From Nostoc sp. FACHB-280 (GTDB lineage: Bacteria; Cyanobacteriota; Cyanobacteriia; Cyanobacteriales; Nostocaceae): a stretch of 64,000 bases of DNA. The translations under genes and the position numbers were made by a program. The notes under the pieces are model-generated. The model was not told the origin of the DNA. It made no database searches and saw nothing but the letters and a program-made list of their open reading frames with translations. Shown piece by piece: positions 1 through 64,000 of the stretch (position 1 is its first letter; every line of letters begins with the position of its first letter). The DNA is taken from positions 62,001 through 126,000 of the forward strand of contig NZ_JACJSD010000003.1 of assembly GCF_014697615.1 (NCBI RefSeq), given 5' to 3'.

Positions 1-50
1 GATTTCAATAGTAGATTTTGTCCCATATTCCCCTCTAGAAATTCAAATTG

Positions 51-638
51 CTAATTCTGAATTGTGCTGTTTTGTTGCAAATAAGCTGTCAACATTTTCC
101 CCAGCAACGTACATTGCTCTACAAAATCAATAGTTTCATCTCCACATAATTTCTCCAAAATTAATCCATTTACAAAGCTCAAGACAAAAGAAGCTAAAAC
201 CTGATCTTGAACTCCCAAAAAACTACAAGCAGCTTGTTGATAGCGTTGATTAGCACGTTTAAAAACACTGCTTTGATGTCGCAGTTTCTCTGAGTCTTGA
301 TGTTGACAAAAATCAACCCAAACAAATGTCCACTTAATAAAGTAATCCTCGTTTTTTACTAGATATTTCCCTAAAGCTGTCATTGCTTCTGACAGAGTTT
401 CTTTACCTTCTAGTTCTGCCAAAGCCGCACTCACATCTTGCTGTGAAATTTCCTCTACTAATTGTTCAAATAAGGCTTCTTTACTAGAAAAGTAGTGATA
501 CAAAGTCCCTGTCGAAACCCCCATTTCTTGAGCAATCTGCCGCATAGTCACCGAGCCATAACCTTTTTGAGCAAATAAATCAAAGCATTTGCTGAGAAGT
601 TCTTTCCGGTATTGGTCATGGTCAACAATTTTGGGCAT
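51..638 (-). CDS. TetR/AcrR family transcriptional regulator
   Basis: A 195-residue one-component repressor. The N-terminal DNA-binding domain (about residues 8-55) is typical of the family: the recognition helix region reads MRQIAQEMGVSTGTLYHYF and is followed by SSKEALFEQL. The rest is a helical ligand-binding and dimerisation domain with no recognisable specificity. The start is the ATG at 636-638; upstream lies a perfect 10-bp palindrome (694-703) that is a plausible operator. No divergent gene is present, so it probably controls itself and whatever lies downstream, beyond the left edge. Family assignment is secure; the ligand is unknown. Confidence 0.93.
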   Translation of the reverse strand: MPKIVDHDQYRKELLSKCFDLFAQKGYGSVTMRQIAQEMGVSTGTLYHYFSSKEALFEQLVEEISQQDVSAALAELEGKETLSEAMTALGKYLVKNEDYFIKWTFVWVDFCQHQDSEKLRHQSSVFKRANQRYQQAACSFLGVQDQVLASFVLSFVNGLILEKLCGDETIDFVEQCTLLGKMLTAYLQQNSTIQN

Positions 639-1062
639 AAGTCAAATGATTGTGGATTTGGGATGTAAATCTGGGGGCGATCAGTTTTTATATCGAACGT
701 TCGTTATTTATAAATCACTACGTAAGAACATGCTTACACAAGGCATTAATGAAAACATAGGCTACACAGAAAAAAGTGAAATCCGTTGGTCTGATGTAGT
801 GTGGTTTAACTATGAATAGGTTTTGAATACAGGCAACTTGCTAATTCACAGCAGTCTATTAGCAGTAAATGTTCAATTTACACTTATATACACTTCTTAA
901 TGTAGGCTTTACTGTTGGCGATGTCAAGCAGAATCACATTCGCATTTAGGGTGCTTATTTTATGTCTTATTTTCTCTGACAAAGTTCTGAGCAGAAAGCC
1001 TTCGAGCAACGCCAGCTCGCTCAAGCAACTGACTCGACTTTAAGCTTTGTCAGTACAAAGGA
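639..1062. other. Intergenic region upstream of the TetR gene
   Basis: 424 bp without a supportable gene. It holds the palindrome at 694-703. Around 1000-1040 there is a GC-richer stretch (agcaacgccagctcgctcaa) that looks like dispersed repeat debris. A 76-codon open frame on the plus strand here has no ribosome binding site and no recognisable motif. Confidence 0.5.
694..703. promoter_or_regulatory. Palindrome CGAACGTTCG, candidate TetR operator
   Basis: A perfect 10-bp inverted repeat about 56 bp upstream of the TetR-family start codon. On the minus strand it directly precedes an AT-rich, -10-like stretch (GATATAAAA), so a bound dimer would block the regulator's own promoter. TetR proteins usually bind short palindromes near their own gene. 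The role is inferred from position and symmetry. Confidence 0.5.
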
Positions 1063-1755
1063 CTAATGACTGTTTGATTCCATTATTTGGTTTAACTGTT
1101 GTACAAAAGCTTTATGCTCAGGAGAACTCAGGCCTGTCTGTAATACAGTTAATACCTGCTGCATATCACCTGCTAACAATGCCGACCTATCTAACCACAA
1201 GCCTGGAAAGACTTGGCTTTGAAATATCCCAGCTTGATTCGGTTGCAGATTCACATATTCTCCTGCTTCCAAACAGAACCAATCAATCTGCTGGTCAAAG
1301 ACTTGCCAGACAATATACTCTTTAATGCCATTGCGCCGATAAGCACGCTTTTTGTCACCTAAATCAACTGTGGCACTACTGGCGGCAATTTCGGCAATTA
1401 ATTCTGGTGCGCCTTCTATATAACCATCCTGGCTAAAACGAGATTGTCCCCCAGCTTGAGCATCAATCAATAACAGCGCATCGGGTTGGGGTTCATTGTC
1501 TAAATCAAGGCGCACAGTCGGGTTATCACCGAGGCGTACTCCTGGGGTTGCAATTTTGTAATTCCATAACCAGCCCATTAAGTCGGCGTGGGGTTCAGCA
1601 TGGGGTTCAAAACGCAGAGGTGAAGCCATGTAGACAGTTCCTTCAATTAATTCAGCTTTTTTTAACTTAGGCATGGCATTGTAACGCCGTTCAAATTCAA
1701 AGCGAGTCAAGCGATCGCCATTTTCTAAGGGAGGAACTGTCAAACGTAGAACCAT
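1063..1755 (-). CDS. Uma2 family (DUF820) putative nuclease-fold protein
   Basis: A 230-residue protein of the Uma2/DUF820 family, abundant in cyanobacteria and predicted to have a PD-(D/E)XK endonuclease fold. Visible hallmarks are the early segment LTRFEFERRYNAMPKLKKAE followed by LIEG, a central PDALLLI strand, ELIAEIA after the GAPE turn, and the KRAYRRNGIKEYIVW block with the basic residues of the fold. The frame is open 64 codons further upstream, but that part is translated repeat DNA, so I chose the ATG at 1753-1755 (MVLRLTVPP). The biological role of these proteins is not established; many copies are linked to mobile DNA. Confidence 0.88.
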   Translation of the reverse strand: MVLRLTVPPLENGDRLTRFEFERRYNAMPKLKKAELIEGTVYMASPLRFEPHAEPHADLMGWLWNYKIATPGVRLGDNPTVRLDLDNEPQPDALLLIDAQAGGQSRFSQDGYIEGAPELIAEIAASSATVDLGDKKRAYRRNGIKEYIVWQVFDQQIDWFCLEAGEYVNLQPNQAGIFQSQVFPGLWLDRSALLAGDMQQVLTVLQTGLSSPEHKAFVQQLNQIMESNSH

Positions 1756-1784
1756 AATTATGGCCGCAACCTTTATTTTTATCC

Positions 1785-1966
1785 TAATTAATACCCTTTC
1801 ACCCCCACACCCAATCCCTGACAGGTGTAGGTTTTTTACGTTATGCTCCAAAAACCTTGATTTAGGGTGTAAGGGTGTAAGGGTGTATGTATCTAAAACT
1901 CCTACACCCCATACCCTTTCACCCCTAAACCCGACCTCCACAGACAATCTTGGTGCGTAAGTCCTA
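1785..1966 (-). repeat. Dispersed repeat, family 1 (copy a)
   Basis: A C-rich repeat on this strand with two internal versions of the segment ATACCCTTTCACCCC (near 1793 and 1911) and a tandem GGGTGTAA motif. Read on the minus strand it begins GGACTTACGCACCAA and closely matches the plus-strand sequence at 45047-45170. It fills the gap between the Uma2 gene and leuA and extends the Uma2 reading frame artificially. GGACTTACGCA ends recall MITE termini seen in Nostoc-type genomes (recollection, not checked). Confidence 0.7.
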
Positions 1967-1971
1967 TATAT

Positions 1972-3564
1972 CTAGGCAGTCACTTCTTCTGGCTGTTGCT
2001 TTGTTTGCAAGGATGCGTAAAGACGATTCAACGCATTAACATAAGCTTGCGCGGATGCTACTATGATGTCTGTGTTGGCTGCATGACCAGAAAATACTCT
2101 TGATTCGTAGCGCAAGCGAATAGTGACTTCGCCTATGGCATCAATACCAGCGGTTACTGACTGCACAGAAAATTCAATTAACTGATTAGGTACGTTGACA
2201 ACGCGGTTAATTGCTTTGTAAACTGCATCAACTGGCCCAGTACCAATAGCGGCATCAGTTAATTCTTCGCCATCTGGGGTGCGGAGGGTGACTGTAGCTG
2301 TGGGACGAGCATTACTACCGCAGGAAACTTGCACCAATTCTACTTTAAACAAATCGGGTGCTTGTTGAATTTCATCATTGACGATTGCTTCCAAGTCCCA
2401 ATCAGAAATTTCTTTCTTTTTATCAGCAACCTCTTTAAACCGCACAAAGGCTTTGTTTAATTCGGTTTCGGATAACTCAAAGCCCAATTCTTTTAAGCGG
2501 GTGCGGAAAGCATTTCTACCGGAATGTTTGCCCAAGACAATTTGATTGTCTGTTAAACCAATCAATTGGGCATCCATAATTTCGTAGGTGAGTTTATTTT
2601 TTAATACCCCATCTTGATGGATACCAGATTCATGGGCAAAGGCATTTGCGCCGACAATTGCTTTATTGGGTTGTACTAGCATTCCTGTCAGACTTGAAAC
2701 TTGACGGGATGTTTTGTAAATTTGTCGGGTGTCAATATTTGTTAATGGTTCTTCGGAATCAACGTGTCTACCTAAGAAGGGATTGAAATATTGACGGCGG
2801 ACGTGCAGCGCCATGACTAATTCTTCTAAGGCGGCATTTCCGGCACGTTCTCCAATGCCATTAATAGTGCATTCTAATTGCCTTGCGCCATTTTTGACTG
2901 CTTCTAAAAAGTTAGCAACGGCTAAACCTAAGTCGTTATGACCATGAACGGAGATAATTGCTTGATCAATGTTGGGGACATTTTCTTTAATGCCCTTAAT
3001 TAATGCCCCAAATTCGCTGGGAGTTGTGTAACCCACAGTATCAGGAATATTAACTGTAGTGGCCCCAGCCGCGATCGCCCGTTCTAATACTTGATACAAA
3101 AACTCTGGATCAGAACGCCCTGCATCTTCCGGCGAAAATTCCACATCATCTGTAAAAGTCTTAGCATAAGCGACCATTTCTTCCGCGATCGCCACTACTT
3201 CTGGTCGCGTTTTTTTCAATTTGTATTGCAAGTGAATATCAGAAGTTGCAATAAATGTATGAATTCTCCCCTTCGCCGCCCCTTTGATGGCTTCGGCGGC
3301 TGTTTTAATATCGTCGTGTCTGGCTCTAGCTAAACTACAAATAATCGGGCCATCTTCTGTCCCTACAGTTTGAGCAATTTTACTGACTGCTTCAAAATCT
3401 CCTGGACTTGCAAAGGCAAAACCAGCTTCAATCACATCTACGCCTAAACGGGCTAGTTGTTTAGCGATCGCCAGCTTTTCATCTATATTCAGCGTCGCAC
3501 CTGGGCATTGTTCACCATCTCGGAGTGTCGTATCAAAAATGATAATTCGCTCTGGTTTATTCAT
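1972..3564 (-). CDS. leuA: 2-isopropylmalate synthase
   Basis: Catalyses the first committed step of leucine biosynthesis, condensing acetyl-CoA with 2-oxoisovalerate. At 530 residues it matches the usual bacterial length. The N-terminal TIM barrel opens with the signature [17 protein letters not shown] (about residues 10-26) and has the metal-binding [12 protein letters not shown] further on. A second signature, [13 protein letters not shown], follows. The C-terminal third is the LeuA regulatory dimer domain that normally mediates leucine feedback ([15 protein letters not shown] onward). The gene stands alone, with 90 bp to the upstream NYN gene. No leader peptide or attenuator was seen. Confidence 0.97.
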
Positions 3565-3653
3565 CTTTTTGGTTTTTTGTTTAGGTGTAGTTCTTTTATT
3601 TTAAATATTTGTAACCTTAGTTGTTTCGCTCTTATTTTTGTAAATAATTATTG

Positions 3654-4184
3654 CTAAGGTACTTGACCATCCACTTTTTCTATTTGGTCTCTAATATCAT
3701 TCAAATCTATATATCTGTCCGTAGCATTACGCAGCTCTCTGGCAATCATTCCTTCTGTAGACACTACTGTAATATGTGTATTTTTAGATCGTAATAGTTC
3801 AATAGCTCGTTCAAAATCACCATCACCACTAAATAAAACTACCCGATCGTACTGGTCTACAGTATTAAACATATCTACGACAATTTCTATATCTAAATTT
3901 GCTTTTTGGGAATAGCGACCGGAAGTATCATCATAGTATTCTTTGAGAATTTTCGTTCGGACTGTGTAACCTAGACTGATGAGAGCATCTCGGAAACCTC
4001 GTTGATCTTGCGGGTCTTTTAAGCCCGTGTACCAAAAAGCATTAATTAAAGTCGTCTCTGATTGCTCATGTTTGAAATATTCTAATACTCGCCGAGGGTC
4101 AAAAAACCAGCCATTTTTTTGTTGAGCATAGAACATATTATTTCCGTCTACAAAAATAGACAGACGATTCATAGGGGAACCCAT
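3654..4184 (-). CDS. NYN domain protein (LabA/DUF88-like putative RNase)
   Basis: A 176-residue NYN-domain protein of the PIN-like nuclease superfamily. The acidic residues expected of the active site are visible: FVDGNNMFYAQQ near the N terminus, LDIEIVVDMF in the middle and VVLFSGDGDFERAIELL near residues 115-131. Proteins of this group resemble LabA of Synechococcus, which affects circadian gene expression. The annotated start gives MGSPMNRLSIF; the internal Met4-5 region (MNRLSIF) is an equally good start. It lies upstream of leuA on the same strand, 89 bp away. RNase activity is inferred from the fold. Confidence 0.88.
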   Translation of the reverse strand: MGSPMNRLSIFVDGNNMFYAQQKNGWFFDPRRVLEYFKHEQSETTLINAFWYTGLKDPQDQRGFRDALISLGYTVRTKILKEYYDDTSGRYSQKANLDIEIVVDMFNTVDQYDRVVLFSGDGDFERAIELLRSKNTHITVVSTEGMIARELRNATDRYIDLNDIRDQIEKVDGQVP

Positions 4185-5163
4185 AAAAATTTACACCTAA
4201 AATATAGCAATGAATTTAGATTGAACAATAGATTATAGCAACTCTTAAATCATAAATTTGCTAATAGCTGGGAACGAGTTCCCCATGTATAGCCTTTATC
4301 TTACCTCTTGCAAAGCATAAATTTGACGCAAACATCAACCCAAGCTGCTGGGTGTGGGATAGTTTAACCTCTAACACTATATAAATATGTCCTATGATCA
4401 AAATCTACCAATAAAGTTGACTGAGTAACAGCATTCTTAGTGATATAAGTGTCAATTTTACTCCTAAAGAGGTAAGGCATCGGTCTGAAAGGAGGATATT
4501 GGCTAATGCTCATATATACATACAGTTGAGTTAAGTAAAGTTATCTGTTCAGGCAAATGTAGAAACGAGAGGAAACTGGGAATCAAAGGAGAGATTTCAA
4601 GTATATTAATCCACATATCGGTTTTCCTGTTAACAAAATCAGAGGCGTTTTGGCAAATGTAACCCGGACACAATCAGCTGGAGTCATTTCACAAATCAAG
4701 CTTACTGGATAATAATTTATAGGAGGCTCACATCGCATCTTGAGAGGTAAAAATCTTGCTGCTATGCAATGCAGAATCAGAATATCCTGACAACAGGAGA
4801 TGTTTAACTCAGGAGTGGAACCTCAGAAATAAACAATTAATTGTCTATCTCTGACACCTTTATATCCTTACACCATGAAATCAAGTTTCAGCGACAAATT
4901 TGCCACAACCTCAGCTTGTGCGGAGGGTATTGCCTGGCTTGGACTCCAGTAAATAAACAATCAATGCTCAAACTTACTCAGTAAATAACTCAGGCTGTCT
5001 TAGAGTTGAAAGCCTTTCCCATTTAGATTTGTCAAAATTTCCAGAGCCAGAGAAGATAGATTACAAATGTATAAGATTTTCATTGAAGTTTTATTTCAAT
5101 ATGTTTTTAGTAGAAATGAGACTAAATAAATCAAGTTGTCTGTAAACCAATTATTAACACGAT
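4185..5163. other. Long intergenic region upstream of the CHASE2 kinase
   Basis: 979 bp without a supportable gene, between divergent genes. Two tiny open frames were considered: near 4497 (7 codons, preceded by AAAGGAGG) and 4875-4952 (25 codons, no ribosome binding site). Neither can be supported. The sequence is of normal base composition and could hold a long 5' leader or a small RNA, but I see no clear terminator hairpin or conserved riboswitch core. Confidence 0.5.
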
Positions 5164-7458
5164 ATGGCAGAAGAACCTATATCTACCTTCAGTAAAAAAA
5201 ATGTATCTACTGCCAATACAACTTCAGGCAAACCCACAAAAGTAACTCTGACAGCATCACAGTCTAAACTTGTGAGTCGCTTGAGTCATTTTTTCGTGGC
5301 TGTATCCACAATGGGGTCAGCATTGCTGACTACTTCTGGCGTGGGTTGGGTGAATTTGATGGAGAGTCAGATAGTTTCAGCGTTTTTTCAGCTGCGGGGT
5401 GTGATAACACCACCAGCCGATATCGTGATTTTGGCAATTGACGACCAGTCAATTTCAGTTCCCGAACAGTACTATAATTCAGACCCACACCAGTATGCCT
5501 ACCTAGAACCACTGAAATCTTTTCCATTTAAACGGGCTGCTTATGCTCAAATTATCGAAAAATTAGTCAAAGCTGGGGCGCGGGCTGTGGCCGTTGATGT
5601 AGTATTTGACACACCCAGCAGTTATGGCAGTGAGGACGATCGCCAACTGCAAGCTGTCTTAAAAAAATATGGCAGCAAAGTGACTTTAGCCGCACTGTAT
5701 GAGAGTTTTGAGAGCCATCAGGGTACTTTTACACAATTGACTCTACCGCAAGAAATGTTTCAAGTTGGTGGAGTAACAGTTGGTTCTGTGAATTTTCCCT
5801 TAGAAGCAGATGGCAAAGTTCATAAATTAGCCAGTGAATTTCCCAAGTTGTTAGCTGCTAATGGGATGTTAATGGAGAAAGCGCCATCTTTTGATGAAGC
5901 AGTTTTAAGCGCAGCCAAAATTAAATATCCGCAGCCAAAAGGCGATCGCTTATATTTTTGGGGGTCAGCCGGAACATTTGAGCAAATTCCCCTGTGGTAT
6001 GTTCTCGACCCACCAAATTGGAATAATTATTTGCAGCAAGGTAGAGTTTTTCAAGACAAAATTGTTTTGATTGGCTCTACAGATAAACTCAACAATGATT
6101 ATCATCCGGTAGCGGCGGTGAATCCACCAGAGAGGATGGCGGGAGTCGAAATTCATGCCAATGCGATCGCTACTTTAATGCAGAATAAAGCGATCGCCCC
6201 AGCAATTTCTAGTTCAGTACTGCAAGGATTGTTTGTGCTGGTTTTAGTTGGCGCTACCGTCTACGTTGCCAATAGAACTAAGAGCAATATGAAACGCTTT
6301 GTGATAAGTTTAGCCGCAGCTGGCATTTGGGGAGGAATTAGCTATGTGTGCTTTATACACGGTCAGTTAATTTTTCCCACTGCCATTCCAATGATAGCGA
6401 TCACGTTCAACGGATTGTCTTATCTGGGAATAGAAGTTGCTAGAGAAAAATTGCGAACCCGTCAATTAGTCACAATCTTTCAGAAATATAAAACATCTCC
6501 CGTTGTTCAAGAAATTATCAGCCAACAAAACGACTTACAAGACTTACTCCAGAAAAGGGATTTAGCCGTATCTGGCAGAATCCTCGCCGGACGCTACAAA
6601 ATTGTCAAAGTTCTCGGTTCTGGTGGATTTAGCGAAACCTACATCGCTGAAGATATGCACCGTCCTGGTTATCCACGCTGTGTAGTCAAGCAACTTAAAC
6701 CAGCCAACACCCAAGCAAAAAGTTTAGAACTTGCCAGACGTTTATTTCATTCCGAAGCCGAAACCCTCGAAAAATTGGGGACTCATCCGCAAATTCCCCA
6801 ACTCTTGGCTTATTTTGAACAAGATGATGAATTTTATTTAGTTCAGGAATATGTCATAGGTCATTCCTTGATTAAAGAACTACCATCCGGTCAAGGTTTA
6901 AGAGAAACTCAAGTCAGAGAAATTATCAAGGAACTATTACAAATCTTAGTCTTTGTTCACGACAATGGTGTGATTCATCGAGATATTAAACCCAGTAATG
7001 TCATGCGCCGCCAAACAGATAACAAACTCGTCTTAATTGACTTTGGTGCAGTCAAAGAAGTCTCAGTTCCAAAACTAGAAAATTCCGAACAAGCGCCTTT
7101 TACAATTGGTATTGGGACAAGAGGCTATGCACCTAACGAACAATGTTTTGGTCGTCCGCAGTACAGTAGTGATATATATGCGATCGGGATGATTGGGATT
7201 CGCGCCTTAACCGGAATTGCTCCCCATGATATGAATAGAAATGAGGATGGCGAATGGCAATGGAAAAATCAGGCAGTTGTCAGCGATGGCTTCGCTGAGA
7301 TTTTAAAAAAAATGGTACTTGATGATTTTAAACAACGCTATCAATCAGCATCCGAAGTGTTAGCTGTACTTGATAAATTACAAATTTATCCAGATACGAA
7401 TCTTTCACCACAAAATGATAATTCAAACTTACCTACTATACCTTGGTTGGGAGATTAA
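5164..7458 (+). CDS. CHASE2-domain serine/threonine protein kinase
   Basis: A 764-residue transmembrane receptor kinase. An N-terminal segment with a hydrophobic stretch near residues 40-65 precedes a CHASE2 sensory domain (to about residue 335; the IVILAIDDQSI strand and RAVAVDVVFDTP are characteristic). Three hydrophobic segments follow between about 345 and 425. A Hanks-type kinase occupies about 475-735: Gly-rich loop LGSGGFSETY, catalytic loop VIHRDIKPSNVM, and LIDFGAVKEV for the DFG motif. All catalytic residues appear intact. CHASE2 is extracytoplasmic in known proteins and its ligand is unknown. The gene is preceded by almost 1 kb of non-coding DNA. Confidence 0.95.
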   Translation: MAEEPISTFSKKNVSTANTTSGKPTKVTLTASQSKLVSRLSHFFVAVSTMGSALLTTSGVGWVNLMESQIVSAFFQLRGVITPPADIVILAIDDQSISVPEQYYNSDPHQYAYLEPLKSFPFKRAAYAQIIEKLVKAGARAVAVDVVFDTPSSYGSEDDRQLQAVLKKYGSKVTLAALYESFESHQGTFTQLTLPQEMFQVGGVTVGSVNFPLEADGKVHKLASEFPKLLAANGMLMEKAPSFDEAVLSAAKIKYPQPKGDRLYFWGSAGTFEQIPLWYVLDPPNWNNYLQQGRVFQDKIVLIGSTDKLNNDYHPVAAVNPPERMAGVEIHANAIATLMQNKAIAPAISSSVLQGLFVLVLVGATVYVANRTKSNMKRFVISLAAAGIWGGISYVCFIHGQLIFPTAIPMIAITFNGLSYLGIEVAREKLRTRQLVTIFQKYKTSPVVQEIISQQNDLQDLLQKRDLAVSGRILAGRYKIVKVLGSGGFSETYIAEDMHRPGYPRCVVKQLKPANTQAKSLELARRLFHSEAETLEKLGTHPQIPQLLAYFEQDDEFYLVQEYVIGHSLIKELPSGQGLRETQVREIIKELLQILVFVHDNGVIHRDIKPSNVMRRQTDNKLVLIDFGAVKEVSVPKLENSEQAPFTIGIGTRGYAPNEQCFGRPQYSSDIYAIGMIGIRALTGIAPHDMNRNEDGEWQWKNQAVVSDGFAEILKKMVLDDFKQRYQSASEVLAVLDKLQIYPDTNLSPQNDNSNLPTIPWLGD

Positions 7459-7491
7459 GCAGGAAATTTGTAAATTTCAAAAACCAATATT

Positions 7492-7827
7492 TTAACCAAC
7501 AGCATAATCAGTAAACTGACGCATATAAGGCGAATGAAAACCTAAAACAATATCTTGCTTCGGCACACCCAATTCTACTAAATCAGCAGCGATATCGTCT
7601 TCTGTACTATTCCATTGCAGCCAAATCTTTTCATTTTTAATATCTAAATGTATGACAGGGCCATAAACACGTCTTCGATTTCGCCAACCAACATAAAAAA
7701 GCTGATAATGGTCGTGTTCAGTATCAAAAATCAGTTGTACTTCTACATTATCTTCCTCTAAATCTCGCGCTGCATATTCTTTGAGTAATCTTTGGATATA
7801 CTCTCGATAGATATCTAGCTTTGCCAT
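7492..7827 (-). CDS. xisI: XisI family protein
   Basis: A 111-residue member of the XisI family, named after the fdxN-element excision controlling factor of Anabaena. Recognisable features are the N terminus (DIYREYIQRLLKEYA), DTEHDHYQLFYVGW in the middle, HLDIKNEKIWLQWNSTED, and the end IVLGFHSPYMRQFTDYAVG. It overlaps the 3' end of the xisH reading frame by 13 nt, the usual translationally coupled arrangement. The frame is intact although its partner is broken. Many xisH/xisI pairs exist in Nostoc genomes without an adjacent fdxN element; none is seen here. Confidence 0.93.
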   Translation of the reverse strand: MAKLDIYREYIQRLLKEYAARDLEEDNVEVQLIFDTEHDHYQLFYVGWRNRRRVYGPVIHLDIKNEKIWLQWNSTEDDIAADLVELGVPKQDIVLGFHSPYMRQFTDYAVG

Positions 7828-8229
7828 AGCACAACCTCTTCTTTTTCGTCATCAAAAATCAATAAATTGACTTGACTACGTTGAATGACTGCCTGCACAA
7901 ATGGCTGTGTCAAAAACTCATCATAAATGAGCCACGGTACCGCTAAGTATAAAACTTGTTCATAGCCAAAGTCAGTTAAAGCATAACGGTAGTTAATATA
8001 CTGCCCTATAGCTAAATGGAATTCAGCCATCGCAGAAGCACCCAAAAAACTTTTGACTTCAACTGCAATTTTCTGCCCATTGCGTTCAGCTTCAACCAGT
8101 TTTTCTGCTCCCAAGTCTATATTTAGTTGTAGAATTAATCCGAATGCGGAGAGGATCATGTGTAATTAGCCACCCGTCTTTTTGCAGGGCTATTTTAACT
8201 GCATCATGAAATTTATCTTTCGCTGACAT
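7815..8229 (-). pseudogene. xisH: XisH family gene interrupted by a frameshift
   Basis: The natural start is the ATG at 8227-8229, giving MSAKDKFHDAVKIALQKDGW and then LITHDPLRIRI, the expected XisH N terminus. This frame runs on out of register to a stop. The C-terminal part (LQLNIDLGAEKLVEAE, IAVEVKSFLGASAMAEF, VLYLAVPWLIYDEF) continues in another frame, which opens at 8159 with an accidental ATG. From 8229 to 7815 is 415 nt, one more than 138 codons including the stop, so a single inserted base near 8130-8160 explains it; restored, the protein has the family's usual length. XisH has a predicted PD-(D/E)XK-like core (AVEVKSF). A sequencing error cannot be excluded. Confidence 0.8.
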
Positions 8230-8305
8230 TCTATGCTAATTGTTGCTTTTAAGGGTATTTTAGCAAAGACCCATAGCATTAATATTTAATTGAAAAAAAG
8301 TATAA

Positions 8306-8416
8306 AGGCGGGTGCGGGAATTGAACCCGCTAGTCCCCGGAGATGGTGGAGACGTTAACCGATAACCCTAAATTCTTCGTCCGAAAGGGCAAGTTGCGAA
8401 CAAGGGATAACCCGCC
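8306..8416 (-). ncRNA. tRNA-like Y RNA, copy A (downstream of rsr)
   Basis: A 111-nt tRNA-like RNA gene. Acceptor strands GGCGGGT and ACCCGCC pair over 7 bp, and the T arm is canonical (GCGGG, loop TTCAATT, CCCGC). The Y-type module (about 8362-8409) lies directly after the 5' acceptor strand instead of in the anticodon stem. It has CCCTT pairing with AGGG, GTTC with GAAT, and the GGACGAAG motif opposite TTGCC. After it come a GGTTAA segment, like a reduced D loop, and a hairpin GTCTCC/GGGGAC with a 9-nt loop. Without the module only about 66 nt remain, so it is not a standard tRNA. It lies just downstream of rsr behind a long hairpin. Best explanation: a Ro60-associated Y RNA with tRNA mimicry. 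Confidence 0.75.
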
Positions 8417-8423
8417 GAGAAGT

Positions 8424-8463
8424 GTGAAGTATGAAGTATGAAATTTTATACTTCATACTTCAC
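8424..8463. terminator. Perfect 16-bp inverted repeat after rsr
   Basis: Arms 8424-8439 (GTGAAGTATGAAGTAT) and 8448-8463 are perfectly complementary with an 8-nt, partly self-complementary AT spacer. The hairpin starts 6 bp beyond the rsr stop codon and ends 8 bp before the 5' end of Y RNA copy A. There is no T-run, so it could be a processing or stabilising hairpin separating the mRNA from the RNA gene as much as a terminator. Each arm contains a near-tandem GAAGTAT heptamer, the unit type of cyanobacterial short tandem repeats. Confidence 0.55.
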
Positions 8464-8468
8464 AATTC

Positions 8469-10070
8469 TTACAGTTCACCTGTCGCTAACATTTGGATGA
8501 TGCGAGGTGTACCAGGGTCGAATCCTGCTAAGTCCCAAGACAGTGGATCTTGAGGATCTACCAAGGTGATGCGGTATGGTGTCAAGGTGACGTATACAGC
8601 CTTCACATTAGGATTGATTTTTTTGCGATACTCCTGCAAAGCTTGGCTAGGATGCTTGTAACCAGCCCAGCTTTCCGAGTCAGTCCAGAAGCAGACTACA
8701 TCAGCTTTGAATTTATTTTGAATCATCCAGTCATAAGCAACGGAGGCATCTGTCCCGCCAAAGTTTTGATTGCTGGCTTTACGCACAGCCGAACTAAAAC
8801 TATCTTTGGCGGTGATATCTAAGTCCCGAAACTCGTTAGCAAAACCGCGAATCATGTAGTTTTTCTCGGCTTTGGCTGTAACAAGTGCCATTGTGGTGGC
8901 AATTTCACAGCAACTTAGTCCCATGTCTGCAACTAAGCTACCCATCGAACCGGAAACGTCTACGGCGTGCATGAAAACTTTGCCTGTGGGTTCTACGACA
9001 TCAAAAGACAACTCAACGGCTTTTTCTAAGATGTCTACGATGCGAGGAACGGGAGTCCAAGTTTTCTTACTGCGTCCCAGTCTTCCCCCAGACTCGTAAG
9101 TTTTGAGGGCTTTCAAAACATCGATTGGGTGAATGCGACCTTTACGCAGATGTTCTTTATTGTTGAGAACTCCTTCCACTCTTAGCAAGTTGGCGCTTTC
9201 ATCAGCCCGTAATACGCCCAGTTCAGTTAGTGAACCCAGGTTACGCAGCATTGCACCGATGGGCATTTCTTGAAATAGCAACTGCCAAGCAGCTTTGTCC
9301 ATATTGCCCACGGGTGCAGCCATTTCGTGGGTTAAGCGTCCTTGCAAAATTGCTTCGTGAGTTTGCTCAGGGTTGCGCTTTAGCCATTCATACCACCAAA
9401 TCTGCGCCAATGCTTGCGAGGGTATCTCTGTGGGCAATTCCTCCCAACCTCTGACAACCCATTCAAATAATTGACGGTGATTTTCTGTAGGTGGTTTGAC
9501 GTGGAACAGGCGCAAAGCATCGCGGTGAGTGAAGCCTTGGCGTTGTTGATATTTCAAGAGTTGATAAGCCAAACCTTTGACATCTTCTCTTGATAGCCAA
9601 GTTTTACCTGCTTCCCGCACAACTTTACCAAAGCCCCGCAGAGATTTGGTGTAGTTCAACCATTCGTAGAAGTGGCTACCTGTACGGACAACTTGGGGAA
9701 AGATTTCCGCAAAAGCTTGTTTGGCTTCTTTTGTTTCACCCATCGACAGTAAGACCAAAGCTAGGATAGGTGCGCTGTTATAGATAGCTCGTCCATCGCT
9801 GGCATAAAGAATTTCTTCCGCTACACGGCTGGGATTTTCGGCAACAGCTTGGTTGACAACTGCTACAAAATCTTCAGTTAATTCTTGTTTACCAGCATAG
9901 TAGGTGCTTTGGGCTGTCCCAACTAACAGACAGCGCCGCAGCATCTTCCATAAGCCAGCATCAAACATCCAGCCACCGGAACGTCCTTTGATCATCTCGG
10001 TTTCCCGTCCGGGGATGGGCTGAGTTTGTGGCGTGCTGGTTTTGTTTCTGGTGAAGAAGTTGTAGTTCAT
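8469..10070 (-). CDS. rsr: Ro60 orthologue (Rsr), TROVE and vWA domain RNA-binding protein
   Basis: A 533-residue bacterial Ro60. The N-terminal two thirds is the TROVE domain, a ring of HEAT-like helices (YYAGKQELTEDFVAVVNQAV, EEILYASDGR, FTHRDALRLFHVKPP). The C-terminal third is a von Willebrand A-like domain with the MIDAS motif DVSGSMGS near residue 368 and FWTDSESWAG later. In Deinococcus, Rsr binds Y RNA, which tethers it to PNPase for degradation of structured RNA, and it helps survival after UV. The frame is open further upstream, but that part reads through Y RNA copy B; the ATG at 10068-10070, preceded by GGGAG, is the true start. Five tRNA-like RNAs flank it on the same strand. Confidence 0.96.
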   Translation of the reverse strand: MNYNFFTRNKTSTPQTQPIPGRETEMIKGRSGGWMFDAGLWKMLRRCLLVGTAQSTYYAGKQELTEDFVAVVNQAVAENPSRVAEEILYASDGRAIYNSAPILALVLLSMGETKEAKQAFAEIFPQVVRTGSHFYEWLNYTKSLRGFGKVVREAGKTWLSREDVKGLAYQLLKYQQRQGFTHRDALRLFHVKPPTENHRQLFEWVVRGWEELPTEIPSQALAQIWWYEWLKRNPEQTHEAILQGRLTHEMAAPVGNMDKAAWQLLFQEMPIGAMLRNLGSLTELGVLRADESANLLRVEGVLNNKEHLRKGRIHPIDVLKALKTYESGGRLGRSKKTWTPVPRIVDILEKAVELSFDVVEPTGKVFMHAVDVSGSMGSLVADMGLSCCEIATTMALVTAKAEKNYMIRGFANEFRDLDITAKDSFSSAVRKASNQNFGGTDASVAYDWMIQNKFKADVVCFWTDSESWAGYKHPSQALQEYRKKINPNVKAVYVTLTPYRITLVDPQDPLSWDLAGFDPGTPRIIQMLATGEL

Positions 10071-10107
10071 GGTTTCATCTCCCGGCCCTTGCGGGCAAAA
10101 ATGAAAG

Positions 10108-10231
10108 GTGGCAGGGCAGGATTTGAACCTGCGACATCCCGCTTGGAAGGCGATAACCCTCATTCTTCGGCCTTTGCAGGCAAGGGGTGAACAAGGATGT
10201 TTAGGCGCTCTACCTACTGAGCTACCTGCCA
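10108..10231 (-). ncRNA. tRNA-like Y RNA, copy B (Gly-UCC-type anticodon loop)
   Basis: 124 nt, ending 37 bp before the rsr start codon. The tRNA body is complete: acceptor TGGCAGG/CCTGCCA, T8-A9, D arm GCTC..GAGC with GG in the loop, T arm GCAGG-TTCAAAT-CCTGC. The anticodon arm is CC|CGC, loop CTTCCAA, GCGGG, and a 51-nt module (10153-10203) separates bases 28 and 29; removing it restores a perfect 5-bp stem. The module folds as nested pairs: CCTT/GAGG, GTTC/GAAT, then GCC-TGCAAA-GGC followed by CGAAG. TTGCC facing GGCCGAA is like the Ro60-binding helix of Y RNAs. Discriminator is C and no CCA tail is encoded. The identical acceptors of copies B and D argue against true decoding tRNAs. Confidence 0.8.
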
Positions 10232-10291
10232 CATGAAGAATTTTGGATTTTAGATTTTAGATTTTGGATTAAATCTAAAATTAAGTTTTGG
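10232..10291. repeat. Heptamer-repeat spacer between Y RNAs B and C
   Basis: An AT-rich spacer with four tandem heptamers of the type ATTTTRG (about 10242-10270), followed by their near complement (AAATCTAAAATT). The spacer between copies C and D (10413-10457) contains the same ATTTTGG units. Similar spacers suggest that the RNA genes multiplied together with their flanks. Such heptamers are the short tandem repeats common in heterocystous cyanobacteria. Confidence 0.6.
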
Positions 10292-10412
10292 GTGGCGGAG
10301 CAGGATTTGAACCTGCGACCTCTCGAACCCTAATCGATAACCCTCAATTCGTCGGCCTTTGCAGGCAAGGAGTGAATAAGGGTAAAGCACTCTACCACTG
10401 AGCTACCCGCCA
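10292..10412 (-). ncRNA. tRNA-like Y RNA, copy C (AGG anticodon position)
   Basis: 121 nt. Acceptor TGGCGGG/TCCGCCA (one G-U), D arm GCTC..GAGT, T arm GCAGG-TTCAAAT-CCTGC. The anticodon stem is CT|CGA with TCGAG around the loop TTAGGGT, perfectly paired once the 49-nt module (10337-10385) is removed; the module again lies between positions 28 and 29. In the module, ATTC replaces GTTC opposite GAAT and CCC replaces CCT opposite GGG, changes that improve pairing and so support the fold. The motif here is GGCCGACG. An A34 Pro-type anticodon would be rare in bacteria, another sign that this is a mimic. Confidence 0.78.
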
Positions 10413-10457
10413 CACAAAAATTTTGGATTTTGGATTAAATTTAAAATGAAATTTGGT

Positions 10458-10582
10458 GTGGCAGGATAGGAATCGAACCTACAACCCTCCCGATTATGAG
10501 TCGATAACCCTCATTCGTCGGCCTTTGCAGGCAAGGAGTGAACAAAGATGTTTTTGGCGCTCTACCATTGAGCTACCTGCCA
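10458..10582 (-). ncRNA. tRNA-like Y RNA, copy D (CAU anticodon position)
   Basis: 125 nt. Acceptor TGGCAGG/CCTGCCA identical to copy B, D arm GCTC..GAGC with GG, T arm GTAGG-TTCGATT-CCTAT. The anticodon stem CC|CGA with TCGGG encloses CTCATAA and is perfect after removal of a 52-nt module (10504-10555) at position 28/29. The module shares the TTGCC-TGCAAA-GGCCGACG core. Wobble changes (CATCTTT for CATCCTT) keep the lower stem paired with GAGGG. The CAU triplet would belong to tRNA-Met or lysidine tRNA-Ile, yet the acceptor and discriminator C match copy B, so aminoacylation identity is doubtful. Confidence 0.78.
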
Positions 10583-10620
10583 CATAAGAATTATTTTTTA
10601 CTCAGCACTTTGTTTGGAGT

Positions 10621-10749
10621 GTAGCGGAGCAGGATTTTCACCTGCATCTCCAGAATTTTGTCTCAAGGATGTTTAAGTTATTTGCGATAACCCTTGATGT
10701 GTCGGCCTTTGCAGGCAAGGGGGCGCTCTGGTATTTGAGCTATCCGCTA
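10621..10749 (-). ncRNA. tRNA-like Y RNA, copy E (divergent)
   Basis: 129 nt, first of the array as transcribed. Acceptor TAGCGGA/TCCGCTA pairs perfectly; the D stem GCTC/GAGC encloses a loop lacking the GG pair; the T loop is TGAAAAT, not TTCRANT. The module (10687-10721) is shortened: CCCTT pairs directly with AAGGG around TTGCC-TGCAAA-GGCCGAC. The segment AAACATCCTTGA, which begins the module in copies B and D, appears here after the module, as if rearranged. No regular anticodon arm can be drawn, so this copy cannot be a decoding tRNA. It keeps the Y-type core, suggesting the module rather than the tRNA body is under selection. Confidence 0.68.
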
Positions 10750-10792
10750 CAGTTTTTGGCTAACTCCTTTGGGAAAATCAGCTTGTAGTATT

Positions 10793-10821
10793 AATGTAAT
10801 ATATGTAGTTTTAAACGTCAA
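10793..10821 (-). promoter_or_regulatory. Predicted promoter of the Y RNA-rsr cluster
   Basis: On the minus strand TTGACG (10816-10821) and TACATT (10793-10798) are separated by 17 bp, close to the housekeeping sigma consensus. Transcription would begin near 10786, some 35-40 nt before the acceptor stem of copy E, and could run through copies E, D, C and B into rsr. No terminator is visible between the copies, so one primary transcript processed by tRNA-type enzymes is plausible. Confidence 0.6.
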
Positions 10822-11124
10822 TAGGTTGAGTCAGTGAGAGATAAATATTTTTAACGCCAAGGTGCGCTGAGATTTGTTGAATATAAGATGAAATACTTCT
10901 TAATGTTTATGTAAAGTTTTTGTTTTTGCTGATTTTTGTTATCAGGCAAAAATTTTTTGCCTATTTTTGCCGGAAATGTGGGGTGTTTGGGTTTTAGGTG
11001 ATTAAAATGAGCGATCGCACACCTGCTTTTTTCAGTGATTTTGCCAAAAGATACAAAAACCAGTCCCAATTTTTGCCAATATAATATATTATTTCCCAAA
11101 AAAATTCGCTTGGCAAAAATCGGC
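10822..11124. promoter_or_regulatory. Divergent control region with repeated TTTTTGCC boxes
   Basis: Between the Y RNA promoter and the membrane HTH-like gene there are six TTTTGCC-type boxes in about 175 bp. Two are inverted (10945-10952, 11112-11119) and four direct (10954-10961, 10964-10971, 11039-11045, 11070-11077). The first two form one palindrome at 10945-10961. A perfect -10 hexamer TATAAT lies at 11080-11085 next to one box, with no clear -35. The layout resembles an operator array for an activator or repressor. Confidence 0.5.
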
Positions 11125-11850
11125 ATGAGTGAAAAAACAATGGAAAGTGGCGGGAAAGGTTTTCTCGTTCTACTTTTGCCAATATCGTTTTTAATAATTT
11201 TCCTGGTTTCTACCTGGAGATTTTTGCTGGCGCTGGTTGTTTTGATTATTGGTTTCAATATCTGGCAACAATATCAATGGCAACAATGGTGTCAGCGAGT
11301 TAACCCGGTTTTCCATCAGTTAGTTCGGGAAAACCAGGGCAAAATTACACCAATGGACTTGGCAATGCGGGGTAGTTTTCCTGGCCCAACAGCAAAACGC
11401 TACCTGGATGGCAAAGCTTCCGAGTTTGGTGCAAGTATAGTCAATGCTGGTTCAGGCAATGAGGTGTATTACTTTATTACTGCCAGTATTTTGGGTAATA
11501 TTCTTGACAGTAGCGAGCCTGTCAAAACTTTGTCTGCTCAACCTGTAACAACGGCTGCGCGATCGCTTTTAGCACCGCCAGCAACTCAAACACTATTAGC
11601 AGAACCAGAAGTTGAATTAGCAGCGCCAGCAACTCATACAGAAGTCAAACCCAATTTAGCAAAACAGTTAGTTTTCGGCTCACTGATTCAATCGGAATTG
11701 GCGAAACGGTTGAATGTTTATTCCAGCACTGTCTACAAACGGCGTAATGATCCAGATTTTCCCGAATGGACTCGCAGCCGTGATCCTGATGGTATTGCTT
11801 GGAGTTTCTCGGAAAAAACAAAAGAGTTCTTTCCTTTAGAAGAGTCATGA
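11125..11850 (+). CDS. Membrane-anchored protein with HTH-like C terminus
   Basis: I do not recognise a named family. The ATG at 11125 (MSEKTMESGG) gives 241 residues; an upstream in-frame ATG at 11035 would translate the TTTTTGCC box region and is unlikely. Residues about 12-47 form a hydrophobic hairpin of two membrane helices. Next comes a segment resembling a small winged helix (TPMDLAMRGSFPGPTAKRYL then DGKASEFGA), a Pro/Ala/Glu linker, and a C-terminal HTH-like block (QSELAKRLNVYSSTVYKR) ending in DPDGIAWSF, reminiscent of excisionase-type HTH. It could be a membrane-tethered DNA-binding regulator. It is divergent from the Y RNA-rsr cluster and shares its control region. Confidence 0.7.
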   Translation: MSEKTMESGGKGFLVLLLPISFLIIFLVSTWRFLLALVVLIIGFNIWQQYQWQQWCQRVNPVFHQLVRENQGKITPMDLAMRGSFPGPTAKRYLDGKASEFGASIVNAGSGNEVYYFITASILGNILDSSEPVKTLSAQPVTTAARSLLAPPATQTLLAEPEVELAAPATHTEVKPNLAKQLVFGSLIQSELAKRLNVYSSTVYKRRNDPDFPEWTRSRDPDGIAWSFSEKTKEFFPLEES

Positions 11851-11872
11851 ATGATTAGGGGTGAAATCCGAT

Positions 11873-11914
11873 CAGGAGTCAGAATCCAGAATCAAAAATT
11901 TATTCTGACTCCTG
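11873..11914. terminator. Bidirectional terminator-like inverted repeat
   Basis: Arms 11873-11885 (CAGGAGTCAGAAT) and 11902-11914 are perfectly complementary over 13 bp, around an AT-rich spacer. The hairpin lies in the 84-bp gap between the convergent membrane HTH-like gene and pyrD, as expected for a shared terminator. A further partial copy of the CTGACT motif follows it. Confidence 0.65.
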
Positions 11915-11934
11915 AGTTCTGACTTCTGAATACT

Positions 11935-13059
11935 TCAAACTTTTAATCCGATCGCTTCGGTGATCGAGTTTAATTTATTCTGCTCTAACTTAGTCAGCAA
12001 ACCAGTTAAAATTCGGCGCACCATCAAGGGGCCTTCATAAATCCAGCCTGTATAAACTTGAATGAGGCTGGCTCCCGCAGTGATTTTTTCCCAAGCGTCT
12101 TCTGCGGAAAATATGCCACCAACCCCGATAATGGGAATTTGCCCTTGGGTTTGCTGCCAAATAAACTTGATAATTTCTGTGGAGCGATCGCGCAATGGCG
12201 CACCACTAATTCCGCCAGCTTCATCTTGCGGGGGTTTCCCAGTTGGGTGAATTAGCTGGGTTTTCAAGCCATCACGGCTGATTGTGGTGTTTGTGGCAAT
12301 AATTCCTGCTAATTGGTAGGTTTTAGCCAAGCCAATAATATCGGCGATCGCTTCCCATTCTAAATCAGGTGCTATCTTGACAAATATTGGTCTATGTGTA
12401 TTGTTTTCTTTTTGTAGTACATCCAAGATAGAACTGAGCATAGCGGCATCTTGGAGCGATCGCAATCCTGGTGTATTGGGTGAAGAGACATTCACCACAA
12501 AATAATCGCCTAATTCTTTGAGTAAGCGGAAACTGTTGAGGTAATCTTCAGCTGCGGCTTCTAAGGGGGTAATTTTCGATTTACCTAAATTTATGCCGAT
12601 GGGTATTGTGTGAGTCAAATCTTTTTGTGCTGCTAACCTAGCAGCCATGACTGCTGCACCTTGATTATTAAAACCCATCCGGTTCAGGACAGCTTGATCT
12701 ACAGGTAAGCGAAATAACCTTGGTTGGGGATTTCCTGGCTGGGGGTGAAAAGTGACAGTTCCCAACTCAGCGAAGCCAAAACCAAAGTTAGACCAAATTT
12801 TTGCCCCTACCCCATCCTTATCAAAACCGGCTGCTAAACCCAAGGGGTTGGGGAAATTTAGCCCAAACAAATTTTGTTCCAGACGGCGATCGCATAGACA
12901 CAAAGACTGTTGTAAGCTTTGATTGACTAAGCTCGCCGGAGCATTATTACTTTGTGATAACCAATCTAGACTGCGAATAGCCTGCTTATGTAACCACTCT
13001 GCATCTGTTTTCAGTAGGTTGAACAGTACGGGACGAAGGGCAATTTGGTAAATATCCAT
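11935..13059 (-). CDS. pyrD: Dihydroorotate dehydrogenase, quinone-dependent (class 2)
   Basis: Fourth enzyme of UMP biosynthesis, oxidising dihydroorotate to orotate with FMN and passing electrons to membrane quinone. At 374 residues it has the class 2 N-terminal helical extension ([19 protein letters not shown]), then [10 protein letters not shown] for FMN binding, [19 protein letters not shown], the catalytic-serine loop [12 protein letters not shown], and the phosphate-binding end [19 protein letters not shown]. The class 2 extension indicates membrane association. It converges with the membrane HTH-like gene and is divergent from the GAF sensor gene. Confidence 0.97.
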
Positions 13060-13079
13060 GTGGGGAAGTTAGGGAGTGG

Positions 13080-13125
13080 GAAGAGGAGACAAGGGAGACA
13101 AGGGGGACAAGGGGGAGAATTTTGG
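13080..13125. repeat. Short tandem repeat (GACAAGGG type)
   Basis: Tandem purine-rich units of the form GGGAGACAAGG/GGGGACAAGG. A similar stretch in the opposite orientation lies at 43571-43620. Such short repeats are typical of heterocystous cyanobacterial genomes. It lies between pyrD and the GAF sensor gene and creates a meaningless open frame (GDKGDKGDKG). Confidence 0.7.
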
Positions 13126-13235
13126 ACTCAGAACTCAGCACTTTCAACACAGCACTTTTTCAATCCAACATCTAAAATTTAAAATCCAAAATGGTATTAG
13201 GCTGCTTTTCTGGGCATCTTATATATTAAAGAGCG

Positions 13236-16118
13236 ATGTCAACCAAAAATCCAATGGGGCAGCCACAAAGACCGATAGCAGCCGAACATACAATCATTGC
13301 TTTGGGACGTGTCCTCCAAACACTGAGGGAAGAGGATAATGTTGATGTTCTGATTGATACTACTATTGCTTATATTAAAGAGCAGTTCGACTATAATTTG
13401 GTTTGGATTGCTTTATATGACCTACCAAAACATACATTAATTGGTAAAGGTGGGGTTGCACCTGATGGTGACACTAAATTTTTACGCAAACAGGTGACAC
13501 TCACTCCTGGCGGGCTTTTAGAACAAGTAGTCATTGAACAGCGTCCCTTGGGTGTTGCTGATTTGCGGCTGGAACCTCGTGCAGCCGAATGGCAAGAAAT
13601 TGGTAAAAAATTCAATATTCAGGGAACGATTGTTTTACCTATTCGCTATCGAGACCGTTTTTTAGGTTTATTATTATTTGGTTCAGAACGTTGGGGCTAT
13701 TTGTTACCTGGTGATGCCAAAGCTCGTTTATTAATGGTTTTGGGCGAACTGGGGGCAGTGCTTTATCAACAAGAATTGAATTTGCAGCAACAGCAAACAA
13801 AGCATCTTGATCAGCCGATATTACACTTATTAGAAAACTTACGTACTTTCAATAATATAGACCAAAAACTGAAAGCAGTTGTGCAAACAACACATCAGTT
13901 TGTTGCGCCTAGCCGGACAAATATTTACTGGTTTGAGCGCCAAGGGCGTTATTTTTGGTGTCGAATGAGTAATCAACTAGCTAACATCGGTCGGAATAAC
14001 AGCCAACAGCAACTAGCGGCGGGGATGACAGTCCAGGATTTAAGTGAATTTTATTATGCTTTGTCGGTGAATCAAATTGTTTTGATTGGTGATGAGCGCA
14101 GTTCTTTAAAAAGTCATTTTACTGCCAAAGTGTTGGAACGTTTACAGGTGCGATCGCTTTTAGCCGCACCAATTATGTGGCAAAAAGAACTATTGGGTTT
14201 TCTGGCGGTAGAAGCCAATGAACCACGCATCTGGACAGAAGCAGACAAAAACTTTGTTCAAAGTGCAGCCGGACTAGTTTCTTTAGTTGCGCCTAGCGAA
14301 ACTATGGATACTACTATCAAGCAAATTCAAGAAGATGCTCAATTAACTAGCCAAGTTGCCCAAGCGATTTATAACGCAGATGACTTGCAAGCAACTTTAC
14401 GCGACTGTGCCACTAAAGTTTTAACGCGCTTCGCTGCCACCCGCTTTTTAATCTTACAGTACAACCCCGACCTGCATAGCTATCAAATTATTTTTCAAAG
14501 CCAACCCCAAAATCGTCGTCTGCTGACAGTTAGCTTCAATACGCTCAAAGATATGGATGAGCAGATGTTGAAGTCCGCCACCACAGCCGTAGAAGTGCAG
14601 AAAGTAGAAGAAGATTTGCGGTTTTTTAACTGGCGACCTTTGTTATTAGAACATGGAATGCGATCGCTGTTGGTTTGTAACTGCGCTCAAGATCATACAC
14701 CCAACGCCCTGTTAGTGATTGCCCATGAAACAAATCGCGGTTGGGCAACCTTAGACAAAGAATTATTGTGGGCTGTCAGTCAACAAATTGGCGTAATTGT
14801 CCGCCAGTGGCAATTAAATGCGGAAGTTGAACAACAGCAAAAAATCCTCCATAGTGTTCAGCGATGCTTACGTATTCTGGAAAAAACCCAAAATGACCCC
14901 AGCGATTCAGGTACAGAACGTCTAGAACGCACCGCTATAGAACAAATTGCTAATGTTCTCCATTCTCCGTTAGCAGTGTTGTTATCGTGGTCGCCGGGGG
15001 ATAACTTTGCCGAAATTATTCCGAGTGTGATTCATGATAGTCGATTTGCGGTTGTGACTGATCAACCAATTCCCATTCACACAGAAGCAATAATTCAGTG
15101 GGCATTAGCCAAAGATGATTATGTGTGTGTGTATGCTGATGATTTACCACCAGAAACCAGAAAATGGTTACATGGGCAGAACATTGGTCAAGTTTTAGCG
15201 ATCGCACTCCGCACTAGTCCTGATTATGCACCCACAGGTGTAGTTTTAGTTGCCGATTACCGAGAACGCTATTGGACAGAACAAAGTCTGAATGCTACAG
15301 AAACTTTGGTAACACAATTAGCTTGGTCGCGTCGTCAACAGCAAATCACCAAACTGCTAGAGTCATCAAACCAAGAATTGCGCCAACTCAACTGGTACAA
15401 ACATCGTCGCCTCGAAGAAATTCAACGCACTGCCACACAGTTATTCAGCCAAATTGAAGACTTGGGTATTCCCAGTAATGAACTGACACAAACACGTTAT
15501 AAGCTATTACTGCGGCAATTAGACCATAACACCGCCGCTATGACTGGCCTAGTGAAACTTGAGCAATGGCAATTACATCAGAGTTCTGAAACGATGCCCA
15601 TAGCCACCTTGTTGAAGCGATCGCTCGAACGAGTGGATAATTTACTCAAACAGCGTAAACTCTGGGCAGGAGTGCATGGTTTAGGACAATCAGCGACAGA
15701 TACAGATTCCGGTAATAGTGGAATCTTCCTCAAAGGACTGCAACCTTCCAGTTATCCATCATCCTTAGCAATTACAGGCGATATCGTTAAATTTGAATTA
15801 GTACTATATGAATTATTGATTGTCGCTTGTAACCGTTCTCAAAGTGGCGGCAGAATTGATATTTGGTGTCGTCGCTTAGAAGAAAAATTGCTAGAAATAT
15901 CAATTACAGATCATGGAATGATTGAACCGCCTTTGTTAGCAGCACTACAAAATAAGACACCTAAAGATGTACTAGCCAGTTCATATCTGAACCAACCACC
16001 AGCTTTACACCTGCTAATTTGTCAAAAACTCATGCAACAGTTGGGTGGAAATCTAGATTTTTATCAATTACCAGATCATCGAGTAGTTAGTCGCTTAGTG
16101 TTACCTTTAGCTGATTAA
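13236..16118 (+). CDS. Multi-GAF protein with degenerate histidine kinase-like C terminus
   Basis: A soluble 960-residue protein. The first GAF domain covers about residues 20-185 (RVLQTLREEDNVDVLIDTTI; IVLPIRYRDRFLGLLLFG). Further GAF-like segments follow (SLLAAPIMWQKELLGFLAVE near 310-325; another near 370-520; FAEIIPSVIHDSRF... near 590-690). From about 715 a helical region (RLEEIQRTATQLFSQIEDLG) sits where a histidine phospho-acceptor domain would be, but I see no conserved H-box. The end (KFELVLYELLIVACNRSQSG, then ISITDHGMIEPPLL) resembles a HATPase domain lacking a proper G-box. It is likely a sensor or scaffold in a phosphorelay rather than an active kinase. Start chosen at MSTKNPMGQPQR. 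Confidence 0.85.
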   Translation: MSTKNPMGQPQRPIAAEHTIIALGRVLQTLREEDNVDVLIDTTIAYIKEQFDYNLVWIALYDLPKHTLIGKGGVAPDGDTKFLRKQVTLTPGGLLEQVVIEQRPLGVADLRLEPRAAEWQEIGKKFNIQGTIVLPIRYRDRFLGLLLFGSERWGYLLPGDAKARLLMVLGELGAVLYQQELNLQQQQTKHLDQPILHLLENLRTFNNIDQKLKAVVQTTHQFVAPSRTNIYWFERQGRYFWCRMSNQLANIGRNNSQQQLAAGMTVQDLSEFYYALSVNQIVLIGDERSSLKSHFTAKVLERLQVRSLLAAPIMWQKELLGFLAVEANEPRIWTEADKNFVQSAAGLVSLVAPSETMDTTIKQIQEDAQLTSQVAQAIYNADDLQATLRDCATKVLTRFAATRFLILQYNPDLHSYQIIFQSQPQNRRLLTVSFNTLKDMDEQMLKSATTAVEVQKVEEDLRFFNWRPLLLEHGMRSLLVCNCAQDHTPNALLVIAHETNRGWATLDKELLWAVSQQIGVIVRQWQLNAEVEQQQKILHSVQRCLRILEKTQNDPSDSGTERLERTAIEQIANVLHSPLAVLLSWSPGDNFAEIIPSVIHDSRFAVVTDQPIPIHTEAIIQWALAKDDYVCVYADDLPPETRKWLHGQNIGQVLAIALRTSPDYAPTGVVLVADYRERYWTEQSLNATETLVTQLAWSRRQQQITKLLESSNQELRQLNWYKHRRLEEIQRTATQLFSQIEDLGIPSNELTQTRYKLLLRQLDHNTAAMTGLVKLEQWQLHQSSETMPIATLLKRSLERVDNLLKQRKLWAGVHGLGQSATDTDSGNSGIFLKGLQPSSYPSSLAITGDIVKFELVLYELLIVACNRSQSGGRIDIWCRRLEEKLLEISITDHGMIEPPLLAALQNKTPKDVLASSYLNQPPALHLLICQKLMQQLGGNLDFYQLPDHRVVSRLVLPLAD

Positions 16119-16383
16119 AGAAGGCAGGAGTTGAAAGGCAGCAGGCAGGAGGCCGATTAAAGAAGGATAGGAATTACGCAGTGAGAAGAAAAGTGTATGG
16201 GCAGAATCAAGTCAAAAGTTAAAAGTTCAAAGTCAAAAATTTTCTGACTTTTGAATTTTGACTTCCCTGTAGGGGTGTATGTATTCAAAACCCTTATACC
16301 TTCTTAAACAAATAACCTTTGTACATCAGTCTTGTTCCAGCTCTACATTAAAGTTAAATGGATACAAGCTGGATGGGATAACG
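16119..16383. other. Repeat-containing gap before the hydrolase gene
   Basis: The gap contains partial duplications (GATTAAAGAAGG twice near 16113 and 16155) and an imperfect inverted repeat made of AAAAGTCAGAA-type units (16203-16262). The upstream in-frame ATG at 16279 would place this DNA inside the hydrolase gene; I regard it as leader sequence. Confidence 0.5.
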
Positions 16384-17271
16384 ATGAGTGTGAAAACAAA
16401 GCATCAATTTTCATTTGAGTGGCAGCAAAACCGTTATGCGATCGCTTACGATACAGTCGGTCAGGGTAAACCTGTATTACTCTTACCTGCTTTTAGTACG
16501 GTTTCTAGCCGTTCGGAAATGCAAGGAATTGCCGAGCGAATTGCCCATCGTTACCAAGCAGTAACACTTGATTGGTTAGGATTTGGTGAATCTGAACGCC
16601 CTGCTTTAGACTATCAACCCGCGCTGTTGCAGCAGTTACTTCAAGCGTTTGTCACACAAACTTTCTCAGAACCAGTGGCGATAATTGCAGCTGGTCATAC
16701 GGCTGGTTATGCCTTGCAACTGGCTCAACAACCCCAGACTTGCTCTAGCATCATTTTAGTTGCACCTACTTGGCGAGGCCCTCTACCAACAATGGGCGTA
16801 CCCAAACCACTAGCAACCGCAGTTCGACAATTGGTCAGATTTCCGGTGATTGGTCAAGGACTTTATCAAGCAAATACAACCAAGGGCTTTCTGCGGCTGA
16901 TGTATGGTAGGCATGTTTATGCAGATAAGTCAAACCTTACGCCAGAGTTTATTGAGGAGAAACAGCAAATTACTCGACAACCAGGAGCGCGATTTGCTCC
17001 TGCGGCATTTGTTACAGGTGGACTTGATCCAGTGCGCGATCGCCAGCAATTTCTCACACTACTGCAATCTTCAACTGTGCCTGTGCTGCTCATTTTAGCA
17101 GAGCAAGCCCCACCTTATTCCAAACAAGAAATGACAGCAATGGCCGCAATTCCAGACATTCAATCATTAACTCTTCCTGGCACATTGGGAATGTATGAAG
17201 AGTATGCAAATGAAGTTGCAGAAGCTATATTGCCCTTTTTAGATAGCAAAATCCAACAGAATGTAATCTAA
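16384..17271 (+). CDS. Alpha/beta hydrolase
   Basis: A 295-residue alpha/beta-hydrolase-fold protein, starting at the ATG at 16384 (MSVKTKHQFSFEWQQNRYAI). The frame continues 35 codons upstream but that stretch looks non-coding. Fold landmarks: GKPVLLLPAFSTVSSRSEM for the first strands and oxyanion region, VTLDWLGFGESERP, a nucleophile-elbow sequence AAGHTAGYALQLA, and VPVLLILAEQAPPYS before the C-terminal helices. The elbow reads G-H-T-A-G, with Thr where Ser is usual, so catalytic activity is uncertain. The substrate is unknown. It is followed by a dispersed palindrome and the kinase island. Confidence 0.85.
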   Translation: MSVKTKHQFSFEWQQNRYAIAYDTVGQGKPVLLLPAFSTVSSRSEMQGIAERIAHRYQAVTLDWLGFGESERPALDYQPALLQQLLQAFVTQTFSEPVAIIAAGHTAGYALQLAQQPQTCSSIILVAPTWRGPLPTMGVPKPLATAVRQLVRFPVIGQGLYQANTTKGFLRLMYGRHVYADKSNLTPEFIEEKQQITRQPGARFAPAAFVTGGLDPVRDRQQFLTLLQSSTVPVLLILAEQAPPYSKQEMTAMAAIPDIQSLTLPGTLGMYEEYANEVAEAILPFLDSKIQQNVI

Positions 17272-17310
17272 AAATACTTTGTATTGCTGAATCAAGGTAT
17301 GAGTTTCTAG

Positions 17311-17338
17311 GTAGAGACGTTTTATGACACGTCTCTAC
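17311..17338. repeat. Palindromic repeat GTAGAGACGT...ACGTCTCTAC
   Basis: Arms 17311-17320 and 17329-17338 are perfectly complementary with an 8-nt spacer, 39 bp after the hydrolase stop codon. It can act as a terminator hairpin. TAGAGACG/CGTCTCTA palindromes are, from general knowledge, highly repeated in Nostoc-type genomes. Confidence 0.6.
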
Positions 17339-17463
17339 GTAAGTCGCTGGAAATCAACCAAACTATATTAAAAAATTTAAATTTGCTGGAAACTCTTACC
17401 TTGTTATCTCTAAAATTGCACCTACCTACTGAGAAAAATTTTGCTGTTCACAATACTTAAACT

Positions 17464-17479
17464 ACGGGAATAATAAAAT
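17464..17479 (+). promoter_or_regulatory. GGGAATAATAAA box upstream of giant kinase 1
   Basis: ACGGGAATAATAAAAT lies 42 bp before the start codon (GGG at 17466). The same type of box is found at nearly the same distance before the other three giant kinase genes: 29678 (minus), 29745 and 35201. It may be a promoter element or a conserved leader sequence. Confidence 0.45.
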
Positions 17480-17507
17480 TGCTAATTCCAGACTGAGGTA
17501 TATATAA

Positions 17508-20500
17508 ATGAATACACCTGTGGATATAACAGCAAAAATTCCTGGCTATCAGCTGACAGAACAACTTTATGCTGGGTCTAGAACTGTAGTCTACCGAGGT
17601 ATTCGAGCCGCAGATGACCAACCTGTAGTGATTAAATTGCTCAATCGAGAGTATCCCACTTTTAGCGAACTTTTGCAATTTCAAAATCAGTACACAATTA
17701 CAAAAGAACTGGATTTTTCGGGAATTGTTCGTCCTTTAAGTTTAGACATATACCGTAACGGTTATGCCTTTGTGATGGAAGATTTTGGTGGCTTGTCATT
17801 GCGAGAATATCTTAAAAATCAAAAATTAACATTACAGGAGTTTTTAATTATTGCCCTGCAAATGTGTGATATTCTTCACTACTTATATCAAAATCGAGTA
17901 ATTCACAAAGATATCAAACCCGCCAATATTTTAATTAATCCTAAAAATCACGAAATTAAACTCATAGATTTTAGTATTGCTTCGCTTCTGCCTAAAGAAA
18001 CTCCAACTCTAATTAGTCCCAATATTTTAGAAGGAACCCTGGCTTATTTATCACCAGAACAAACTGGTAGGATGAATCGCGGGATTGATTATCGCAGTGA
18101 TTTTTATGCTTTAGGAGTGACATTTTTTGAACTGTTAACCGGAGAATTACCTTTTAACAGCGAAGACCCAATGGAGTTGGTGCATTGTCACATTGCGAAA
18201 ATGCCGACTAGTTTAGAAGGCAGAAGGGAAGAGATACCAAAAGCTTTAAGCGATATTGTGATGAAATTGATGGCGAAAAATGCCGAAGACCGCTATCAGA
18301 GTGCTTTAGGATTAAAGCATGATTTAGAAATTTGCTTGTCGCATTTGCAAGCAACTGGAAAAATTGTCAACTTTGAAATTGCTGAGTGGGATATTTGCGA
18401 TCGCTTCATCATTCCTGAGAAATTATACGGACGAGAAACCGAAGTCGAAGAAATCCTAGCAGCATTTGAACGAGTAGCTACAATTCAAGACTCATCTAAT
18501 TTCCGCAGTGAATTAGTCTTGGTTGCTGGTTTTTCAGGGATTGGTAAAACTGCCGTTGTCAACGAAGTTCATAAACCAATTGTCAGACAACGCAGTTATT
18601 TTATTAAAGGTAAATTTGACCAATTCAACCGCAATATTCCTTTTTCGGCTTTTGTGCAATCCCTCAGCGATTTAATCAGGCAGTTATTAACCGAAACTGA
18701 CCAACAACTACAAAAATGGCAAGCTAAAATTCTTCAAGCTTTAGGGGAAAATGGTCAGCTAATTGTTGATGTGATTCCTGAATTAGTCAAAATTATTGGT
18801 CAACAACCACCTGTGCAAGAATTATCTGGCACAGCGGCTCAATATCGGTTTAATTTATTATTACAAAAATTTATCCAAATATTTGCTACTAAAGAACATC
18901 CTTTAGTGATATTTTTAGATGATTTGCAATGGGCTGATTTGGCTTCTCTACAACTCATTAAACTATTAATGAGTGAAGTTGCTAGTAATTATTTGCTATT
19001 AATTGGGGCGTATCGAGATAACGAAGTATTTCCTGGACATCCTTTGATGTTGACATTGGAGGAAATTAACAAAAGTAATTCTATCATTAATACAATTAGT
19101 TTACAACCTCTCAGCGAAGCAAATTTAAATCGGTTAGTCGCTGATACTTTAGGATGTAAAGCCGAATCATCTTTACCACTGGCGCATCTCATATATCAAA
19201 AAACTCAAGGTAATCCGTTTTTCAGCACGCAGTTTCTCAAGGCCTTACATCAAGATGGACTAATTCACTTTGATTTTAATAAAGGTTTATGGCAATGTGA
19301 TATTACGCAAATTAGCCAGCGATCGCTCACTGATGATGTGGTCGAATTCATGGCAATGCAGTTACAAAAATTGCCAACTTCTACTCAAGAAGTATTACAA
19401 CTAGCAGCGTGTATCGGCAATAAATTTGATTTAAAAACTTTGGGAATTGTTTGTCAAAAAACAGACCCAGAAGCAGCAGCAGATTTATGGCCAGCCTTAC
19501 AAGCAGGGTTAATCTTACCTCAAAGTGAAGTTTACAAATTTTATGTAGGGCAAGAAAATCAAAATTTAACTGAGCAAGATGCTGAATTTGTTACCTATAA
19601 ATTTCTGCATGACCGCGTTCAGCAAGCGGCATATTCGTTAATACCCGATGAACAAAAGCAAGCCACTCATTTACAAATTGGCAGATTCTTACTCCAAGAT
19701 ATTTCTAATGAGCAGCAAGAAGAAAGCATTTTTGCAATTGTTGGTCAGCTTAATTTAGGGCAGAGTTTAATTACTGACATCAATGAAAAACTTTTACTAG
19801 CAGAATGTAACCTCAAAGCTAGTCAAAAAGCCCTCCTTGCCACTGCTTATACTAGTGCTTTGGATTATGCCCAGCATGGCTTAAATTTATTAAGTGAATC
19901 GGCATGGAATGAGCAGTATTTATTAACCCTCAATCTGCACAATTTAGCAGCGGAAGCGGCGTATCTATCAGGAAATATTGATGCAATGGATAGTTATGCC
20001 CAGGAAATTCAACAAAATGCACAAACCCTAATTGATACGGCGAAGATTACCGAAGTCAAACTAGAAGCATACACCAACCAAGGTCAATTTGTGTTTGCCA
20101 TTAATATGGCATTAGATTTACTGAATCAGTTAGGTATTAATTTGCCTAAACAGCCTGTACCAGAAGAAATTAGCGCCGCATTTCAAGCGATCGCCACACA
20201 ACTAAATGGGCGATCGGTATCTGAGTTACTGACTCTCCCGCCCATGACTGATGCAATAGCCTTAGTTGCTATGCGGATTTTAGTCAAGGTTGGGGCTGCT
20301 ACCTATGCTTGTCAGCCAGAGTTATTTCCTCTCGTGACTTTGAAACAACTAGAATTATCACTCCAGTATGGTAATGCGAATACTTCTGTAAGTGGTTATG
20401 TTGGTTATGGGCTGTTGTTGTGTGGGGTACTCGAAGATTTTTCCACAGGTTATGAGTTTGGACAACTAGCACTCAATCTCTGCGAACAATTCAATGAACA

Positions 20501-23351
20501 AGAGTTTTATGGACGTACACTCGTTCTTGCCAATTTTTACATTACATTCTGCACCCATCATCTCCAACAAACTCTTGCACCATTACAAGAAGGTTACAAC
20601 CGCAGTCTAGAAGTAGGAGACTTGGTATTTGCCGGTTTTGCTGGGTTCACTTATTGTGCCAACTCTTATTTTACTGGGCAATCTTTAAACGACCTAATTC
20701 AAAATATCAATACGTACAGTCAAGGTATCCAGCAAATTCATCAGCAAACAGCTTTAAATTTTATCAAAACCTATCAACAAACAATTTTAAATCTTCTAGG
20801 AAATGCGGCTAATCCTATTGTTTTGACAGGGGAAGCAATGGATGAAACCAGTATGTCGGAAATACTGCTTCAACTTGGTGATCAAGCAGGATTATGGTTG
20901 TTGTTAACAAACAAAGTTTATTTGTGTTTCTTATTTGGTGAATATTCACAAGCTTTAGATGTAGCCCAACAGGCTAAACAATTCTTAGGAGGCGGGGCTG
21001 GGACATTCAGTGTAACTTTGTTGTATTTTTATGAATCACTGGCACTGTTGGCGACATCAGGTGATGCTGAAATGATCGCAGCTAATCAGCAAATGCTGTG
21101 GAAAAGGGCGCTGGCTGCACCGATGAATTTTCAACACAAGTATGACTTAATTCAAGCTGAACAGCATCGAGTTTTAGGTCAAAAATTGGAGGCGATGGAA
21201 TTATACGATCGCGCTATTGCTGGCGCGAAAGCAAATGACTATATTCAAGAAGAAGCTTTAGCTAATGAATTGGCGGCAAAATTCTATCTTGATTGGGGTA
21301 AGGAAACAGTCGCCCAAGCATACATGCAGCAAGCGTACTACTGCTATGCTCATTGGGGTGCCAAAGCTAAAACAGACGATTTAGAAATCAAATATCCCTA
21401 CCTGCTGCAACATATTCTGCAACAGCGAACACTTAACCTAAACCCCCAAGAAACCATCAGCAACGCTACTATTGCTACCTATACTAGTCAAGCCTCAACT
21501 TCTAATAGTGGCAGCTTTTCCCACAGTCTGGACTTGGCAGCTATTCTCAAAGCCTCAAGAGTTTTATTAAGTGCGATCAAACTTGAGGAATTGATTACAA
21601 ATTTAATGCAAGTATTATTGCAAAATTCTGGGGCGCAGAAAATAGCACTCATTTTGCCAGAAAATGCAGATTGGGTTGTGACATCTGTGGCTACAATTGA
21701 CGATGTCGAACAGTCTGTTTTCTCACCCCATGATCTCGACAGTAGTCACGATGTCCCAATCAAGATGATTTATGCAGTTAAACATACTCTGCAACCAGTG
21801 ATTATTCACAATATCACCAAAGAAAAAACCTGGACAACAGATAGTTATATTCAGCAGTCTTTACCCAAGAGTATTGTTTGTCATCCCATTGTTAATCAAG
21901 CCAAACTTGTCGGTATTTTATATTTAGAAAATAGTTTAACCAGCGAAGTCTTTACTAGCGATCGCATCGAAATTATCAACTTACTCTGCACTCAAGCGGC
22001 GATTGCTTTAGAAAACGCCCGGTTGTATCGAGATGCTCAAAACTATGCTCAACAATTAGAACAATCTTTAGCGCAACAGCAAGCCAGTCAAGCTCAATTT
22101 CGCAATCTGGCAGATAATATTCCGGGTGTGGTTTACAAGTTCCGGCTTGCACCTGATGGTTCGATTTCTGTTCCTTACATTAGCTCTGGTTGTTATGAAC
22201 TGTATGGCGTAAATCCAGAAGATGTTATGGCAGGTAGACAAACCCTTTATACTTTACACCATCCTGAAGATGACCCATTGATTGCCCAAGCAATTGCTGA
22301 ATCTGCCCAAAATTTAACGCCGTTTGAGCGAGAATGGCGGATTATTTTACCTTCGGGAACAGTGAAATGGATTCAATCGAATGCGCGTCCTGAACTGCAA
22401 GCCGACGGCGGAATGATGTGGGATGGGGTAGTAATTGATGTGAGCGATCGCAAACTTGCAGAAGCCGAACTCAAACAAAAATCTCAGGAATTAAAACAAG
22501 CACTCTCTAATTTGCAACAAGCTCAAATACAAATGGTGCAAAGCGAAAAAATGTCTGCATTGGGTAACTTAGTGGCTGGAGTTGCTCACGAAATGAATAA
22601 TCCTTTGGGTTTTATTGTTGCCAGCCTCAAACAAGTTAAACCAACTCTTGTTGATATATTTACACATTTGAAATTATATCAAAATAGCTTTCCTGATGCG
22701 AATACAGAAATTCTCGATCATGCTAAAGTAATTGACTTGGAATATAGTTTAGAAGACTTGCCTCAAATTATTGATGCAATGGTCATAGCGTGCGATAGAT
22801 TAAAGAATATTAGTACTAGCCTCCGGACTTTCTCTCGCGCCGATAAAGACTACAAAGTAAGATTTAATTTACATGAAGGCATTGATAGCACAATTTTAAT
22901 TCTCAAACATCGTCTCAAAGCTAATAACCAGCGTCCAGCTATTGAAGTCATAAATAATTATGGTGACTTACCTCAAGTTAACTGTTTTCCTGGACAATTA
23001 AATCAGGTATTTATGAATATTCTGGCTAATGCTATTGATGCTTTAGAAGAAGCAAGTATTGGCAAAAATTTCAAGGAGATTCAATCTCAGCCAAACTGTA
23101 TCACAATTACAACTTCAATAATAGATAAATATGTCAAAATTTCAATTGCTGATAATGGCAAGGGAATGAGTGAAGAAATCAGACAAAAAATCTTTGACCA
23201 TTTATTTACTACCAAAGCAGTAGGAAAAGGTACAGGTTTAGGATTGGCGATCGCCCGACAAATTATCGAAGAAAAACATGGCGGTGAAATCACCGTTAAT
23301 TCTGTTGTTGGTACAGGAACTGAATTTATAATTACTCTACCTATAGCATAA
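17508..23351 (+). CDS. Giant hybrid kinase 1: Ser/Thr kinase-AAA ATPase-GAF-PAS-histidine kinase (HstK type)
   Basis: A soluble 1947-residue signalling protein. Order of parts: Hanks-type kinase (about 10-280) with catalytic loop IHKDIKPANILI and LIDFSIAS at the DFG position; AAA/NACHT-like ATPase with Walker A GFSGIGKTA near 339 and Walker B LVIFLDDLQWAD near 464; a long TPR-like helical region (about 700-1300); Ser-rich linker; GAF (about 1350-1510); PAS (about 1540-1650); histidine kinase with H-box GVAHEMNNPLGF (His near 1693) and G-box GKGTGLGLAIA near 1905. The layout matches the HstK family described in Anabaena. HRD is HKD and DFG is DFS, shared by all paralogues here. The histidine kinase half looks fully active. 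No response regulator is adjacent. Confidence 0.95.
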   Translation: MNTPVDITAKIPGYQLTEQLYAGSRTVVYRGIRAADDQPVVIKLLNREYPTFSELLQFQNQYTITKELDFSGIVRPLSLDIYRNGYAFVMEDFGGLSLREYLKNQKLTLQEFLIIALQMCDILHYLYQNRVIHKDIKPANILINPKNHEIKLIDFSIASLLPKETPTLISPNILEGTLAYLSPEQTGRMNRGIDYRSDFYALGVTFFELLTGELPFNSEDPMELVHCHIAKMPTSLEGRREEIPKALSDIVMKLMAKNAEDRYQSALGLKHDLEICLSHLQATGKIVNFEIAEWDICDRFIIPEKLYGRETEVEEILAAFERVATIQDSSNFRSELVLVAGFSGIGKTAVVNEVHKPIVRQRSYFIKGKFDQFNRNIPFSAFVQSLSDLIRQLLTETDQQLQKWQAKILQALGENGQLIVDVIPELVKIIGQQPPVQELSGTAAQYRFNLLLQKFIQIFATKEHPLVIFLDDLQWADLASLQLIKLLMSEVASNYLLLIGAYRDNEVFPGHPLMLTLEEINKSNSIINTISLQPLSEANLNRLVADTLGCKAESSLPLAHLIYQKTQGNPFFSTQFLKALHQDGLIHFDFNKGLWQCDITQISQRSLTDDVVEFMAMQLQKLPTSTQEVLQLAACIGNKFDLKTLGIVCQKTDPEAAADLWPALQAGLILPQSEVYKFYVGQENQNLTEQDAEFVTYKFLHDRVQQAAYSLIPDEQKQATHLQIGRFLLQDISNEQQEESIFAIVGQLNLGQSLITDINEKLLLAECNLKASQKALLATAYTSALDYAQHGLNLLSESAWNEQYLLTLNLHNLAAEAAYLSGNIDAMDSYAQEIQQNAQTLIDTAKITEVKLEAYTNQGQFVFAINMALDLLNQLGINLPKQPVPEEISAAFQAIATQLNGRSVSELLTLPPMTDAIALVAMRILVKVGAATYACQPELFPLVTLKQLELSLQYGNANTSVSGYVGYGLLLCGVLEDFSTGYEFGQLALNLCEQFNEQEFYGRTLVLANFYITFCTHHLQQTLAPLQEGYNRSLEVGDLVFAGFAGFTYCANSYFTGQSLNDLIQNINTYSQGIQQIHQQTALNFIKTYQQTILNLLGNAANPIVLTGEAMDETSMSEILLQLGDQAGLWLLLTNKVYLCFLFGEYSQALDVAQQAKQFLGGGAGTFSVTLLYFYESLALLATSGDAEMIAANQQMLWKRALAAPMNFQHKYDLIQAEQHRVLGQKLEAMELYDRAIAGAKANDYIQEEALANELAAKFYLDWGKETVAQAYMQQAYYCYAHWGAKAKTDDLEIKYPYLLQHILQQRTLNLNPQETISNATIATYTSQASTSNSGSFSHSLDLAAILKASRVLLSAIKLEELITNLMQVLLQNSGAQKIALILPENADWVVTSVATIDDVEQSVFSPHDLDSSHDVPIKMIYAVKHTLQPVIIHNITKEKTWTTDSYIQQSLPKSIVCHPIVNQAKLVGILYLENSLTSEVFTSDRIEIINLLCTQAAIALENARLYRDAQNYAQQLEQSLAQQQASQAQFRNLADNIPGVVYKFRLAPDGSISVPYISSGCYELYGVNPEDVMAGRQTLYTLHHPEDDPLIAQAIAESAQNLTPFEREWRIILPSGTVKWIQSNARPELQADGGMMWDGVVIDVSDRKLAEAELKQKSQELKQALSNLQQAQIQMVQSEKMSALGNLVAGVAHEMNNPLGFIVASLKQVKPTLVDIFTHLKLYQNSFPDANTEILDHAKVIDLEYSLEDLPQIIDAMVIACDRLKNISTSLRTFSRADKDYKVRFNLHEGIDSTILILKHRLKANNQRPAIEVINNYGDLPQVNCFPGQLNQVFMNILANAIDALEEASIGKNFKEIQSQPNCITITTSIIDKYVKISIADNGKGMSEEIRQKIFDHLFTTKAVGKGTGLGLAIARQIIEEKHGGEITVNSVVGTGTEFIITLPIA

Positions 23352-23703
23352 TTTCTCACGTTATTCTTAGCTTTATATCAACAGGAATGATAATACCAAT
23401 TCTGCATGAAGATGCACTGAATTAAAGAACGAACCGCAAAGAGCGCATAGACGCGATAGCGGGTTCCCGCAGGGTAGAGCGCGAAGAGAAGAAAAAATTA
23501 CTAACTGAACCGTATTGTACTAAAAGAGGTTTGAGCGCAGCGATGTACTGAGCCTGTTGAAGTGTCGAAACCCGCCAAGCTCAAGTTAGGTTTAATTCAG
23601 TCCTTCTACTTATCATGTTCTGTGAAAAAATTATCATTAAGACCGCACTGCTTCCTCTGCTCCCTCTGCCGCCTTAATTATAAGTCTTCTACAGGAAAAT
23701 TTA
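23352..23703. repeat. Repeat-filled gap, dispersed repeat family 2 (copy a)
   Basis: 352 bp between convergent giant kinases 1 and 2. The segment 23390-23450 (ATACCAATTCTGCATGAAG onward to GAACCGC) matches the minus strand of 43962-44025. Next comes CGGGTTCCCGCAGGG-type repeat sequence and, at 23526-23573, GAGCGCAGCGATGTACTGAG followed by TTGAAGTGTCG, related to the 24-nt unit inserted in kinase 2. No gene is supported. Confidence 0.65.
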
Positions 23704-26700
23704 TCACGCTGGAATTTCAATTACAAATTCTGTTCCTTCTCCTAAAACCGAGTAACAACTTAACTTGCCACCGTGGGTTTCTTCAACTATTTGCCGAGCG
23801 ATTGCCAATCCTAATCCTGTACCTTTACCAACACCTTTAGTAGTGAATAAATGGTCAAAGATTTTTTGTCTGATTTCTTCACTTATGCCTTTACCATTAT
23901 CAGCAATGGAAATTTTAACAGATTTATCTAAGAGCAATGTTGTAATTTTAATTTGGTTAGGATGAGCTTTGATGTCTGCAAAGCTTCTACCCGTATTCCC
24001 TTCTTCTAAAGCATCAATCGCATTAGCGATAATATTCATAAATACCTGATTTAACTGACCAGGAAAACATTCTATTTGTGGTAAATCTCCATATTCAGTA
24101 ATGACTTCTATCGCTGGTCGTTGTTCATTTGCTTTTAGGCGATGTTTGAGAATTAAGATTGTGCTATCAATACCATTATGAAGATTGAACTGGACTTTGT
24201 AATCTTTATCAGCACGGGAAAATGTACGTAGGCTGGTACTGATATTTTTCAGGCGATCGCAAGCTATCATCATTGCATCTAGAGTTTTCGGTAAATCTTC
24301 CAAGAGATAAATTAAATCAATTTCTGCGGCATGGTCTTGAATTTCATCACTGGGATTTTCTAGGGTTGCTTCATAGAGTTTTAAGTGTTCAATAATATCA
24401 TCCAAATTGGGCTTAGTCTGCTTGAGAGTTGCGGAAATAAAACCCAAAGGATTATTCATTTCATGAGCTACGCCAGCAACTAAATTACCCAAAGCAGACA
24501 TTTTTTCACTTTGGATAATTTGCAATTGTGCTGTCTGTAATTCTTGGAGAGCTTGTTGCAAGTCTAAGGATTTTTGTTGTAAAGCCAGTTCAGCTTGTTT
24601 GCGCTCATTAATATCTCGCATCACAACTACTGCACCAACTTTGTTACCCCAAGCATCAAAGATTGCTTGTCCACTGGCTAACAAAATTCTCGGTGTACCA
24701 TTTTTGGGAGCAATTACCATCTCGACGTTTTCGATTTTTTCCCCTTGCAAGGCACGAAATAAAGGAATTTCGTGGGTTGATAATGGTGTTTGCCCATCAG
24801 GCTGATAAAGGTCAAAATATTCTGCCCATTGTTCAGGGGGTAATGATGCTATTGGTAAGCCATGAAATTCATAAGTTGCTTTGTTAAATAAGGTCAATTT
24901 GCCGTTAGCATCACAAACAACAATTCCATCGGTAATATTATCAATGATGACATTTAAAAATTCTCGTTCTTGAGCCAGAGATGCTTCAGTTTGTTGTAAT
25001 TGTGCCAGGGATATTTGTAAGGAATGGGATTTTTCTTGTTCTCGCTCATAAAGTCTGGCATTTTCTAGCGAAATCGCTGCTTGTGTGCAGAGTAAATTCA
25101 ACAGTTCGACGCGATCGCTAGTGAAGGCTCCTGTTGCTAAATTATTCTCTAGATATAAAATACCCAGCAATTTACCTTGATGCAAAATTGGACTAACCAA
25201 GATACTCTTAGGCTGGTGACTTACAATATATGGGTCGTTGGCGAAGGTAGAATCTGCTGCTGCATCCAATAGGACAATAGTTTGCTGGCTGTGCTTGACT
25301 TTGTAAATTAACTTGTGGGGAATTTCTTGACTCTCTTCAACCGGAATTCTCTGCAATACAACTGGCGGTTTTCCTTCTATCATCAAGCCTTTGACAAACA
25401 GGCGCTCATCTCGAAATAACATTAACACACATTTATCAGCCCCAGCATTTTTCACAACAATAGTCAGCAATGTTGACAGCAGTTTTCCTAGTTCAATTTC
25501 ACCAGTTAGAGCTTGATAAGCGGTGAGAATTGCTTTTAAATCCAGGCTATCGGAGATACTGCTGCTAGAAGTGGAGGAACTGGTAGATGTGAAAGTTGCT
25601 GAGGCCAGGATAGTTTCTTTAGTGGTAATGGTTGAACGAGTTGATTGTAATATCGGTGTAAGTAATTCGGGATAGCGTGTTTCTAAGTCGGCAATTTTGG
25701 CTTTGGCACCCCAACGGGCATAGGCATAGTAGGCTTTAATCATGTATTCCTCGGCGATGCGCTGTTTATCCCATTGCAGATAAAACTTGGCTGCTAATTC
25801 TTGGGCGAGGGCTTCTTCATTGATAAATTGATGTTCTTTCGCCAGATTTATCGCTTGGTCATAACAGTCACTGGCGGCAAATTTTTCACCCAAAACTCGA
25901 TGACGTTCAGCCTCGACTAAATACCATTTATGCAAGTGGTTCATCGGCGCATCACACGCCCATTGGTGTAGAACTGTTTGGTGGCTGGCTGCAACCGCCA
26001 GCAGTTCGGCTTGTTCTGGTTCTGGCTGGTTGGGGAAAAGCCCTAGATAAGTCAGTGCCGCATAAAAATGGAAAATCGGCACAAAAATCGATCCTGATAC
26101 TGCCATTAAACAAGGTTTGGCTTGGTCAATATAGTTGCGTGCATTTGTATAATTAGCAAAATAGCAAGCAAGTAGCAGTTTATAGATATAAGCTTGGGCG
26201 ATCGCAATCAAGTCATTATCCTGCTGGTGTTTAGTCAGCATCAATGTTTCATTGTAGGTATCACCAATCAAGTAATCTGGTTGGCTGACTGGTTCAATCA
26301 GATTTTCTGCCGCTTGTTTGCCCAAATTCAAATATATTTGAGCCGAGTATTGTTTTACCTGAGCCAATGCCTGACTATAATCAGCCATAGCTGGAACAAA
26401 ACTATGCAGTTCTTCACCAGTGAAAAATCTGCCATCACTATGACCACCCAAAGCAAAACCAGCGTGTAAAAAATCTCCAGTTTCGATGCCAGTTTGGTAG
26501 GCGGTTAACAGCAAGGGGATGGTGGCATCTAATCGTTCTTGATAATGTTGAATAAAACAGCCAAACAAAGAAAGGACGACGGATTTATGCTTTTGGATAT
26601 GAAATTTTTCGAGTAAGTTGATAGCCAACTGACCGAAAGCATAGCCTGTGACTGGATCTTCTAAGAATGCACACAATACCATTCCGTGAATACCATATCC

Positions 26701-29637
26701 AGTTGTGGATGCCACACTATTACCTGATTGCAGAGATAAACTCACCATCATTGAACTTAACCAGGGTAGTAAACCGGGCATTCCTTGGATGATAGGTGAA
26801 AACAACATTCCCAACACTTCGATTGCTGCTTCTGTGGTGGGATCTGTCATTGATGGCAAATTGATCAAATCGGCAATTTTTCTGCCTGCAAGTTGAGTAT
26901 TGAGGTTTTGTAAGATTTTGCCAGTTAAGGCTTGATCAGGTGCTTGTGGCAGTTCAACCCCCAATTGTGCTAATACTTGTCTGCCAACTGCGATCGCCTC
27001 CAACACATTACTTTGTAAAACTTGGGCGGCAATTTGAATTTCATAAATTTTAACTTTATCTAGAATGGTGCGAGCTGATAGCAATACTATGGTTGCTATC
27101 TGTTCCATATTTTCAAAATCACTAGTTAAATAACTCGCTTCAGCCACCGCAATATGAAGATGCAACGCCAATTCATACTGCTGAATCCAACAATTTTCTT
27201 GTAATAATTCTAGTCCAGTTTGGAAATATATCCTGGCGGCGAAATATGCTGTCGAATTTCTCGCTTTAGTTCCTGCTTTTAAGTTCAGTTGTGCTAATTG
27301 TTCCTGTGCTTTTGGTTCAGCGATTAACTGAATGCCTTGATTCAAATGTCCAACAATATCAAAGATTTTTTCTTCTTGTTCCGTTGCAGATAAATTTTGT
27401 TGGAGTAATTGTCCAATTTGTAGATGAGTTGCTTGTTGTCGCTCTTGAGGAATCAGCGAATAAGCGGCTTGCTGTACTTTGTCATGTAAAAACTTATATT
27501 TTGCTAATTGTTGAGTAGTATTACCTGGTTCTAGGGTTAAGCGATCGCCCTCAGTTGCCTGATAAAATTTATAAACTTCACTAATCGGTAAAATTAATCC
27601 TTCTTGCAATGCTTTCCACAAATCAGCAGCAGTTTCTATCTCTGACTGCTGAGAAACAATTGCCAAGGTTGCTAAGTCAAAAGAGTTCCCAATACAAGCA
27701 GCTAATTGTAAGATATTTTGCGTTGATTGTGGCATCTTTTGTAATTGCCATGCCATGAAAGCCACAACATCATCTGTAAGTGCCAGTTGATTTACTTGCG
27801 TAATATCACATTGCCAACAACCCAATCCAAAATCAAATTTAATAATATTTTCTTGATGTAATGATTTCAAAAATTGGGTAGCAAAAAACGGATTACCATA
27901 AGTTTTTTGATAAATTGATACAGAAAGATTCCAAGCTATATTTTCTGCACACTTGAGTGTGTCTGCCACTAATTGATTTAATTCTATTTGATTGAGTGGT
28001 GCTAAAGTAATAGTATTAATCGTGGCTTGTGTTTTTTGAATTTCATTCAACGTCAAAATTAATGGATCTGCTGGTTTGACTTCATTATTACGGTAGGCTC
28101 CTATTAAGAATAGATACGCTGTATCAGACATTAAAATCTGAATTAAGTTTAATGATGCTGAATCTGCCCATTGCAAATCATCTAAAAATATCACTAAGGG
28201 ATGTTCAGCACAGGTAAATACTTGCGTAAACTTTTGAAATAATAAATTAAATCTATTTTGTGCTGCTGTGTTGGCTAATTCTATAGCAGGTGGCTGTTTA
28301 CCAATAATGGTTTCTAATTCGGGAATAACTTCCACAATTACCCCGCCATTTTCACCCACAGCCTCTAAAATTTTATTTTTCCATTGTTGAATTTGGGCAT
28401 CACTTTCAGTTAAGATTTGACATATCAAATCGCGGAATGCTTGGACAAAAGCACCCAAAGGAATATTCCTTTGAAATTGGTCGTATTTACCTTTGATAAA
28501 ATAACCTCGTTGTCTGACAATTGGTTTATGAACTTCATTCACAACTGCTGTTTTACCAATTCCAGATAGCCCAGCAACCAGCATCATTTCGGTTGCGCTT
28601 TGGCTCACTCGCTCAAATGCTTGTAATAGAGTTGAAACTTCTGCTTCTCTGCCATAAAGTTTATCAGAAATAATGAAGCGATCGCATATATCTCGTTGTC
28701 CAATTTCAAAATTTTCAATCGCACCTGTTTCACGGAGTTGAGATAAACATTTTTCTAAATCATATTTTAGTCCTAAAGCACTTTGATATCTGTCTTCAGC
28801 ATTTTTCGCCATCAATTTCATCACAATATCAGAAATTACCTGCGGTATTTCTTCCCCTCTACTTCCTGCATTTTGCTCACTGAGCGCAGTCGAAGTCTGG
28901 TCACTGAGCGAAGTCGAAGTGAGCCTCCTGTTTTCTAAACTAGGCGGAGTTTTCGCAATATGACAATGTACCAAATCCATCGCATCATTCGATTGAAAAG
29001 GTAATTCACCTGTGAGTAATTCATAGAAAGTCACACCCAAAGAATAAAAATCAGTCCGATAATCAATTGTGCGATTCATTCTTCCGGTTTGTTCTGGAGA
29101 AATGTAAGCAAGTGTCCCTTCTAAAACTTTAGGATTAACAATTGCTGGCGTTTCTCGCGGTAATAAAGAGGCAATACTAAAATCAATTAATTTAACTTGT
29201 TTGGTCGCAGGATTAATTAAGATATTACTGGGTTTAATATCTTTATGAATGATCCGCTCTTGATATAAGATATCTAAAGTTTTGCTAAGAGCGATCGCAA
29301 TTTCTAAAAACTCTGGGAGAAATTTTTCTCTACCCTTAGCTTTCCATTCTGGAAGAGAAATTCCACCAAAATCTTCCATGATTAGCGCATAACCATTTTT
29401 GTATGTTTCCAGGCTATAAGTTTGAATAATCAGAGGTGAGTTGAGATTTTTCGCAATGCTGTATTGATTGCAAAAAGATAAAAGTTCACTAAAACTAGGG
29501 TAAGAATTTTTTAGCAGTTTAATGACTACAGGTAAATTGTCAGTTTCTCGTACCGCCCGGTAAACTACAGTTCTAGAACCATCATAAATTTGTTCGCCGA
29601 CTATATATCCGGAAATACTAACTGGAGTACTAATCAT
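23704..29637 (-). CDS. Giant hybrid kinase 2: Ser/Thr kinase-AAA ATPase-GAF-PAS-histidine kinase (HstK type)
   Basis: A 1977-residue paralogue of kinase 1 in inverted orientation. Ser/Thr kinase at about 8-290 (IIHKDIKPSNILI; LIDFSIASLLPRE), Walker A GLSGIGKTA near 355, Walker B LVIFLDDLQWAD near 480, helical repeat region, Ser/Thr-rich linker (TSTSSSTSSSS), GAF (about 1375-1530; ILYLENNLATGAF), PAS (about 1555-1680; ITDGIVVCDANGKL), H-box GVAHEMNNPLGF near 1722 and G-box GKGTGLGLAIARQ. Unlike its paralogues it has about 22 extra residues between the kinase and ATPase parts, encoded by two 24-nt tandem repeats (28877-28924) inserted in frame. It is divergent from kinase 3 with 144 bp between their starts. 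Confidence 0.95.
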   Translation of the reverse strand: MISTPVSISGYIVGEQIYDGSRTVVYRAVRETDNLPVVIKLLKNSYPSFSELLSFCNQYSIAKNLNSPLIIQTYSLETYKNGYALIMEDFGGISLPEWKAKGREKFLPEFLEIAIALSKTLDILYQERIIHKDIKPSNILINPATKQVKLIDFSIASLLPRETPAIVNPKVLEGTLAYISPEQTGRMNRTIDYRTDFYSLGVTFYELLTGELPFQSNDAMDLVHCHIAKTPPSLENRRLTSTSLSDQTSTALSEQNAGSRGEEIPQVISDIVMKLMAKNAEDRYQSALGLKYDLEKCLSQLRETGAIENFEIGQRDICDRFIISDKLYGREAEVSTLLQAFERVSQSATEMMLVAGLSGIGKTAVVNEVHKPIVRQRGYFIKGKYDQFQRNIPLGAFVQAFRDLICQILTESDAQIQQWKNKILEAVGENGGVIVEVIPELETIIGKQPPAIELANTAAQNRFNLLFQKFTQVFTCAEHPLVIFLDDLQWADSASLNLIQILMSDTAYLFLIGAYRNNEVKPADPLILTLNEIQKTQATINTITLAPLNQIELNQLVADTLKCAENIAWNLSVSIYQKTYGNPFFATQFLKSLHQENIIKFDFGLGCWQCDITQVNQLALTDDVVAFMAWQLQKMPQSTQNILQLAACIGNSFDLATLAIVSQQSEIETAADLWKALQEGLILPISEVYKFYQATEGDRLTLEPGNTTQQLAKYKFLHDKVQQAAYSLIPQERQQATHLQIGQLLQQNLSATEQEEKIFDIVGHLNQGIQLIAEPKAQEQLAQLNLKAGTKARNSTAYFAARIYFQTGLELLQENCWIQQYELALHLHIAVAEASYLTSDFENMEQIATIVLLSARTILDKVKIYEIQIAAQVLQSNVLEAIAVGRQVLAQLGVELPQAPDQALTGKILQNLNTQLAGRKIADLINLPSMTDPTTEAAIEVLGMLFSPIIQGMPGLLPWLSSMMVSLSLQSGNSVASTTGYGIHGMVLCAFLEDPVTGYAFGQLAINLLEKFHIQKHKSVVLSLFGCFIQHYQERLDATIPLLLTAYQTGIETGDFLHAGFALGGHSDGRFFTGEELHSFVPAMADYSQALAQVKQYSAQIYLNLGKQAAENLIEPVSQPDYLIGDTYNETLMLTKHQQDNDLIAIAQAYIYKLLLACYFANYTNARNYIDQAKPCLMAVSGSIFVPIFHFYAALTYLGLFPNQPEPEQAELLAVAASHQTVLHQWACDAPMNHLHKWYLVEAERHRVLGEKFAASDCYDQAINLAKEHQFINEEALAQELAAKFYLQWDKQRIAEEYMIKAYYAYARWGAKAKIADLETRYPELLTPILQSTRSTITTKETILASATFTSTSSSTSSSSISDSLDLKAILTAYQALTGEIELGKLLSTLLTIVVKNAGADKCVLMLFRDERLFVKGLMIEGKPPVVLQRIPVEESQEIPHKLIYKVKHSQQTIVLLDAAADSTFANDPYIVSHQPKSILVSPILHQGKLLGILYLENNLATGAFTSDRVELLNLLCTQAAISLENARLYEREQEKSHSLQISLAQLQQTEASLAQEREFLNVIIDNITDGIVVCDANGKLTLFNKATYEFHGLPIASLPPEQWAEYFDLYQPDGQTPLSTHEIPLFRALQGEKIENVEMVIAPKNGTPRILLASGQAIFDAWGNKVGAVVVMRDINERKQAELALQQKSLDLQQALQELQTAQLQIIQSEKMSALGNLVAGVAHEMNNPLGFISATLKQTKPNLDDIIEHLKLYEATLENPSDEIQDHAAEIDLIYLLEDLPKTLDAMMIACDRLKNISTSLRTFSRADKDYKVQFNLHNGIDSTILILKHRLKANEQRPAIEVITEYGDLPQIECFPGQLNQVFMNIIANAIDALEEGNTGRSFADIKAHPNQIKITTLLLDKSVKISIADNGKGISEEIRQKIFDHLFTTKGVGKGTGLGLAIARQIVEETHGGKLSCYSVLGEGTEFVIEIPA
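28877..28924 (-). repeat. Two 24-nt tandem units inserted in frame in kinase 2
   Basis: Units 28877-28900 and 28901-28924 each begin TCACTGAGCG and contain AGTCGAAGT. On the coding strand they give two 8-residue repeats (STSLSDQT and STALSEQN). Paralogues lack this segment, reading straight from SLEGRR to EEIPK. The unit is a dispersed repeat; a related sequence lies at 23526-23573. Confidence 0.75.
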
Positions 29638-29662
29638 AACTGCATTCAGGCTGGAGAATTTC

Positions 29663-29681
29663 TGACTTTAGTATTCCCAAA
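29663..29681 (-). promoter_or_regulatory. GGGAATACTAAA box upstream of giant kinase 2
   Basis: On the minus strand TTGGGAATACTAAAGTCA lies 41 bp before the start codon of kinase 2. It matches the boxes before kinases 1, 3 and 4 in sequence and distance. Confidence 0.45.
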
Positions 29682-29741
29682 TTTGTCTAAGGGACTTTAA
29701 AAAGCAAAAAAGTTGATCTGAACTGTTTTGAATGATGTGTG

Positions 29742-29757
29742 TACGGGAATAATAATT
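29742..29757 (+). promoter_or_regulatory. GGGAATAATAAT box upstream of giant kinase 3
   Basis: ACGGGAATAATAATTG lies 37 bp before the start codon of kinase 3 (GGG at 29745). It is almost identical to the box before kinase 1. The gap to divergent kinase 2 is only 144 bp, so both promoters must lie here. Confidence 0.45.
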
Positions 29758-29781
29758 GAGTATATTTCGTAACTCATTAGT

Positions 29782-32700
29782 ATGCTCAGTCTTTTCAACT
29801 ACAAACTCACCGAAGAACTATACAATGGCTCTAGAACCATAGTTTATCGAGGATATCGAGAGACCGACTCATTGAGAGTAGTCATCAAACTGCTGAAAAA
29901 TCCTTACCCAAGCTATCAAGAACTATTATCATTTTGTAATCAGTACACCATTACGAAAAATCTCAATTCTCCTTTGATAACCCAAACATATAGCCTAGAA
30001 TCTTATCAAAACGGTTATGTGCTAATCATGGAAGATTTTGGTGGAATCTCTCTCAAGCAATGGCAGATACAACAAAACCAAGCATCTCTACAAGAATTTT
30101 TAGAAATTGCAATTTCACTGTGCGATGCACTTGATTTACTATATAAAGAACACATAATTCATAAAGATATAAAGCCAAGTAACATATTAATTAATCGCGA
30201 AAGCCAACAAGTTAAATTAATCGACTTTAGTATCGCCTCATTACTGGCAAGAGAAACCCAAACCATCGTTAGCCCTAATGTTTTAGAAGGAACCCTAGCT
30301 TACATTTCCCCAGAACAAACAGGAAGAATGAACCGAGGCATTGACTACCGCACCGACTTCTATTCTTTAGGTATAACATTTTATGAATTACTCACAGGAG
30401 AACTACCATTTCCATCAAATGATGCAATGGAATTAGTACATTGTCATCTGGCCAAACAACCCCGACAAGTTCATCAAATTAACCCCAAAATTCCCCCCGT
30501 ACTCTCAGAAATCGTCAGCAAATTAATGGCGAAAAATGCCGAAGACAGATATCAAAGTGTCTTGGGAATCAAATATGATTTAGAAAAATGCTTGCGTCAA
30601 TTAATAGAAACTGCAATTATCGAAAGTTTTCCTATTGCTCAGAGAGATGTGTGCGATCGCTTCATCATTCCTGATAAACTCTATGGCAGAGAAGCCGAAG
30701 TCAATACACTCTTAGAAGCATTTGAACGAGTTAGCCAAGGCACAACCGAAATCATCTTGGTTTCCGGCTTTTCAGGAATTGGGAAAACCGCCGTCGTCAA
30801 CGAAGTTCATAAACCCATCGTCAAACAGCATGGTTACTTCATTAAAGGCAAATTCGACCAATTTAACCGCAACATTCCCTTCAGCGCCTTCGTCCAAGCC
30901 TTCCGCGATTTAATCGCGCAGTTATTAACAGAAAATGATATTCAAATTCAGCAATGGCAAAGCAAAATCCTATCAGCCATTGGTGACAATGGACAAGTAA
31001 TTATTGATGTCATTCCCGAATTAGAACAAATTCTGGGCAAGCAACCACCAGTCACAGAACTCTCAGGTGTCACAGCCGAAAATCGATTTTATTTAATCTG
31101 GCAAAAATTCGTCAAAGTCTTTACCAATCAAGAACATCCCTTAGTATTATTTTTAGATGATTTGCAATGGGCTGATGCCGCATCATTAAAATTGATGCAG
31201 CTATTAATCACCGAAAGCAAATATTTATTATTAATTGGTGCTTATCGAGATCATGAAGTTAGTCCCATACATCCATTGATGTTGACTTTGGGTGAACTAG
31301 AAAAAACCCAAACCACAATTCATCAACTTCATTTATTACCACTTAGTCAAGAACAAGTCAATCAATTAGTAGCTGACACCCTGAAATGTCCTGAAAATTT
31401 AGCTTGGACTCTATCACAACTAGTATCACAGAAAACTCACGGCAATCCCTTTTTTACGACACAGTTTCTCAAAGCCCTGCATCAAGATAAACTGATTCAA
31501 TTTAACTATGACTTGGGTGGTTGGGAATGCGACATCACAAAAGTCAGTCAACAAGCAGTAACAAATGATGTGGTCACATTCATGACTTTGCAGTTGCAAA
31601 GATTACCTTTATCAACGCAATATGTATTACAGTTAGCCGCATTTATTGGGAATCAATTTGATTTGACAACGTTAGCCATTGTTGCCGAAACATCAGAAAT
31701 TGAAGTAGCGGCGGATTTATGGAAAGCTTTACAGGAAGGGCTAATTTTACCAACGAATAATATATACAAGTTTTATCAAAGAGATGTGAATGATGAAGTG
31801 ATTATCAACAATAACAATCACAATCATCAAATATCAGTTCAATATAGATTTTTACACGACCGCATCCAACAAGCAGCTTATTCATTAATTCCCATAGAAA
31901 AAAAACAAAAAACTCACTACCGCATCGGCAAACTACTGTTACAAAAAATTTCTGTCACTGCGAGGGAAGAGCGGATTTTTGAAATTGTCAATCAATTAAA
32001 TCAAGGTGTAGATTTAATTACTCAAGCCAGCGAACGGGAGGAACTCGCCCAACTCAATTTGATGGCTTGTCGTAAGGCTAAAGCCGCTACTGCTTATCAA
32101 GCGGCGCGGGAGTATGCCACGGTGGGATTATCTTTGTTATCTGCCCAGGCTTGGCAACTCCAATATGATATCACTCTCTCCTTCCATGAATTAGCTGCGG
32201 AGTTAGCTATGCTTTGTGGTGATTTTGACACTATGGAACTGTTCATTGATGTTGTGATTGCCCAAGCAAAATCTTCACTAGAACAGGTGAATGTTTACTG
32301 CTTGAGAATTGAAGCCAATCACTTGCAGAATAAACAAATTGAATCTGTGGAAACTGGAAGAAAACTTTTACAAAAGTTGGGTGTAACGCTGCCAGAAATA
32401 CCGACACCAACAGATATTCACGAGTCCATGCAAGAAATTAGCGAATTACTGGCTAACAAAAAAGTTGCAGATTTTGTTCATTTGCCCGTGATGACAGATG
32501 CTCATACTATTGCCATTGTTGAGTCTATTCGCAGTATATTGCCAGCAGCTTATGTTTCTGCCTCTCCTATACTGCCATTACTAACTGCTTTATCAGTTAA
32601 ATTATCTCTGCGATACGGTCATGTTCCTGCTTCTGCTTACGGTTATGTTTCTCATAGCGTCATTATTTGCCAGCTGCTGCAAGATGTAGATTTAGCTGTC

Positions 32701-35154
32701 CAGTTTGGTCAATTAGCATGGGATGTGATTTTAAAACTTGATGCTAAAGCTAGTAAACCAGAAATATTAATGGTGTTGGCAAGTTTTCTTCTGCATCAAA
32801 AATCTCACCTCAAGGAAACCTTACCTTTGTTGCAAGAAAGCTACACAACTGCTTTAGAAGTTGGCAATTTACTCTTTGCAGGCGCTAGTGGTCACAATTT
32901 TTGCTTACATTCATTTTGGTCTGGTCAACCGTTGGTAAGCGTGGAACAAAAGATGCGTAATTACTACAGCAGTTTGCTCCAGATCAAACAGATGTCATCA
33001 GCAAGTTACTGTAGCATTTATTGGCAAGCTGCTTTAAATTTACTAGGTTGTACGGAAAATCCTACTATTTTGACTGGTTCAGCCCTGCAAGAAGCGGAAT
33101 GTCTTTCACGATTGCGTTCAGCAAATGATTTTTCTGGTTTTTATATTTTCTACTTATATAAATTGCAACTATGCTATTTGTTTGCAGAACTTGAACAAGC
33201 TAATAGTTATACTTTTGAGTGCCGAAACTATTTAATTGCTGCATCAGGATCGGCTACTTTACCTGCTTTTTATTTATATGATTCTTTAGTGGCTTTAGCC
33301 CAATTCAGCCCAGATTGTAATGAAGTTGCAACTGTATTAGAACGAGTGGCGCAAAACCAAACTCAGTTGCAGCAATGGGCTTATCATGCGCCAATGAATC
33401 ACCAACATAAATTTGATTTAGTAGAAGCAGAAAAATGTCGTGTTTTAGGAGAGAAAGTTTCAGCCAGTGAACTATACGACAAAGCCATTGCTTCGGCTCA
33501 AGCTCACGAATATCTTGCTGAAGAAGCACTGGCTAATGAACTAGCAGCCAAATTTTATCTTGATTGGGGTAAACAACGCATCGCCCAGGAATACATGATT
33601 CAAGCTTACTATGCTTATGCTCGTTGGGGGGCAGAAGCCAAAATTGCTGACTTAGAACAACGCTATGCCGAATTACTTACACCGATATTACAATCAACTC
33701 GTGCGACTATTACAACTAACGAAACTATCCTAGCTTCAGCAACTTTCACATCTACCAGTTCCCCTACTTCTAGCAGCAGTATCTCCGATAGCCTGGATTT
33801 AAAAGCGATTCTCACCGCTTACCAAACTCTGGCTAGTGAAATTGAACTAGAAAAACTACTGTCATCATTGCTGGCTATTGTTGTGGAAAATGCTGGGGCT
33901 GATAAATGTTTGTTAATACTATTGCAAGATAATTCCTTAGTTATTGCAGGCTCAATTACAGAAGGACATCAGCCAATTTTATTGCAGAATATTGCTGTTG
34001 AGGAGAGCCAGGATATTCCTGTGAAATTGATTTATAAAGTTAAGCACAGTCAGCAAACGGTTGTGTTGGTGGATGCGACAACTGATCTTAGCCTAGCCAA
34101 CGACTCGTATATTGTGCGTCAGAAACCCCAGAGTATCTTGTGTAGCCCGATTTTACAGCAAGGCAAGTTAGTCGGTATTTTATATCTCGAAAATAATTTA
34201 GTCACAGGGGCATTTACTAGCGATCGCGTAGAAATCTTAAATTTACTTTGCACTCAAGCCGCCATCTCATTAGAAAATGCCCGACTTTATCAAAAATCTC
34301 AACAAGCATTGCAAGATTTACAACAAGCACAAATACAAATGGTTCAAAGCGAAAAAATGTCTGCGTTGGGTAATTTAGTCGCTGGCGTTGCCCATGAAAT
34401 GAATAATCCTCTGGGTTTTATTTCTGCTAGTCTGCAACAAACTAAACCTAATGTTGCTGACCTGACTGAACATCTCAAACTTTATCAAGAAATTTTAGAA
34501 AATCCTGGTGATGAAATTCAAGACCATGCTGAAGAAATAGACTTGGATTATCTGTTAGCAGACTTACCCAAAACAATCGATGCAATGGTTATGGCTTGCA
34601 ACAGATTAAAAAATATTAGTACTAGCTTACGGACATTTTCTCGCGCTGATCAAGATTACAAAGTACAGTTTAATTTACATGAAGGCATTGACAGTACCAT
34701 TTTAATTCTCAAGCATCGCCTCAAAGCTAACGAAAAACGTCCTGCCATTGAAGTTATCACTAATTATGCTAATTTACCTTTAGTCAATTGTTTTCCTGGG
34801 CAATTAAATCAGGTATTTATGAATATCCTGGCTAATGCTATTGATGCTTTAGAAGAAGCAAGTATTGGTAAAAGCTTTGCAGAAATACAAGCTCATCCTA
34901 ACCAGATTACAATTACCACCGCAATTGTAGATCAATATGCAAAAATCTCTATTGCTGATAATGGTCAGGGTATGAGTGAAGAAATTCAGCAAAAAATCTT
35001 TGACCATTTGTTTACTACCAAGGCTGTGGGTAAAGGTACTGGTTTAGGATTGGCTATTGCGCGTCAAATTGTCGCAGAAATCCACGGCGGCAGCTTAAGT
35101 TGTCACTCAACTCTAAGCACAGGGACAGAATTTATTATTCAAGTTCCGTTGTAA
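29782..35154 (+). CDS. Giant hybrid kinase 3: Ser/Thr kinase-AAA ATPase-GAF-histidine kinase, no PAS (HstK type)
   Basis: A 1790-residue paralogue, the shortest of the four because GAF leads through a coiled coil (SQQALQDLQQAQIQMVQSEK) directly into the histidine kinase, with no PAS domain. The Ser/Thr kinase starts almost at the N terminus (YKLTEELYNGSRTIVYRGY) and has IIHKDIKPSNILI and LIDFSIASLLARE. Walker A GFSGIGKTA is near 326 and Walker B LVLFLDDLQWAD near 452; H-box GVAHEMNNPLGF is near 1535; the C terminus has G-box GKGTGLGLAIARQ. Bases 30161-31351 are identical to 35651-36841 in kinase 4, covering most of the kinase and ATPase domains, while the helical sensor region differs. Confidence 0.95.
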   Translation: MLSLFNYKLTEELYNGSRTIVYRGYRETDSLRVVIKLLKNPYPSYQELLSFCNQYTITKNLNSPLITQTYSLESYQNGYVLIMEDFGGISLKQWQIQQNQASLQEFLEIAISLCDALDLLYKEHIIHKDIKPSNILINRESQQVKLIDFSIASLLARETQTIVSPNVLEGTLAYISPEQTGRMNRGIDYRTDFYSLGITFYELLTGELPFPSNDAMELVHCHLAKQPRQVHQINPKIPPVLSEIVSKLMAKNAEDRYQSVLGIKYDLEKCLRQLIETAIIESFPIAQRDVCDRFIIPDKLYGREAEVNTLLEAFERVSQGTTEIILVSGFSGIGKTAVVNEVHKPIVKQHGYFIKGKFDQFNRNIPFSAFVQAFRDLIAQLLTENDIQIQQWQSKILSAIGDNGQVIIDVIPELEQILGKQPPVTELSGVTAENRFYLIWQKFVKVFTNQEHPLVLFLDDLQWADAASLKLMQLLITESKYLLLIGAYRDHEVSPIHPLMLTLGELEKTQTTIHQLHLLPLSQEQVNQLVADTLKCPENLAWTLSQLVSQKTHGNPFFTTQFLKALHQDKLIQFNYDLGGWECDITKVSQQAVTNDVVTFMTLQLQRLPLSTQYVLQLAAFIGNQFDLTTLAIVAETSEIEVAADLWKALQEGLILPTNNIYKFYQRDVNDEVIINNNNHNHQISVQYRFLHDRIQQAAYSLIPIEKKQKTHYRIGKLLLQKISVTAREERIFEIVNQLNQGVDLITQASEREELAQLNLMACRKAKAATAYQAAREYATVGLSLLSAQAWQLQYDITLSFHELAAELAMLCGDFDTMELFIDVVIAQAKSSLEQVNVYCLRIEANHLQNKQIESVETGRKLLQKLGVTLPEIPTPTDIHESMQEISELLANKKVADFVHLPVMTDAHTIAIVESIRSILPAAYVSASPILPLLTALSVKLSLRYGHVPASAYGYVSHSVIICQLLQDVDLAVQFGQLAWDVILKLDAKASKPEILMVLASFLLHQKSHLKETLPLLQESYTTALEVGNLLFAGASGHNFCLHSFWSGQPLVSVEQKMRNYYSSLLQIKQMSSASYCSIYWQAALNLLGCTENPTILTGSALQEAECLSRLRSANDFSGFYIFYLYKLQLCYLFAELEQANSYTFECRNYLIAASGSATLPAFYLYDSLVALAQFSPDCNEVATVLERVAQNQTQLQQWAYHAPMNHQHKFDLVEAEKCRVLGEKVSASELYDKAIASAQAHEYLAEEALANELAAKFYLDWGKQRIAQEYMIQAYYAYARWGAEAKIADLEQRYAELLTPILQSTRATITTNETILASATFTSTSSPTSSSSISDSLDLKAILTAYQTLASEIELEKLLSSLLAIVVENAGADKCLLILLQDNSLVIAGSITEGHQPILLQNIAVEESQDIPVKLIYKVKHSQQTVVLVDATTDLSLANDSYIVRQKPQSILCSPILQQGKLVGILYLENNLVTGAFTSDRVEILNLLCTQAAISLENARLYQKSQQALQDLQQAQIQMVQSEKMSALGNLVAGVAHEMNNPLGFISASLQQTKPNVADLTEHLKLYQEILENPGDEIQDHAEEIDLDYLLADLPKTIDAMVMACNRLKNISTSLRTFSRADQDYKVQFNLHEGIDSTILILKHRLKANEKRPAIEVITNYANLPLVNCFPGQLNQVFMNILANAIDALEEASIGKSFAEIQAHPNQITITTAIVDQYAKISIADNGQGMSEEIQQKIFDHLFTTKAVGKGTGLGLAIARQIVAEIHGGSLSCHSTLSTGTEFIIQVPL

Positions 35155-35200
35155 ATTTATGCTCATATTTATCATAAATTTAACGTGGCTGAGAAAAATT

Positions 35201-35213
35201 GGGAAAAATAAAG
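35201..35213 (+). promoter_or_regulatory. GGGAAAAATAAAG box upstream of giant kinase 4
   Basis: TTGGGAAAAATAAAGC lies 38 bp before the start codon of kinase 4 (GGG at 35201), inside the 84-bp gap after kinase 3. It is the weakest match of the four boxes but at the same distance. Kinase 4 may be co-transcribed with kinase 3 and also have its own start. Confidence 0.35.
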
Positions 35214-35238
35214 CTGTGGCTTATCAGGATTTGGTAGT

Positions 35239-38200
35239 ATGGTTAACACTATGGTCAGCATACCTGGATATCAGGTTACAGAAGAACTCTACAATGGTTC
35301 CAGAACCTTGGTTTATCGAGGATATCGAGAGGCTGACTCATTAAAAGTAGTTATCAAACTGCTGAAAAATCCTTACCCCAGTTTTGGTGAACTGGTACAA
35401 TTTCACAATCAATACACCATCGCCACAAATCTCAACTCGCCCCTAATTATTCAAACCTATAGCCTGGAAGCTTACCAAAATGGCTATGTGTTGCTAATGG
35501 AAGACTTTGGTGGTATCTCCTTGAAAGAATGGGTAATCCAAAGATGGGAGTCAGGAATGGGAGACAATTCCCAATCTTTACAGGAATTTTTAGAGATAGC
35601 CATTGCCTTATGTAACACATTAGAAATACTGTACCGCGATCGCATAATCCATAAAGATATAAAGCCAAGTAACATATTAATTAATCGCGAAAGCCAACAA
35701 GTTAAATTAATCGACTTTAGTATCGCCTCATTACTGGCAAGAGAAACCCAAACCATCGTTAGCCCTAATGTTTTAGAAGGAACCCTAGCTTACATTTCCC
35801 CAGAACAAACAGGAAGAATGAACCGAGGCATTGACTACCGCACCGACTTCTATTCTTTAGGTATAACATTTTATGAATTACTCACAGGAGAACTACCATT
35901 TCCATCAAATGATGCAATGGAATTAGTACATTGTCATCTGGCCAAACAACCCCGACAAGTTCATCAAATTAACCCCAAAATTCCCCCCGTACTCTCAGAA
36001 ATCGTCAGCAAATTAATGGCGAAAAATGCCGAAGACAGATATCAAAGTGTCTTGGGAATCAAATATGATTTAGAAAAATGCTTGCGTCAATTAATAGAAA
36101 CTGCAATTATCGAAAGTTTTCCTATTGCTCAGAGAGATGTGTGCGATCGCTTCATCATTCCTGATAAACTCTATGGCAGAGAAGCCGAAGTCAATACACT
36201 CTTAGAAGCATTTGAACGAGTTAGCCAAGGCACAACCGAAATCATCTTGGTTTCCGGCTTTTCAGGAATTGGGAAAACCGCCGTCGTCAACGAAGTTCAT
36301 AAACCCATCGTCAAACAGCATGGTTACTTCATTAAAGGCAAATTCGACCAATTTAACCGCAACATTCCCTTCAGCGCCTTCGTCCAAGCCTTCCGCGATT
36401 TAATCGCGCAGTTATTAACAGAAAATGATATTCAAATTCAGCAATGGCAAAGCAAAATCCTATCAGCCATTGGTGACAATGGACAAGTAATTATTGATGT
36501 CATTCCCGAATTAGAACAAATTCTGGGCAAGCAACCACCAGTCACAGAACTCTCAGGTGTCACAGCCGAAAATCGATTTTATTTAATCTGGCAAAAATTC
36601 GTCAAAGTCTTTACCAATCAAGAACATCCCTTAGTATTATTTTTAGATGATTTGCAATGGGCTGATGCCGCATCATTAAAATTGATGCAGCTATTAATCA
36701 CCGAAAGCAAATATTTATTATTAATTGGTGCTTATCGAGATCATGAAGTTAGTCCCATACATCCATTGATGTTGACTTTGGGTGAACTAGAAAAAACCCA
36801 AACCACAATTCATCAACTTCATTTATTACCACTTAGTCAAGGGCAAGTTAATCAACTAGTGGCTGATACACTGAAATGTCCTGAAAATTTAGCTTGGACT
36901 CTATCACAACTAGTATCACAGAAAACTCACGGCAATCCCTTTTTTACGACACAGTTTCTCAAAGCCCTGCATCAAGATAAACTGATTCAATTTAACTATG
37001 ACTTGGGTGGTTGGGAATGCGACATCACAAAAGTCAGTCAACAAGCAGTAACAAATGATGTGGTCACATTCATGACTTTGCAGTTGCAAAGATTACCTTT
37101 ATCAACGCAATATGTATTACAGTTAGCCGCATTTATTGGGAATCAATTTGATTTGACAACGTTAGCCATTGTTGCCGAAACATCAGAAATTGAAGTAGCG
37201 GCGGATTTATGGAAAGCTTTACAGGAAGGGCTAATTTTACCGAATAATAATATTTATAAGTTTTATCAGAGAGATATTAATGATGAAGTAAGCATCAACA
37301 AGGAAACTCAAAATCATCAAATATTAGTTCAATATAGATTTTTACACGACCGCATCCAACAAGCAGCTTATTCATTAATTCCTCTGGAACAAAAACAAAA
37401 AACTCATTACCGCATTGGCAAATTACTGTTACAGAAAATTGCGCCTGCTACCAGACAAGAGCGGATTTTTGAACTGGTGAATCAATTAAATCATGGTATT
37501 GATTTGATTACTCTAGCTAGTGAACGGGAGGAACTCGCCCAACTCAATTTGATGGCTTGTCGCAAAGCTAAAGCCGCCACTGCTTATCAAGCGGCGCGGG
37601 AGTATGCCACGGTGGGATTATCTTTGTTATCTGCCCAGGCTTGGCAACTCCAATATGATATCACTCTCGCGTTCCATGAATTAGCTGCGGAGTTAGCTAT
37701 GCTTTGCGGTGATTTTGACACTATGGAACTGTTTGTGAATCAAGTGATTCACCAAGCCAAATCTTTACCAGAAAAGATCCAGGTTTACCGAATTAAAATT
37801 CAGTCTCTTGTCTCCCAGAATCAATTTAGCGCGGCTATTGCGATCGCTCAAACAATTTTGCAACAACTGGGCGTAACCTTAAAAGACACACCCACGCCAA
37901 CAGATATTCAACAAGAAATCCAAGCAATTAATCAACTGATTGGCGACAGAAAAACTGAAGATTTAGTTCATCTCCCATTGATGACTGATGCCACAAAATT
38001 GGCAATTGTACAAATTGCTGGTAGCATCATGCCCGTGGCTTACCTTTCTGGTTCTCCCTTGTTTCCCTTACTAATTTCTTTATCTGTGAAAACATCCATT
38101 CAGTATGGAAACACACCCTTTACAAGTTATATCTATTGCTCTTATAGTGTGCTGTTGTGTAATTTTTTGCAAGATATTGATACAGCCACAGAGTTTGGAC

Positions 38201-41031
38201 AATTAGCACTCCAACTCACCACCAAATTAGATGCGAAAGCCGCTAAACCGCAAGTATGTCTAATCCTAGGATTGTATATTCGCCAACGCAAATCTCACAT
38301 CCAAGAAAGTCTACCACTGTTGCGAGAAGGCTATAGCATAGCACTAGAAGTCGGCGAATTAGAATTTGCGGGACACAACGCCCATAATTTTTGCTTTTAC
38401 GCTTTTTGTTGCGGTCAGCCTCTCATTAATTTGGAACAGGAGACTCGCGCTTACTGCAATGGGTTGATGCAGCTTAACCAATTAACCACCGCTAATTATT
38501 GCCGCATTTATTGGCAAGCAATTTTAAATTTACTAGGGTTCGCAGAAAACCCGACAATTTTATCTGGGGAAGGCTTACTAGAAGATGAATTTGTTTCCTT
38601 ATTGCAGTCTGGGAATGATGGTTACGGATTATATATTTTCTCTTTGTATAAGTTGATGCTTTGTTTCTGGTTTGCAGACATAGAATCAGCCGAAAATTAT
38701 GCAATGGCAGTCAAAAGCTATTTCATGGCTGGCGCAGGACTAGCTAGTGAACCAGTTTTTTATTTTTATGATTCTCTCCTGGCTTTGGCACAGCAAGGGG
38801 AAACATCAGCAGCTTTAGAACGTGTGGAAGAAAATCAAACTAAACTGCAATATTGGGCGGATTATGCACCAATGAATCATCAGCATAAAGTTGATTTAAT
38901 CGCAGCAGAAAAATATCGAGTATTAGGCAAATTATACGAAGCTGGAGATTTTTACGATCGCGCTATTTCAGGAGCCAAAGTTAACGCTTACATCCAAGAA
39001 GAAGCTTTAGCTAACGAACTCGCAGCTAAATTTTACCTCAACTGGGGTAAAGAGAAAATTGCCACAGGTTATATGCAAGAAGCATACTACTGTTATGCTC
39101 GCTGGGGTGCAAAAGCCAAAGTCAACGACTTAGAAAAACATTATCCTCAACTGTTGCATTTAATTTTGCAACAACAAAAACATGATTTCAATTTGTTAGA
39201 AACTATTGCTACCCATAACGTTACTTTATCCACGCGTACTTCTAGCAGCAATAGCACCAGTTATTCCGAAATTTTGGATCTAACTTCTGTCATCAAAGCG
39301 GCGCAAGCAATTTCCAGCTCTTTAGAATTCAATGAATTAATTGCTAATTTAATACAAATTATTCTAGAAAACTCTGGTGCGAAAAAAGCGATATTGTTGC
39401 TGCCCCAAAATCATCATTGGCATGTACAAGCCATTGCTGTGATTGAGAATGGAAAATTACACAATATTCTGAAACCACAATTACTCGAAACTTGCCCAGA
39501 TATTCCCAAAAGAATTATCTATTATGTTAAAAATACCCAAAAAACACTGATGATTGAAAATTCCCAAACAGATATACCAGGGGTAATTGGGGAATATATG
39601 CTGAAACATCAACCCCAGAGTGTATTGTGTACACCGATATTACATCAAGGGCATTTAATTGGTTTGCTTTATTTAGAAAATAAGCTAACTGCTGGGGTAT
39701 TTACTCAAGAACGTGTACAAATTATTAAACTTCTGGCTTCCCAAGCAGCAATATCTCTAGAAAATGCCCAACTTTTCCAAAAAGCACAGCAGGCACTCCA
39801 AGATTCTTTGCTCAAACAATTCTCAATTGATCGGGCATCTGTTGGGATTTGGTGGGTTGAAGAAGATGCCAGCATTTTTTATGTAAATGATGCCGCTTGT
39901 CAAGATTTAGGATATCAGCAAGCAGAAATTATTGGGAAAAACATTTTTGATTTTGATGCTGGGTTCCCGCAAGAATTATGGGAAGAACATTGGCAATCAA
40001 TTTCTAAGAAAGGTTTTTGTGTATTTGAATCTTATCATCGGCACAAAGATGGCCATATTTTTCCTGTAGAAGTTACTGTTAACTATGTGGAATTTAATGG
40101 TAAAGCCTACAACTTTGCCTTTAGTAGAAATATTAGCGAACGCCAACAAGCCGAAGCTGCTATCAAACAAAAATCCCAAGAATTAGAAGCAGCATTGCAG
40201 AATTTACAACAAGCCCAATTACAAATGGTGCAAAGTGAAAAAATGTCGGCTTTGGGTAATTTAGTTGCCGGGGTTGCCCACGAAATGAATAATCCCTTGG
40301 GCTTTGTTGCTGCTAGTTTAAAACAAACTCAACCCACAATTGCCGAGATTTTTGAACATTTACGACTTTATCAAGCCATGTTACCGCATCCCAGTGAAGA
40401 AATCCAAGAACATGCGGAAGAAATTGATTTGGATTACAGCTTAGAAGACTTACCAAAAGTAATTGATGCAATGATTTTAGCTTGCGATCGCCTGAAAAAT
40501 ATCAGCACTAGTCTTCGCACTTTCTCCCGTGCTGATCAAGATTATAAAGTCAGTTTTAATATCCATGAAGGTATTGACAGCACAATCTTAATTCTGCGCC
40601 ATCGTCTCAAAGCTAACGAAAAACGTCCGGCTATAGAAGTTATCACAGATTATGGCAATATACCCACAATTGATTGCTTTCCTGGGCAATTAAATCAGGT
40701 ATTTATGAATATTCTGGCGAACGCTATTGATGCTTTAGAAGAAGTGAAAATTGATAAAAATCAGGTAATTAGACATCAGATTTCAATTCAAACATCTCTG
40801 ATAAATCAATATGTCGAAATTAAAATTGCTGATAACGGCATTGGGATGAATGCAGAAGTCAAGCAAAAAATATTTGACAACTTATTTACTACTAAAAATG
40901 TAGGTAAAGGCACAGGTTTAGGGCTGGCGATCGCTCGTCAGATTATTGTCGAAAAACATGGCGGTTCTATTAAATGCAATTCCTCACCAGGGCAAGGTAC
41001 AGAATTTGTGATTTTAATTCCAATTAGCTAA
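35239..41031 (+). CDS. Giant hybrid kinase 4: Ser/Thr kinase-AAA ATPase-GAF-PAS-histidine kinase (HstK type)
   Basis: A 1930-residue paralogue with the full domain set. Ser/Thr kinase (about 5-290) with IIHKDIKPSNILI and LIDFSIASLLARE; Walker A GFSGIGKTA near 337; Walker B LVLFLDDLQWAD; helical sensor region; GAF (about 1350-1510; LLYLENKLTAGVF); PAS (about 1530-1640; RASVGIWWVEEDASIFYVND); H-box GVAHEMNNPLGF near 1678; G-box GKGTGLGLAIARQ. The start may be Met1 or Met5 (MVSIPGYQV). A 1.19-kb identical tract and further near-identical blocks tie it to kinase 3, but its GAF-PAS part is closer to kinase 1 in layout. The multi-PAS kinase follows after 5 bp. Confidence 0.95.
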   Translation: MVNTMVSIPGYQVTEELYNGSRTLVYRGYREADSLKVVIKLLKNPYPSFGELVQFHNQYTIATNLNSPLIIQTYSLEAYQNGYVLLMEDFGGISLKEWVIQRWESGMGDNSQSLQEFLEIAIALCNTLEILYRDRIIHKDIKPSNILINRESQQVKLIDFSIASLLARETQTIVSPNVLEGTLAYISPEQTGRMNRGIDYRTDFYSLGITFYELLTGELPFPSNDAMELVHCHLAKQPRQVHQINPKIPPVLSEIVSKLMAKNAEDRYQSVLGIKYDLEKCLRQLIETAIIESFPIAQRDVCDRFIIPDKLYGREAEVNTLLEAFERVSQGTTEIILVSGFSGIGKTAVVNEVHKPIVKQHGYFIKGKFDQFNRNIPFSAFVQAFRDLIAQLLTENDIQIQQWQSKILSAIGDNGQVIIDVIPELEQILGKQPPVTELSGVTAENRFYLIWQKFVKVFTNQEHPLVLFLDDLQWADAASLKLMQLLITESKYLLLIGAYRDHEVSPIHPLMLTLGELEKTQTTIHQLHLLPLSQGQVNQLVADTLKCPENLAWTLSQLVSQKTHGNPFFTTQFLKALHQDKLIQFNYDLGGWECDITKVSQQAVTNDVVTFMTLQLQRLPLSTQYVLQLAAFIGNQFDLTTLAIVAETSEIEVAADLWKALQEGLILPNNNIYKFYQRDINDEVSINKETQNHQILVQYRFLHDRIQQAAYSLIPLEQKQKTHYRIGKLLLQKIAPATRQERIFELVNQLNHGIDLITLASEREELAQLNLMACRKAKAATAYQAAREYATVGLSLLSAQAWQLQYDITLAFHELAAELAMLCGDFDTMELFVNQVIHQAKSLPEKIQVYRIKIQSLVSQNQFSAAIAIAQTILQQLGVTLKDTPTPTDIQQEIQAINQLIGDRKTEDLVHLPLMTDATKLAIVQIAGSIMPVAYLSGSPLFPLLISLSVKTSIQYGNTPFTSYIYCSYSVLLCNFLQDIDTATEFGQLALQLTTKLDAKAAKPQVCLILGLYIRQRKSHIQESLPLLREGYSIALEVGELEFAGHNAHNFCFYAFCCGQPLINLEQETRAYCNGLMQLNQLTTANYCRIYWQAILNLLGFAENPTILSGEGLLEDEFVSLLQSGNDGYGLYIFSLYKLMLCFWFADIESAENYAMAVKSYFMAGAGLASEPVFYFYDSLLALAQQGETSAALERVEENQTKLQYWADYAPMNHQHKVDLIAAEKYRVLGKLYEAGDFYDRAISGAKVNAYIQEEALANELAAKFYLNWGKEKIATGYMQEAYYCYARWGAKAKVNDLEKHYPQLLHLILQQQKHDFNLLETIATHNVTLSTRTSSSNSTSYSEILDLTSVIKAAQAISSSLEFNELIANLIQIILENSGAKKAILLLPQNHHWHVQAIAVIENGKLHNILKPQLLETCPDIPKRIIYYVKNTQKTLMIENSQTDIPGVIGEYMLKHQPQSVLCTPILHQGHLIGLLYLENKLTAGVFTQERVQIIKLLASQAAISLENAQLFQKAQQALQDSLLKQFSIDRASVGIWWVEEDASIFYVNDAACQDLGYQQAEIIGKNIFDFDAGFPQELWEEHWQSISKKGFCVFESYHRHKDGHIFPVEVTVNYVEFNGKAYNFAFSRNISERQQAEAAIKQKSQELEAALQNLQQAQLQMVQSEKMSALGNLVAGVAHEMNNPLGFVAASLKQTQPTIAEIFEHLRLYQAMLPHPSEEIQEHAEEIDLDYSLEDLPKVIDAMILACDRLKNISTSLRTFSRADQDYKVSFNIHEGIDSTILILRHRLKANEKRPAIEVITDYGNIPTIDCFPGQLNQVFMNILANAIDALEEVKIDKNQVIRHQISIQTSLINQYVEIKIADNGIGMNAEVKQKIFDNLFTTKNVGKGTGLGLAIARQIIVEKHGGSIKCNSSPGQGTEFVILIPIS

Positions 41032-41036
41032 TAAAT

Positions 41037-43559
41037 ATGAATAATATATCCATGCAAAAAGAAATTACTTTAATGCGTCAACAAAATGCTGATTTACAAC
41101 AACAGTTAGCAAAATTGACTATTGAATCTAATACCAGAATTGCTCAGTTAGAAAAGGAACTGCAAGATACTCAACAACTGTTACAAAACTACCAGCAAGC
41201 CGAAATAGAACTCAAAGCTGAACAAGCCGAATTACTCGCCTTGTTTAACGCTATCCAAGATGTAATTATTGTTGTTGATGCCGAATGTAGATACTTAAAA
41301 ATTGCTCCTAGTTGTGCGCCATTACTGTATAAACCTCCTACAGAAATTATTGGTAAAACTGCCTATGAAGTTTTACCTACCCACCTAGCTGATCTTTTTG
41401 TGGGATGTATTCAACAAGTACTTAAAACAAAGAAAAATACCAAAATCGAATACAGCTTGCCCATTGGTGATCAAGAAATTTGGTTTGAGGCAAATATTGC
41501 ACCAATGACCAATAATACTGTTGTTTGGGTAGCGAGAGATATTAGCGATCGCAAAAAAACTGAAGCCGCCTTATTGGAAAATGAAACAAAATATCGCAAC
41601 TTGGTAGAAAATATCAGCGATCTCATATTTTCCATGTCATTGGCAGGTACTTTTATTTATGCCTCACCCCAGTACAAAAATATTTTAGGATGGGAACCCT
41701 CAGAATTACTGGGTCAACCTTTTGCGCCACTATTGCATCCTGATGATTTACTCTTAGCTCAGAAAAGCGTAGAAGAAATGATAGCAACCAATGGTCAGCG
41801 CACCCAAATAGAGTTTCGTCATCAGTGCAAAGATGGTAGCTGGCGCTGGATGAGGTCGATAACTTCTCCGATGCTCAATTCTGACGGTCAAATTATTGGT
41901 TTTCATGGTGTTCTCAGCGATATTAGCGATCGCAAAGCAACGGAGGCAGCTTTACGTCAACAAGAAGCCCAGTATCGCAGTATTTTTGAGGCTGTTAGTG
42001 ATGGCCTTAGTGTTCTTGATTTAGATACTGGTAAAATTGTCGCTGCTAATCCGGCTTTCTGTCAGATACACGGTTACACTCAAGAAGAATTTTTCTACTT
42101 AGATCCTACCGATTTTGTTCATCCCAGTTGTTTTGAGAAGTTTGGGGAGTTTATCAATGTCATTAAAATGGGAGGCGAATATCACACTCAGGCGGTAGAT
42201 ATCCGCAAAGATGGTACTTGTTTTGATATCGAAGTTACAGGTAAACTCTTGAACTACAATGGCAAACCCCATGCACTTTCGGTAGTGCGTGATATTAGCC
42301 AGCGTAAACAAGCTGAAAAAGAGCAACGCAGATTAACCACCATCCTAGAAGCAACCACAGACATCATTGGTATAGCTGATGTCAACGGAAATAATTGCTA
42401 TCTTAACCAGGCAGGGCAGAAAATGTTGGGTATTCCCGCTTCCGAAACTGATAAGTTTCATATTAGCGAGGTGATAGAACCCTCGATGTTAGACAAATTT
42501 CAGACAGAAAGCCTACCAACTCTACTTGAGAAGGGTATTTGGTCGGGAGAGTCTAAGTTACTTAGTCGGAGTGGCGAAGAAGTTCCCATTTCTCAGGTAA
42601 TGATTGCCCATAAGAATGAACAGGGAGAAATAGAATTTTTATCAACCATCGCCCGTGATATTCGCGATCGCCTCCAAATCGAAGCCCAACTGCGACAACA
42701 AGCCGAAGATTTAGCCCAAACTCTAAAAGAACTGCAACGCACCCAAGCACAAATGGTTCAAGCAGAAAAAATGTCTAGTTTGGGACAATTAGTTGCGGGA
42801 GTTGCTCATGAAATCAATAACCCTGTAAATTTTATTCACGGTAATCTCACCCATTTAGAGGAACATACTGAAGATTTATTACAGGTAGTTAATTTATACC
42901 AAGCGATGAATCTGCCAGAATTTGAAACGTTGTCGGAAGAAATTGACTTAGATTACATTCAGCAAGACTTACCCAAAATCTTGCAATCCATGAAAATCGG
43001 CACTCAACGCATCCGTCAAATTGTCTTATCTCTACGTAACTTCTCCCGTATGGATGAAGCCGAATTTAAAGAAGTCGATATTCACGAAGGTGTAGATAGT
43101 ACTTTAATGATTTTGCAACATCGTCTCAAGGAAAAGCCACAGTTTCCTGAAATTCAAGTTATTAGAGATTATGGTTCTTTACCTTTAGTAGAATGCTACG
43201 CCGGACAACTCAATCAGGTGTTGATGAATATTCTCACAAATGCCATTGATGCTTTAGAAATGGCAACGAGGAAAGAAGAACTACCAACTATTACAATTCG
43301 GACTGCGGTGATTGATGCTAACTGGGTAACAATTGCGATCGCTGACAATGGAATGGGGATGTCTGAACAAATTCAAAAACAAATTTTCAATCCCTTCTTT
43401 ACCACCAAGCCCGTTGGTAAAGGAACTGGGATGGGCATGTCAATTAGTTATCAAATCATTACGGAAAAACACGCAGGCAAATTGGAGTGTTACTCCCAAC
43501 CAGGACAAGGAACAGAGTTTGTAATCACCATTCCCATTTGCCAACCAATCATGGCTTAA
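41037..43559 (+). CDS. Multi-PAS sensor histidine kinase
   Basis: An 840-residue cytoplasmic histidine kinase. An N-terminal coiled coil (about 5-65, Gln-rich) leads into four PAS segments at about 65-170, 185-305, 310-430 and 435-550, each ending near a DISDRK- or DIRDR-type junction (WVARDISDRKKTEAAL; GVLSDISDRKATEAAL; SVVRDISQRKQAEKEQ; STIARDIRDRLQIEAQ). The histidine kinase core has H-box GVAHEINNPVNF near 588, N-box NILTNAIDALE, and G-boxes IADNGMGM and GKGTGMGMSIS. All catalytic motifs are intact. It starts 5 bp after kinase 4, so the two are almost certainly one transcript. Signal and partner regulator are unknown. Confidence 0.95.
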   Translation: MNNISMQKEITLMRQQNADLQQQLAKLTIESNTRIAQLEKELQDTQQLLQNYQQAEIELKAEQAELLALFNAIQDVIIVVDAECRYLKIAPSCAPLLYKPPTEIIGKTAYEVLPTHLADLFVGCIQQVLKTKKNTKIEYSLPIGDQEIWFEANIAPMTNNTVVWVARDISDRKKTEAALLENETKYRNLVENISDLIFSMSLAGTFIYASPQYKNILGWEPSELLGQPFAPLLHPDDLLLAQKSVEEMIATNGQRTQIEFRHQCKDGSWRWMRSITSPMLNSDGQIIGFHGVLSDISDRKATEAALRQQEAQYRSIFEAVSDGLSVLDLDTGKIVAANPAFCQIHGYTQEEFFYLDPTDFVHPSCFEKFGEFINVIKMGGEYHTQAVDIRKDGTCFDIEVTGKLLNYNGKPHALSVVRDISQRKQAEKEQRRLTTILEATTDIIGIADVNGNNCYLNQAGQKMLGIPASETDKFHISEVIEPSMLDKFQTESLPTLLEKGIWSGESKLLSRSGEEVPISQVMIAHKNEQGEIEFLSTIARDIRDRLQIEAQLRQQAEDLAQTLKELQRTQAQMVQAEKMSSLGQLVAGVAHEINNPVNFIHGNLTHLEEHTEDLLQVVNLYQAMNLPEFETLSEEIDLDYIQQDLPKILQSMKIGTQRIRQIVLSLRNFSRMDEAEFKEVDIHEGVDSTLMILQHRLKEKPQFPEIQVIRDYGSLPLVECYAGQLNQVLMNILTNAIDALEMATRKEELPTITIRTAVIDANWVTIAIADNGMGMSEQIQKQIFNPFFTTKPVGKGTGMGMSISYQIITEKHAGKLECYSQPGQGTEFVITIPICQPIMA

Positions 43560-43570
43560 TTGATTGTATA

Positions 43571-43620
43571 AACATCTCTCTCCCTTGTCTCCCTTGTCCA
43601 CCTTGTCCCCCACGTCTCTT
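43571..43620. repeat. Short tandem repeat (CCCTTGTC type)
   Basis: Tandem pyrimidine-rich units CTCCCTTGTC/CACCTTGTCC just after the multi-PAS kinase. This is the reverse-orientation counterpart of the repeat at 13080-13125. It lies in the 168-bp gap before the DUF2256 gene. Confidence 0.7.
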
Positions 43621-43727
43621 TTATTCACACAGCAACATCACCTCCAGCCTCCCGCCTTTTTCGCAAACTGGTTATAATTATTTTTCGTCTCTCTCAGAAA
43701 TCAACTTAATATTTTTACAGTATTTAT

Positions 43728-43886
43728 ATGGGGCGCTATCGTTCTAAATCTGACCTACCTACAAAAATCTGCCCTGTATGTCAACGTCCCTTCACTTGGC
43801 GGAAAAAGTGGCAAGATTGCTGGGATGAAGTGAAATATTGCTCAGAACGTTGTCGCCGTCGCCGTTCTGAAGCAAAAACAGAGTAA
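43728..43886 (+). CDS. DUF2256 domain mini-protein
   Basis: A 52-residue, very basic protein with four paired cysteines. It starts MGRYRSKSDLPTK, then ICPVCQRPFTWRKKW, and ends YCSERCRRRRSEAKTE. The CPVC...YCSERC spacing and the WRKKW core are those of DUF2256, a small zinc-ribbon-like family often found near cryptochrome or photolyase genes; no such gene is adjacent. A single ATG fits. The function of the family is unknown. Confidence 0.9.
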   Translation: MGRYRSKSDLPTKICPVCQRPFTWRKKWQDCWDEVKYCSERCRRRRSEAKTE

Positions 43887-43961
43887 GGGGATGAAAAAAC
43901 TCCTTTCTCAGAGTAAATCTCTGTAAGCTTGCACTCAATAATTATTTGTGTCTGACTTGGC

Positions 43962-44025
43962 GCTCTTGGCGTTCTTGGCGGTTCGTAAAAAAATTAAGTG
44001 CATCTTCATGGAGAATTGGTATCAG
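43962..44025 (-). repeat. Dispersed repeat, family 2 (copy b)
   Basis: On the minus strand this begins GATACCAATTCTCCATGAAG, followed by ATGCACTTAATTT and GAACCGCCAAGAACGCC. It matches 23390-23450 on the plus strand with scattered differences. It sits between the DUF2256 gene and the isoaspartyl peptidase gene. Confidence 0.65.
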
Positions 44026-44084
44026 TCCAAATTCCTAGTAAAATCAACTGCAATTGAGACGCAAATAGCGCAATAAATTTATAA

Positions 44085-45041
44085 ATGCAGGTAAAGGTGC
44101 AACCAAAATTAATTATTCATGGAGGGGCTGGTAGTTCTCTCCACGGCAAAGGAGGATTAGAGGCTGTACGTCGATCGCTCCATGCAGTCATTGAAGATGT
44201 TTATGCTTTATTATTATCAGGAACAAACGCTGCCGCAGCAGTACTGCGGGGTTGCCAATTATTAGAAGATGACCCCCGATTTAATGCGGGTACTGGTTCG
44301 GTATTGCAATCTGATGGTCAAATTCGGATGAGTGCTGCCTTAATGGATGGGATCTCCGGGCGGTTTAGCGGTGTGATTAATGTCTCACGGGTGAAAAACC
44401 CCATCGAGTTAGCCTATTTTTTACAAAACTCCCCTGACCGCGTACTTTCAGATTACGGTTCGGCGGAATTAGCCCGCGAGTTACAAGTTCCCAGTTACAA
44501 TGCCTTAACTGACTTACGCTTACAAGAATGGATTCAAGAACGGCAAGATAATTTTAAAAGAACAATGGCTGGGGTGGTAGCAGAGCCAGAGTTATTAGAA
44601 ACCAGCAATGCCGGACGTGGGACAATTGGCGTAGTTGCTTTAGATGCTCATGGTGGACTAGCCGTCGGCACATCCACCGGGGGTAAAGGCTTTGAACGCA
44701 TTGGTCGAGTCAGTGATTCAGCCATGCCGGCGGGGAATTATGCAACTGGTCATGCGGCTGTTAGCTGTACTGGCATTGGCGAAGATATTATCGATGAATG
44801 TTTAGCTCCCAGAATTGTAGTGCGGGTAACTGATGGGATGACCCTCAAAGATGCCATGCAACGCTCTTTTGCTGAAGCCCACGAACATCAAAGAGACTTA
44901 GGTGCGATCGCTTTAGATGCCAGTGGTGCGATCGCTTGGGGTAAAACTAGCCAAGTTTTACTCGCCGCCTATCACAACGGTGAAAAAATTGGCGACACTT
45001 TAGAAATGGCAGATGGTACGCAAGTCGGCTGTATTTCCTAG
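44085..45041 (+). CDS. iaaA: Isoaspartyl peptidase / plant-type L-asparaginase
   Basis: A 318-residue Ntn-hydrolase precursor that cleaves itself into two subunits and then hydrolyses isoaspartyl dipeptides and L-asparagine. The N terminus KLIIHGGAGSS is diagnostic. The autocleavage site is G-T in GRGTIGVVALD (about residues 176-186); the new N-terminal Thr is the nucleophile. STGGKGFERIGRVSDSAMP and YATGHAAVSCTGIGEDII follow as in the family. It may serve turnover of damaged proteins, or degradation of cyanophycin-derived beta-Asp-Arg dipeptides, as shown for this enzyme class in cyanobacteria. It stands alone, flanked by dispersed repeats on both sides. Confidence 0.95.
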   Translation: MQVKVQPKLIIHGGAGSSLHGKGGLEAVRRSLHAVIEDVYALLLSGTNAAAAVLRGCQLLEDDPRFNAGTGSVLQSDGQIRMSAALMDGISGRFSGVINVSRVKNPIELAYFLQNSPDRVLSDYGSAELARELQVPSYNALTDLRLQEWIQERQDNFKRTMAGVVAEPELLETSNAGRGTIGVVALDAHGGLAVGTSTGGKGFERIGRVSDSAMPAGNYATGHAAVSCTGIGEDIIDECLAPRIVVRVTDGMTLKDAMQRSFAEAHEHQRDLGAIALDASGAIAWGKTSQVLLAAYHNGEKIGDTLEMADGTQVGCIS

Positions 45042-45046
45042 TGCTG

Positions 45047-45170
45047 ACAGGACTTACGCACCAAAATTGTCTGTAGGGATTGGGTGCGGGGGTGAAAGGG
45101 TATGGGGCGTAAGGGTTTTAAATGCTTACACCCTTACACCCTCATACCCCTGCACCCTGTTCTAAAACCG
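45047..45170 (+). repeat. Dispersed repeat, family 1 (copy b)
   Basis: Begins GACAGGACTTACGCACCAAA and continues with GTGAAAGGGTATGGGGCGTA and repeated ACACCCTTACACCC units. It is the counterpart of the minus-strand copy at 1785-1966. It lies in the 185-bp gap between the convergent iaaA and glmU genes. Confidence 0.7.
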
Positions 45171-45226
45171 TTTGAGTTGTAGTTAGATAAGTTGATACAG
45201 CCTTTATAGCTCAAAACTTTTCCTAC

Positions 45227-46585
45227 TCAGCACTCAGCACTTTTCTTCCGCCAACCTTGTTTGACTACCTGACGGCTACGAGCAATCACCAAACTATCGT
45301 TGGGGACATCTTCGGTAACTGTGGAACCTGCGGCGACATAAACATCATCACCCAAAGTCACTGGTGCAACTAAGACGCTATTAGAACCTGTTTTAGTGCG
45401 ATCGCCGATTTTGGTTCTGTGTTTTTTGACACCATCATAATTAGCAGTAATTGTGCCTGCACCAATATTTACTTGAGTACCCGCAGTAGCATCACCCAAA
45501 TAAGACAGATGGGCTACATTAGTTTTTTCGCCTAGTTGTGTATTTTTTAACTCTACAAAATTACCGATACGACAATTTTCAGCCACTTCCGTATGACCAC
45601 GTAAATGAGAGTAGGGGCCAATGCGAGTTCCGGCTTGGACAATACTATCTGTGACTACAGAATATTGAATGCTGACGTTTTCTCCGATTTGGCTATTTTC
45701 AATCAAACTTCCCGGCCCAATGCGGCTACCAGTTTTAATAATGGTATTTCCCCGCAGGTGAGTTTGCGGTTCAATAATCACATCGGCTTGTAATTCTACA
45801 GTGTCATCAATGGTGATGCTGTTGGGGTCGATGAGAGTTACACCTGCGGTCATCCACTTTTCTTTGATTCGCCTTTGTAAAATTTCGTAGGCTGTAGCTA
45901 ATTGTAGGCGATCGTTAACCCCCAAAATTTCTTGCTCATCTGCCACATCCACCGCCATCACTTTCCCAACTTGGGTAACAGCATCGGTGAGGTAATATTC
46001 TTTTTGGGCGTTGTTGGCTTCTAAATGGGGTAAAACTTTAGCTAATTCCGGCCAACGAAAGCAGTAAATCCCGGCGTTAACTCGGCGATTTTCTCTTTGA
46101 GCAGGGTTACAGTCTTTATCTTCAACCATTTGTTGAACGATGTTTTCCCCATTGCAAAAAACTCGCCCATAACCTTTAGGGTTGGATAAATGTGCAGTCA
46201 GAATAGTAGCAGCGTTTTGATTTTGTTGGTGAGTGAGCAATAGCTGTTCCAGCGTTTCAGTGCGTAACAGGGGAACATCACCATTCAGGACTAACAAATC
46301 TCCAGTGTAGCCCTCAAGATGGGGAAGTAATTGCTGGATGGCGTGACCTGTTCCCAGTTGTACTGTCTGTTCTACAAACTCTAAGCTAAAGCTTGACTGG
46401 ATAGCAGCTTTTACTTCTAAGGCTTGATAGCCTACAATCACGATTCGCCTTGTAGGTGAAAGTGGTTCTACACTTTCTAAAACTTTTTCTACTAGCGATC
46501 GCCCACCCAAAGAATGTAAAACTTTGGGTAAGCTTGATTTCATCCTTGTGCCGCGTCCAGCCGCTAGAATTGCTACAACTACCAT
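45227..46585 (-). CDS. glmU: Bifunctional N-acetylglucosamine-1-phosphate uridyltransferase / glucosamine-1-phosphate acetyltransferase
   Basis: Makes UDP-GlcNAc for peptidoglycan and lipopolysaccharide. The N-terminal pyrophosphorylase domain starts [20 protein letters not shown], the nucleotide-binding signature. The linker is near residue 230, and the C-terminal half is a left-handed beta-helix of hexapeptide repeats with the acetyltransferase segment [20 protein letters not shown] and [13 protein letters not shown]. With the ATG at 46583-46585 it has 452 residues, the usual length; an upstream in-frame ATG at 46663 would add 26 residues before the signature and is rejected. Confidence 0.97.
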
Positions 46586-46727
46586 AATCAAAAGTATGAA
46601 GCGTGTTCGCCCTTGACGTTCCCAAAGGGTAGTATAGCAGGAGGTATAAAGCAAGTTGCACAAGCCTTAGATGAAGGTAGTCTTTGGTTATACTTCCCAC
46701 TCCCACTGACAATTTAGAGTTACAACT

Positions 46728-47960
46728 TCACCGCCGCTTGTAAGTGTAAATAAAATCAGTAAACCGTTCCATCAGTTCGGGGTTACGCCAGCCCGCTTCA
46801 GTTTCTTCTCGCATCACTGATAAAGCTTCTTCTGGCGTAAAGGCTCTTTTGTAAGGTCTTTCACTAGTCAAAGCATCATAAATATCAATCAATTGAAATA
46901 CTTGGGCGAGGAAAGGAATTTCATGACCTTTGAGTCCATCAGGATAACCCGAACCATTCCAACGCTCATGATGATGGCGAATAATCGGAATTACACCCTG
47001 CATACTGCGTAAGGGTTGACAGATTTTCTCCCCAATTAAAACATGCTGCTGCATCATTTCCCAATCTTCTAAGGTAAGTTGCTCATTCTTGAGTAGCACT
47101 GCATCGGGAATGCCAACTTTACCAATATCGTGAAGATAACCGCCCCACATCAAATCCCGCAGTTGAGAACGAGAAAGACTTAAGTATTCCCCAAAAGCTT
47201 GTCCTAACTTGACTAAGCGTTCACAGTGATCTCCGGTGTTGGGGTCTCGACTTTCAATCGCTCTCGCAATGGAAAATAGGACTTGTTCAGCATGGTCTAA
47301 GTCTTCGTTTAACCGCTTTTGTCTAACTAAAGACTTCACACGGGCTGCTAATTCCACTCGGTCAAAAGGTTTGGTGAGGAAATCATCAGCGCCCACTTCA
47401 ATGCCACGAATGCGCGATCGCCGATCATTTAATGCTGTAATAAATATTACTGGAATTAACCTCGTATGTTCGTCTTGTTTGAGCAATTGACATACCTCAA
47501 ACCCATCCATCCCCGGCATCATCACATCCAGCAAAACTAAGTCTGGTTGTTTTTGGGCAACCAACATCACAGCAGCCGCACCACTGTCTGCTTCAATTAC
47601 TTCATAACCTTCCATTGCCAACAAAGCCGCAGCAGTCATCCGACTTGCAGCATGGTCGTCAACTACTAAAATTTTTGGTGCTTCAGTATCAAAGAAGCAA
47701 TTCACTTTGGAGCCTTTGGCTTGTAGATTTCTAGATAATAATGAATTGTAGCCAGAATTAATCTCAGATTTGCTCCAAGAAGACTCTGCTTGTCCCTGTT
47801 CAATCATTACTTCTTGCTGGGATAAGTTTAGAGGATACTCCTCTAAATCTCGCCATTCTAGCTCATGATTTGCATTTCCACTATGTACTTTTTTTTTGGT
47901 ATTTGTTCCACTTAAATTTTGTTGATTAGAATTTGTGGAATTAGCACTCCAGTAAATCAC
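46728..47960 (-). CDS. Response regulator with HD-GYP phosphodiesterase output
   Basis: A 410-residue protein. The first 90 residues are low-complexity, Asn/Ser/Gln-rich and unlike any domain. A receiver domain (about 95-210) has KILVVDDHAASR, phospho-Asp in LVLLDVMMPGMDGFEV and the conserved Lys in LTKPF. The HD-GYP domain (about 225-405) has HDIGKVGIPDAVLLK, RHHHERWNGSGYPDGLKG and DIYDALTSERPYKRAF, all metal ligands and the GYP motif intact, so it should hydrolyse cyclic di-GMP. The true start could be later, near the receiver. It could receive phosphate from any orphan kinase; none is adjacent in the same operon. Confidence 0.94.
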   Translation of the reverse strand: MIYWSANSTNSNQQNLSGTNTKKKVHSGNANHELEWRDLEEYPLNLSQQEVMIEQGQAESSWSKSEINSGYNSLLSRNLQAKGSKVNCFFDTEAPKILVVDDHAASRMTAAALLAMEGYEVIEADSGAAAVMLVAQKQPDLVLLDVMMPGMDGFEVCQLLKQDEHTRLIPVIFITALNDRRSRIRGIEVGADDFLTKPFDRVELAARVKSLVRQKRLNEDLDHAEQVLFSIARAIESRDPNTGDHCERLVKLGQAFGEYLSLSRSQLRDLMWGGYLHDIGKVGIPDAVLLKNEQLTLEDWEMMQQHVLIGEKICQPLRSMQGVIPIIRHHHERWNGSGYPDGLKGHEIPFLAQVFQLIDIYDALTSERPYKRAFTPEEALSVMREETEAGWRNPELMERFTDFIYTYKRR

Positions 47961-48746
47961 AAAAGCACCCCATTCTTCTTAAACGAACAGTTTCTGTCTG
48001 CAAAAATCAAATTTGGCTCTGCTACCATACTCCTATTTGGACTTTGATAAGCTTACTGACCTATTCTTAGGCTGCTTGTTTTTCTCATCCCAAGGATATT
48101 TTCTTTATAAAAATATAATTTTACTGAGGGGAATTTGCTGTAAACATCCTAAGTACTCATTCTAGTATCATAAATTCACGCAGATGTTAAATCAGGTGTT
48201 TTACGGAGATTGTTTAATATTTCAGTACAGTTACCGCAATGATGTTTTGCTATTGTAATTTGTCTGAAAAATTATATGTTTATTTTGCGGTTTTATAGAA
48301 CTTTCAAAAAAACATGTCCTCCTGAATAAAATATTTTGACAATCATCATATTCGATCAATATTTATATGAGGTTAGTTGAGGTAACTTATACATCGAAAA
48401 ACAGGATGATTCTTAAATCATCTGGTATGAAAAACTTTTGATCTCAACATCCAAGAGTTGGGAACTCAGTTTTGCAAGGATTTCAGTTTTGATGACACAC
48501 TAGTTGGTAATAAAACGTCTACATATATATTTTTAGTTGTTACTTTGCCAAATGGGTATGATTTGAATTAGGAATATATTAGGACTTATGCACTGTACAA
48601 AATAACTATTTTGTGCATAACGAAAATATGCCGTTCCAGACCGTTGGATAATCGTTATGGAGCAAGTGCAATCACTGACTCATGGTTAATAATCAAATCT
48701 CAAGGTTAGAAAATGTCAAAGCATATTTTATTACTGCTGTCAGTGT
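47961..48746. other. AT-rich intergenic region with MITE-like remnant
   Basis: 786 bp without a gene. At 48586-48593 and 48613-48620 there is an inverted repeat (TTATGCAC/GTGCATAA) around AAAATAACTATTT, preceded by TAGGACTTATGCA, resembling the family 1 repeat end GGACTTACGCA. I take it as a remnant of a miniature element. The rest is AT-rich and shows no coding or clear structural signal. Confidence 0.5.
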
Positions 48747-49658
48747 TTAAGTCCTCAGAGTGGCTGTTTGGTTTTTCATTAACCAACGTTTTCGCCAACG
48801 GGAAGTAGGTTCTAACGAACAAGCTTGTTGTTCTTGTTGTCGGCGCATAATAATGACTTCTGGAGGATCATTTAATTGTGGATCGCGGTAAGGAATTGCG
48901 GCACGAGTTAACAAATGTTCTTGTTCTTCCAGGGAAAGAGGCGGCAGTAAATTGCTCAAACACTCACTATTTTGAGGACATACGGCAACTGTACCAGGCG
49001 ATCGCCTGCCGACTGGGGGCGTAGAACCTATGTTTAAACCAGCTAATTTCATTGCTGTACGTACAGATGCCGCACAAGAATAAGTTGCCAGCCAGCCATT
49101 TTTCTGTAGACACACTGAAACTTGCTGAATAAATTCTACAGTCCATAATTGAGGACATTGGGGTGGTGAAAAGGGATCTAAAAAAATAGCATCTGCACAA
49201 AAACCTCCTTGATTAACTGCTTGAATTGAAATTCTGGCATCACCAATGAGTAGCTTTGCTTGCAGACGTTCTGTTTGTACTTGCCCTTCAAAAGCTAGTA
49301 GGTTCAAAATTGGTGTATATTCGTAATCCCACTGATCAAATAAATGATTGGCGATCGCAGCTTGCGGTACGGATGGATTCAGCTCTAAACCAATTAATTC
49401 CACATAACAATTAGGGTTTACTGTCCAGATTTTCTGTAAAGCTGCCGCTGTGTTGTATCCTAGACCATAACAAACATCTAATAACCGCACAACTGGTTGT
49501 TGCGCTGCTTGAGCAAGTTGAGTTGGTTCAACAAACTTAAAATAACTTTCTTGTTTTGCACCAAAATGGCTGTGAAATGATTCATTAAACTCTGGAGAAA
49601 AAAAAGTAAAAGAACCATCTGCTGTTGCCTGTGGGATAAAATTTTCAAATTCTGGCAT
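48747..49658 (-). CDS. MnmC-like tRNA methyltransferase (DUF752/MnmD type)
   Basis: A 303-residue SAM-dependent methyltransferase resembling the methyltransferase half of MnmC, which finishes 5-methylaminomethyl-2-thiouridine at the wobble position of tRNAs. Visible family marks: FIPQATADGSFTFFSPEFNE (substrate loop), FHSHFGAKQES, SAM motif LLDVCYGLGYNTAAAL, IFLDPFSPPQCPQLWT and the late GRRSPGTVA. The FAD-dependent oxidase half of E. coli MnmC is absent, as in stand-alone MnmD proteins. It is divergent from the rhodanese gene. Whether it acts on tRNA in this organism is inferred from the family. Confidence 0.85.
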   Translation of the reverse strand: MPEFENFIPQATADGSFTFFSPEFNESFHSHFGAKQESYFKFVEPTQLAQAAQQPVVRLLDVCYGLGYNTAAALQKIWTVNPNCYVELIGLELNPSVPQAAIANHLFDQWDYEYTPILNLLAFEGQVQTERLQAKLLIGDARISIQAVNQGGFCADAIFLDPFSPPQCPQLWTVEFIQQVSVCLQKNGWLATYSCAASVRTAMKLAGLNIGSTPPVGRRSPGTVAVCPQNSECLSNLLPPLSLEEQEHLLTRAAIPYRDPQLNDPPEVIIMRRQQEQQACSLEPTSRWRKRWLMKNQTATLRT

Positions 49659-49784
49659 GATATTTTTCTATTTAAGTTGATAGTTAATAATTTAAACAAT
49701 TTGGCTAGTTATAATTGCATCACAATCTAGTATTATGAATAAATTGCGATTTTGATTTTCCGAGTCTTATAAATTCTTATATTT

Positions 49785-50606
49785 ATGGTTAATACTCAAA
49801 TTTTTGTTTCTCCAGATTGGCTGGTTAACAATTTAAATAACCCGCAAGTTGTCATTGTTGATTGTCGTTTTGCTTTATCTGATCCAGAATTGGGACGCAA
49901 ACAATATCAAACCAGTCATATTCCAGGAGCATATTATTTAGATTTAAATCAGGATCTTTCCAGCCCTATAGGTAAACATGGTGGTAGGCATCCTTTACCC
50001 GATACCCATAATTTAGCGAAGAAATTATCAGCAATGGGAATTAATTCCCAAGCAACTTTGGTGGTAGCTTATGATGATTCTCGGCTGGCTTTTGCATCTC
50101 GTTTGTGGTGGTTATTACGTTATTTTGGACATGAACAAGTAGTAGTTATAGACGGGGGTTATACTGAATGGCAAAAAGCTGGATATCCAATTACAGATGT
50201 GATTCCAGAACACCAGACAGGTAATTTTATTCCGCAAATTCAAACCGAACTGGTAGTCGATATAGAAGTTGTGAAAAGCCGTAAAGACTTACCAGGAGTT
50301 ATTTTAGTTGATTCTAGAGAAAGCGATCGCTATCGTGGTGAACGAGAACCCATTGATAAAATTGCTGGACATATTCCTGGCGCAGTTAACTATCCTTGGC
50401 AAGAAGTTACAGACTCCTCTGGTTATCTACTTTCCCAACTACAGCACCGTCAAAGATGGGAAAATCTTACCACAGCTCAAGAAATTTTAGTCTACTGCGG
50501 TTCTGGTGTCACAGCTTGCGTGAATTTGCTTTCTTTAGAATTAGCCGACATTCACACAGGTAAACTCTATGCTGGTAGCTGGAGTGATTGGATTAGTTAT
50601 ATTTAG
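49785..50606 (+). CDS. Sulfurtransferase (two-domain rhodanese)
   Basis: A 273-residue thiosulfate or 3-mercaptopyruvate sulfurtransferase with two rhodanese modules. The N-terminal inactive module (about 5-125) includes VVIVDCRFALSDPELGR, HIPGAYYLDLNQDLSS and HGGRHPLPD. The C-terminal catalytic module has VILVDSRESDRYRGE and the active-site loop VYCGSGVTACVNLL, with the persulfide-forming Cys near residue 238. CGSGVT is typical of the thiosulfate/mercaptopyruvate group. Its neighbour, the MnmC-like gene, belongs to a tRNA thiolation-related pathway, but that link is speculation. Confidence 0.93.
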   Translation: MVNTQIFVSPDWLVNNLNNPQVVIVDCRFALSDPELGRKQYQTSHIPGAYYLDLNQDLSSPIGKHGGRHPLPDTHNLAKKLSAMGINSQATLVVAYDDSRLAFASRLWWLLRYFGHEQVVVIDGGYTEWQKAGYPITDVIPEHQTGNFIPQIQTELVVDIEVVKSRKDLPGVILVDSRESDRYRGEREPIDKIAGHIPGAVNYPWQEVTDSSGYLLSQLQHRQRWENLTTAQEILVYCGSGVTACVNLLSLELADIHTGKLYAGSWSDWISYI

Positions 50607-50667
50607 GGTTTGCTAAAAAAGTTATTTGGTGGGTGTAGGGAACGGGGAACAGTTTCGGAGTCCTATA

Positions 50668-52056
50668 TTAGAATTCACCAACTCTCAAATTGTAATAAAC
50701 ACTCAAGAACCAGTTGTCAAAATTAATATTTCTATCTGTAGAATCCCCAAAGCTAAAACCACTCTGTAAATTTAAATTACTGGATTTTGATACTCGGTAA
50801 ATCACATGGCCAAACAGGCGGTGATAATTGTCGTCTCGTTGTCTTTGTGTAAAATCAGCAAGGGTTAATTGATAGTTAATTCCCACTTGTAGCGGTTCTT
50901 GTATAGCATAACTCAGAGATAACCAGAAATTATTAATTAGCCGACTGCGACTGTTTGGCTCCGAAAAATTGGCACTAAATTCGTAAAAGCTATCTAGAGT
51001 TAATTTAGAATTCAGTGGATCTCGTCTGCCTAAAGATACCCTGACTGAATTTTCATCCAAAAAGCGATCGCCTGCTTGAAACCTACCAACGCTCTTAGCA
51101 TAGAAAAACTGTTGGTTATTAAAATCTAACTCTGCATACATCCGAGGCGAAAGTTGTTGATAAATCCCAACATTAAAACTGATTTGATTATAGTTAAACC
51201 TTGATTGATCAATGTAGCGAATTAAATTCCCATTGATTGAACCATTAATATAAGTTTTAGCACCTAAAGGGAAATAAGCTGAAGCAAGACTCAGACCATA
51301 AAAAATTAAGCCATCTTCTCTGGGGAAAAACTCAGAAGAAAAAATGTTATTTGTATGAAAGTAACCTACATTAGCTTGTAGGGAACCTATTGGTTTAAAC
51401 TTAGCTACCGACGAAGGTGGTTTTGTTGGTGGTAAAGGTCTTGGTCTTACCCTTAATTCCAGTTCTCGGAGACTATTAGCATTAGATGTTGGCTGTTGTT
51501 GGGGTAAAGGTCTTTGTCTAACTCTGAGTTCTAATTCTCGTAAATTATCTGTTTGTGGTTGGGGTTTTTGTCTGAATTGCAAAATTCTTCTGAGTCTCTC
51601 TAACTGCTGAGTTTTATTGACTGCGGGTTGATCTAACAGTTCTTCGATAATTGTTGGTGAAGACTGGGGAAACTCTCTAGGCTGTGCTTCTAGCTGTAGT
51701 GGTTCATTAGATAGTGGCGGATTGCTAGGTGGAGTTGGCCTTTGAGGTGAGGATTCAGTATCAGGGTTTGCTTCAGGGTTAGATTGAGATATGAGTATGT
51801 TTGCGGCTGAATTAAAATTCAGCAGATGCGATCGCTGTAACTCAAAATTACTTGCCTGAAATTTGATATTCTGGTAAAAATGATAACCTTGCTGGCTATC
51901 TGTAACAGATTTTATGTTTGCTTTGCGTTGCTCACCAGAGTCTTTTGAGTTAGCAGCCCATACTACATCTACTCCCATACAACACTTATTGCCACTAATC
52001 ACAGCTAATAAAGTTGCAAATAACAGTTTTGTCCAGCCCTGGGATTGCATTAACAT
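50668..52056 (-). CDS. Outer-membrane beta-barrel protein with proline-rich N-terminal region
   Basis: A 462-residue exported protein of a family I cannot name. An N-terminal signal-like hydrophobic stretch (LLFATLLAVISG) is followed by a Pro/Gln-rich linker (about 95-225) holding near-tandem units NLRELELRVRQRPLP and SLRELELRVRPRPLP. From about 230 to the end, alternating hydrophobic/polar strands with aromatic girdles occur (ISFNVGIYQQLSPRMYAELD; NNFWLSLSYAI). The last residue is Phe (LSVYYNLRVGEF), as in outer-membrane proteins recognised by the BAM complex. It is divergent from the FecR-domain repeat protein, with 148 bp between the start codons, so the two may act together at the cell surface. 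Confidence 0.75.
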   Translation of the reverse strand: MLMQSQGWTKLLFATLLAVISGNKCCMGVDVVWAANSKDSGEQRKANIKSVTDSQQGYHFYQNIKFQASNFELQRSHLLNFNSAANILISQSNPEANPDTESSPQRPTPPSNPPLSNEPLQLEAQPREFPQSSPTIIEELLDQPAVNKTQQLERLRRILQFRQKPQPQTDNLRELELRVRQRPLPQQQPTSNANSLRELELRVRPRPLPPTKPPSSVAKFKPIGSLQANVGYFHTNNIFSSEFFPREDGLIFYGLSLASAYFPLGAKTYINGSINGNLIRYIDQSRFNYNQISFNVGIYQQLSPRMYAELDFNNQQFFYAKSVGRFQAGDRFLDENSVRVSLGRRDPLNSKLTLDSFYEFSANFSEPNSRSRLINNFWLSLSYAIQEPLQVGINYQLTLADFTQRQRDDNYHRLFGHVIYRVSKSSNLNLQSGFSFGDSTDRNINFDNWFLSVYYNLRVGEF

Positions 52057-52204
52057 TTATATTTTATAGACAACAAAATTCACCATTCAGTTTGCTCATT
52101 AAAAGACAACGATTATTACCTTTTAAAAATTAATTATTTGATTTTAATATTTTTTGATAATTTTTATTACCTTGATTTATAACAAAATTTCGCTAAAATT
52201 TTCA

Positions 52205-53935
52205 ATGAATACAAAAAAATTTAGTGATAAAACGCACAAATCAATAAGTAAATCTAATATCTCAAAATCTATCTCAGTTGGTGTGGTCTCAGGTAATTTA
52301 TCTAGAATTCAAGCGATGTCTTTGAAATTTGTTGCCTTGTTGATAATGAGTGTGTGGGGAGTGAACATGATGCCTTTATCGGCTATTGCATCTACTCCTC
52401 TAACTCGTGCCGAGATTCAAAATCTGCGAAATTTAGTGCAATTGTTACCGCAGAATCGTAAAAAGCGCCCAGCACGCAAATTAGATCCAATAATCCCTGG
52501 CGATGGCTTGTCTACAGGTAGAGCATCTTTAGCTGATTTGCGTTTTAACGATGGTTCCCTAGCCAGGGTTGGAGAAAGAGCAATATTTCAATTCCTACCC
52601 AAAACTCGAAACTTCCGACTGTCGAATGGGACAGTACTATTACTGATTCCACCCGGAAAAGGACAGACACGTATACAAACACCAAGCGCGACGGCTGCTA
52701 TTCGTGGTTCAGCATTATTTGTCCGCTACGACAAACAAACAGACACCACAATTGTTGGGGCGCTGACAAATAGCGGTATTGAGGTATTTAATCAAGCTGC
52801 CTCTCAAAATCAGGTGTTAGAGGCAGGGCAACTGATGGTCATCGTTAAAGGTGAATTTCGGGGCTTATATGATTTTGATTTGAAAACTTTTTATGAAACC
52901 AGTGATTTAGTAGAAGGATTAGATTTAACCAAGCAAAATAGTACAGCTAACCCTGATCCAGCGATCGCTAGTGTTCAATCTGAAATTCTTGCCGCATTAG
53001 CATCACAAGTGCCTCTAGTGGGTCAAGGAGTCATTGAAAATCCATCTTTTATGGAGTTATCTAGTAATAACTCTTCTAACTCTTCTGACCAAAATCAGGG
53101 CTTAGATAATTCTTCAGTAGATTCTTTTGTCAATACTGGAGAAGTAATATCAGACACTACGCGCAATACCAGCAACAATGAAATAAATCTGCCAAGTAAT
53201 GTTGATAATCCTGGTAATCCCGGCGGTAACACTGGTGGCAATACTGGCAGTAACACTGGTGGCAATACTGGCAGTAACACTGGTGGCAATACTGGCAGTA
53301 ACACTGGCGGCAATACTGGCAGTAACACTGGCGGCAATACTGGCAGTAACACTGGCGGCAATACTGGCGGTAACACTGGTGGCAACCCAGGTGGCAATCC
53401 CGGTGGCAACCCAGGCGGTAATCCCGGTGGCAACCCAGGTGGCGACCCAAGCGGTAATCCCGGCGGCAACCCAGGCGGCAACCCAGGTGGCAACCCAGGC
53501 GGTAATCCCGGTGGCAACCCAGGCGGTAATCCCGGTGGCAACCCAGGCGGCAACCCAGGCGGTAATCCCGGTGGCAACCCAGGTGGCAATCCAGGCGGTA
53601 ATCCTGGTGGCAATCCCGGTGGCAACCCAGGTGGCAATCCAGGCGGTAATCCCGGTGGCAACCCAGGCGGCAACCCAGGCGGTAATCCCGGTGGCAACCC
53701 AGGCGGTAATCCCGGTGGAAACCCAGGCGGTAATCCCGGTGGAAACCCAGGCGGTAATCCCGGTGGCAACCCAGGTGGAAACCCAGGCGGTAATCCAGGC
53801 GGCAACCCAGGCGGTAATCCTGGTGGCAATCCAGGCGGCAACCCAGGTGGCAATCCCAGCGGTGATCATGGTGACAACCCAGGCGGTGATCATACTGATG
53901 GTAGACCGCTAGAAGGAGAATTCCCACCACCTTAA
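52205..53935 (+). CDS. FecR-domain surface protein with long Gly-Asn-Pro-Gly repeat
   Basis: A 576-residue protein from the ATG at 52205 (MNTKKFSDKTHK). A signal-like hydrophobic segment at about 40-65 (FVALLIMSVWGVNMMPLSAI) is followed by a FecR domain (about 95-235): SLADLRFNDGSLARVGERA, then TPSATAAIRGSALFVRYD. After a Ser/Asn-rich linker comes a low-complexity tail from about 335: first GGNTGSNT-type units, then about 100 residues of GGNP, ending in DHGDNPGGDHTDGRPLEGE. FecR proteins often relay outer-membrane signals, but in cyanobacteria many such proteins lack a cognate sigma factor gene, as here. The tail could be a flexible spacer. The in-frame ATG at 52154 is less likely. Confidence 0.85.
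   Translation: MNTKKFSDKTHKSISKSNISKSISVGVVSGNLSRIQAMSLKFVALLIMSVWGVNMMPLSAIASTPLTRAEIQNLRNLVQLLPQNRKKRPARKLDPIIPGDGLSTGRASLADLRFNDGSLARVGERAIFQFLPKTRNFRLSNGTVLLLIPPGKGQTRIQTPSATAAIRGSALFVRYDKQTDTTIVGALTNSGIEVFNQAASQNQVLEAGQLMVIVKGEFRGLYDFDLKTFYETSDLVEGLDLTKQNSTANPDPAIASVQSEILAALASQVPLVGQGVIENPSFMELSSNNSSNSSDQNQGLDNSSVDSFVNTGEVISDTTRNTSNNEINLPSNVDNPGNPGGNTGGNTGSNTGGNTGSNTGGNTGSNTGGNTGSNTGGNTGSNTGGNTGGNTGGNPGGNPGGNPGGNPGGNPGGDPSGNPGGNPGGNPGGNPGGNPGGNPGGNPGGNPGGNPGGNPGGNPGGNPGGNPGGNPGGNPGGNPGGNPGGNPGGNPGGNPGGNPGGNPGGNPGGNPGGNPGGNPGGNPGGNPGGNPGGNPGGNPGGNPGGNPGGNPSGDHGDNPGGDHTDGRPLEGEFPPP
53218..53870 (+). repeat. Coding tandem repeat (GGTAATCCCGGTGGCAACCC type)
   Basis: About 650 bp of tandem 12-24-nt units within the FecR-domain gene: first GGCAGTAACACTGGTGGC-type, then GGCGGTAATCCCGGT-type. 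Third positions vary between copies (GGC/GGT/GGA, AAC/AAT, CCA/CCC) while the amino acids stay the same, which points to selection on the protein. The repeat keeps most other frames open, producing false ORFs on both strands. Confidence 0.9.
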
Positions 53936-54020
53936 ACCGTTGAATAGGTATAAATATTACAAGTACACAATTACAGCAGATTTCTAGTGAAGTACAAAAT
54001 TTAGTTTTCAAAGCTAAAGA

Positions 54021-54051
54021 GAAACCCTTGCATATGACTCACAAGGGTTTC
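54021..54051. terminator. Hairpin terminator between the FecR-domain gene and tRNA-Gly
   Basis: Arms 54021-54030 (GAAACCCTTG) and 54042-54051 are perfectly complementary. It lies 9 bp past the tRNA-Gly 3' end on the minus strand, where the following sequence is T-rich (TCTTTAGCTTTG). It also lies after the FecR-domain gene on the plus strand, so it could serve both. Confidence 0.65.
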
Positions 54052-54059
54052 AGTTTATA

Positions 54060-54130
54060 AGCGGGCGGCGGGAATCGAACCCGCATTAATAGCTTGGAAG
54101 GCTATAGTTTTACCACTAAACTACGCCCGC
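54060..54130 (-). tRNA. tRNA-Gly (UCC)
   Basis: 71 nt including the discriminator. Acceptor GCGGGCG/CGCCCGC, D loop with GTGG, anticodon arm CTATAGC-type stem around loop CTTCCAA, T arm GCGGG-TTCGATT-CCCGC, discriminator T, no encoded CCA. It is a normal uninterrupted tRNA and a useful contrast to Y RNA copy B, which has the same anticodon loop but different acceptor, discriminator and an inserted module. Confidence 0.96.
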
Positions 54131-54180
54131 GAAATTCTAACTTACTAATGATAACACTATTTTATAAAAAATTCAAATAT

Positions 54181-55302
54181 TTAATTAGAATTAACCGATT
54201 GAATTTTAATTCTGACAAACAAATTACTCAAGTCCGGTTTACTGCCATCTTGATTGTAGGCGGGGGTAAACTTCTCGTTGCTGAAAAGTTCATTGATTGC
54301 TTGTTGGTAGAGATTTTTTTCGCCTTCGAGGGTGGATGGTTGTATTTCTAGGACTCTTGCTTCTTGAAAGTTACCATTTTGATCAATTACCAAACTGGCT
54401 AAAAGTTGTGCTGGTGCAATTCCTAGTTCGCCATTGAGAGAATTTACAGCTAATGTTTTGATACGGCTTCCCTGGTATTGGGCCAGAACATCAGGTAAAT
54501 CTTTGCTGAGTTGGCGCATTTCCTGATCAGCTAAAGGTACTATAGCGGCTGTTAAGCCAGTTTGTGGAGAAGTCTGAGAATTTGTGCTTGCAGGAGAAGG
54601 AGAAGTCTGGGGATTGTTTTGAGTCGGGGTGTCAGAAGTTGTACCTGTAGAATTTGGAGAGGGATTTCCAATTGGTGTAGAAGGATTTTTCCTTGTTCCT
54701 GTAGTGGAATTGGTTGGTTGATCAGTAGGAAGACTGCTGGGTAACGGTTTTCCTTTACCAAGAACGATTTGTTGGCGACGATTCCAAGGAAGATTCCCAA
54801 CAGGAACTGTCGCTGTACTTCTGGGTTGAGGCTTAGATTTAGTTAAGTCAGGTGTAAAACTGGGTTGCGGTGTTGTTTTCGGTGTGGGTTTTGGCTGCGA
54901 AACTGATTTTTTGACTGAAGGTTTAGTGTTTTTTGGCGAAACCACAGCTTCCCTTTGCTTCAAAATACTGGTATTGGCATCTTGATTTTTGGGTGTAGTT
55001 TTTGCTGTTTCAGTTCTGGCCACAGATTTTGGCGATGAGTTGTTTGGTTTGGGTGAGACTGTCGTCTTAGGTAATGTTGATTTGGCTGTGGGAGAAATTT
55101 CCACAACCTCAATAGGAACAATAGCTTGGCTTTGCGGTGGAAACCACATTCCCAACGCATTAGACGATCGCATCAGCCAGAAAACCAACAAATGTAGGGA
55201 AACTGAACTCAGCGCGACAAATATCCATAAACTGGGAGGATCGCTATGTCGTCGCCAAATTTTGGGCGGAACCGGAGTTTTGTCTGCAACAGGCGTTTTC
55301 AT
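54181..55302 (-). CDS. TonB-like energy transducer protein
   Basis: A 373-residue inner-membrane protein. The short cytoplasmic N terminus (PPKIWRRHSDPPS) is followed by one membrane helix (about 27-47, LWIFVALSSVSLHLLVFWLM), with SVSLH at the position of the TonB transmembrane His motif. A long Pro/Thr/Lys/Ser-rich periplasmic spacer (about 60-250) leads to a C-terminal domain (about 265-373) resembling the TonB fold (LLASLVIDQNGNFQEARVLE; FTPAYNQDGSKPDL). It would couple proton motive force to outer-membrane transport. No ExbB/ExbD or receptor gene is in the window; the nearby beta-barrel does not look like a TonB-dependent receptor. Confidence 0.82.
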   Translation of the reverse strand: MKTPVADKTPVPPKIWRRHSDPPSLWIFVALSSVSLHLLVFWLMRSSNALGMWFPPQSQAIVPIEVVEISPTAKSTLPKTTVSPKPNNSSPKSVARTETAKTTPKNQDANTSILKQREAVVSPKNTKPSVKKSVSQPKPTPKTTPQPSFTPDLTKSKPQPRSTATVPVGNLPWNRRQQIVLGKGKPLPSSLPTDQPTNSTTGTRKNPSTPIGNPSPNSTGTTSDTPTQNNPQTSPSPASTNSQTSPQTGLTAAIVPLADQEMRQLSKDLPDVLAQYQGSRIKTLAVNSLNGELGIAPAQLLASLVIDQNGNFQEARVLEIQPSTLEGEKNLYQQAINELFSNEKFTPAYNQDGSKPDLSNLFVRIKIQSVNSN

Positions 55303-55362
55303 ATCACCAAAGCCAAATATAATCCAAAGTCTTTAGCAAAGCTTAAGGACTCCGTTTGGATC

Positions 55363-58300
55363 TTAGCGATTAACTACTAAATCTGGCGAAACTGCAAAAG
55401 TCAGGACAGTTTCATCAACTCCTTTGAGTTTTAATGGGCTACCTTTGGTAATTTCTTCATCCTGTAAGTAATCTGCCACAGCTGCCGAAACCAAAATCGT
55501 ACCGGGAACAGCGGCAGCTTGCAACCGGGCGGCAATATTTACACTTGGCCCAATGGCAGTATAATCAGCGCGTTCGGCGCTACCAAACATACCGACAACG
55601 GCTGTACCTTGGTGAATTCCACAGCGAAACTGTACGCCAGAACGTCCATCGCTTTCAAATACACCTTGGTCTCGCCAACGCTGGTTTAATTGTCCTAGTG
55701 AACGGTGCATTCCTCTGGCAGTGTTGACAGCGCGACGTACTTGTTCATTCGGGGTGAGTTCTTCTGGCGCTCCATATAAAGCTAAAATTGCATCTCCCAT
55801 GAATTTATCTACAGTGCCGCCATTGTCAAACACGACTTTGGTCATACATTCTAAATATTCATTCAGTAATTCTGCCACCCGTCGAGACCTGAGAGTATTG
55901 GCTAACTGAGTAAACCCAACAATGTCACTAAACAAAACTGTAATTAACCGTGGTTCAGGACGTAAATCTAAAGTTAAATCCCCAGCTGCGGCTTTCTGCA
56001 CCAATACACTGGGTAGAAATCGCTTGAGAACTGATTCTGTCAGATAAGTATTGAGTTCCAAAACCCGTCGTTCATTTTCCTTTAAGGCTAAGAGATTCCT
56101 GACTTCTGCCAGCAGTTCTCGATCGTTAAATGGTTTGGCTAAATAAGCATCTGCACCATGTTCTGTGCTTTCAATGCGAGTTTCTTCGTCTACTTTGGCG
56201 GTGAGCAAAATGATGGGAATTCCTTTTAATTTCTCATCAGAGCGAATCATCCGAATCATTTCTAGCCCTGTTACCAAAGGCATCATCAAGTCTGTGACAA
56301 TTAAGCTGGGGACAATTTCTTGGACTACACCAAATCCTTCATAACCATTACGCGCTGTGTGGACTTGATAGCCGTTGCGGCGAATAATATCAGATACGTA
56401 GGTTCGTAAATCTGGGTTATCGTCAACAACTAAAATTGAGTGACGGCTATTTTGCTGTGTGCTGGAATCTGCCACAGATGGAACCCCCGCCGGATAGTTA
56501 TTGACAGATGAATTCTGATTCAGCAGCACAGATGATACATCTTTTGTGATGTGTTGCAACTTTTCAGTGGTTGGTTCTATCAGTTCCAAATCAGCTAATT
56601 CCACAGTGGCACGGCTGGTGTTTAATTCAGCTGGTGTTTCCAATACTTGATTGATGGGTAGGTGTTCATGCCCAGTCAGCAACCACAATGTAAAAGTAGT
56701 TCCTTCACCGTACACTGAATCTACAGTGATTTTACCGCCGTGCAGTTCTACCAATTCTTTGACTAAGGCCAAACCCAGTCCACTACCTTCATAGGAACGG
56801 TTTTCTGAGCCTTCAGCTTGGCGGAATCGCTCAAATAACATCGGAATCTGCTCTTGAATAATGCCAATTCCTGTGTCTTTGACTTGCAGAATGCAGTATT
56901 CGTTGTGATGTTGCAGTGTAACGCTGATTGTGCCATCTTCTGGTGTAAATTTCATGGCATTTGACAGCAGGTTGTAAACCACTTTGTCAAATTTTTCCAT
57001 ATCTAGGTAAACCTTGGGACAGGCATCAAAATCAGTAGCGAGATGCAGTTGTTTTTTCTCGCAGTAGGGACGAAATGACTCGACAATTTGGCTAACAAAT
57101 TCGACTAAATCACAAGGACGAAAACTCGGTTGCATTCGGCCTGCGTCTAAGCGTTGTAAGTCGAGTAATTGGTTGACTAGCCGCAGCAGACGGCGAGAGT
57201 TGCGTAGAGCGATCGCACTTTGGGCATGAGATAATCCTTCACCAGATGCCACTGCCGATTCTAACGGCCCTTGAATTAAGGTAATTGGGGTGCGGAATTC
57301 GTGGGAGATGTTTTGGAAAAACTCGGTTTTTTGTTTATCTAATTCCAATAAACGCTCGGCTTGTTCACGAGTTTTTTGATAAAGGCGTGACTGCTGTACG
57401 GCGATCGCGGCTTGCGCGGCTACTGCTTTAGCTAGTTCAATATCAGATGATACCCATGTCCGGACTTTTCGCCCTTCCCGTAAAGTAATACTACCAATAC
57501 ATTTGCCATCAGCTAACAAAGGCACAACCATCAGCGATCTGGCTGGCTTTTTCACCGGCAAATCCAAACCCTTCAATTCCAAGGGACAGACACTCATATC
57601 AGAAATGACTATTGGCTCCTGTGTCCGCAAAATTTCTTGCAACAAAGGATTATCTTTAATAGGAGATTTCGTTGAGTAAGGGAAATTTTGAGATATTAAG
57701 TCAAGATTAATATTTAAATTAGAATTCTGCCCTGGTCTGAGTGTATGGTCAGAATGTTGAAAAACATCATATAAACCCACGCACTGAACAGCTTCATCTT
57801 CCTCTGTCCATAAAGACAGCGCACAGCCATCAACTTGTAAGGCTTGCCCTAATTGATGGGTAATTGCAGCAAAAATATCTTGTGGGTCTAAGCTAGAGCG
57901 AATTGCGGTTGTCACTGTATTAATCAGTGCTTCTCTTTTCGCTAAAGCACGTACTTGTTCATAAGCATACGCTTGAGATAAAGCCAGAGCCGCCTGATCT
58001 GCCACCATTGTTACTAGCTGAATTTCTTCACTTCCCCAGAGACGGCACTCGTGACACTGGTGCAGTGCTAGTACTGCTAACAATTCTTGTTGACAAATCA
58101 ATGGTACAACTAAGCTAGAGCAAATATTTGCAGTCGCAAAAGCTTGTCCTCTTTGTTGTAGTTCGGGAACGTCTCCTTGAATGCGCTCATCTGTAGCTAC
58201 ATCGTGAATTACCTGAACTTCACGGGTTTCCCAGACTGTTTGCGCTAATAAAGCAGCTGAAGCCGAGAAGGATGTGGCTGCGGTATCTCCAGAAATTTCT

Positions 58301-58929
58301 GAGATTGTTTCTGTTTGCGTCTGGGGCAGTTTTTGGTAGATAAATCCTTCGTCTGCTAACTGTTCATCTTGAAAAGGACGTAATAGGCAAACATCCACCT
58401 CTAACATGTGACCGACAGTATCGACAATTGCTTGCAAAATTTGCCGATAGTCTAAAGCACTGCGAATTGTATTTGTAACTGTATTCAGCAGCGATTCTTG
58501 ACGCAGGGTACGGGTAAGTTCGCGGGTGCGAGCTTTTAAAACATTGTGGGTATCCAAAGCTTGGCGTACCACTGCTTTGAGTTCTTCAGCTTCCCAGGGT
58601 TTGGTGACATATTTGAATACCTTACCCGCGTTGATGGCTTCTACTAAGTCTTCCACATCAGTGTAGCCAGTCAAAATAATCCGAATAATATCTGGATATT
58701 GAGTTGCTGTCAGGCTCAAAAATTCCGTACCACTCATAATCGGCATCCGCTGATCGGAGATAATCACTGCGACTTCTCCTTCTTCTGCCAGCAGGTCTAG
58801 TGCCGCCGGGCCAGAGGTTGCCCGCAACACCTTATAATCACGATAGAAAGTACGGTAAAGCAAATCTAGGTTGTCTGGTTCGTCATCAACAACCAAAATT
58901 TTCGGCTTACTGTTTACTTGAGATTTCAT
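55363..58929 (-). CDS. cyaC: CyaC-like multidomain adenylate cyclase (REC-GAF-GAF-HK-REC-cyclase)
   Basis: 1188 residues: receiver 1 (about 8-130; KILVVDDEPDNLDLL, SDQRMP, VTKPW), two GAF domains (about 150-320 and 335-525), a histidine kinase with FFQNISHEFRTPITLIQG (His near 542) and HATPase motifs (GSGLGLALVKELVELHGG), receiver 2 (about 835-950; ILVVDDNPDLRTYV, IVTDLMMPL, LAKPF) and a class III cyclase (about 985-1185; VLFSDIVGFTQLANTL, GGTVDKFMGDAILALYGAP). The order and length match CyaC of Anabaena and Spirulina, where phosphotransfer from the kinase to a receiver activates cAMP synthesis. All catalytic residues look intact. It stands alone, followed 60 bp later by the TonB-like gene on the same strand. 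Confidence 0.9.
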   Translation of the reverse strand: MKSQVNSKPKILVVDDEPDNLDLLYRTFYRDYKVLRATSGPAALDLLAEEGEVAVIISDQRMPIMSGTEFLSLTATQYPDIIRIILTGYTDVEDLVEAINAGKVFKYVTKPWEAEELKAVVRQALDTHNVLKARTRELTRTLRQESLLNTVTNTIRSALDYRQILQAIVDTVGHMLEVDVCLLRPFQDEQLADEGFIYQKLPQTQTETISEISGDTAATSFSASAALLAQTVWETREVQVIHDVATDERIQGDVPELQQRGQAFATANICSSLVVPLICQQELLAVLALHQCHECRLWGSEEIQLVTMVADQAALALSQAYAYEQVRALAKREALINTVTTAIRSSLDPQDIFAAITHQLGQALQVDGCALSLWTEEDEAVQCVGLYDVFQHSDHTLRPGQNSNLNINLDLISQNFPYSTKSPIKDNPLLQEILRTQEPIVISDMSVCPLELKGLDLPVKKPARSLMVVPLLADGKCIGSITLREGRKVRTWVSSDIELAKAVAAQAAIAVQQSRLYQKTREQAERLLELDKQKTEFFQNISHEFRTPITLIQGPLESAVASGEGLSHAQSAIALRNSRRLLRLVNQLLDLQRLDAGRMQPSFRPCDLVEFVSQIVESFRPYCEKKQLHLATDFDACPKVYLDMEKFDKVVYNLLSNAMKFTPEDGTISVTLQHHNEYCILQVKDTGIGIIQEQIPMLFERFRQAEGSENRSYEGSGLGLALVKELVELHGGKITVDSVYGEGTTFTLWLLTGHEHLPINQVLETPAELNTSRATVELADLELIEPTTEKLQHITKDVSSVLLNQNSSVNNYPAGVPSVADSSTQQNSRHSILVVDDNPDLRTYVSDIIRRNGYQVHTARNGYEGFGVVQEIVPSLIVTDLMMPLVTGLEMIRMIRSDEKLKGIPIILLTAKVDEETRIESTEHGADAYLAKPFNDRELLAEVRNLLALKENERRVLELNTYLTESVLKRFLPSVLVQKAAAGDLTLDLRPEPRLITVLFSDIVGFTQLANTLRSRRVAELLNEYLECMTKVVFDNGGTVDKFMGDAILALYGAPEELTPNEQVRRAVNTARGMHRSLGQLNQRWRDQGVFESDGRSGVQFRCGIHQGTAVVGMFGSAERADYTAIGPSVNIAARLQAAAVPGTILVSAAVADYLQDEEITKGSPLKLKGVDETVLTFAVSPDLVVNR

Positions 58930-59822
58930 GCACCGCTTTCCTGCTGCAACAGCAGTTGAATAAAGAATAATCTGCTCAAGAGGTAATTTTTCTGAATCAG
59001 GTAAGAGCAGAGCATTTTGCCCAATCGGGTTTTCTGGCTACACAAATGCTGGGTGTAAGAGTATCTACTCACAGTAATTAGCCTCAATATGTGGTAATGT
59101 TTGCCACTCGCTCTGATACAGCACAGTTGTTGGGGTGGTTAGTTTTTGTACTACAGAGTAGATGCTTGCTTTTCAAGTCTTGTTTCACCTCCTGTGAAAA
59201 CTTTTGCTGATGAGATACAACGTTCAGGTCTGGTGGAAAAGCTAACTGAAGCTGCATATTAAGTTTGCCCTTTGTCGCTGCTGTAATAACATTTGCAGGT
59301 AAATTTTATTTATGTTGGTCATAGGAGAGTGAGCTAGGTCACAACGATGAGTGTTGAAGGCAAAGTATACTATTAGACTAATTATTTGTTCTAATTTAGC
59401 AATCATAACCACCAGTTAGAAAAGTGACATGGGGCTGTCACAGATTAATGCTGCTTTAACTATTACAGCATGTACTTAGTTTATCTAGGCGATCGCCAAA
59501 AAAATAACTGCATTATTATTCCAAATGTTTTTGGGCAATTTTTTCAGTATAAATACGGTAAAAATATAAGTCTAAACTTTTATATCGCTAATAAGTTATA
59601 TAGTAACTAAGCACTCATTTCTCCTAAAAATGTAGTTCAAAACTTGACGTTATTGGTTGCCCAAAATGATGCTAAGTGTGTTATTAACTTACAGAAGAAC
59701 CTCAGCTACCGAAATAATTTTCGGATATGCCAGTAAATAAAACAATTGTATTGAAGGTAGCAAACGGTGTTTTAGAATATTTGAGAAAATTTTTGTAAAA
59801 TACAATTAATAATAAACTAGCC
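58930..59822. other. Intergenic region upstream of the cyclase gene
   Basis: 893 bp between divergent genes, with no open frame worth reporting. AT content rises toward the acetyltransferase gene. I see no tRNA-like structure, terminator or known riboswitch core. Confidence 0.5.
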
Positions 59823-60440
59823 TTGACATCCTGGTTTTTTGACCCATCTCACGAACAACCACTAACATCAGCCGCAGAGCAAGCTGCTCAACAATTCCAA
59901 ATTCGTGCAGCTACAACTAGTGATTTAACAGCTATTTCCCAGATTATTGCAGAAAGTTTTCACTCCCAAACCGGTTTCTGGGGATGGGCGTTTCCCTTGT
60001 TACGTTTGGGTATTTACGAAGACTTCAGAAATCGTTTATCTTCACCTGCGCCCCATCATATTTGTTTAGTTGCTGTTCACACTACTGTGACTGGTGCTAA
60101 TAATTTAGTGGGAACTGTAGAATTGGGACTGCGTTTCCCTGATTCATGGAGAAAAAATGGCAGAAGTTTTATTTATCTGTCTAATCTAGCTGTTGACCAA
60201 AAATATCGGCGGCATGGTGTAGCTTCAAAGTTACTGCTGAGTTGCGAAAAACTTTGTCAGGAATGGGGTTTTCAAGATTTATATCTCCATGTTTTAGAAG
60301 ATAACCATCAGGCAAGACAGTTGTATTGCAAATTAGGTTACAAGATGTGTCAGGTAGAATCCAATTGGACTTTTTTCTTCCTCCAGCAATCTCGTCAAAT
60401 CTTATTGCATAAATGCTTACCGCCAAATTCAGCCTGTTGA
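59823..60440 (+). CDS. GNAT family N-acetyltransferase
   Basis: A 205-residue acetyltransferase. The GNAT core begins QIRAATTSDLTAISQIIAES (about residue 27). The acetyl-CoA binding motif A is FIYLSNLAVDQKYRRHGVAS (about 117-136), with the R-x-x-G-x-A pyrophosphate loop, and the C-terminal strand is LYLHVLEDNHQARQLYCKLG. The frame has no ATG before the core, so the start is taken as TTG at 59823; this start is uncertain and a nearby alternative is possible. The acceptor substrate is unknown. Related cyanobacterial and plastid proteins act on N-terminal or lysine amines, which is only a hint. Confidence 0.88.
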   Translation: MTSWFFDPSHEQPLTSAAEQAAQQFQIRAATTSDLTAISQIIAESFHSQTGFWGWAFPLLRLGIYEDFRNRLSSPAPHHICLVAVHTTVTGANNLVGTVELGLRFPDSWRKNGRSFIYLSNLAVDQKYRRHGVASKLLLSCEKLCQEWGFQDLYLHVLEDNHQARQLYCKLGYKMCQVESNWTFFFLQQSRQILLHKCLPPNSAC

Positions 60441-61287
60441 CTGTTGAATTCTGAACCAGAAATTGCCATGAATATATTTTAAGCTATGGCAGAAAGATGG
60501 AGCGATCGCAGTTTGAAGCGTAATTTTCTTATACATATTCTTCTCTAGCTAGGATCAAACACCCAAGAGTTTTAACCTACGCTTTAATTCTAAGTTGGTT
60601 TTTAATCGTCAAAACTGTATCATCGCCAAATTCAATTACACTGAATTTTGGATTAAGGATAAAGTTATTTTTATATAAATTTCACTAAAATATATTTAGT
60701 TATATATTCAAATTTATATTTGATTTCTGAAAAAAGTATTACTTAACAAAATACTCTTGACTACTCCCAACTCCCAATCTGCATAGATAATTTCAAAAAT
60801 CAAACCGGATTACTATAGTAATAATCATATTTTATCTAAATCACTTGGAAAAACAGAAAATAGAAAATATAGCCTAGGTTTACTTGCTACTGTGAGACAA
60901 AATGCTTTATATTTTTAAATGATTTAAAATCACAACTTATCCTTATTTAATCAACGCAGAATCTCAAATCTTCAATATACAATATTGACTATGTTGAAGC
61001 CATCGGTAAAATTACGCTAAATAAATTATTCCTCATAATAACTTTGTATTCATTTTCTTCATCTTTATAAAAACTTTAATTTTTTGATAGTTTAGTTGGA
61101 AGACAAATTCAGCCATATCTCATAAAATATGGTTACATAACTACTGAGTAGGATCTAATTCATCTCTGTTATTAAATTGAAAAAAAGTTCTTGATAGTAA
61201 GATAACCAAAAAAACTAATTTGATTTAACACCAAGTTACTGCTTGACGTGCATCAAACTACCAAATTATTCAAAAGTTATAGAAAAC
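60441..61287. other. AT-rich intergenic region
   Basis: 847 bp, notably AT-rich between about 60660 and 61230, with a HIP1-related GCGATCGC near 60500. No gene, RNA structure or repeat family seen elsewhere in the window was recognised. The open frame before the next gene begins with TTG at 61243, but the ATG at 61288 is preferred. Confidence 0.5.
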
Positions 61288-61842
61288 ATGGATAGCGAAC
61301 AGCCAACGCGCTATCAAACTGCTATGGTATCAACTTATTACCCTGAAACCAGTTTTCTGAACCATCTTGTTATGCCAGATGGAACTGAGCAATCCTGCGG
61401 CTCGGATACTTTAAACCTTCTGCATAGCGGAAAAGTTTTTATTGTTAATAGTCGAAAGCGAAATGGGTTAATACTTTTTAAACAATACCACGCCGAATTT
61501 GCTGGCCCGGGGGCAGCTGTTGGTGGAGAATATGACAGTGATTGCCAAATGGTTCTGCCCATCGGCAATTTATCATTATTAGATCCCGAATCGTATGAAG
61601 AACGTCAGAAAGCCTATTTAATTCGGCGACAATGGATTCGTTTAATTAAGCAAATTACCGAAAATCCTGTGCCGCAACAGCGAGTCCAAAAGATTTTAGA
61701 TCAGTTTGACCAATATTTTCCACCAGAAATAGTGGCTGATTTACCGGATGCAGCCTTTGCGCTTTTAGTGGGTGTCTTTCCTCAAACTGTAGGGATAGTA
61801 CGTCGTTTTGGTAGTGAAGTTGATGGCAGATTTAATTACTAG
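61288..61842 (+). CDS. Conserved hypothetical protein
   Basis: I do not recognise the family. From the ATG at 61288 (MDSEQPTRYQTAMVST) it has 184 residues, no signal peptide and no membrane segment. Aromatic and charged residues alternate as in a soluble globular protein (FIVNSRKRNGLILFKQYHAE; RRQWIRLIKQITENPVPQQR). Two motifs stand out: AGPGAAVGGEYDSD and the end LLVGVFPQTVGIVRRFGSEV. It is flanked by a long gap upstream and converges with hisC. Codon use and composition match neighbouring genes, so it is probably real. Confidence 0.7.
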   Translation: MDSEQPTRYQTAMVSTYYPETSFLNHLVMPDGTEQSCGSDTLNLLHSGKVFIVNSRKRNGLILFKQYHAEFAGPGAAVGGEYDSDCQMVLPIGNLSLLDPESYEERQKAYLIRRQWIRLIKQITENPVPQQRVQKILDQFDQYFPPEIVADLPDAAFALLVGVFPQTVGIVRRFGSEVDGRFNY

Positions 61843-61901
61843 CCATAACATAATATTGAGTCTGGATGACTTACGAGGCAGTATTTTTTACTTGAGCATA
61901 G

Positions 61902-63050
61902 TTAAGATTCAAAATTTGCCATAGCAGCTTGTAGTCTTTCCCAGGTACGGGAATTTTCTGCGGGAGTCCCAATTGTGATTCGTAATGCCTCACTCAGTAG
62001 CCGAACAAGAGTTCCAGAGTTGCTGAGTTGTTGATGTAAACTTTGTAAGGTAAGATTTTTGGCAACAGAACTATTGGGGTTGAGACGCACATAAAGAAAG
62101 TTAGCTGCGCTGTCTGCTACTTGTAAGGCGGGATGTTGTGCCAAAATTGCAATCAGCCTGTCACGCTCATTGAGAGTTTGCGTAACTGAACTCAGTAAAA
62201 GTTGGCGATTTTGTAAAGCTACTAACGCAGCGGCTAGTGAAAAGCTAGGAAGATTATAAGGCAAGCGGACTTTCTCTAAAATAGCGATCGCTTCTGGATG
62301 AGCAACACAATAACCCACACGCAATGCAGCTAAACGGAAAGCTTTAGAAAAAGTTCGTAGTATTATCCAATTGGGACGCTGTGCCAATTCCCCGACTAAA
62401 GTATTTTGGCTAAACTCAAAGTAAGCTTCATCAATTACTACTAAAATTTCCTCTGGTAAACTTCTCAGCCATACTAATTCTGCCGCAGTGAGTGGATTAG
62501 CCGTGGGAGAATTGGGATGTACAACAAAAACTACTCGAATTGGTGGATTTTGCGTTTGGGTAATGGCTGTTTGTGCTGCTTTTAGGTCAATCTCAAAGTT
62601 TGTTTCATCTCTGCCTACTGTCACCACTTTTATACCCAAGGTTTGAGCTAAAATCCCATACATAGAAAAAGTGGGATTGGCAACTAAAATTGAACCTTCA
62701 CCTCTAAGACAGGTGGCAATTAATAAAGAACGAATTAGTTCATCAGAACCATTACCCACAGAAATATTAGCCGCAGTCAACGCTGATGAAGCAAGATTAG
62801 CTGATTCATTGACATATTCTGCGATCGCATCTTTGAGTGACTCATGACCACCATCAGGATAGCGATTGGTTTCTATAACTTGCTGATATGTCCAGGCTAA
62901 TTTCTCTTTGAGTTCAGCGGGCAAATCATAAGGGCTTTCATTGGTATCCAGTCGATCAAACTGTGTGGCGACTGGTTCTGCTGTATTACTGCTAGGGTGA
63001 GGTTTATAAGCCGTAAATTGGGCTAAATCTGACCGGATAAAAGGAAGCAT
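61902..63050 (-). CDS. hisC: Histidinol-phosphate aminotransferase
   Basis: A 382-residue fold-type I PLP aminotransferase that converts imidazole acetol-phosphate to histidinol-phosphate in histidine synthesis. Key sites: [15 protein letters not shown] near the N terminus, [31 protein letters not shown] for the cofactor phosphate, [23 protein letters not shown], and the PLP lysine in [16 protein letters not shown]. The C-terminal [13 protein letters not shown] carries the substrate-phosphate arginine. It is transcribed in the same direction as the esterase upstream of it (79 bp gap), possibly as one unit. Confidence 0.95.
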
Positions 63051-63129
63051 AATTTTTAGTTGATAGTCATTAGTGATTTGTTCTTCTGACTAAGAAAGTG
63101 CTTGACGGTAGGTTTCATATTTTACCGCT

Positions 63130-63780
63130 TTACGGTAACTGACAGAAGAGGCGAATTGCTTGCCAAATTTCTTCTGTGACATTGCCTAAAGCATGATCAC
63201 TCTCCAGTTCTATTAACTTTACCCAAGGACGAGAGTTTGCAAATTTACGACTAGCTGTAATTGGAATCACCTCATCTTGTTTACCGTGCAGAATCAGTGT
63301 TGGTAATGGACGCTGCAACATATCCTCTTGATATTGCTGGGCATCTGTTACGAAATCATAACTTAGAGGCTGCGATCGCTCTTCCCCATAGTGGTAAACC
63401 ATGAGATAGTTTTCTTGTTGCCAACGCTTCATCGCTTCATCTCCTAGCTTCGGCAACCAATGAGATAAAAAGCCAAAAGCGGGTGCTAACAAAATTAAGC
63501 GTTGCACTTGCTGGTATTGTTCTGCCAAATAAGCAGAGACCAAACCACCTAAACTAGAACCGATTAATGTAACTGGTTTTGAATTATCAAGGAGTGCTGC
63601 TACTTGATTGATTTGGCGGGTAATGGTCAACTGGGAAAAATCACCAGCATTGAGATCAGGGATATTTGGCTGTATGGAAATTTGATGAAAGCGATCGCCC
63701 ATCGCCTGGGCTTTGGCAGATTTTGGGCTAGAAGCAAACCCATGAAGATAGATGTATTGCCAGTCCGGGAAGAAGTTCAT
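63130..63780 (-). CDS. YqiA/YcfP-like alpha/beta hydrolase (esterase)
   Basis: A 216-residue small esterase-fold protein. It begins with YIYLHGFASSPKSAKAQAM, the family signature around the oxyanion region. The nucleophile elbow is GSSLGGLVSAYLAEQY (Ser in GSSLGG near residue 76), the acid is in LILHGKQDEVIP, and the His is in ELESDHALGNV, so the triad is complete. The length fits UPF0227/YqiA-type proteins. The substrate is unknown. It lies upstream of hisC on the same strand; the functional link, if any, is unclear. Confidence 0.88.
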   Translation of the reverse strand: MNFFPDWQYIYLHGFASSPKSAKAQAMGDRFHQISIQPNIPDLNAGDFSQLTITRQINQVAALLDNSKPVTLIGSSLGGLVSAYLAEQYQQVQRLILLAPAFGFLSHWLPKLGDEAMKRWQQENYLMVYHYGEERSQPLSYDFVTDAQQYQEDMLQRPLPTLILHGKQDEVIPITASRKFANSRPWVKLIELESDHALGNVTEEIWQAIRLFCQLP

Positions 63781-63837
63781 AAGTTAATTGTCATTTAAAT
63801 TGCACTATTGTTAATGGTAAATAAAGCTCTAAACCTT

Positions 63838-63970
63838 CTCCCTTACACCCGTCACGCCAGTCGCTACTCTGCGAGAAGCCACGCAGAGCGCGTCTACAAG
63901 TCGGGAAACCCAACAACAGTTGCGACAACGGAGGTAACTTTTGCAACGCGCTGGCTCCCCTGCGGACTCA
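63838..63970. repeat. Dispersed repeat at the right edge
   Basis: A GC-richer block containing GCGAGAAGCCACGCAGAGCG, then GTCTACAAGTCGGGAAACCC and AACAACGGAGG-like repetitive sequence. It resembles the mosaic repeats common between genes in Nostoc-type genomes. It is non-coding in all frames I checked and ends before the window edge. Confidence 0.5.
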
Positions 63971-64000
63971 ATATGCTTTCTTAAATGTTTAACAGCTTAG

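What the first reader, a model, noticed from the sequence alone, without database searches (positions are those of the whole stretch)
8306..10821. Ro60 (rsr) embedded in an array of five tRNA-like Y RNAs
The TROVE/vWA protein gene is flanked on the same strand by five RNA genes that combine a tRNA-like acceptor and T arm with a hairpin resembling the Ro60-binding helix of Y RNAs (TTGCC facing GGCCGAA/GGCCGAC). It is established that bacterial Y RNAs are encoded near Ro60 and that some mimic tRNA (YrlA). Five copies arranged around one rsr, four probably in one transcript with it, is a much larger set than the one or two I recall for other bacteria. It suggests a family of interchangeable guide or gate RNAs for one Ro60 ring.
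Basis: partly seen in the sequence, partly recalled or inferred. Interest (0 to 1): 0.92.

Follow-up and report, generated by a model that had tools for sequence, protein, structure and literature searches.

The report
Ro60 gene with tRNA-mimic Y RNAs
A Nostoc-type cyanobacterium carries, around its gene for the RNA-binding ring protein Ro60, a row of small RNAs that look like transfer RNAs with a Ro60-binding hairpin built in, and the Ro60 message itself starts with a look-alike of that hairpin, which suggests a self-regulating system connected with transfer RNA care.

Summary
Five same-strand RNAs (8307-8416, 10109-10231, 10293-10412, 10459-10582, 10622-10749, all -) flank an intact rsr (8469-10070). 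They combine a tRNA acceptor and T arm with a hairpin carrying the conserved Ro60-site pattern; four also have a D arm. Such arrays are usual in cyanobacteria: 330 matches in 81 of 82 rsr loci, 0-7 per locus, mode 4, all on the rsr strand.

(1) The RNAs are circularly permuted relative to the known tRNA-like Y RNA, YrlA; a profile rotated at the Y loop aligns better in 7 of 9 phage and plasmid rsr loci. (2) About half carry a small anticodon-like hairpin with U33, varied triplets and the tRNA 36/37 rule. (3) rsr's own leader holds the Y core beside the ribosome site: 82 of 82 loci, and 19 of 29 in a more distant set. (4) rsr and rtcB co-occur.

Best reading: bacterial Ro60/Y RNA, a known kind, in a new variant, probably autoregulated and linked to tRNA damage. 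Binding, expression and function are untested.

The parts
10622..10749 (-). tRNA-like Y RNA 5 (first in the array): 7-bp acceptor, D arm, Y core TTGCC-TGCAAA-GGCCGA, T arm; lower Y stem rearranged to the 3' side
   Evidence: R1 47.5 bits; sequence; fold z -2.85
10459..10582 (-). tRNA-like Y RNA 4: acceptor, D arm, Y hairpin, anticodon-like hairpin CGA-CTCATAA-TCG (triplet CAT), T arm, followed by C-ACCA
   Evidence: R1 124.9 bits; RF00005 33.8 bits in the genome scan
10293..10412 (-). tRNA-like Y RNA 3: as above, anticodon-like hairpin CGA-TTAGGGT-TCG (triplet AGG)
   Evidence: RF00005 42.7 bits, over gathering; R1 124.0 bits
10109..10231 (-). tRNA-like Y RNA 2, next to rsr: anticodon-like hairpin CGC-CTTCCAA-GCG (triplet TCC)
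   Evidence: R1 141.4 bits
10071..10108 (-). rsr leader hairpin: Y core TTGCC-CGCAAG-GGCCGG running into the ribosome-binding GGGAG, outer stem TTTCAT/ATGAAA
   Evidence: pattern in 82 of 82 rsr leaders and 1 of 370 other ORF leaders; fold z -2.41
8469..10070 (-). rsr, Ro60 orthologue of 533 aa with TROVE and vWA domains
   Evidence: Pfam; 2nvo E 1.4e-73, 1yvp E 4.4e-72; the histidine of the Xenopus RLSHIKP stretch is kept
8307..8416 (-). tRNA-like Y RNA 1, after rsr: acceptor GGCGGGT/ACCCGCC, T arm and Y core, no D arm
   Evidence: R1 50.1 bits; one of 48 copies of this class

Best explanation
This is a Ro60 (Rsr) ribonucleoprotein locus of a cyanobacterium. The five RNAs are Y RNAs: the internal hairpin TTGCC...GGCCGA binds the outside of the Rsr ring (inferred from the conserved Ro60-site pattern), and the rest of each RNA is a tRNA mimic with acceptor, T arm, usually a D arm and often an anticodon-like loop. 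The tRNA half decides what the Rsr particle meets: enzymes and nucleases that recognise tRNA, as YrlA is described to be a substrate of tRNA-modifying enzymes and to tether PNPase. rsr carries a look-alike of the core hairpin in its leader next to the ribosome-binding site, so Rsr in excess over Y RNA should bind its own message and stop translation; this would hold Rsr and Y RNAs in balance. Shown here by sequence comparison: the anatomy, its conservation, the circular permutation relative to YrlA, the leader element, the co-occurrence with rtcB. Inferred: Rsr binding, autoregulation, a role in tRNA damage or decay.
For: Covariation of the whole fold. 330 matches in 81 of 82 loci, all on the rsr strand. 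In 291 genomes of the class a strong match (at least 62 bits, a cut-off chosen after seeing that ordinary tRNAs reach about 59) occurs in 52; 51 of these are among the 58 genomes with the rsr vWA domain, and the 52nd (G265) has an rsr-like frame beside it by tblastn. The core has an unpaired C (A in some loci); a bulged cytosine is described as the primary Ro60 site and as kept in bacterial Y RNAs (PMC4030889, passages). Leader element: 82 of 82; closing pair always paired (CG 49, TA 30, TG 3; 82 against shuffled mean 64, max 70); more distant set 19 of 29. rtcB in 53 of 58 genomes with rsr against 78 of 233 without; order rtcB - Y RNA - rsr on one strand in G115, G152, G211, G265, G276, G288 (positions; rsr of G265).
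Against: No expression or binding data. The leader pattern was written after looking at the leaders, most loci are related Nostocales, and of ten misses in the more distant set three (L149, L150, L157; rsr 59-60% identical) show no such hairpin and one (L146) is doubtful. Seven genomes with rsr lack a strong match (G010, G025, G040, G059, G225, G251, G267), though weaker ones (46-58 bits) lie beside rsr in three of them (L135, L136, L153). rtcB is not seen beside rsr in this window.
Confidence: 0.6

Rival explanations
1. The anticodon-like loops are the point: the array is a set of decoys or sensors for anticodon nucleases, each copy showing a different isotype's loop, held by Rsr and served by the RtcB repair pathway.
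For: Distinct loops: T33 in 44 of 54; among those, G36 goes with G37 in 11 of 13 and other bases at 36 with G37 in only 2 of 31 (p 7e-7), the rule seen in 45 ordinary tRNA loops of this genome (12 of 12 and 0 of 33). 30 different triplets among 57 distinct upstream hairpins. The same hairpin occurs in actinophage and Nonomuraea Y RNAs. rsr and rtcB co-occur. Hughes et al. propose that YrlA may competitively inhibit the anticodon nuclease (PMC7790460, passages).
Against: Only 134 of 264 upstream copies with the anchor have a pairable hairpin there; other types lack it. The triplets could be relics of tRNA ancestry. YrlA itself was not cut by the anticodon nuclease (same passages). No nuclease was tested here.
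Confidence: 0.3
2. They are interchangeable gate or tether RNAs: each tRNA-like half recruits a different partner or controls access to the Rsr ring.
For: Copies are diverse in D arm, variable arm and anticodon-like loop; the YrlA tRNA-like domain is described as the PNPase-binding effector domain (PMC8394870, passages).
Against: No partner identified; diversity could be drift.
Confidence: 0.3
3. They are tRNA genes interrupted by a Y hairpin that is removed to give decoding tRNAs.
For: Taking out the hairpin of 10109-10231 would leave a continuous anticodon stem and a 7-nt loop (sequence); CCA is encoded two bases after the acceptor stem in 93 of 324 distinct copies and one base after it in 36.
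Against: Ordinary tRNAs with the same anticodons exist elsewhere in the genome (AGG itself was not among those seen, other Pro anticodons were); no-D and Y5-type copies could hardly give a tRNA; an eighth acceptor pair G-C is present in 220 of 324, unusual for elongator tRNAs (recalled).
Confidence: 0.05
4. The rsr leader hairpin is only a conserved ribosome-site hairpin and not an Rsr target.
For: Its 3' side differs from the RNA core (mostly GGCCGG or GGCTGG instead of GGCCGA) because it runs into the ribosome-binding site; it is absent from three distant cyanobacterial rsr genes.
Against: Same TTGCC / unpaired base arrangement and loop-closing pair changes as the RNAs; 1 of 370 other leaders has the pattern.
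Confidence: 0.25

Closest known systems
YrlA, Rfam RF02553 (bacterial tRNA-like Y RNA)
   Same: Encoded by rsr; Ro60-binding stem plus D, T and acceptor arms; the Rfam model aligns over its full length across two neighbouring copies.
   Different: Circularly permuted: YrlA has its ends in the Y stem and a closed acceptor; here the ends are in the acceptor and the Y stem is a closed internal hairpin. Below the Rfam threshold. The described YrlA similarity covers D, T and acceptor arms (PMC8394870, passages); about half of the copies here also carry an anticodon-like loop.
Actinophage and Nonomuraea Y RNAs near Ro-like genes
   Same: GGTTAYC motif, T and D arms, anticodon-like loop with T33.
   Different: Permuted, YrlA-like order; in Nonomuraea and in phage Cashline tandem copies also allow the linear reading.
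S. Typhimurium rsr-yrlBA-rtcBA RNA repair operon (PMC7790460, passages)
   Same: rsr, Y RNAs and rtcB belong together; in cyanobacteria by co-occurrence and, in six genomes, by neighbourhood.
   Different: No rtcB was seen beside rsr in this window: of the four RtcB matches in the genome the three listed lie on other contigs. RtcR was not looked for.
tRNA (RF00005)
   Same: Acceptor, D and T arms; one copy passes the tRNA threshold in the window scan.
   Different: A Y hairpin lies between the D arm and the small anticodon-like hairpin; ARAGORN finds none of the five.

Membership tests
Bacterial Y RNA (broad sense) | Encoded beside a Ro60 gene | tested here: met
Bacterial Y RNA (broad sense) | Conserved stem with a single unpaired cytosine (Ro60 site) | tested here: met
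   Alignment A1, helix 5: TTGCC against GG[C/A]CGA; definition from PMC4030889 (passages)
Bacterial Y RNA (broad sense) | Bound by Rsr in the cell | not testable with these tools
   Needs pull-down
YrlA (RF02553) | Score at or above the curated threshold (69 bits) | tested here: not met
   Best 34.3 bits in the window, across two copies
YrlA (RF02553) | Large stem formed by the 5' and 3' ends | tested here: not met
   Ends pair as acceptor; the Y stem is internal; true transcript ends unknown
YrlA (RF02553) | D, T and acceptor arms | tested here: met
   Four of five window copies have all three; 8307-8416 lacks the D arm
YrlA (RF02553) | Tether to PNPase | not testable with these tools
   -
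tRNA | RF00005 threshold | tested here: inconclusive
   Met for 10292-10412 and, in the genome scan, 10460-10581; not for the other three
tRNA | Regular anticodon arm directly after the D arm | tested here: not met
   Y hairpin precedes a 3-bp anticodon-like hairpin
Ro60/Rsr protein | TROVE and vWA domains | tested here: met

The most novel reading that the evidence does not exclude
Cyanobacteria (and, in permuted form, actinophages) keep banks of Ro60-bound tRNA mimics that display true anticodon loops of many isotypes, turning over their triplets while keeping U33 and the 36/37 rule. The bank serves as bait or sensor for anticodon-cutting nucleases, linked to RtcB repair, and Rsr sets its own level through a Y-RNA mimic in its leader. 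The tandem array also shows how YrlA could arise: any stretch from one Y loop to the next is already a circularly permuted unit.
Probability: 0.25. Interest if true: 0.88.

Novelty: new variant of a known kind. Interest (0 to 1): 0.72.

Why it matters
What Ro60 and Y RNAs do in bacteria is still largely open. A clade with usually 3-6 tRNA-mimic Y RNAs per rsr, many with anticodon-like loops, and with a laboratory strain among its members (Picosynechococcus PCC 7002 has three such RNAs and a leader variant), gives a direct way to test tRNA mimicry, and the leader hairpin gives a simple test of Rsr autoregulation. The unpermuted order makes sense of the layout of YrlA and explains why Rfam's YrlA model does not reach its threshold on the cyanobacterial loci scanned here.

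Tried and rejected
A regex and pairing scan found 199 plausible copies (208 before a length and loop filter); it missed types without the exact core and was replaced by the covariance model. Single-sequence folding alone was not convincing and was not relied on. PADLOC gave no match for rsr or the XisH/XisI pair. Promoter and terminator scans gave no more sites than shuffles; a weak promoter-like site at 10821-10793 (-) precedes the array. The mismatch search that led to the leader was by itself not significant (21 matches in the genome, 17 for the reversed pattern). Natural permuted segments were aligned (A5) but no model was built from them, because the spacer region aligned badly; a rotated sequence profile was used instead. 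A test of the leader in more actinobacterial genomes could not be made. Outside cyanobacteria only Nonomuraea shows by eye a Y-like hairpin before rsr; Bosea, phages Sparky (46), Mareelih (76), Cashline (77), LinStu (78) and FuzzBuster (94) show none, Rhizobium (66) is unclear, and the Karp leader was not read. The main papers on bacterial Y RNAs (Chen 2014, Sim and Wolin 2018, Wang 2018, Sim 2020, Burroughs and Aravind 2016) are not held; they may already mention cyanobacterial arrays, so novelty is judged only against the searches.
Full report
What is there. The window lies in genome G000, contig C37. The closest named rsr, 98% identical as protein, is from Nostoc sp. FACHB-110. On the minus strand, reading 5' to 3', come four RNAs (10749-10622, 10582-10459, 10412-10293, 10231-10109), a 38-nt leader, rsr (10070-8469) and a fifth RNA (8416-8307). 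Gaps are 38-61 nt, so one transcript is plausible but not shown. rsr is a regular Ro60 orthologue.

Anatomy. The three best copies (10109-10231, 10293-10412, 10459-10582) read: 7-bp acceptor, TA, D arm, linker, Y hairpin (consensus CCTTGTTC...TTGCC-loop-GGCCGA..GAATGAGG), the constant GGTTATCG, a small hairpin, T arm, acceptor. Copy 10622-10749 keeps acceptor, D and T arms and the Y core but has its lower Y stem rearranged. Copy 8307-8416 has no D arm. The three were aligned with 49 relatives: 52 rows, picked by me from 76 non-redundant copies of 113 distinct ones of the right length. RNAalifold, given no structure, found acceptor, D, Y, small-hairpin and T helices, with double changes at 17 of 33 pairs. 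With one more pair added to the small hairpin, 98.2% of cells pair and 129 cells carry double changes, against 38.7 expected from shuffles; sliding the structure by 1-3 columns drops pairing to 38-51%. The acceptor and T stems had been used to choose rows; the other helices had not. The weakest helix is the small hairpin (91% paired).

Ro60 site. The core pairs TTGCC with GG-CGA around one unpaired C (A in some loci). The bulged cytosine is described as the primary Ro60 site and as kept in bacterial Y RNAs (PMC4030889, passages). The same passages name a conserved histidine (H187) that contacts Y RNA; I take it to be that of the Xenopus stretch RLSHIKP, which reads RLFHVKP here (alignment; the identification is my reading).

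Spread. One scan of named genomes gave 80 rsr loci (the best 80 of 164). With a plasmid locus of Picosynechococcus PCC 7002 and the window, 82 loci were searched with the covariance model R1: 331 matches, of which one ordinary tRNA (54061-54130) was dropped, leaving 330 in 81 loci (none in L061), 0 to 7 per locus, mode 4, every one on the strand of rsr. Of these 269 lie upstream and 61 downstream of the rsr start. Some loci end at contig ends and flanks were at most 5 kb, so counts are minima. In 291 genomes of the class the model hits every genome, because it also matches ordinary tRNAs up to about 59 bits; matches of at least 62 bits occur in 52, and 51 of these are among the 58 genomes with the vWA_Ro60 domain (57 over its cut-off). 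The exception, G265, has an rsr-like frame near its RNA by tblastn (64% identity). Seven rsr genomes lack a strong match; three of them have weaker ones beside rsr (46-58 bits), one is cut by a contig end (G010), and three were not examined (G059, G251, G267). Of 30 further rsr regions fetched from class members, 29 have at least one match.

Circular permutation. Rfam's YrlA model matched the window at 34.3 bits (threshold 69), and over its full length it ran from the 3' half of one copy into the 5' half of the next (10344 to 10174). The same bridging was seen in L019 (twice), L040 and L051 out of six loci scanned, and in PCC 7002 (3614-3744). YrlA is thus T arm - acceptor - D arm with its ends in the Y stem; here the order is acceptor - D arm - Y stem - T arm - acceptor. 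As a test, 141 copies were rotated at the Y loop in a script and made into a profile. In nine non-cyanobacterial rsr loci the best rotated matches were: L088 52.7 bits (unrotated 30.1, plus 12.4 in a second piece), L087 35.0 (27.0, 24.6), L092 33.7 (18.5, 9.3), L090 33.0 (19.0, 13.3), L089 29.3 (12.9), L085 26.1 (16.2), L084 20.6 (11.9); L086 gave no match with E up to 1 and L091 none better than E 0.13; reversed sequences gave none. So the two forms are one family in two circular orders. A tandem array contains the permuted unit between any two neighbouring Y loops (187 spacers, median 51 nt, shortest 7), which offers a simple route from one form to the other. The direction is not shown.

Anticodon-like loop. 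After GGTTAT a 7-nt loop is often closed by CGN/N'CG. The T at the position of U33 is invariant in the 52 aligned copies. Without requiring it, 57 of 159 distinct upstream 13-mers (134 of 264 copies with the anchor) have two inner pairs (shuffled mean 35.4, max 48); T33 in 49 of 57, purine 37 in 53 of 57, 30 different triplets. Among distinct loops of copies at least 115 nt long, 44 of 54 have T33; there G36 goes with G37 in 11 of 13, and other bases at 36 go with G37 in 2 of 31. Forty-five ordinary tRNA loops of this genome (of 67 genes listed) follow the rule 12 of 12 and 0 of 33. Nine of the 44 loops equal one of those ordinary loops. In the non-cyanobacterial loci, 9 of 11 GGTTAY sites followed by a T arm have such a hairpin with T33 (L085, L087 twice, L088 twice, L089 twice, L090, L092); the two in L086 do not, and one of the L088 sites (4023) may belong to an ordinary tRNA. 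About half of the cyanobacterial copies do not have the hairpin at this place.

Acceptor end. An eighth pair G-C is present in 220 of 324 distinct copies. CCA follows the 7-bp stem after two bases in 93 and after one base in 36; at five other offsets it occurs 0-14 times. An 8+5 helix recalls tRNA-Sec and tRNA-His (recalled) and could keep the RNAs out of translation; this is inference.

Leader. A mismatch search of the genome for the core pointed to a further copy just before rsr. In the 80 loci, the window and PCC 7002 (82 of 82) a hairpin of the form TTGCC-loop-GGCCGG (with variants) ends 7-18 nt before the rsr start, at 11 nt in 64, running into the purine-rich ribosome site; 1 of 370 leaders of other mechanical ORFs of 150 codons or more in the same loci has the pattern. 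The loop-closing pair is CG 49, TA 30, TG 3, all pairs; shuffled mean 64, maximum 70. The pattern was written after seeing these leaders. In 30 rsr regions of other class members, one (L152) held no rsr start; of the other 29, 19 fit a near-identical pattern, two of them with a leader already in the first set (L143 as in L083, L153 as in L052). Of the ten misses six show by eye a variant hairpin (L132 GCCC-GGAA-GGGC; L134, L137, L141, L148, L156 CCC-loop-GGGAC), one is doubtful (L146) and three show none (L149, L150, L157; rsr 59-60% identical). My reading is autoregulation by Rsr; a plain ribosome-site hairpin is the rival.

Context. rtcB occurs in 53 of 58 rsr genomes and 78 of 233 others (p 2e-16, not corrected for kinship). 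In six genomes rtcB, Y RNA and rsr lie in this order on one strand (positions). A TROVE gene rose strongly with erythromycin in Chlorogloeopsis (PMC6424891, passage), and a TROVE and an RtcB gene were among the top rises in a cyanobacterial coculture (PMC11423583, passage). In Salmonella the rsr-yrlBA-rtcBA operon responds to tRNA fragments (PMC7790460, passages). All this points to tRNA damage, without proving it.

Verdict. A real and well conserved Ro60/Y RNA locus, a new variant of a known kind. Secure: anatomy, conservation, permutation relative to YrlA, the leader element as a sequence feature. Probable: Rsr binding. Open: autoregulation, decoy or gate function. Whether the arrays are already in print could not be settled because the key papers are not held.

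Noticed in passing
   Followed up: yes
window 8417-8470: Long near-perfect inverted repeat between rsr and the last RNA (chance Rfam microRNA matches); could be a processing site or a small mobile repeat.
   Followed up: no
window 7492-8159 (-): XisI and XisH homologues directly after the array.
   Followed up: no
L088 4191-4279 (Gordonia phage Mareelih): Annotated as tRNA-Leu(gag) but overlaps the permuted tRNA-like Y RNA match at 4214-4315.
   Followed up: partly
L087 2920-2965 (Nonomuraea): Y-like hairpin with outer stem CCTTTCG/CGAAAGG just before the rsr start: possible parallel to the cyanobacterial leader.
   Followed up: partly
L052 4606, L053 4650, L057 4279: Some copies resemble Leu-type tRNAs with a long variable arm, another a Glu-type D arm with triplet TTC (isotype likeness recalled): copies may derive from different tRNA isotypes.
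   Followed up: partly
G000 contig C41 6852-16805: Dense row of ordinary tRNA genes (27 by ARAGORN in 10.3 kb), several with anticodons also found in single tRNA genes elsewhere.
   Followed up: no
window 3654-4184 (-): NYN-domain (LabA-like) putative nuclease gene about 4 kb after the array.
   Followed up: no
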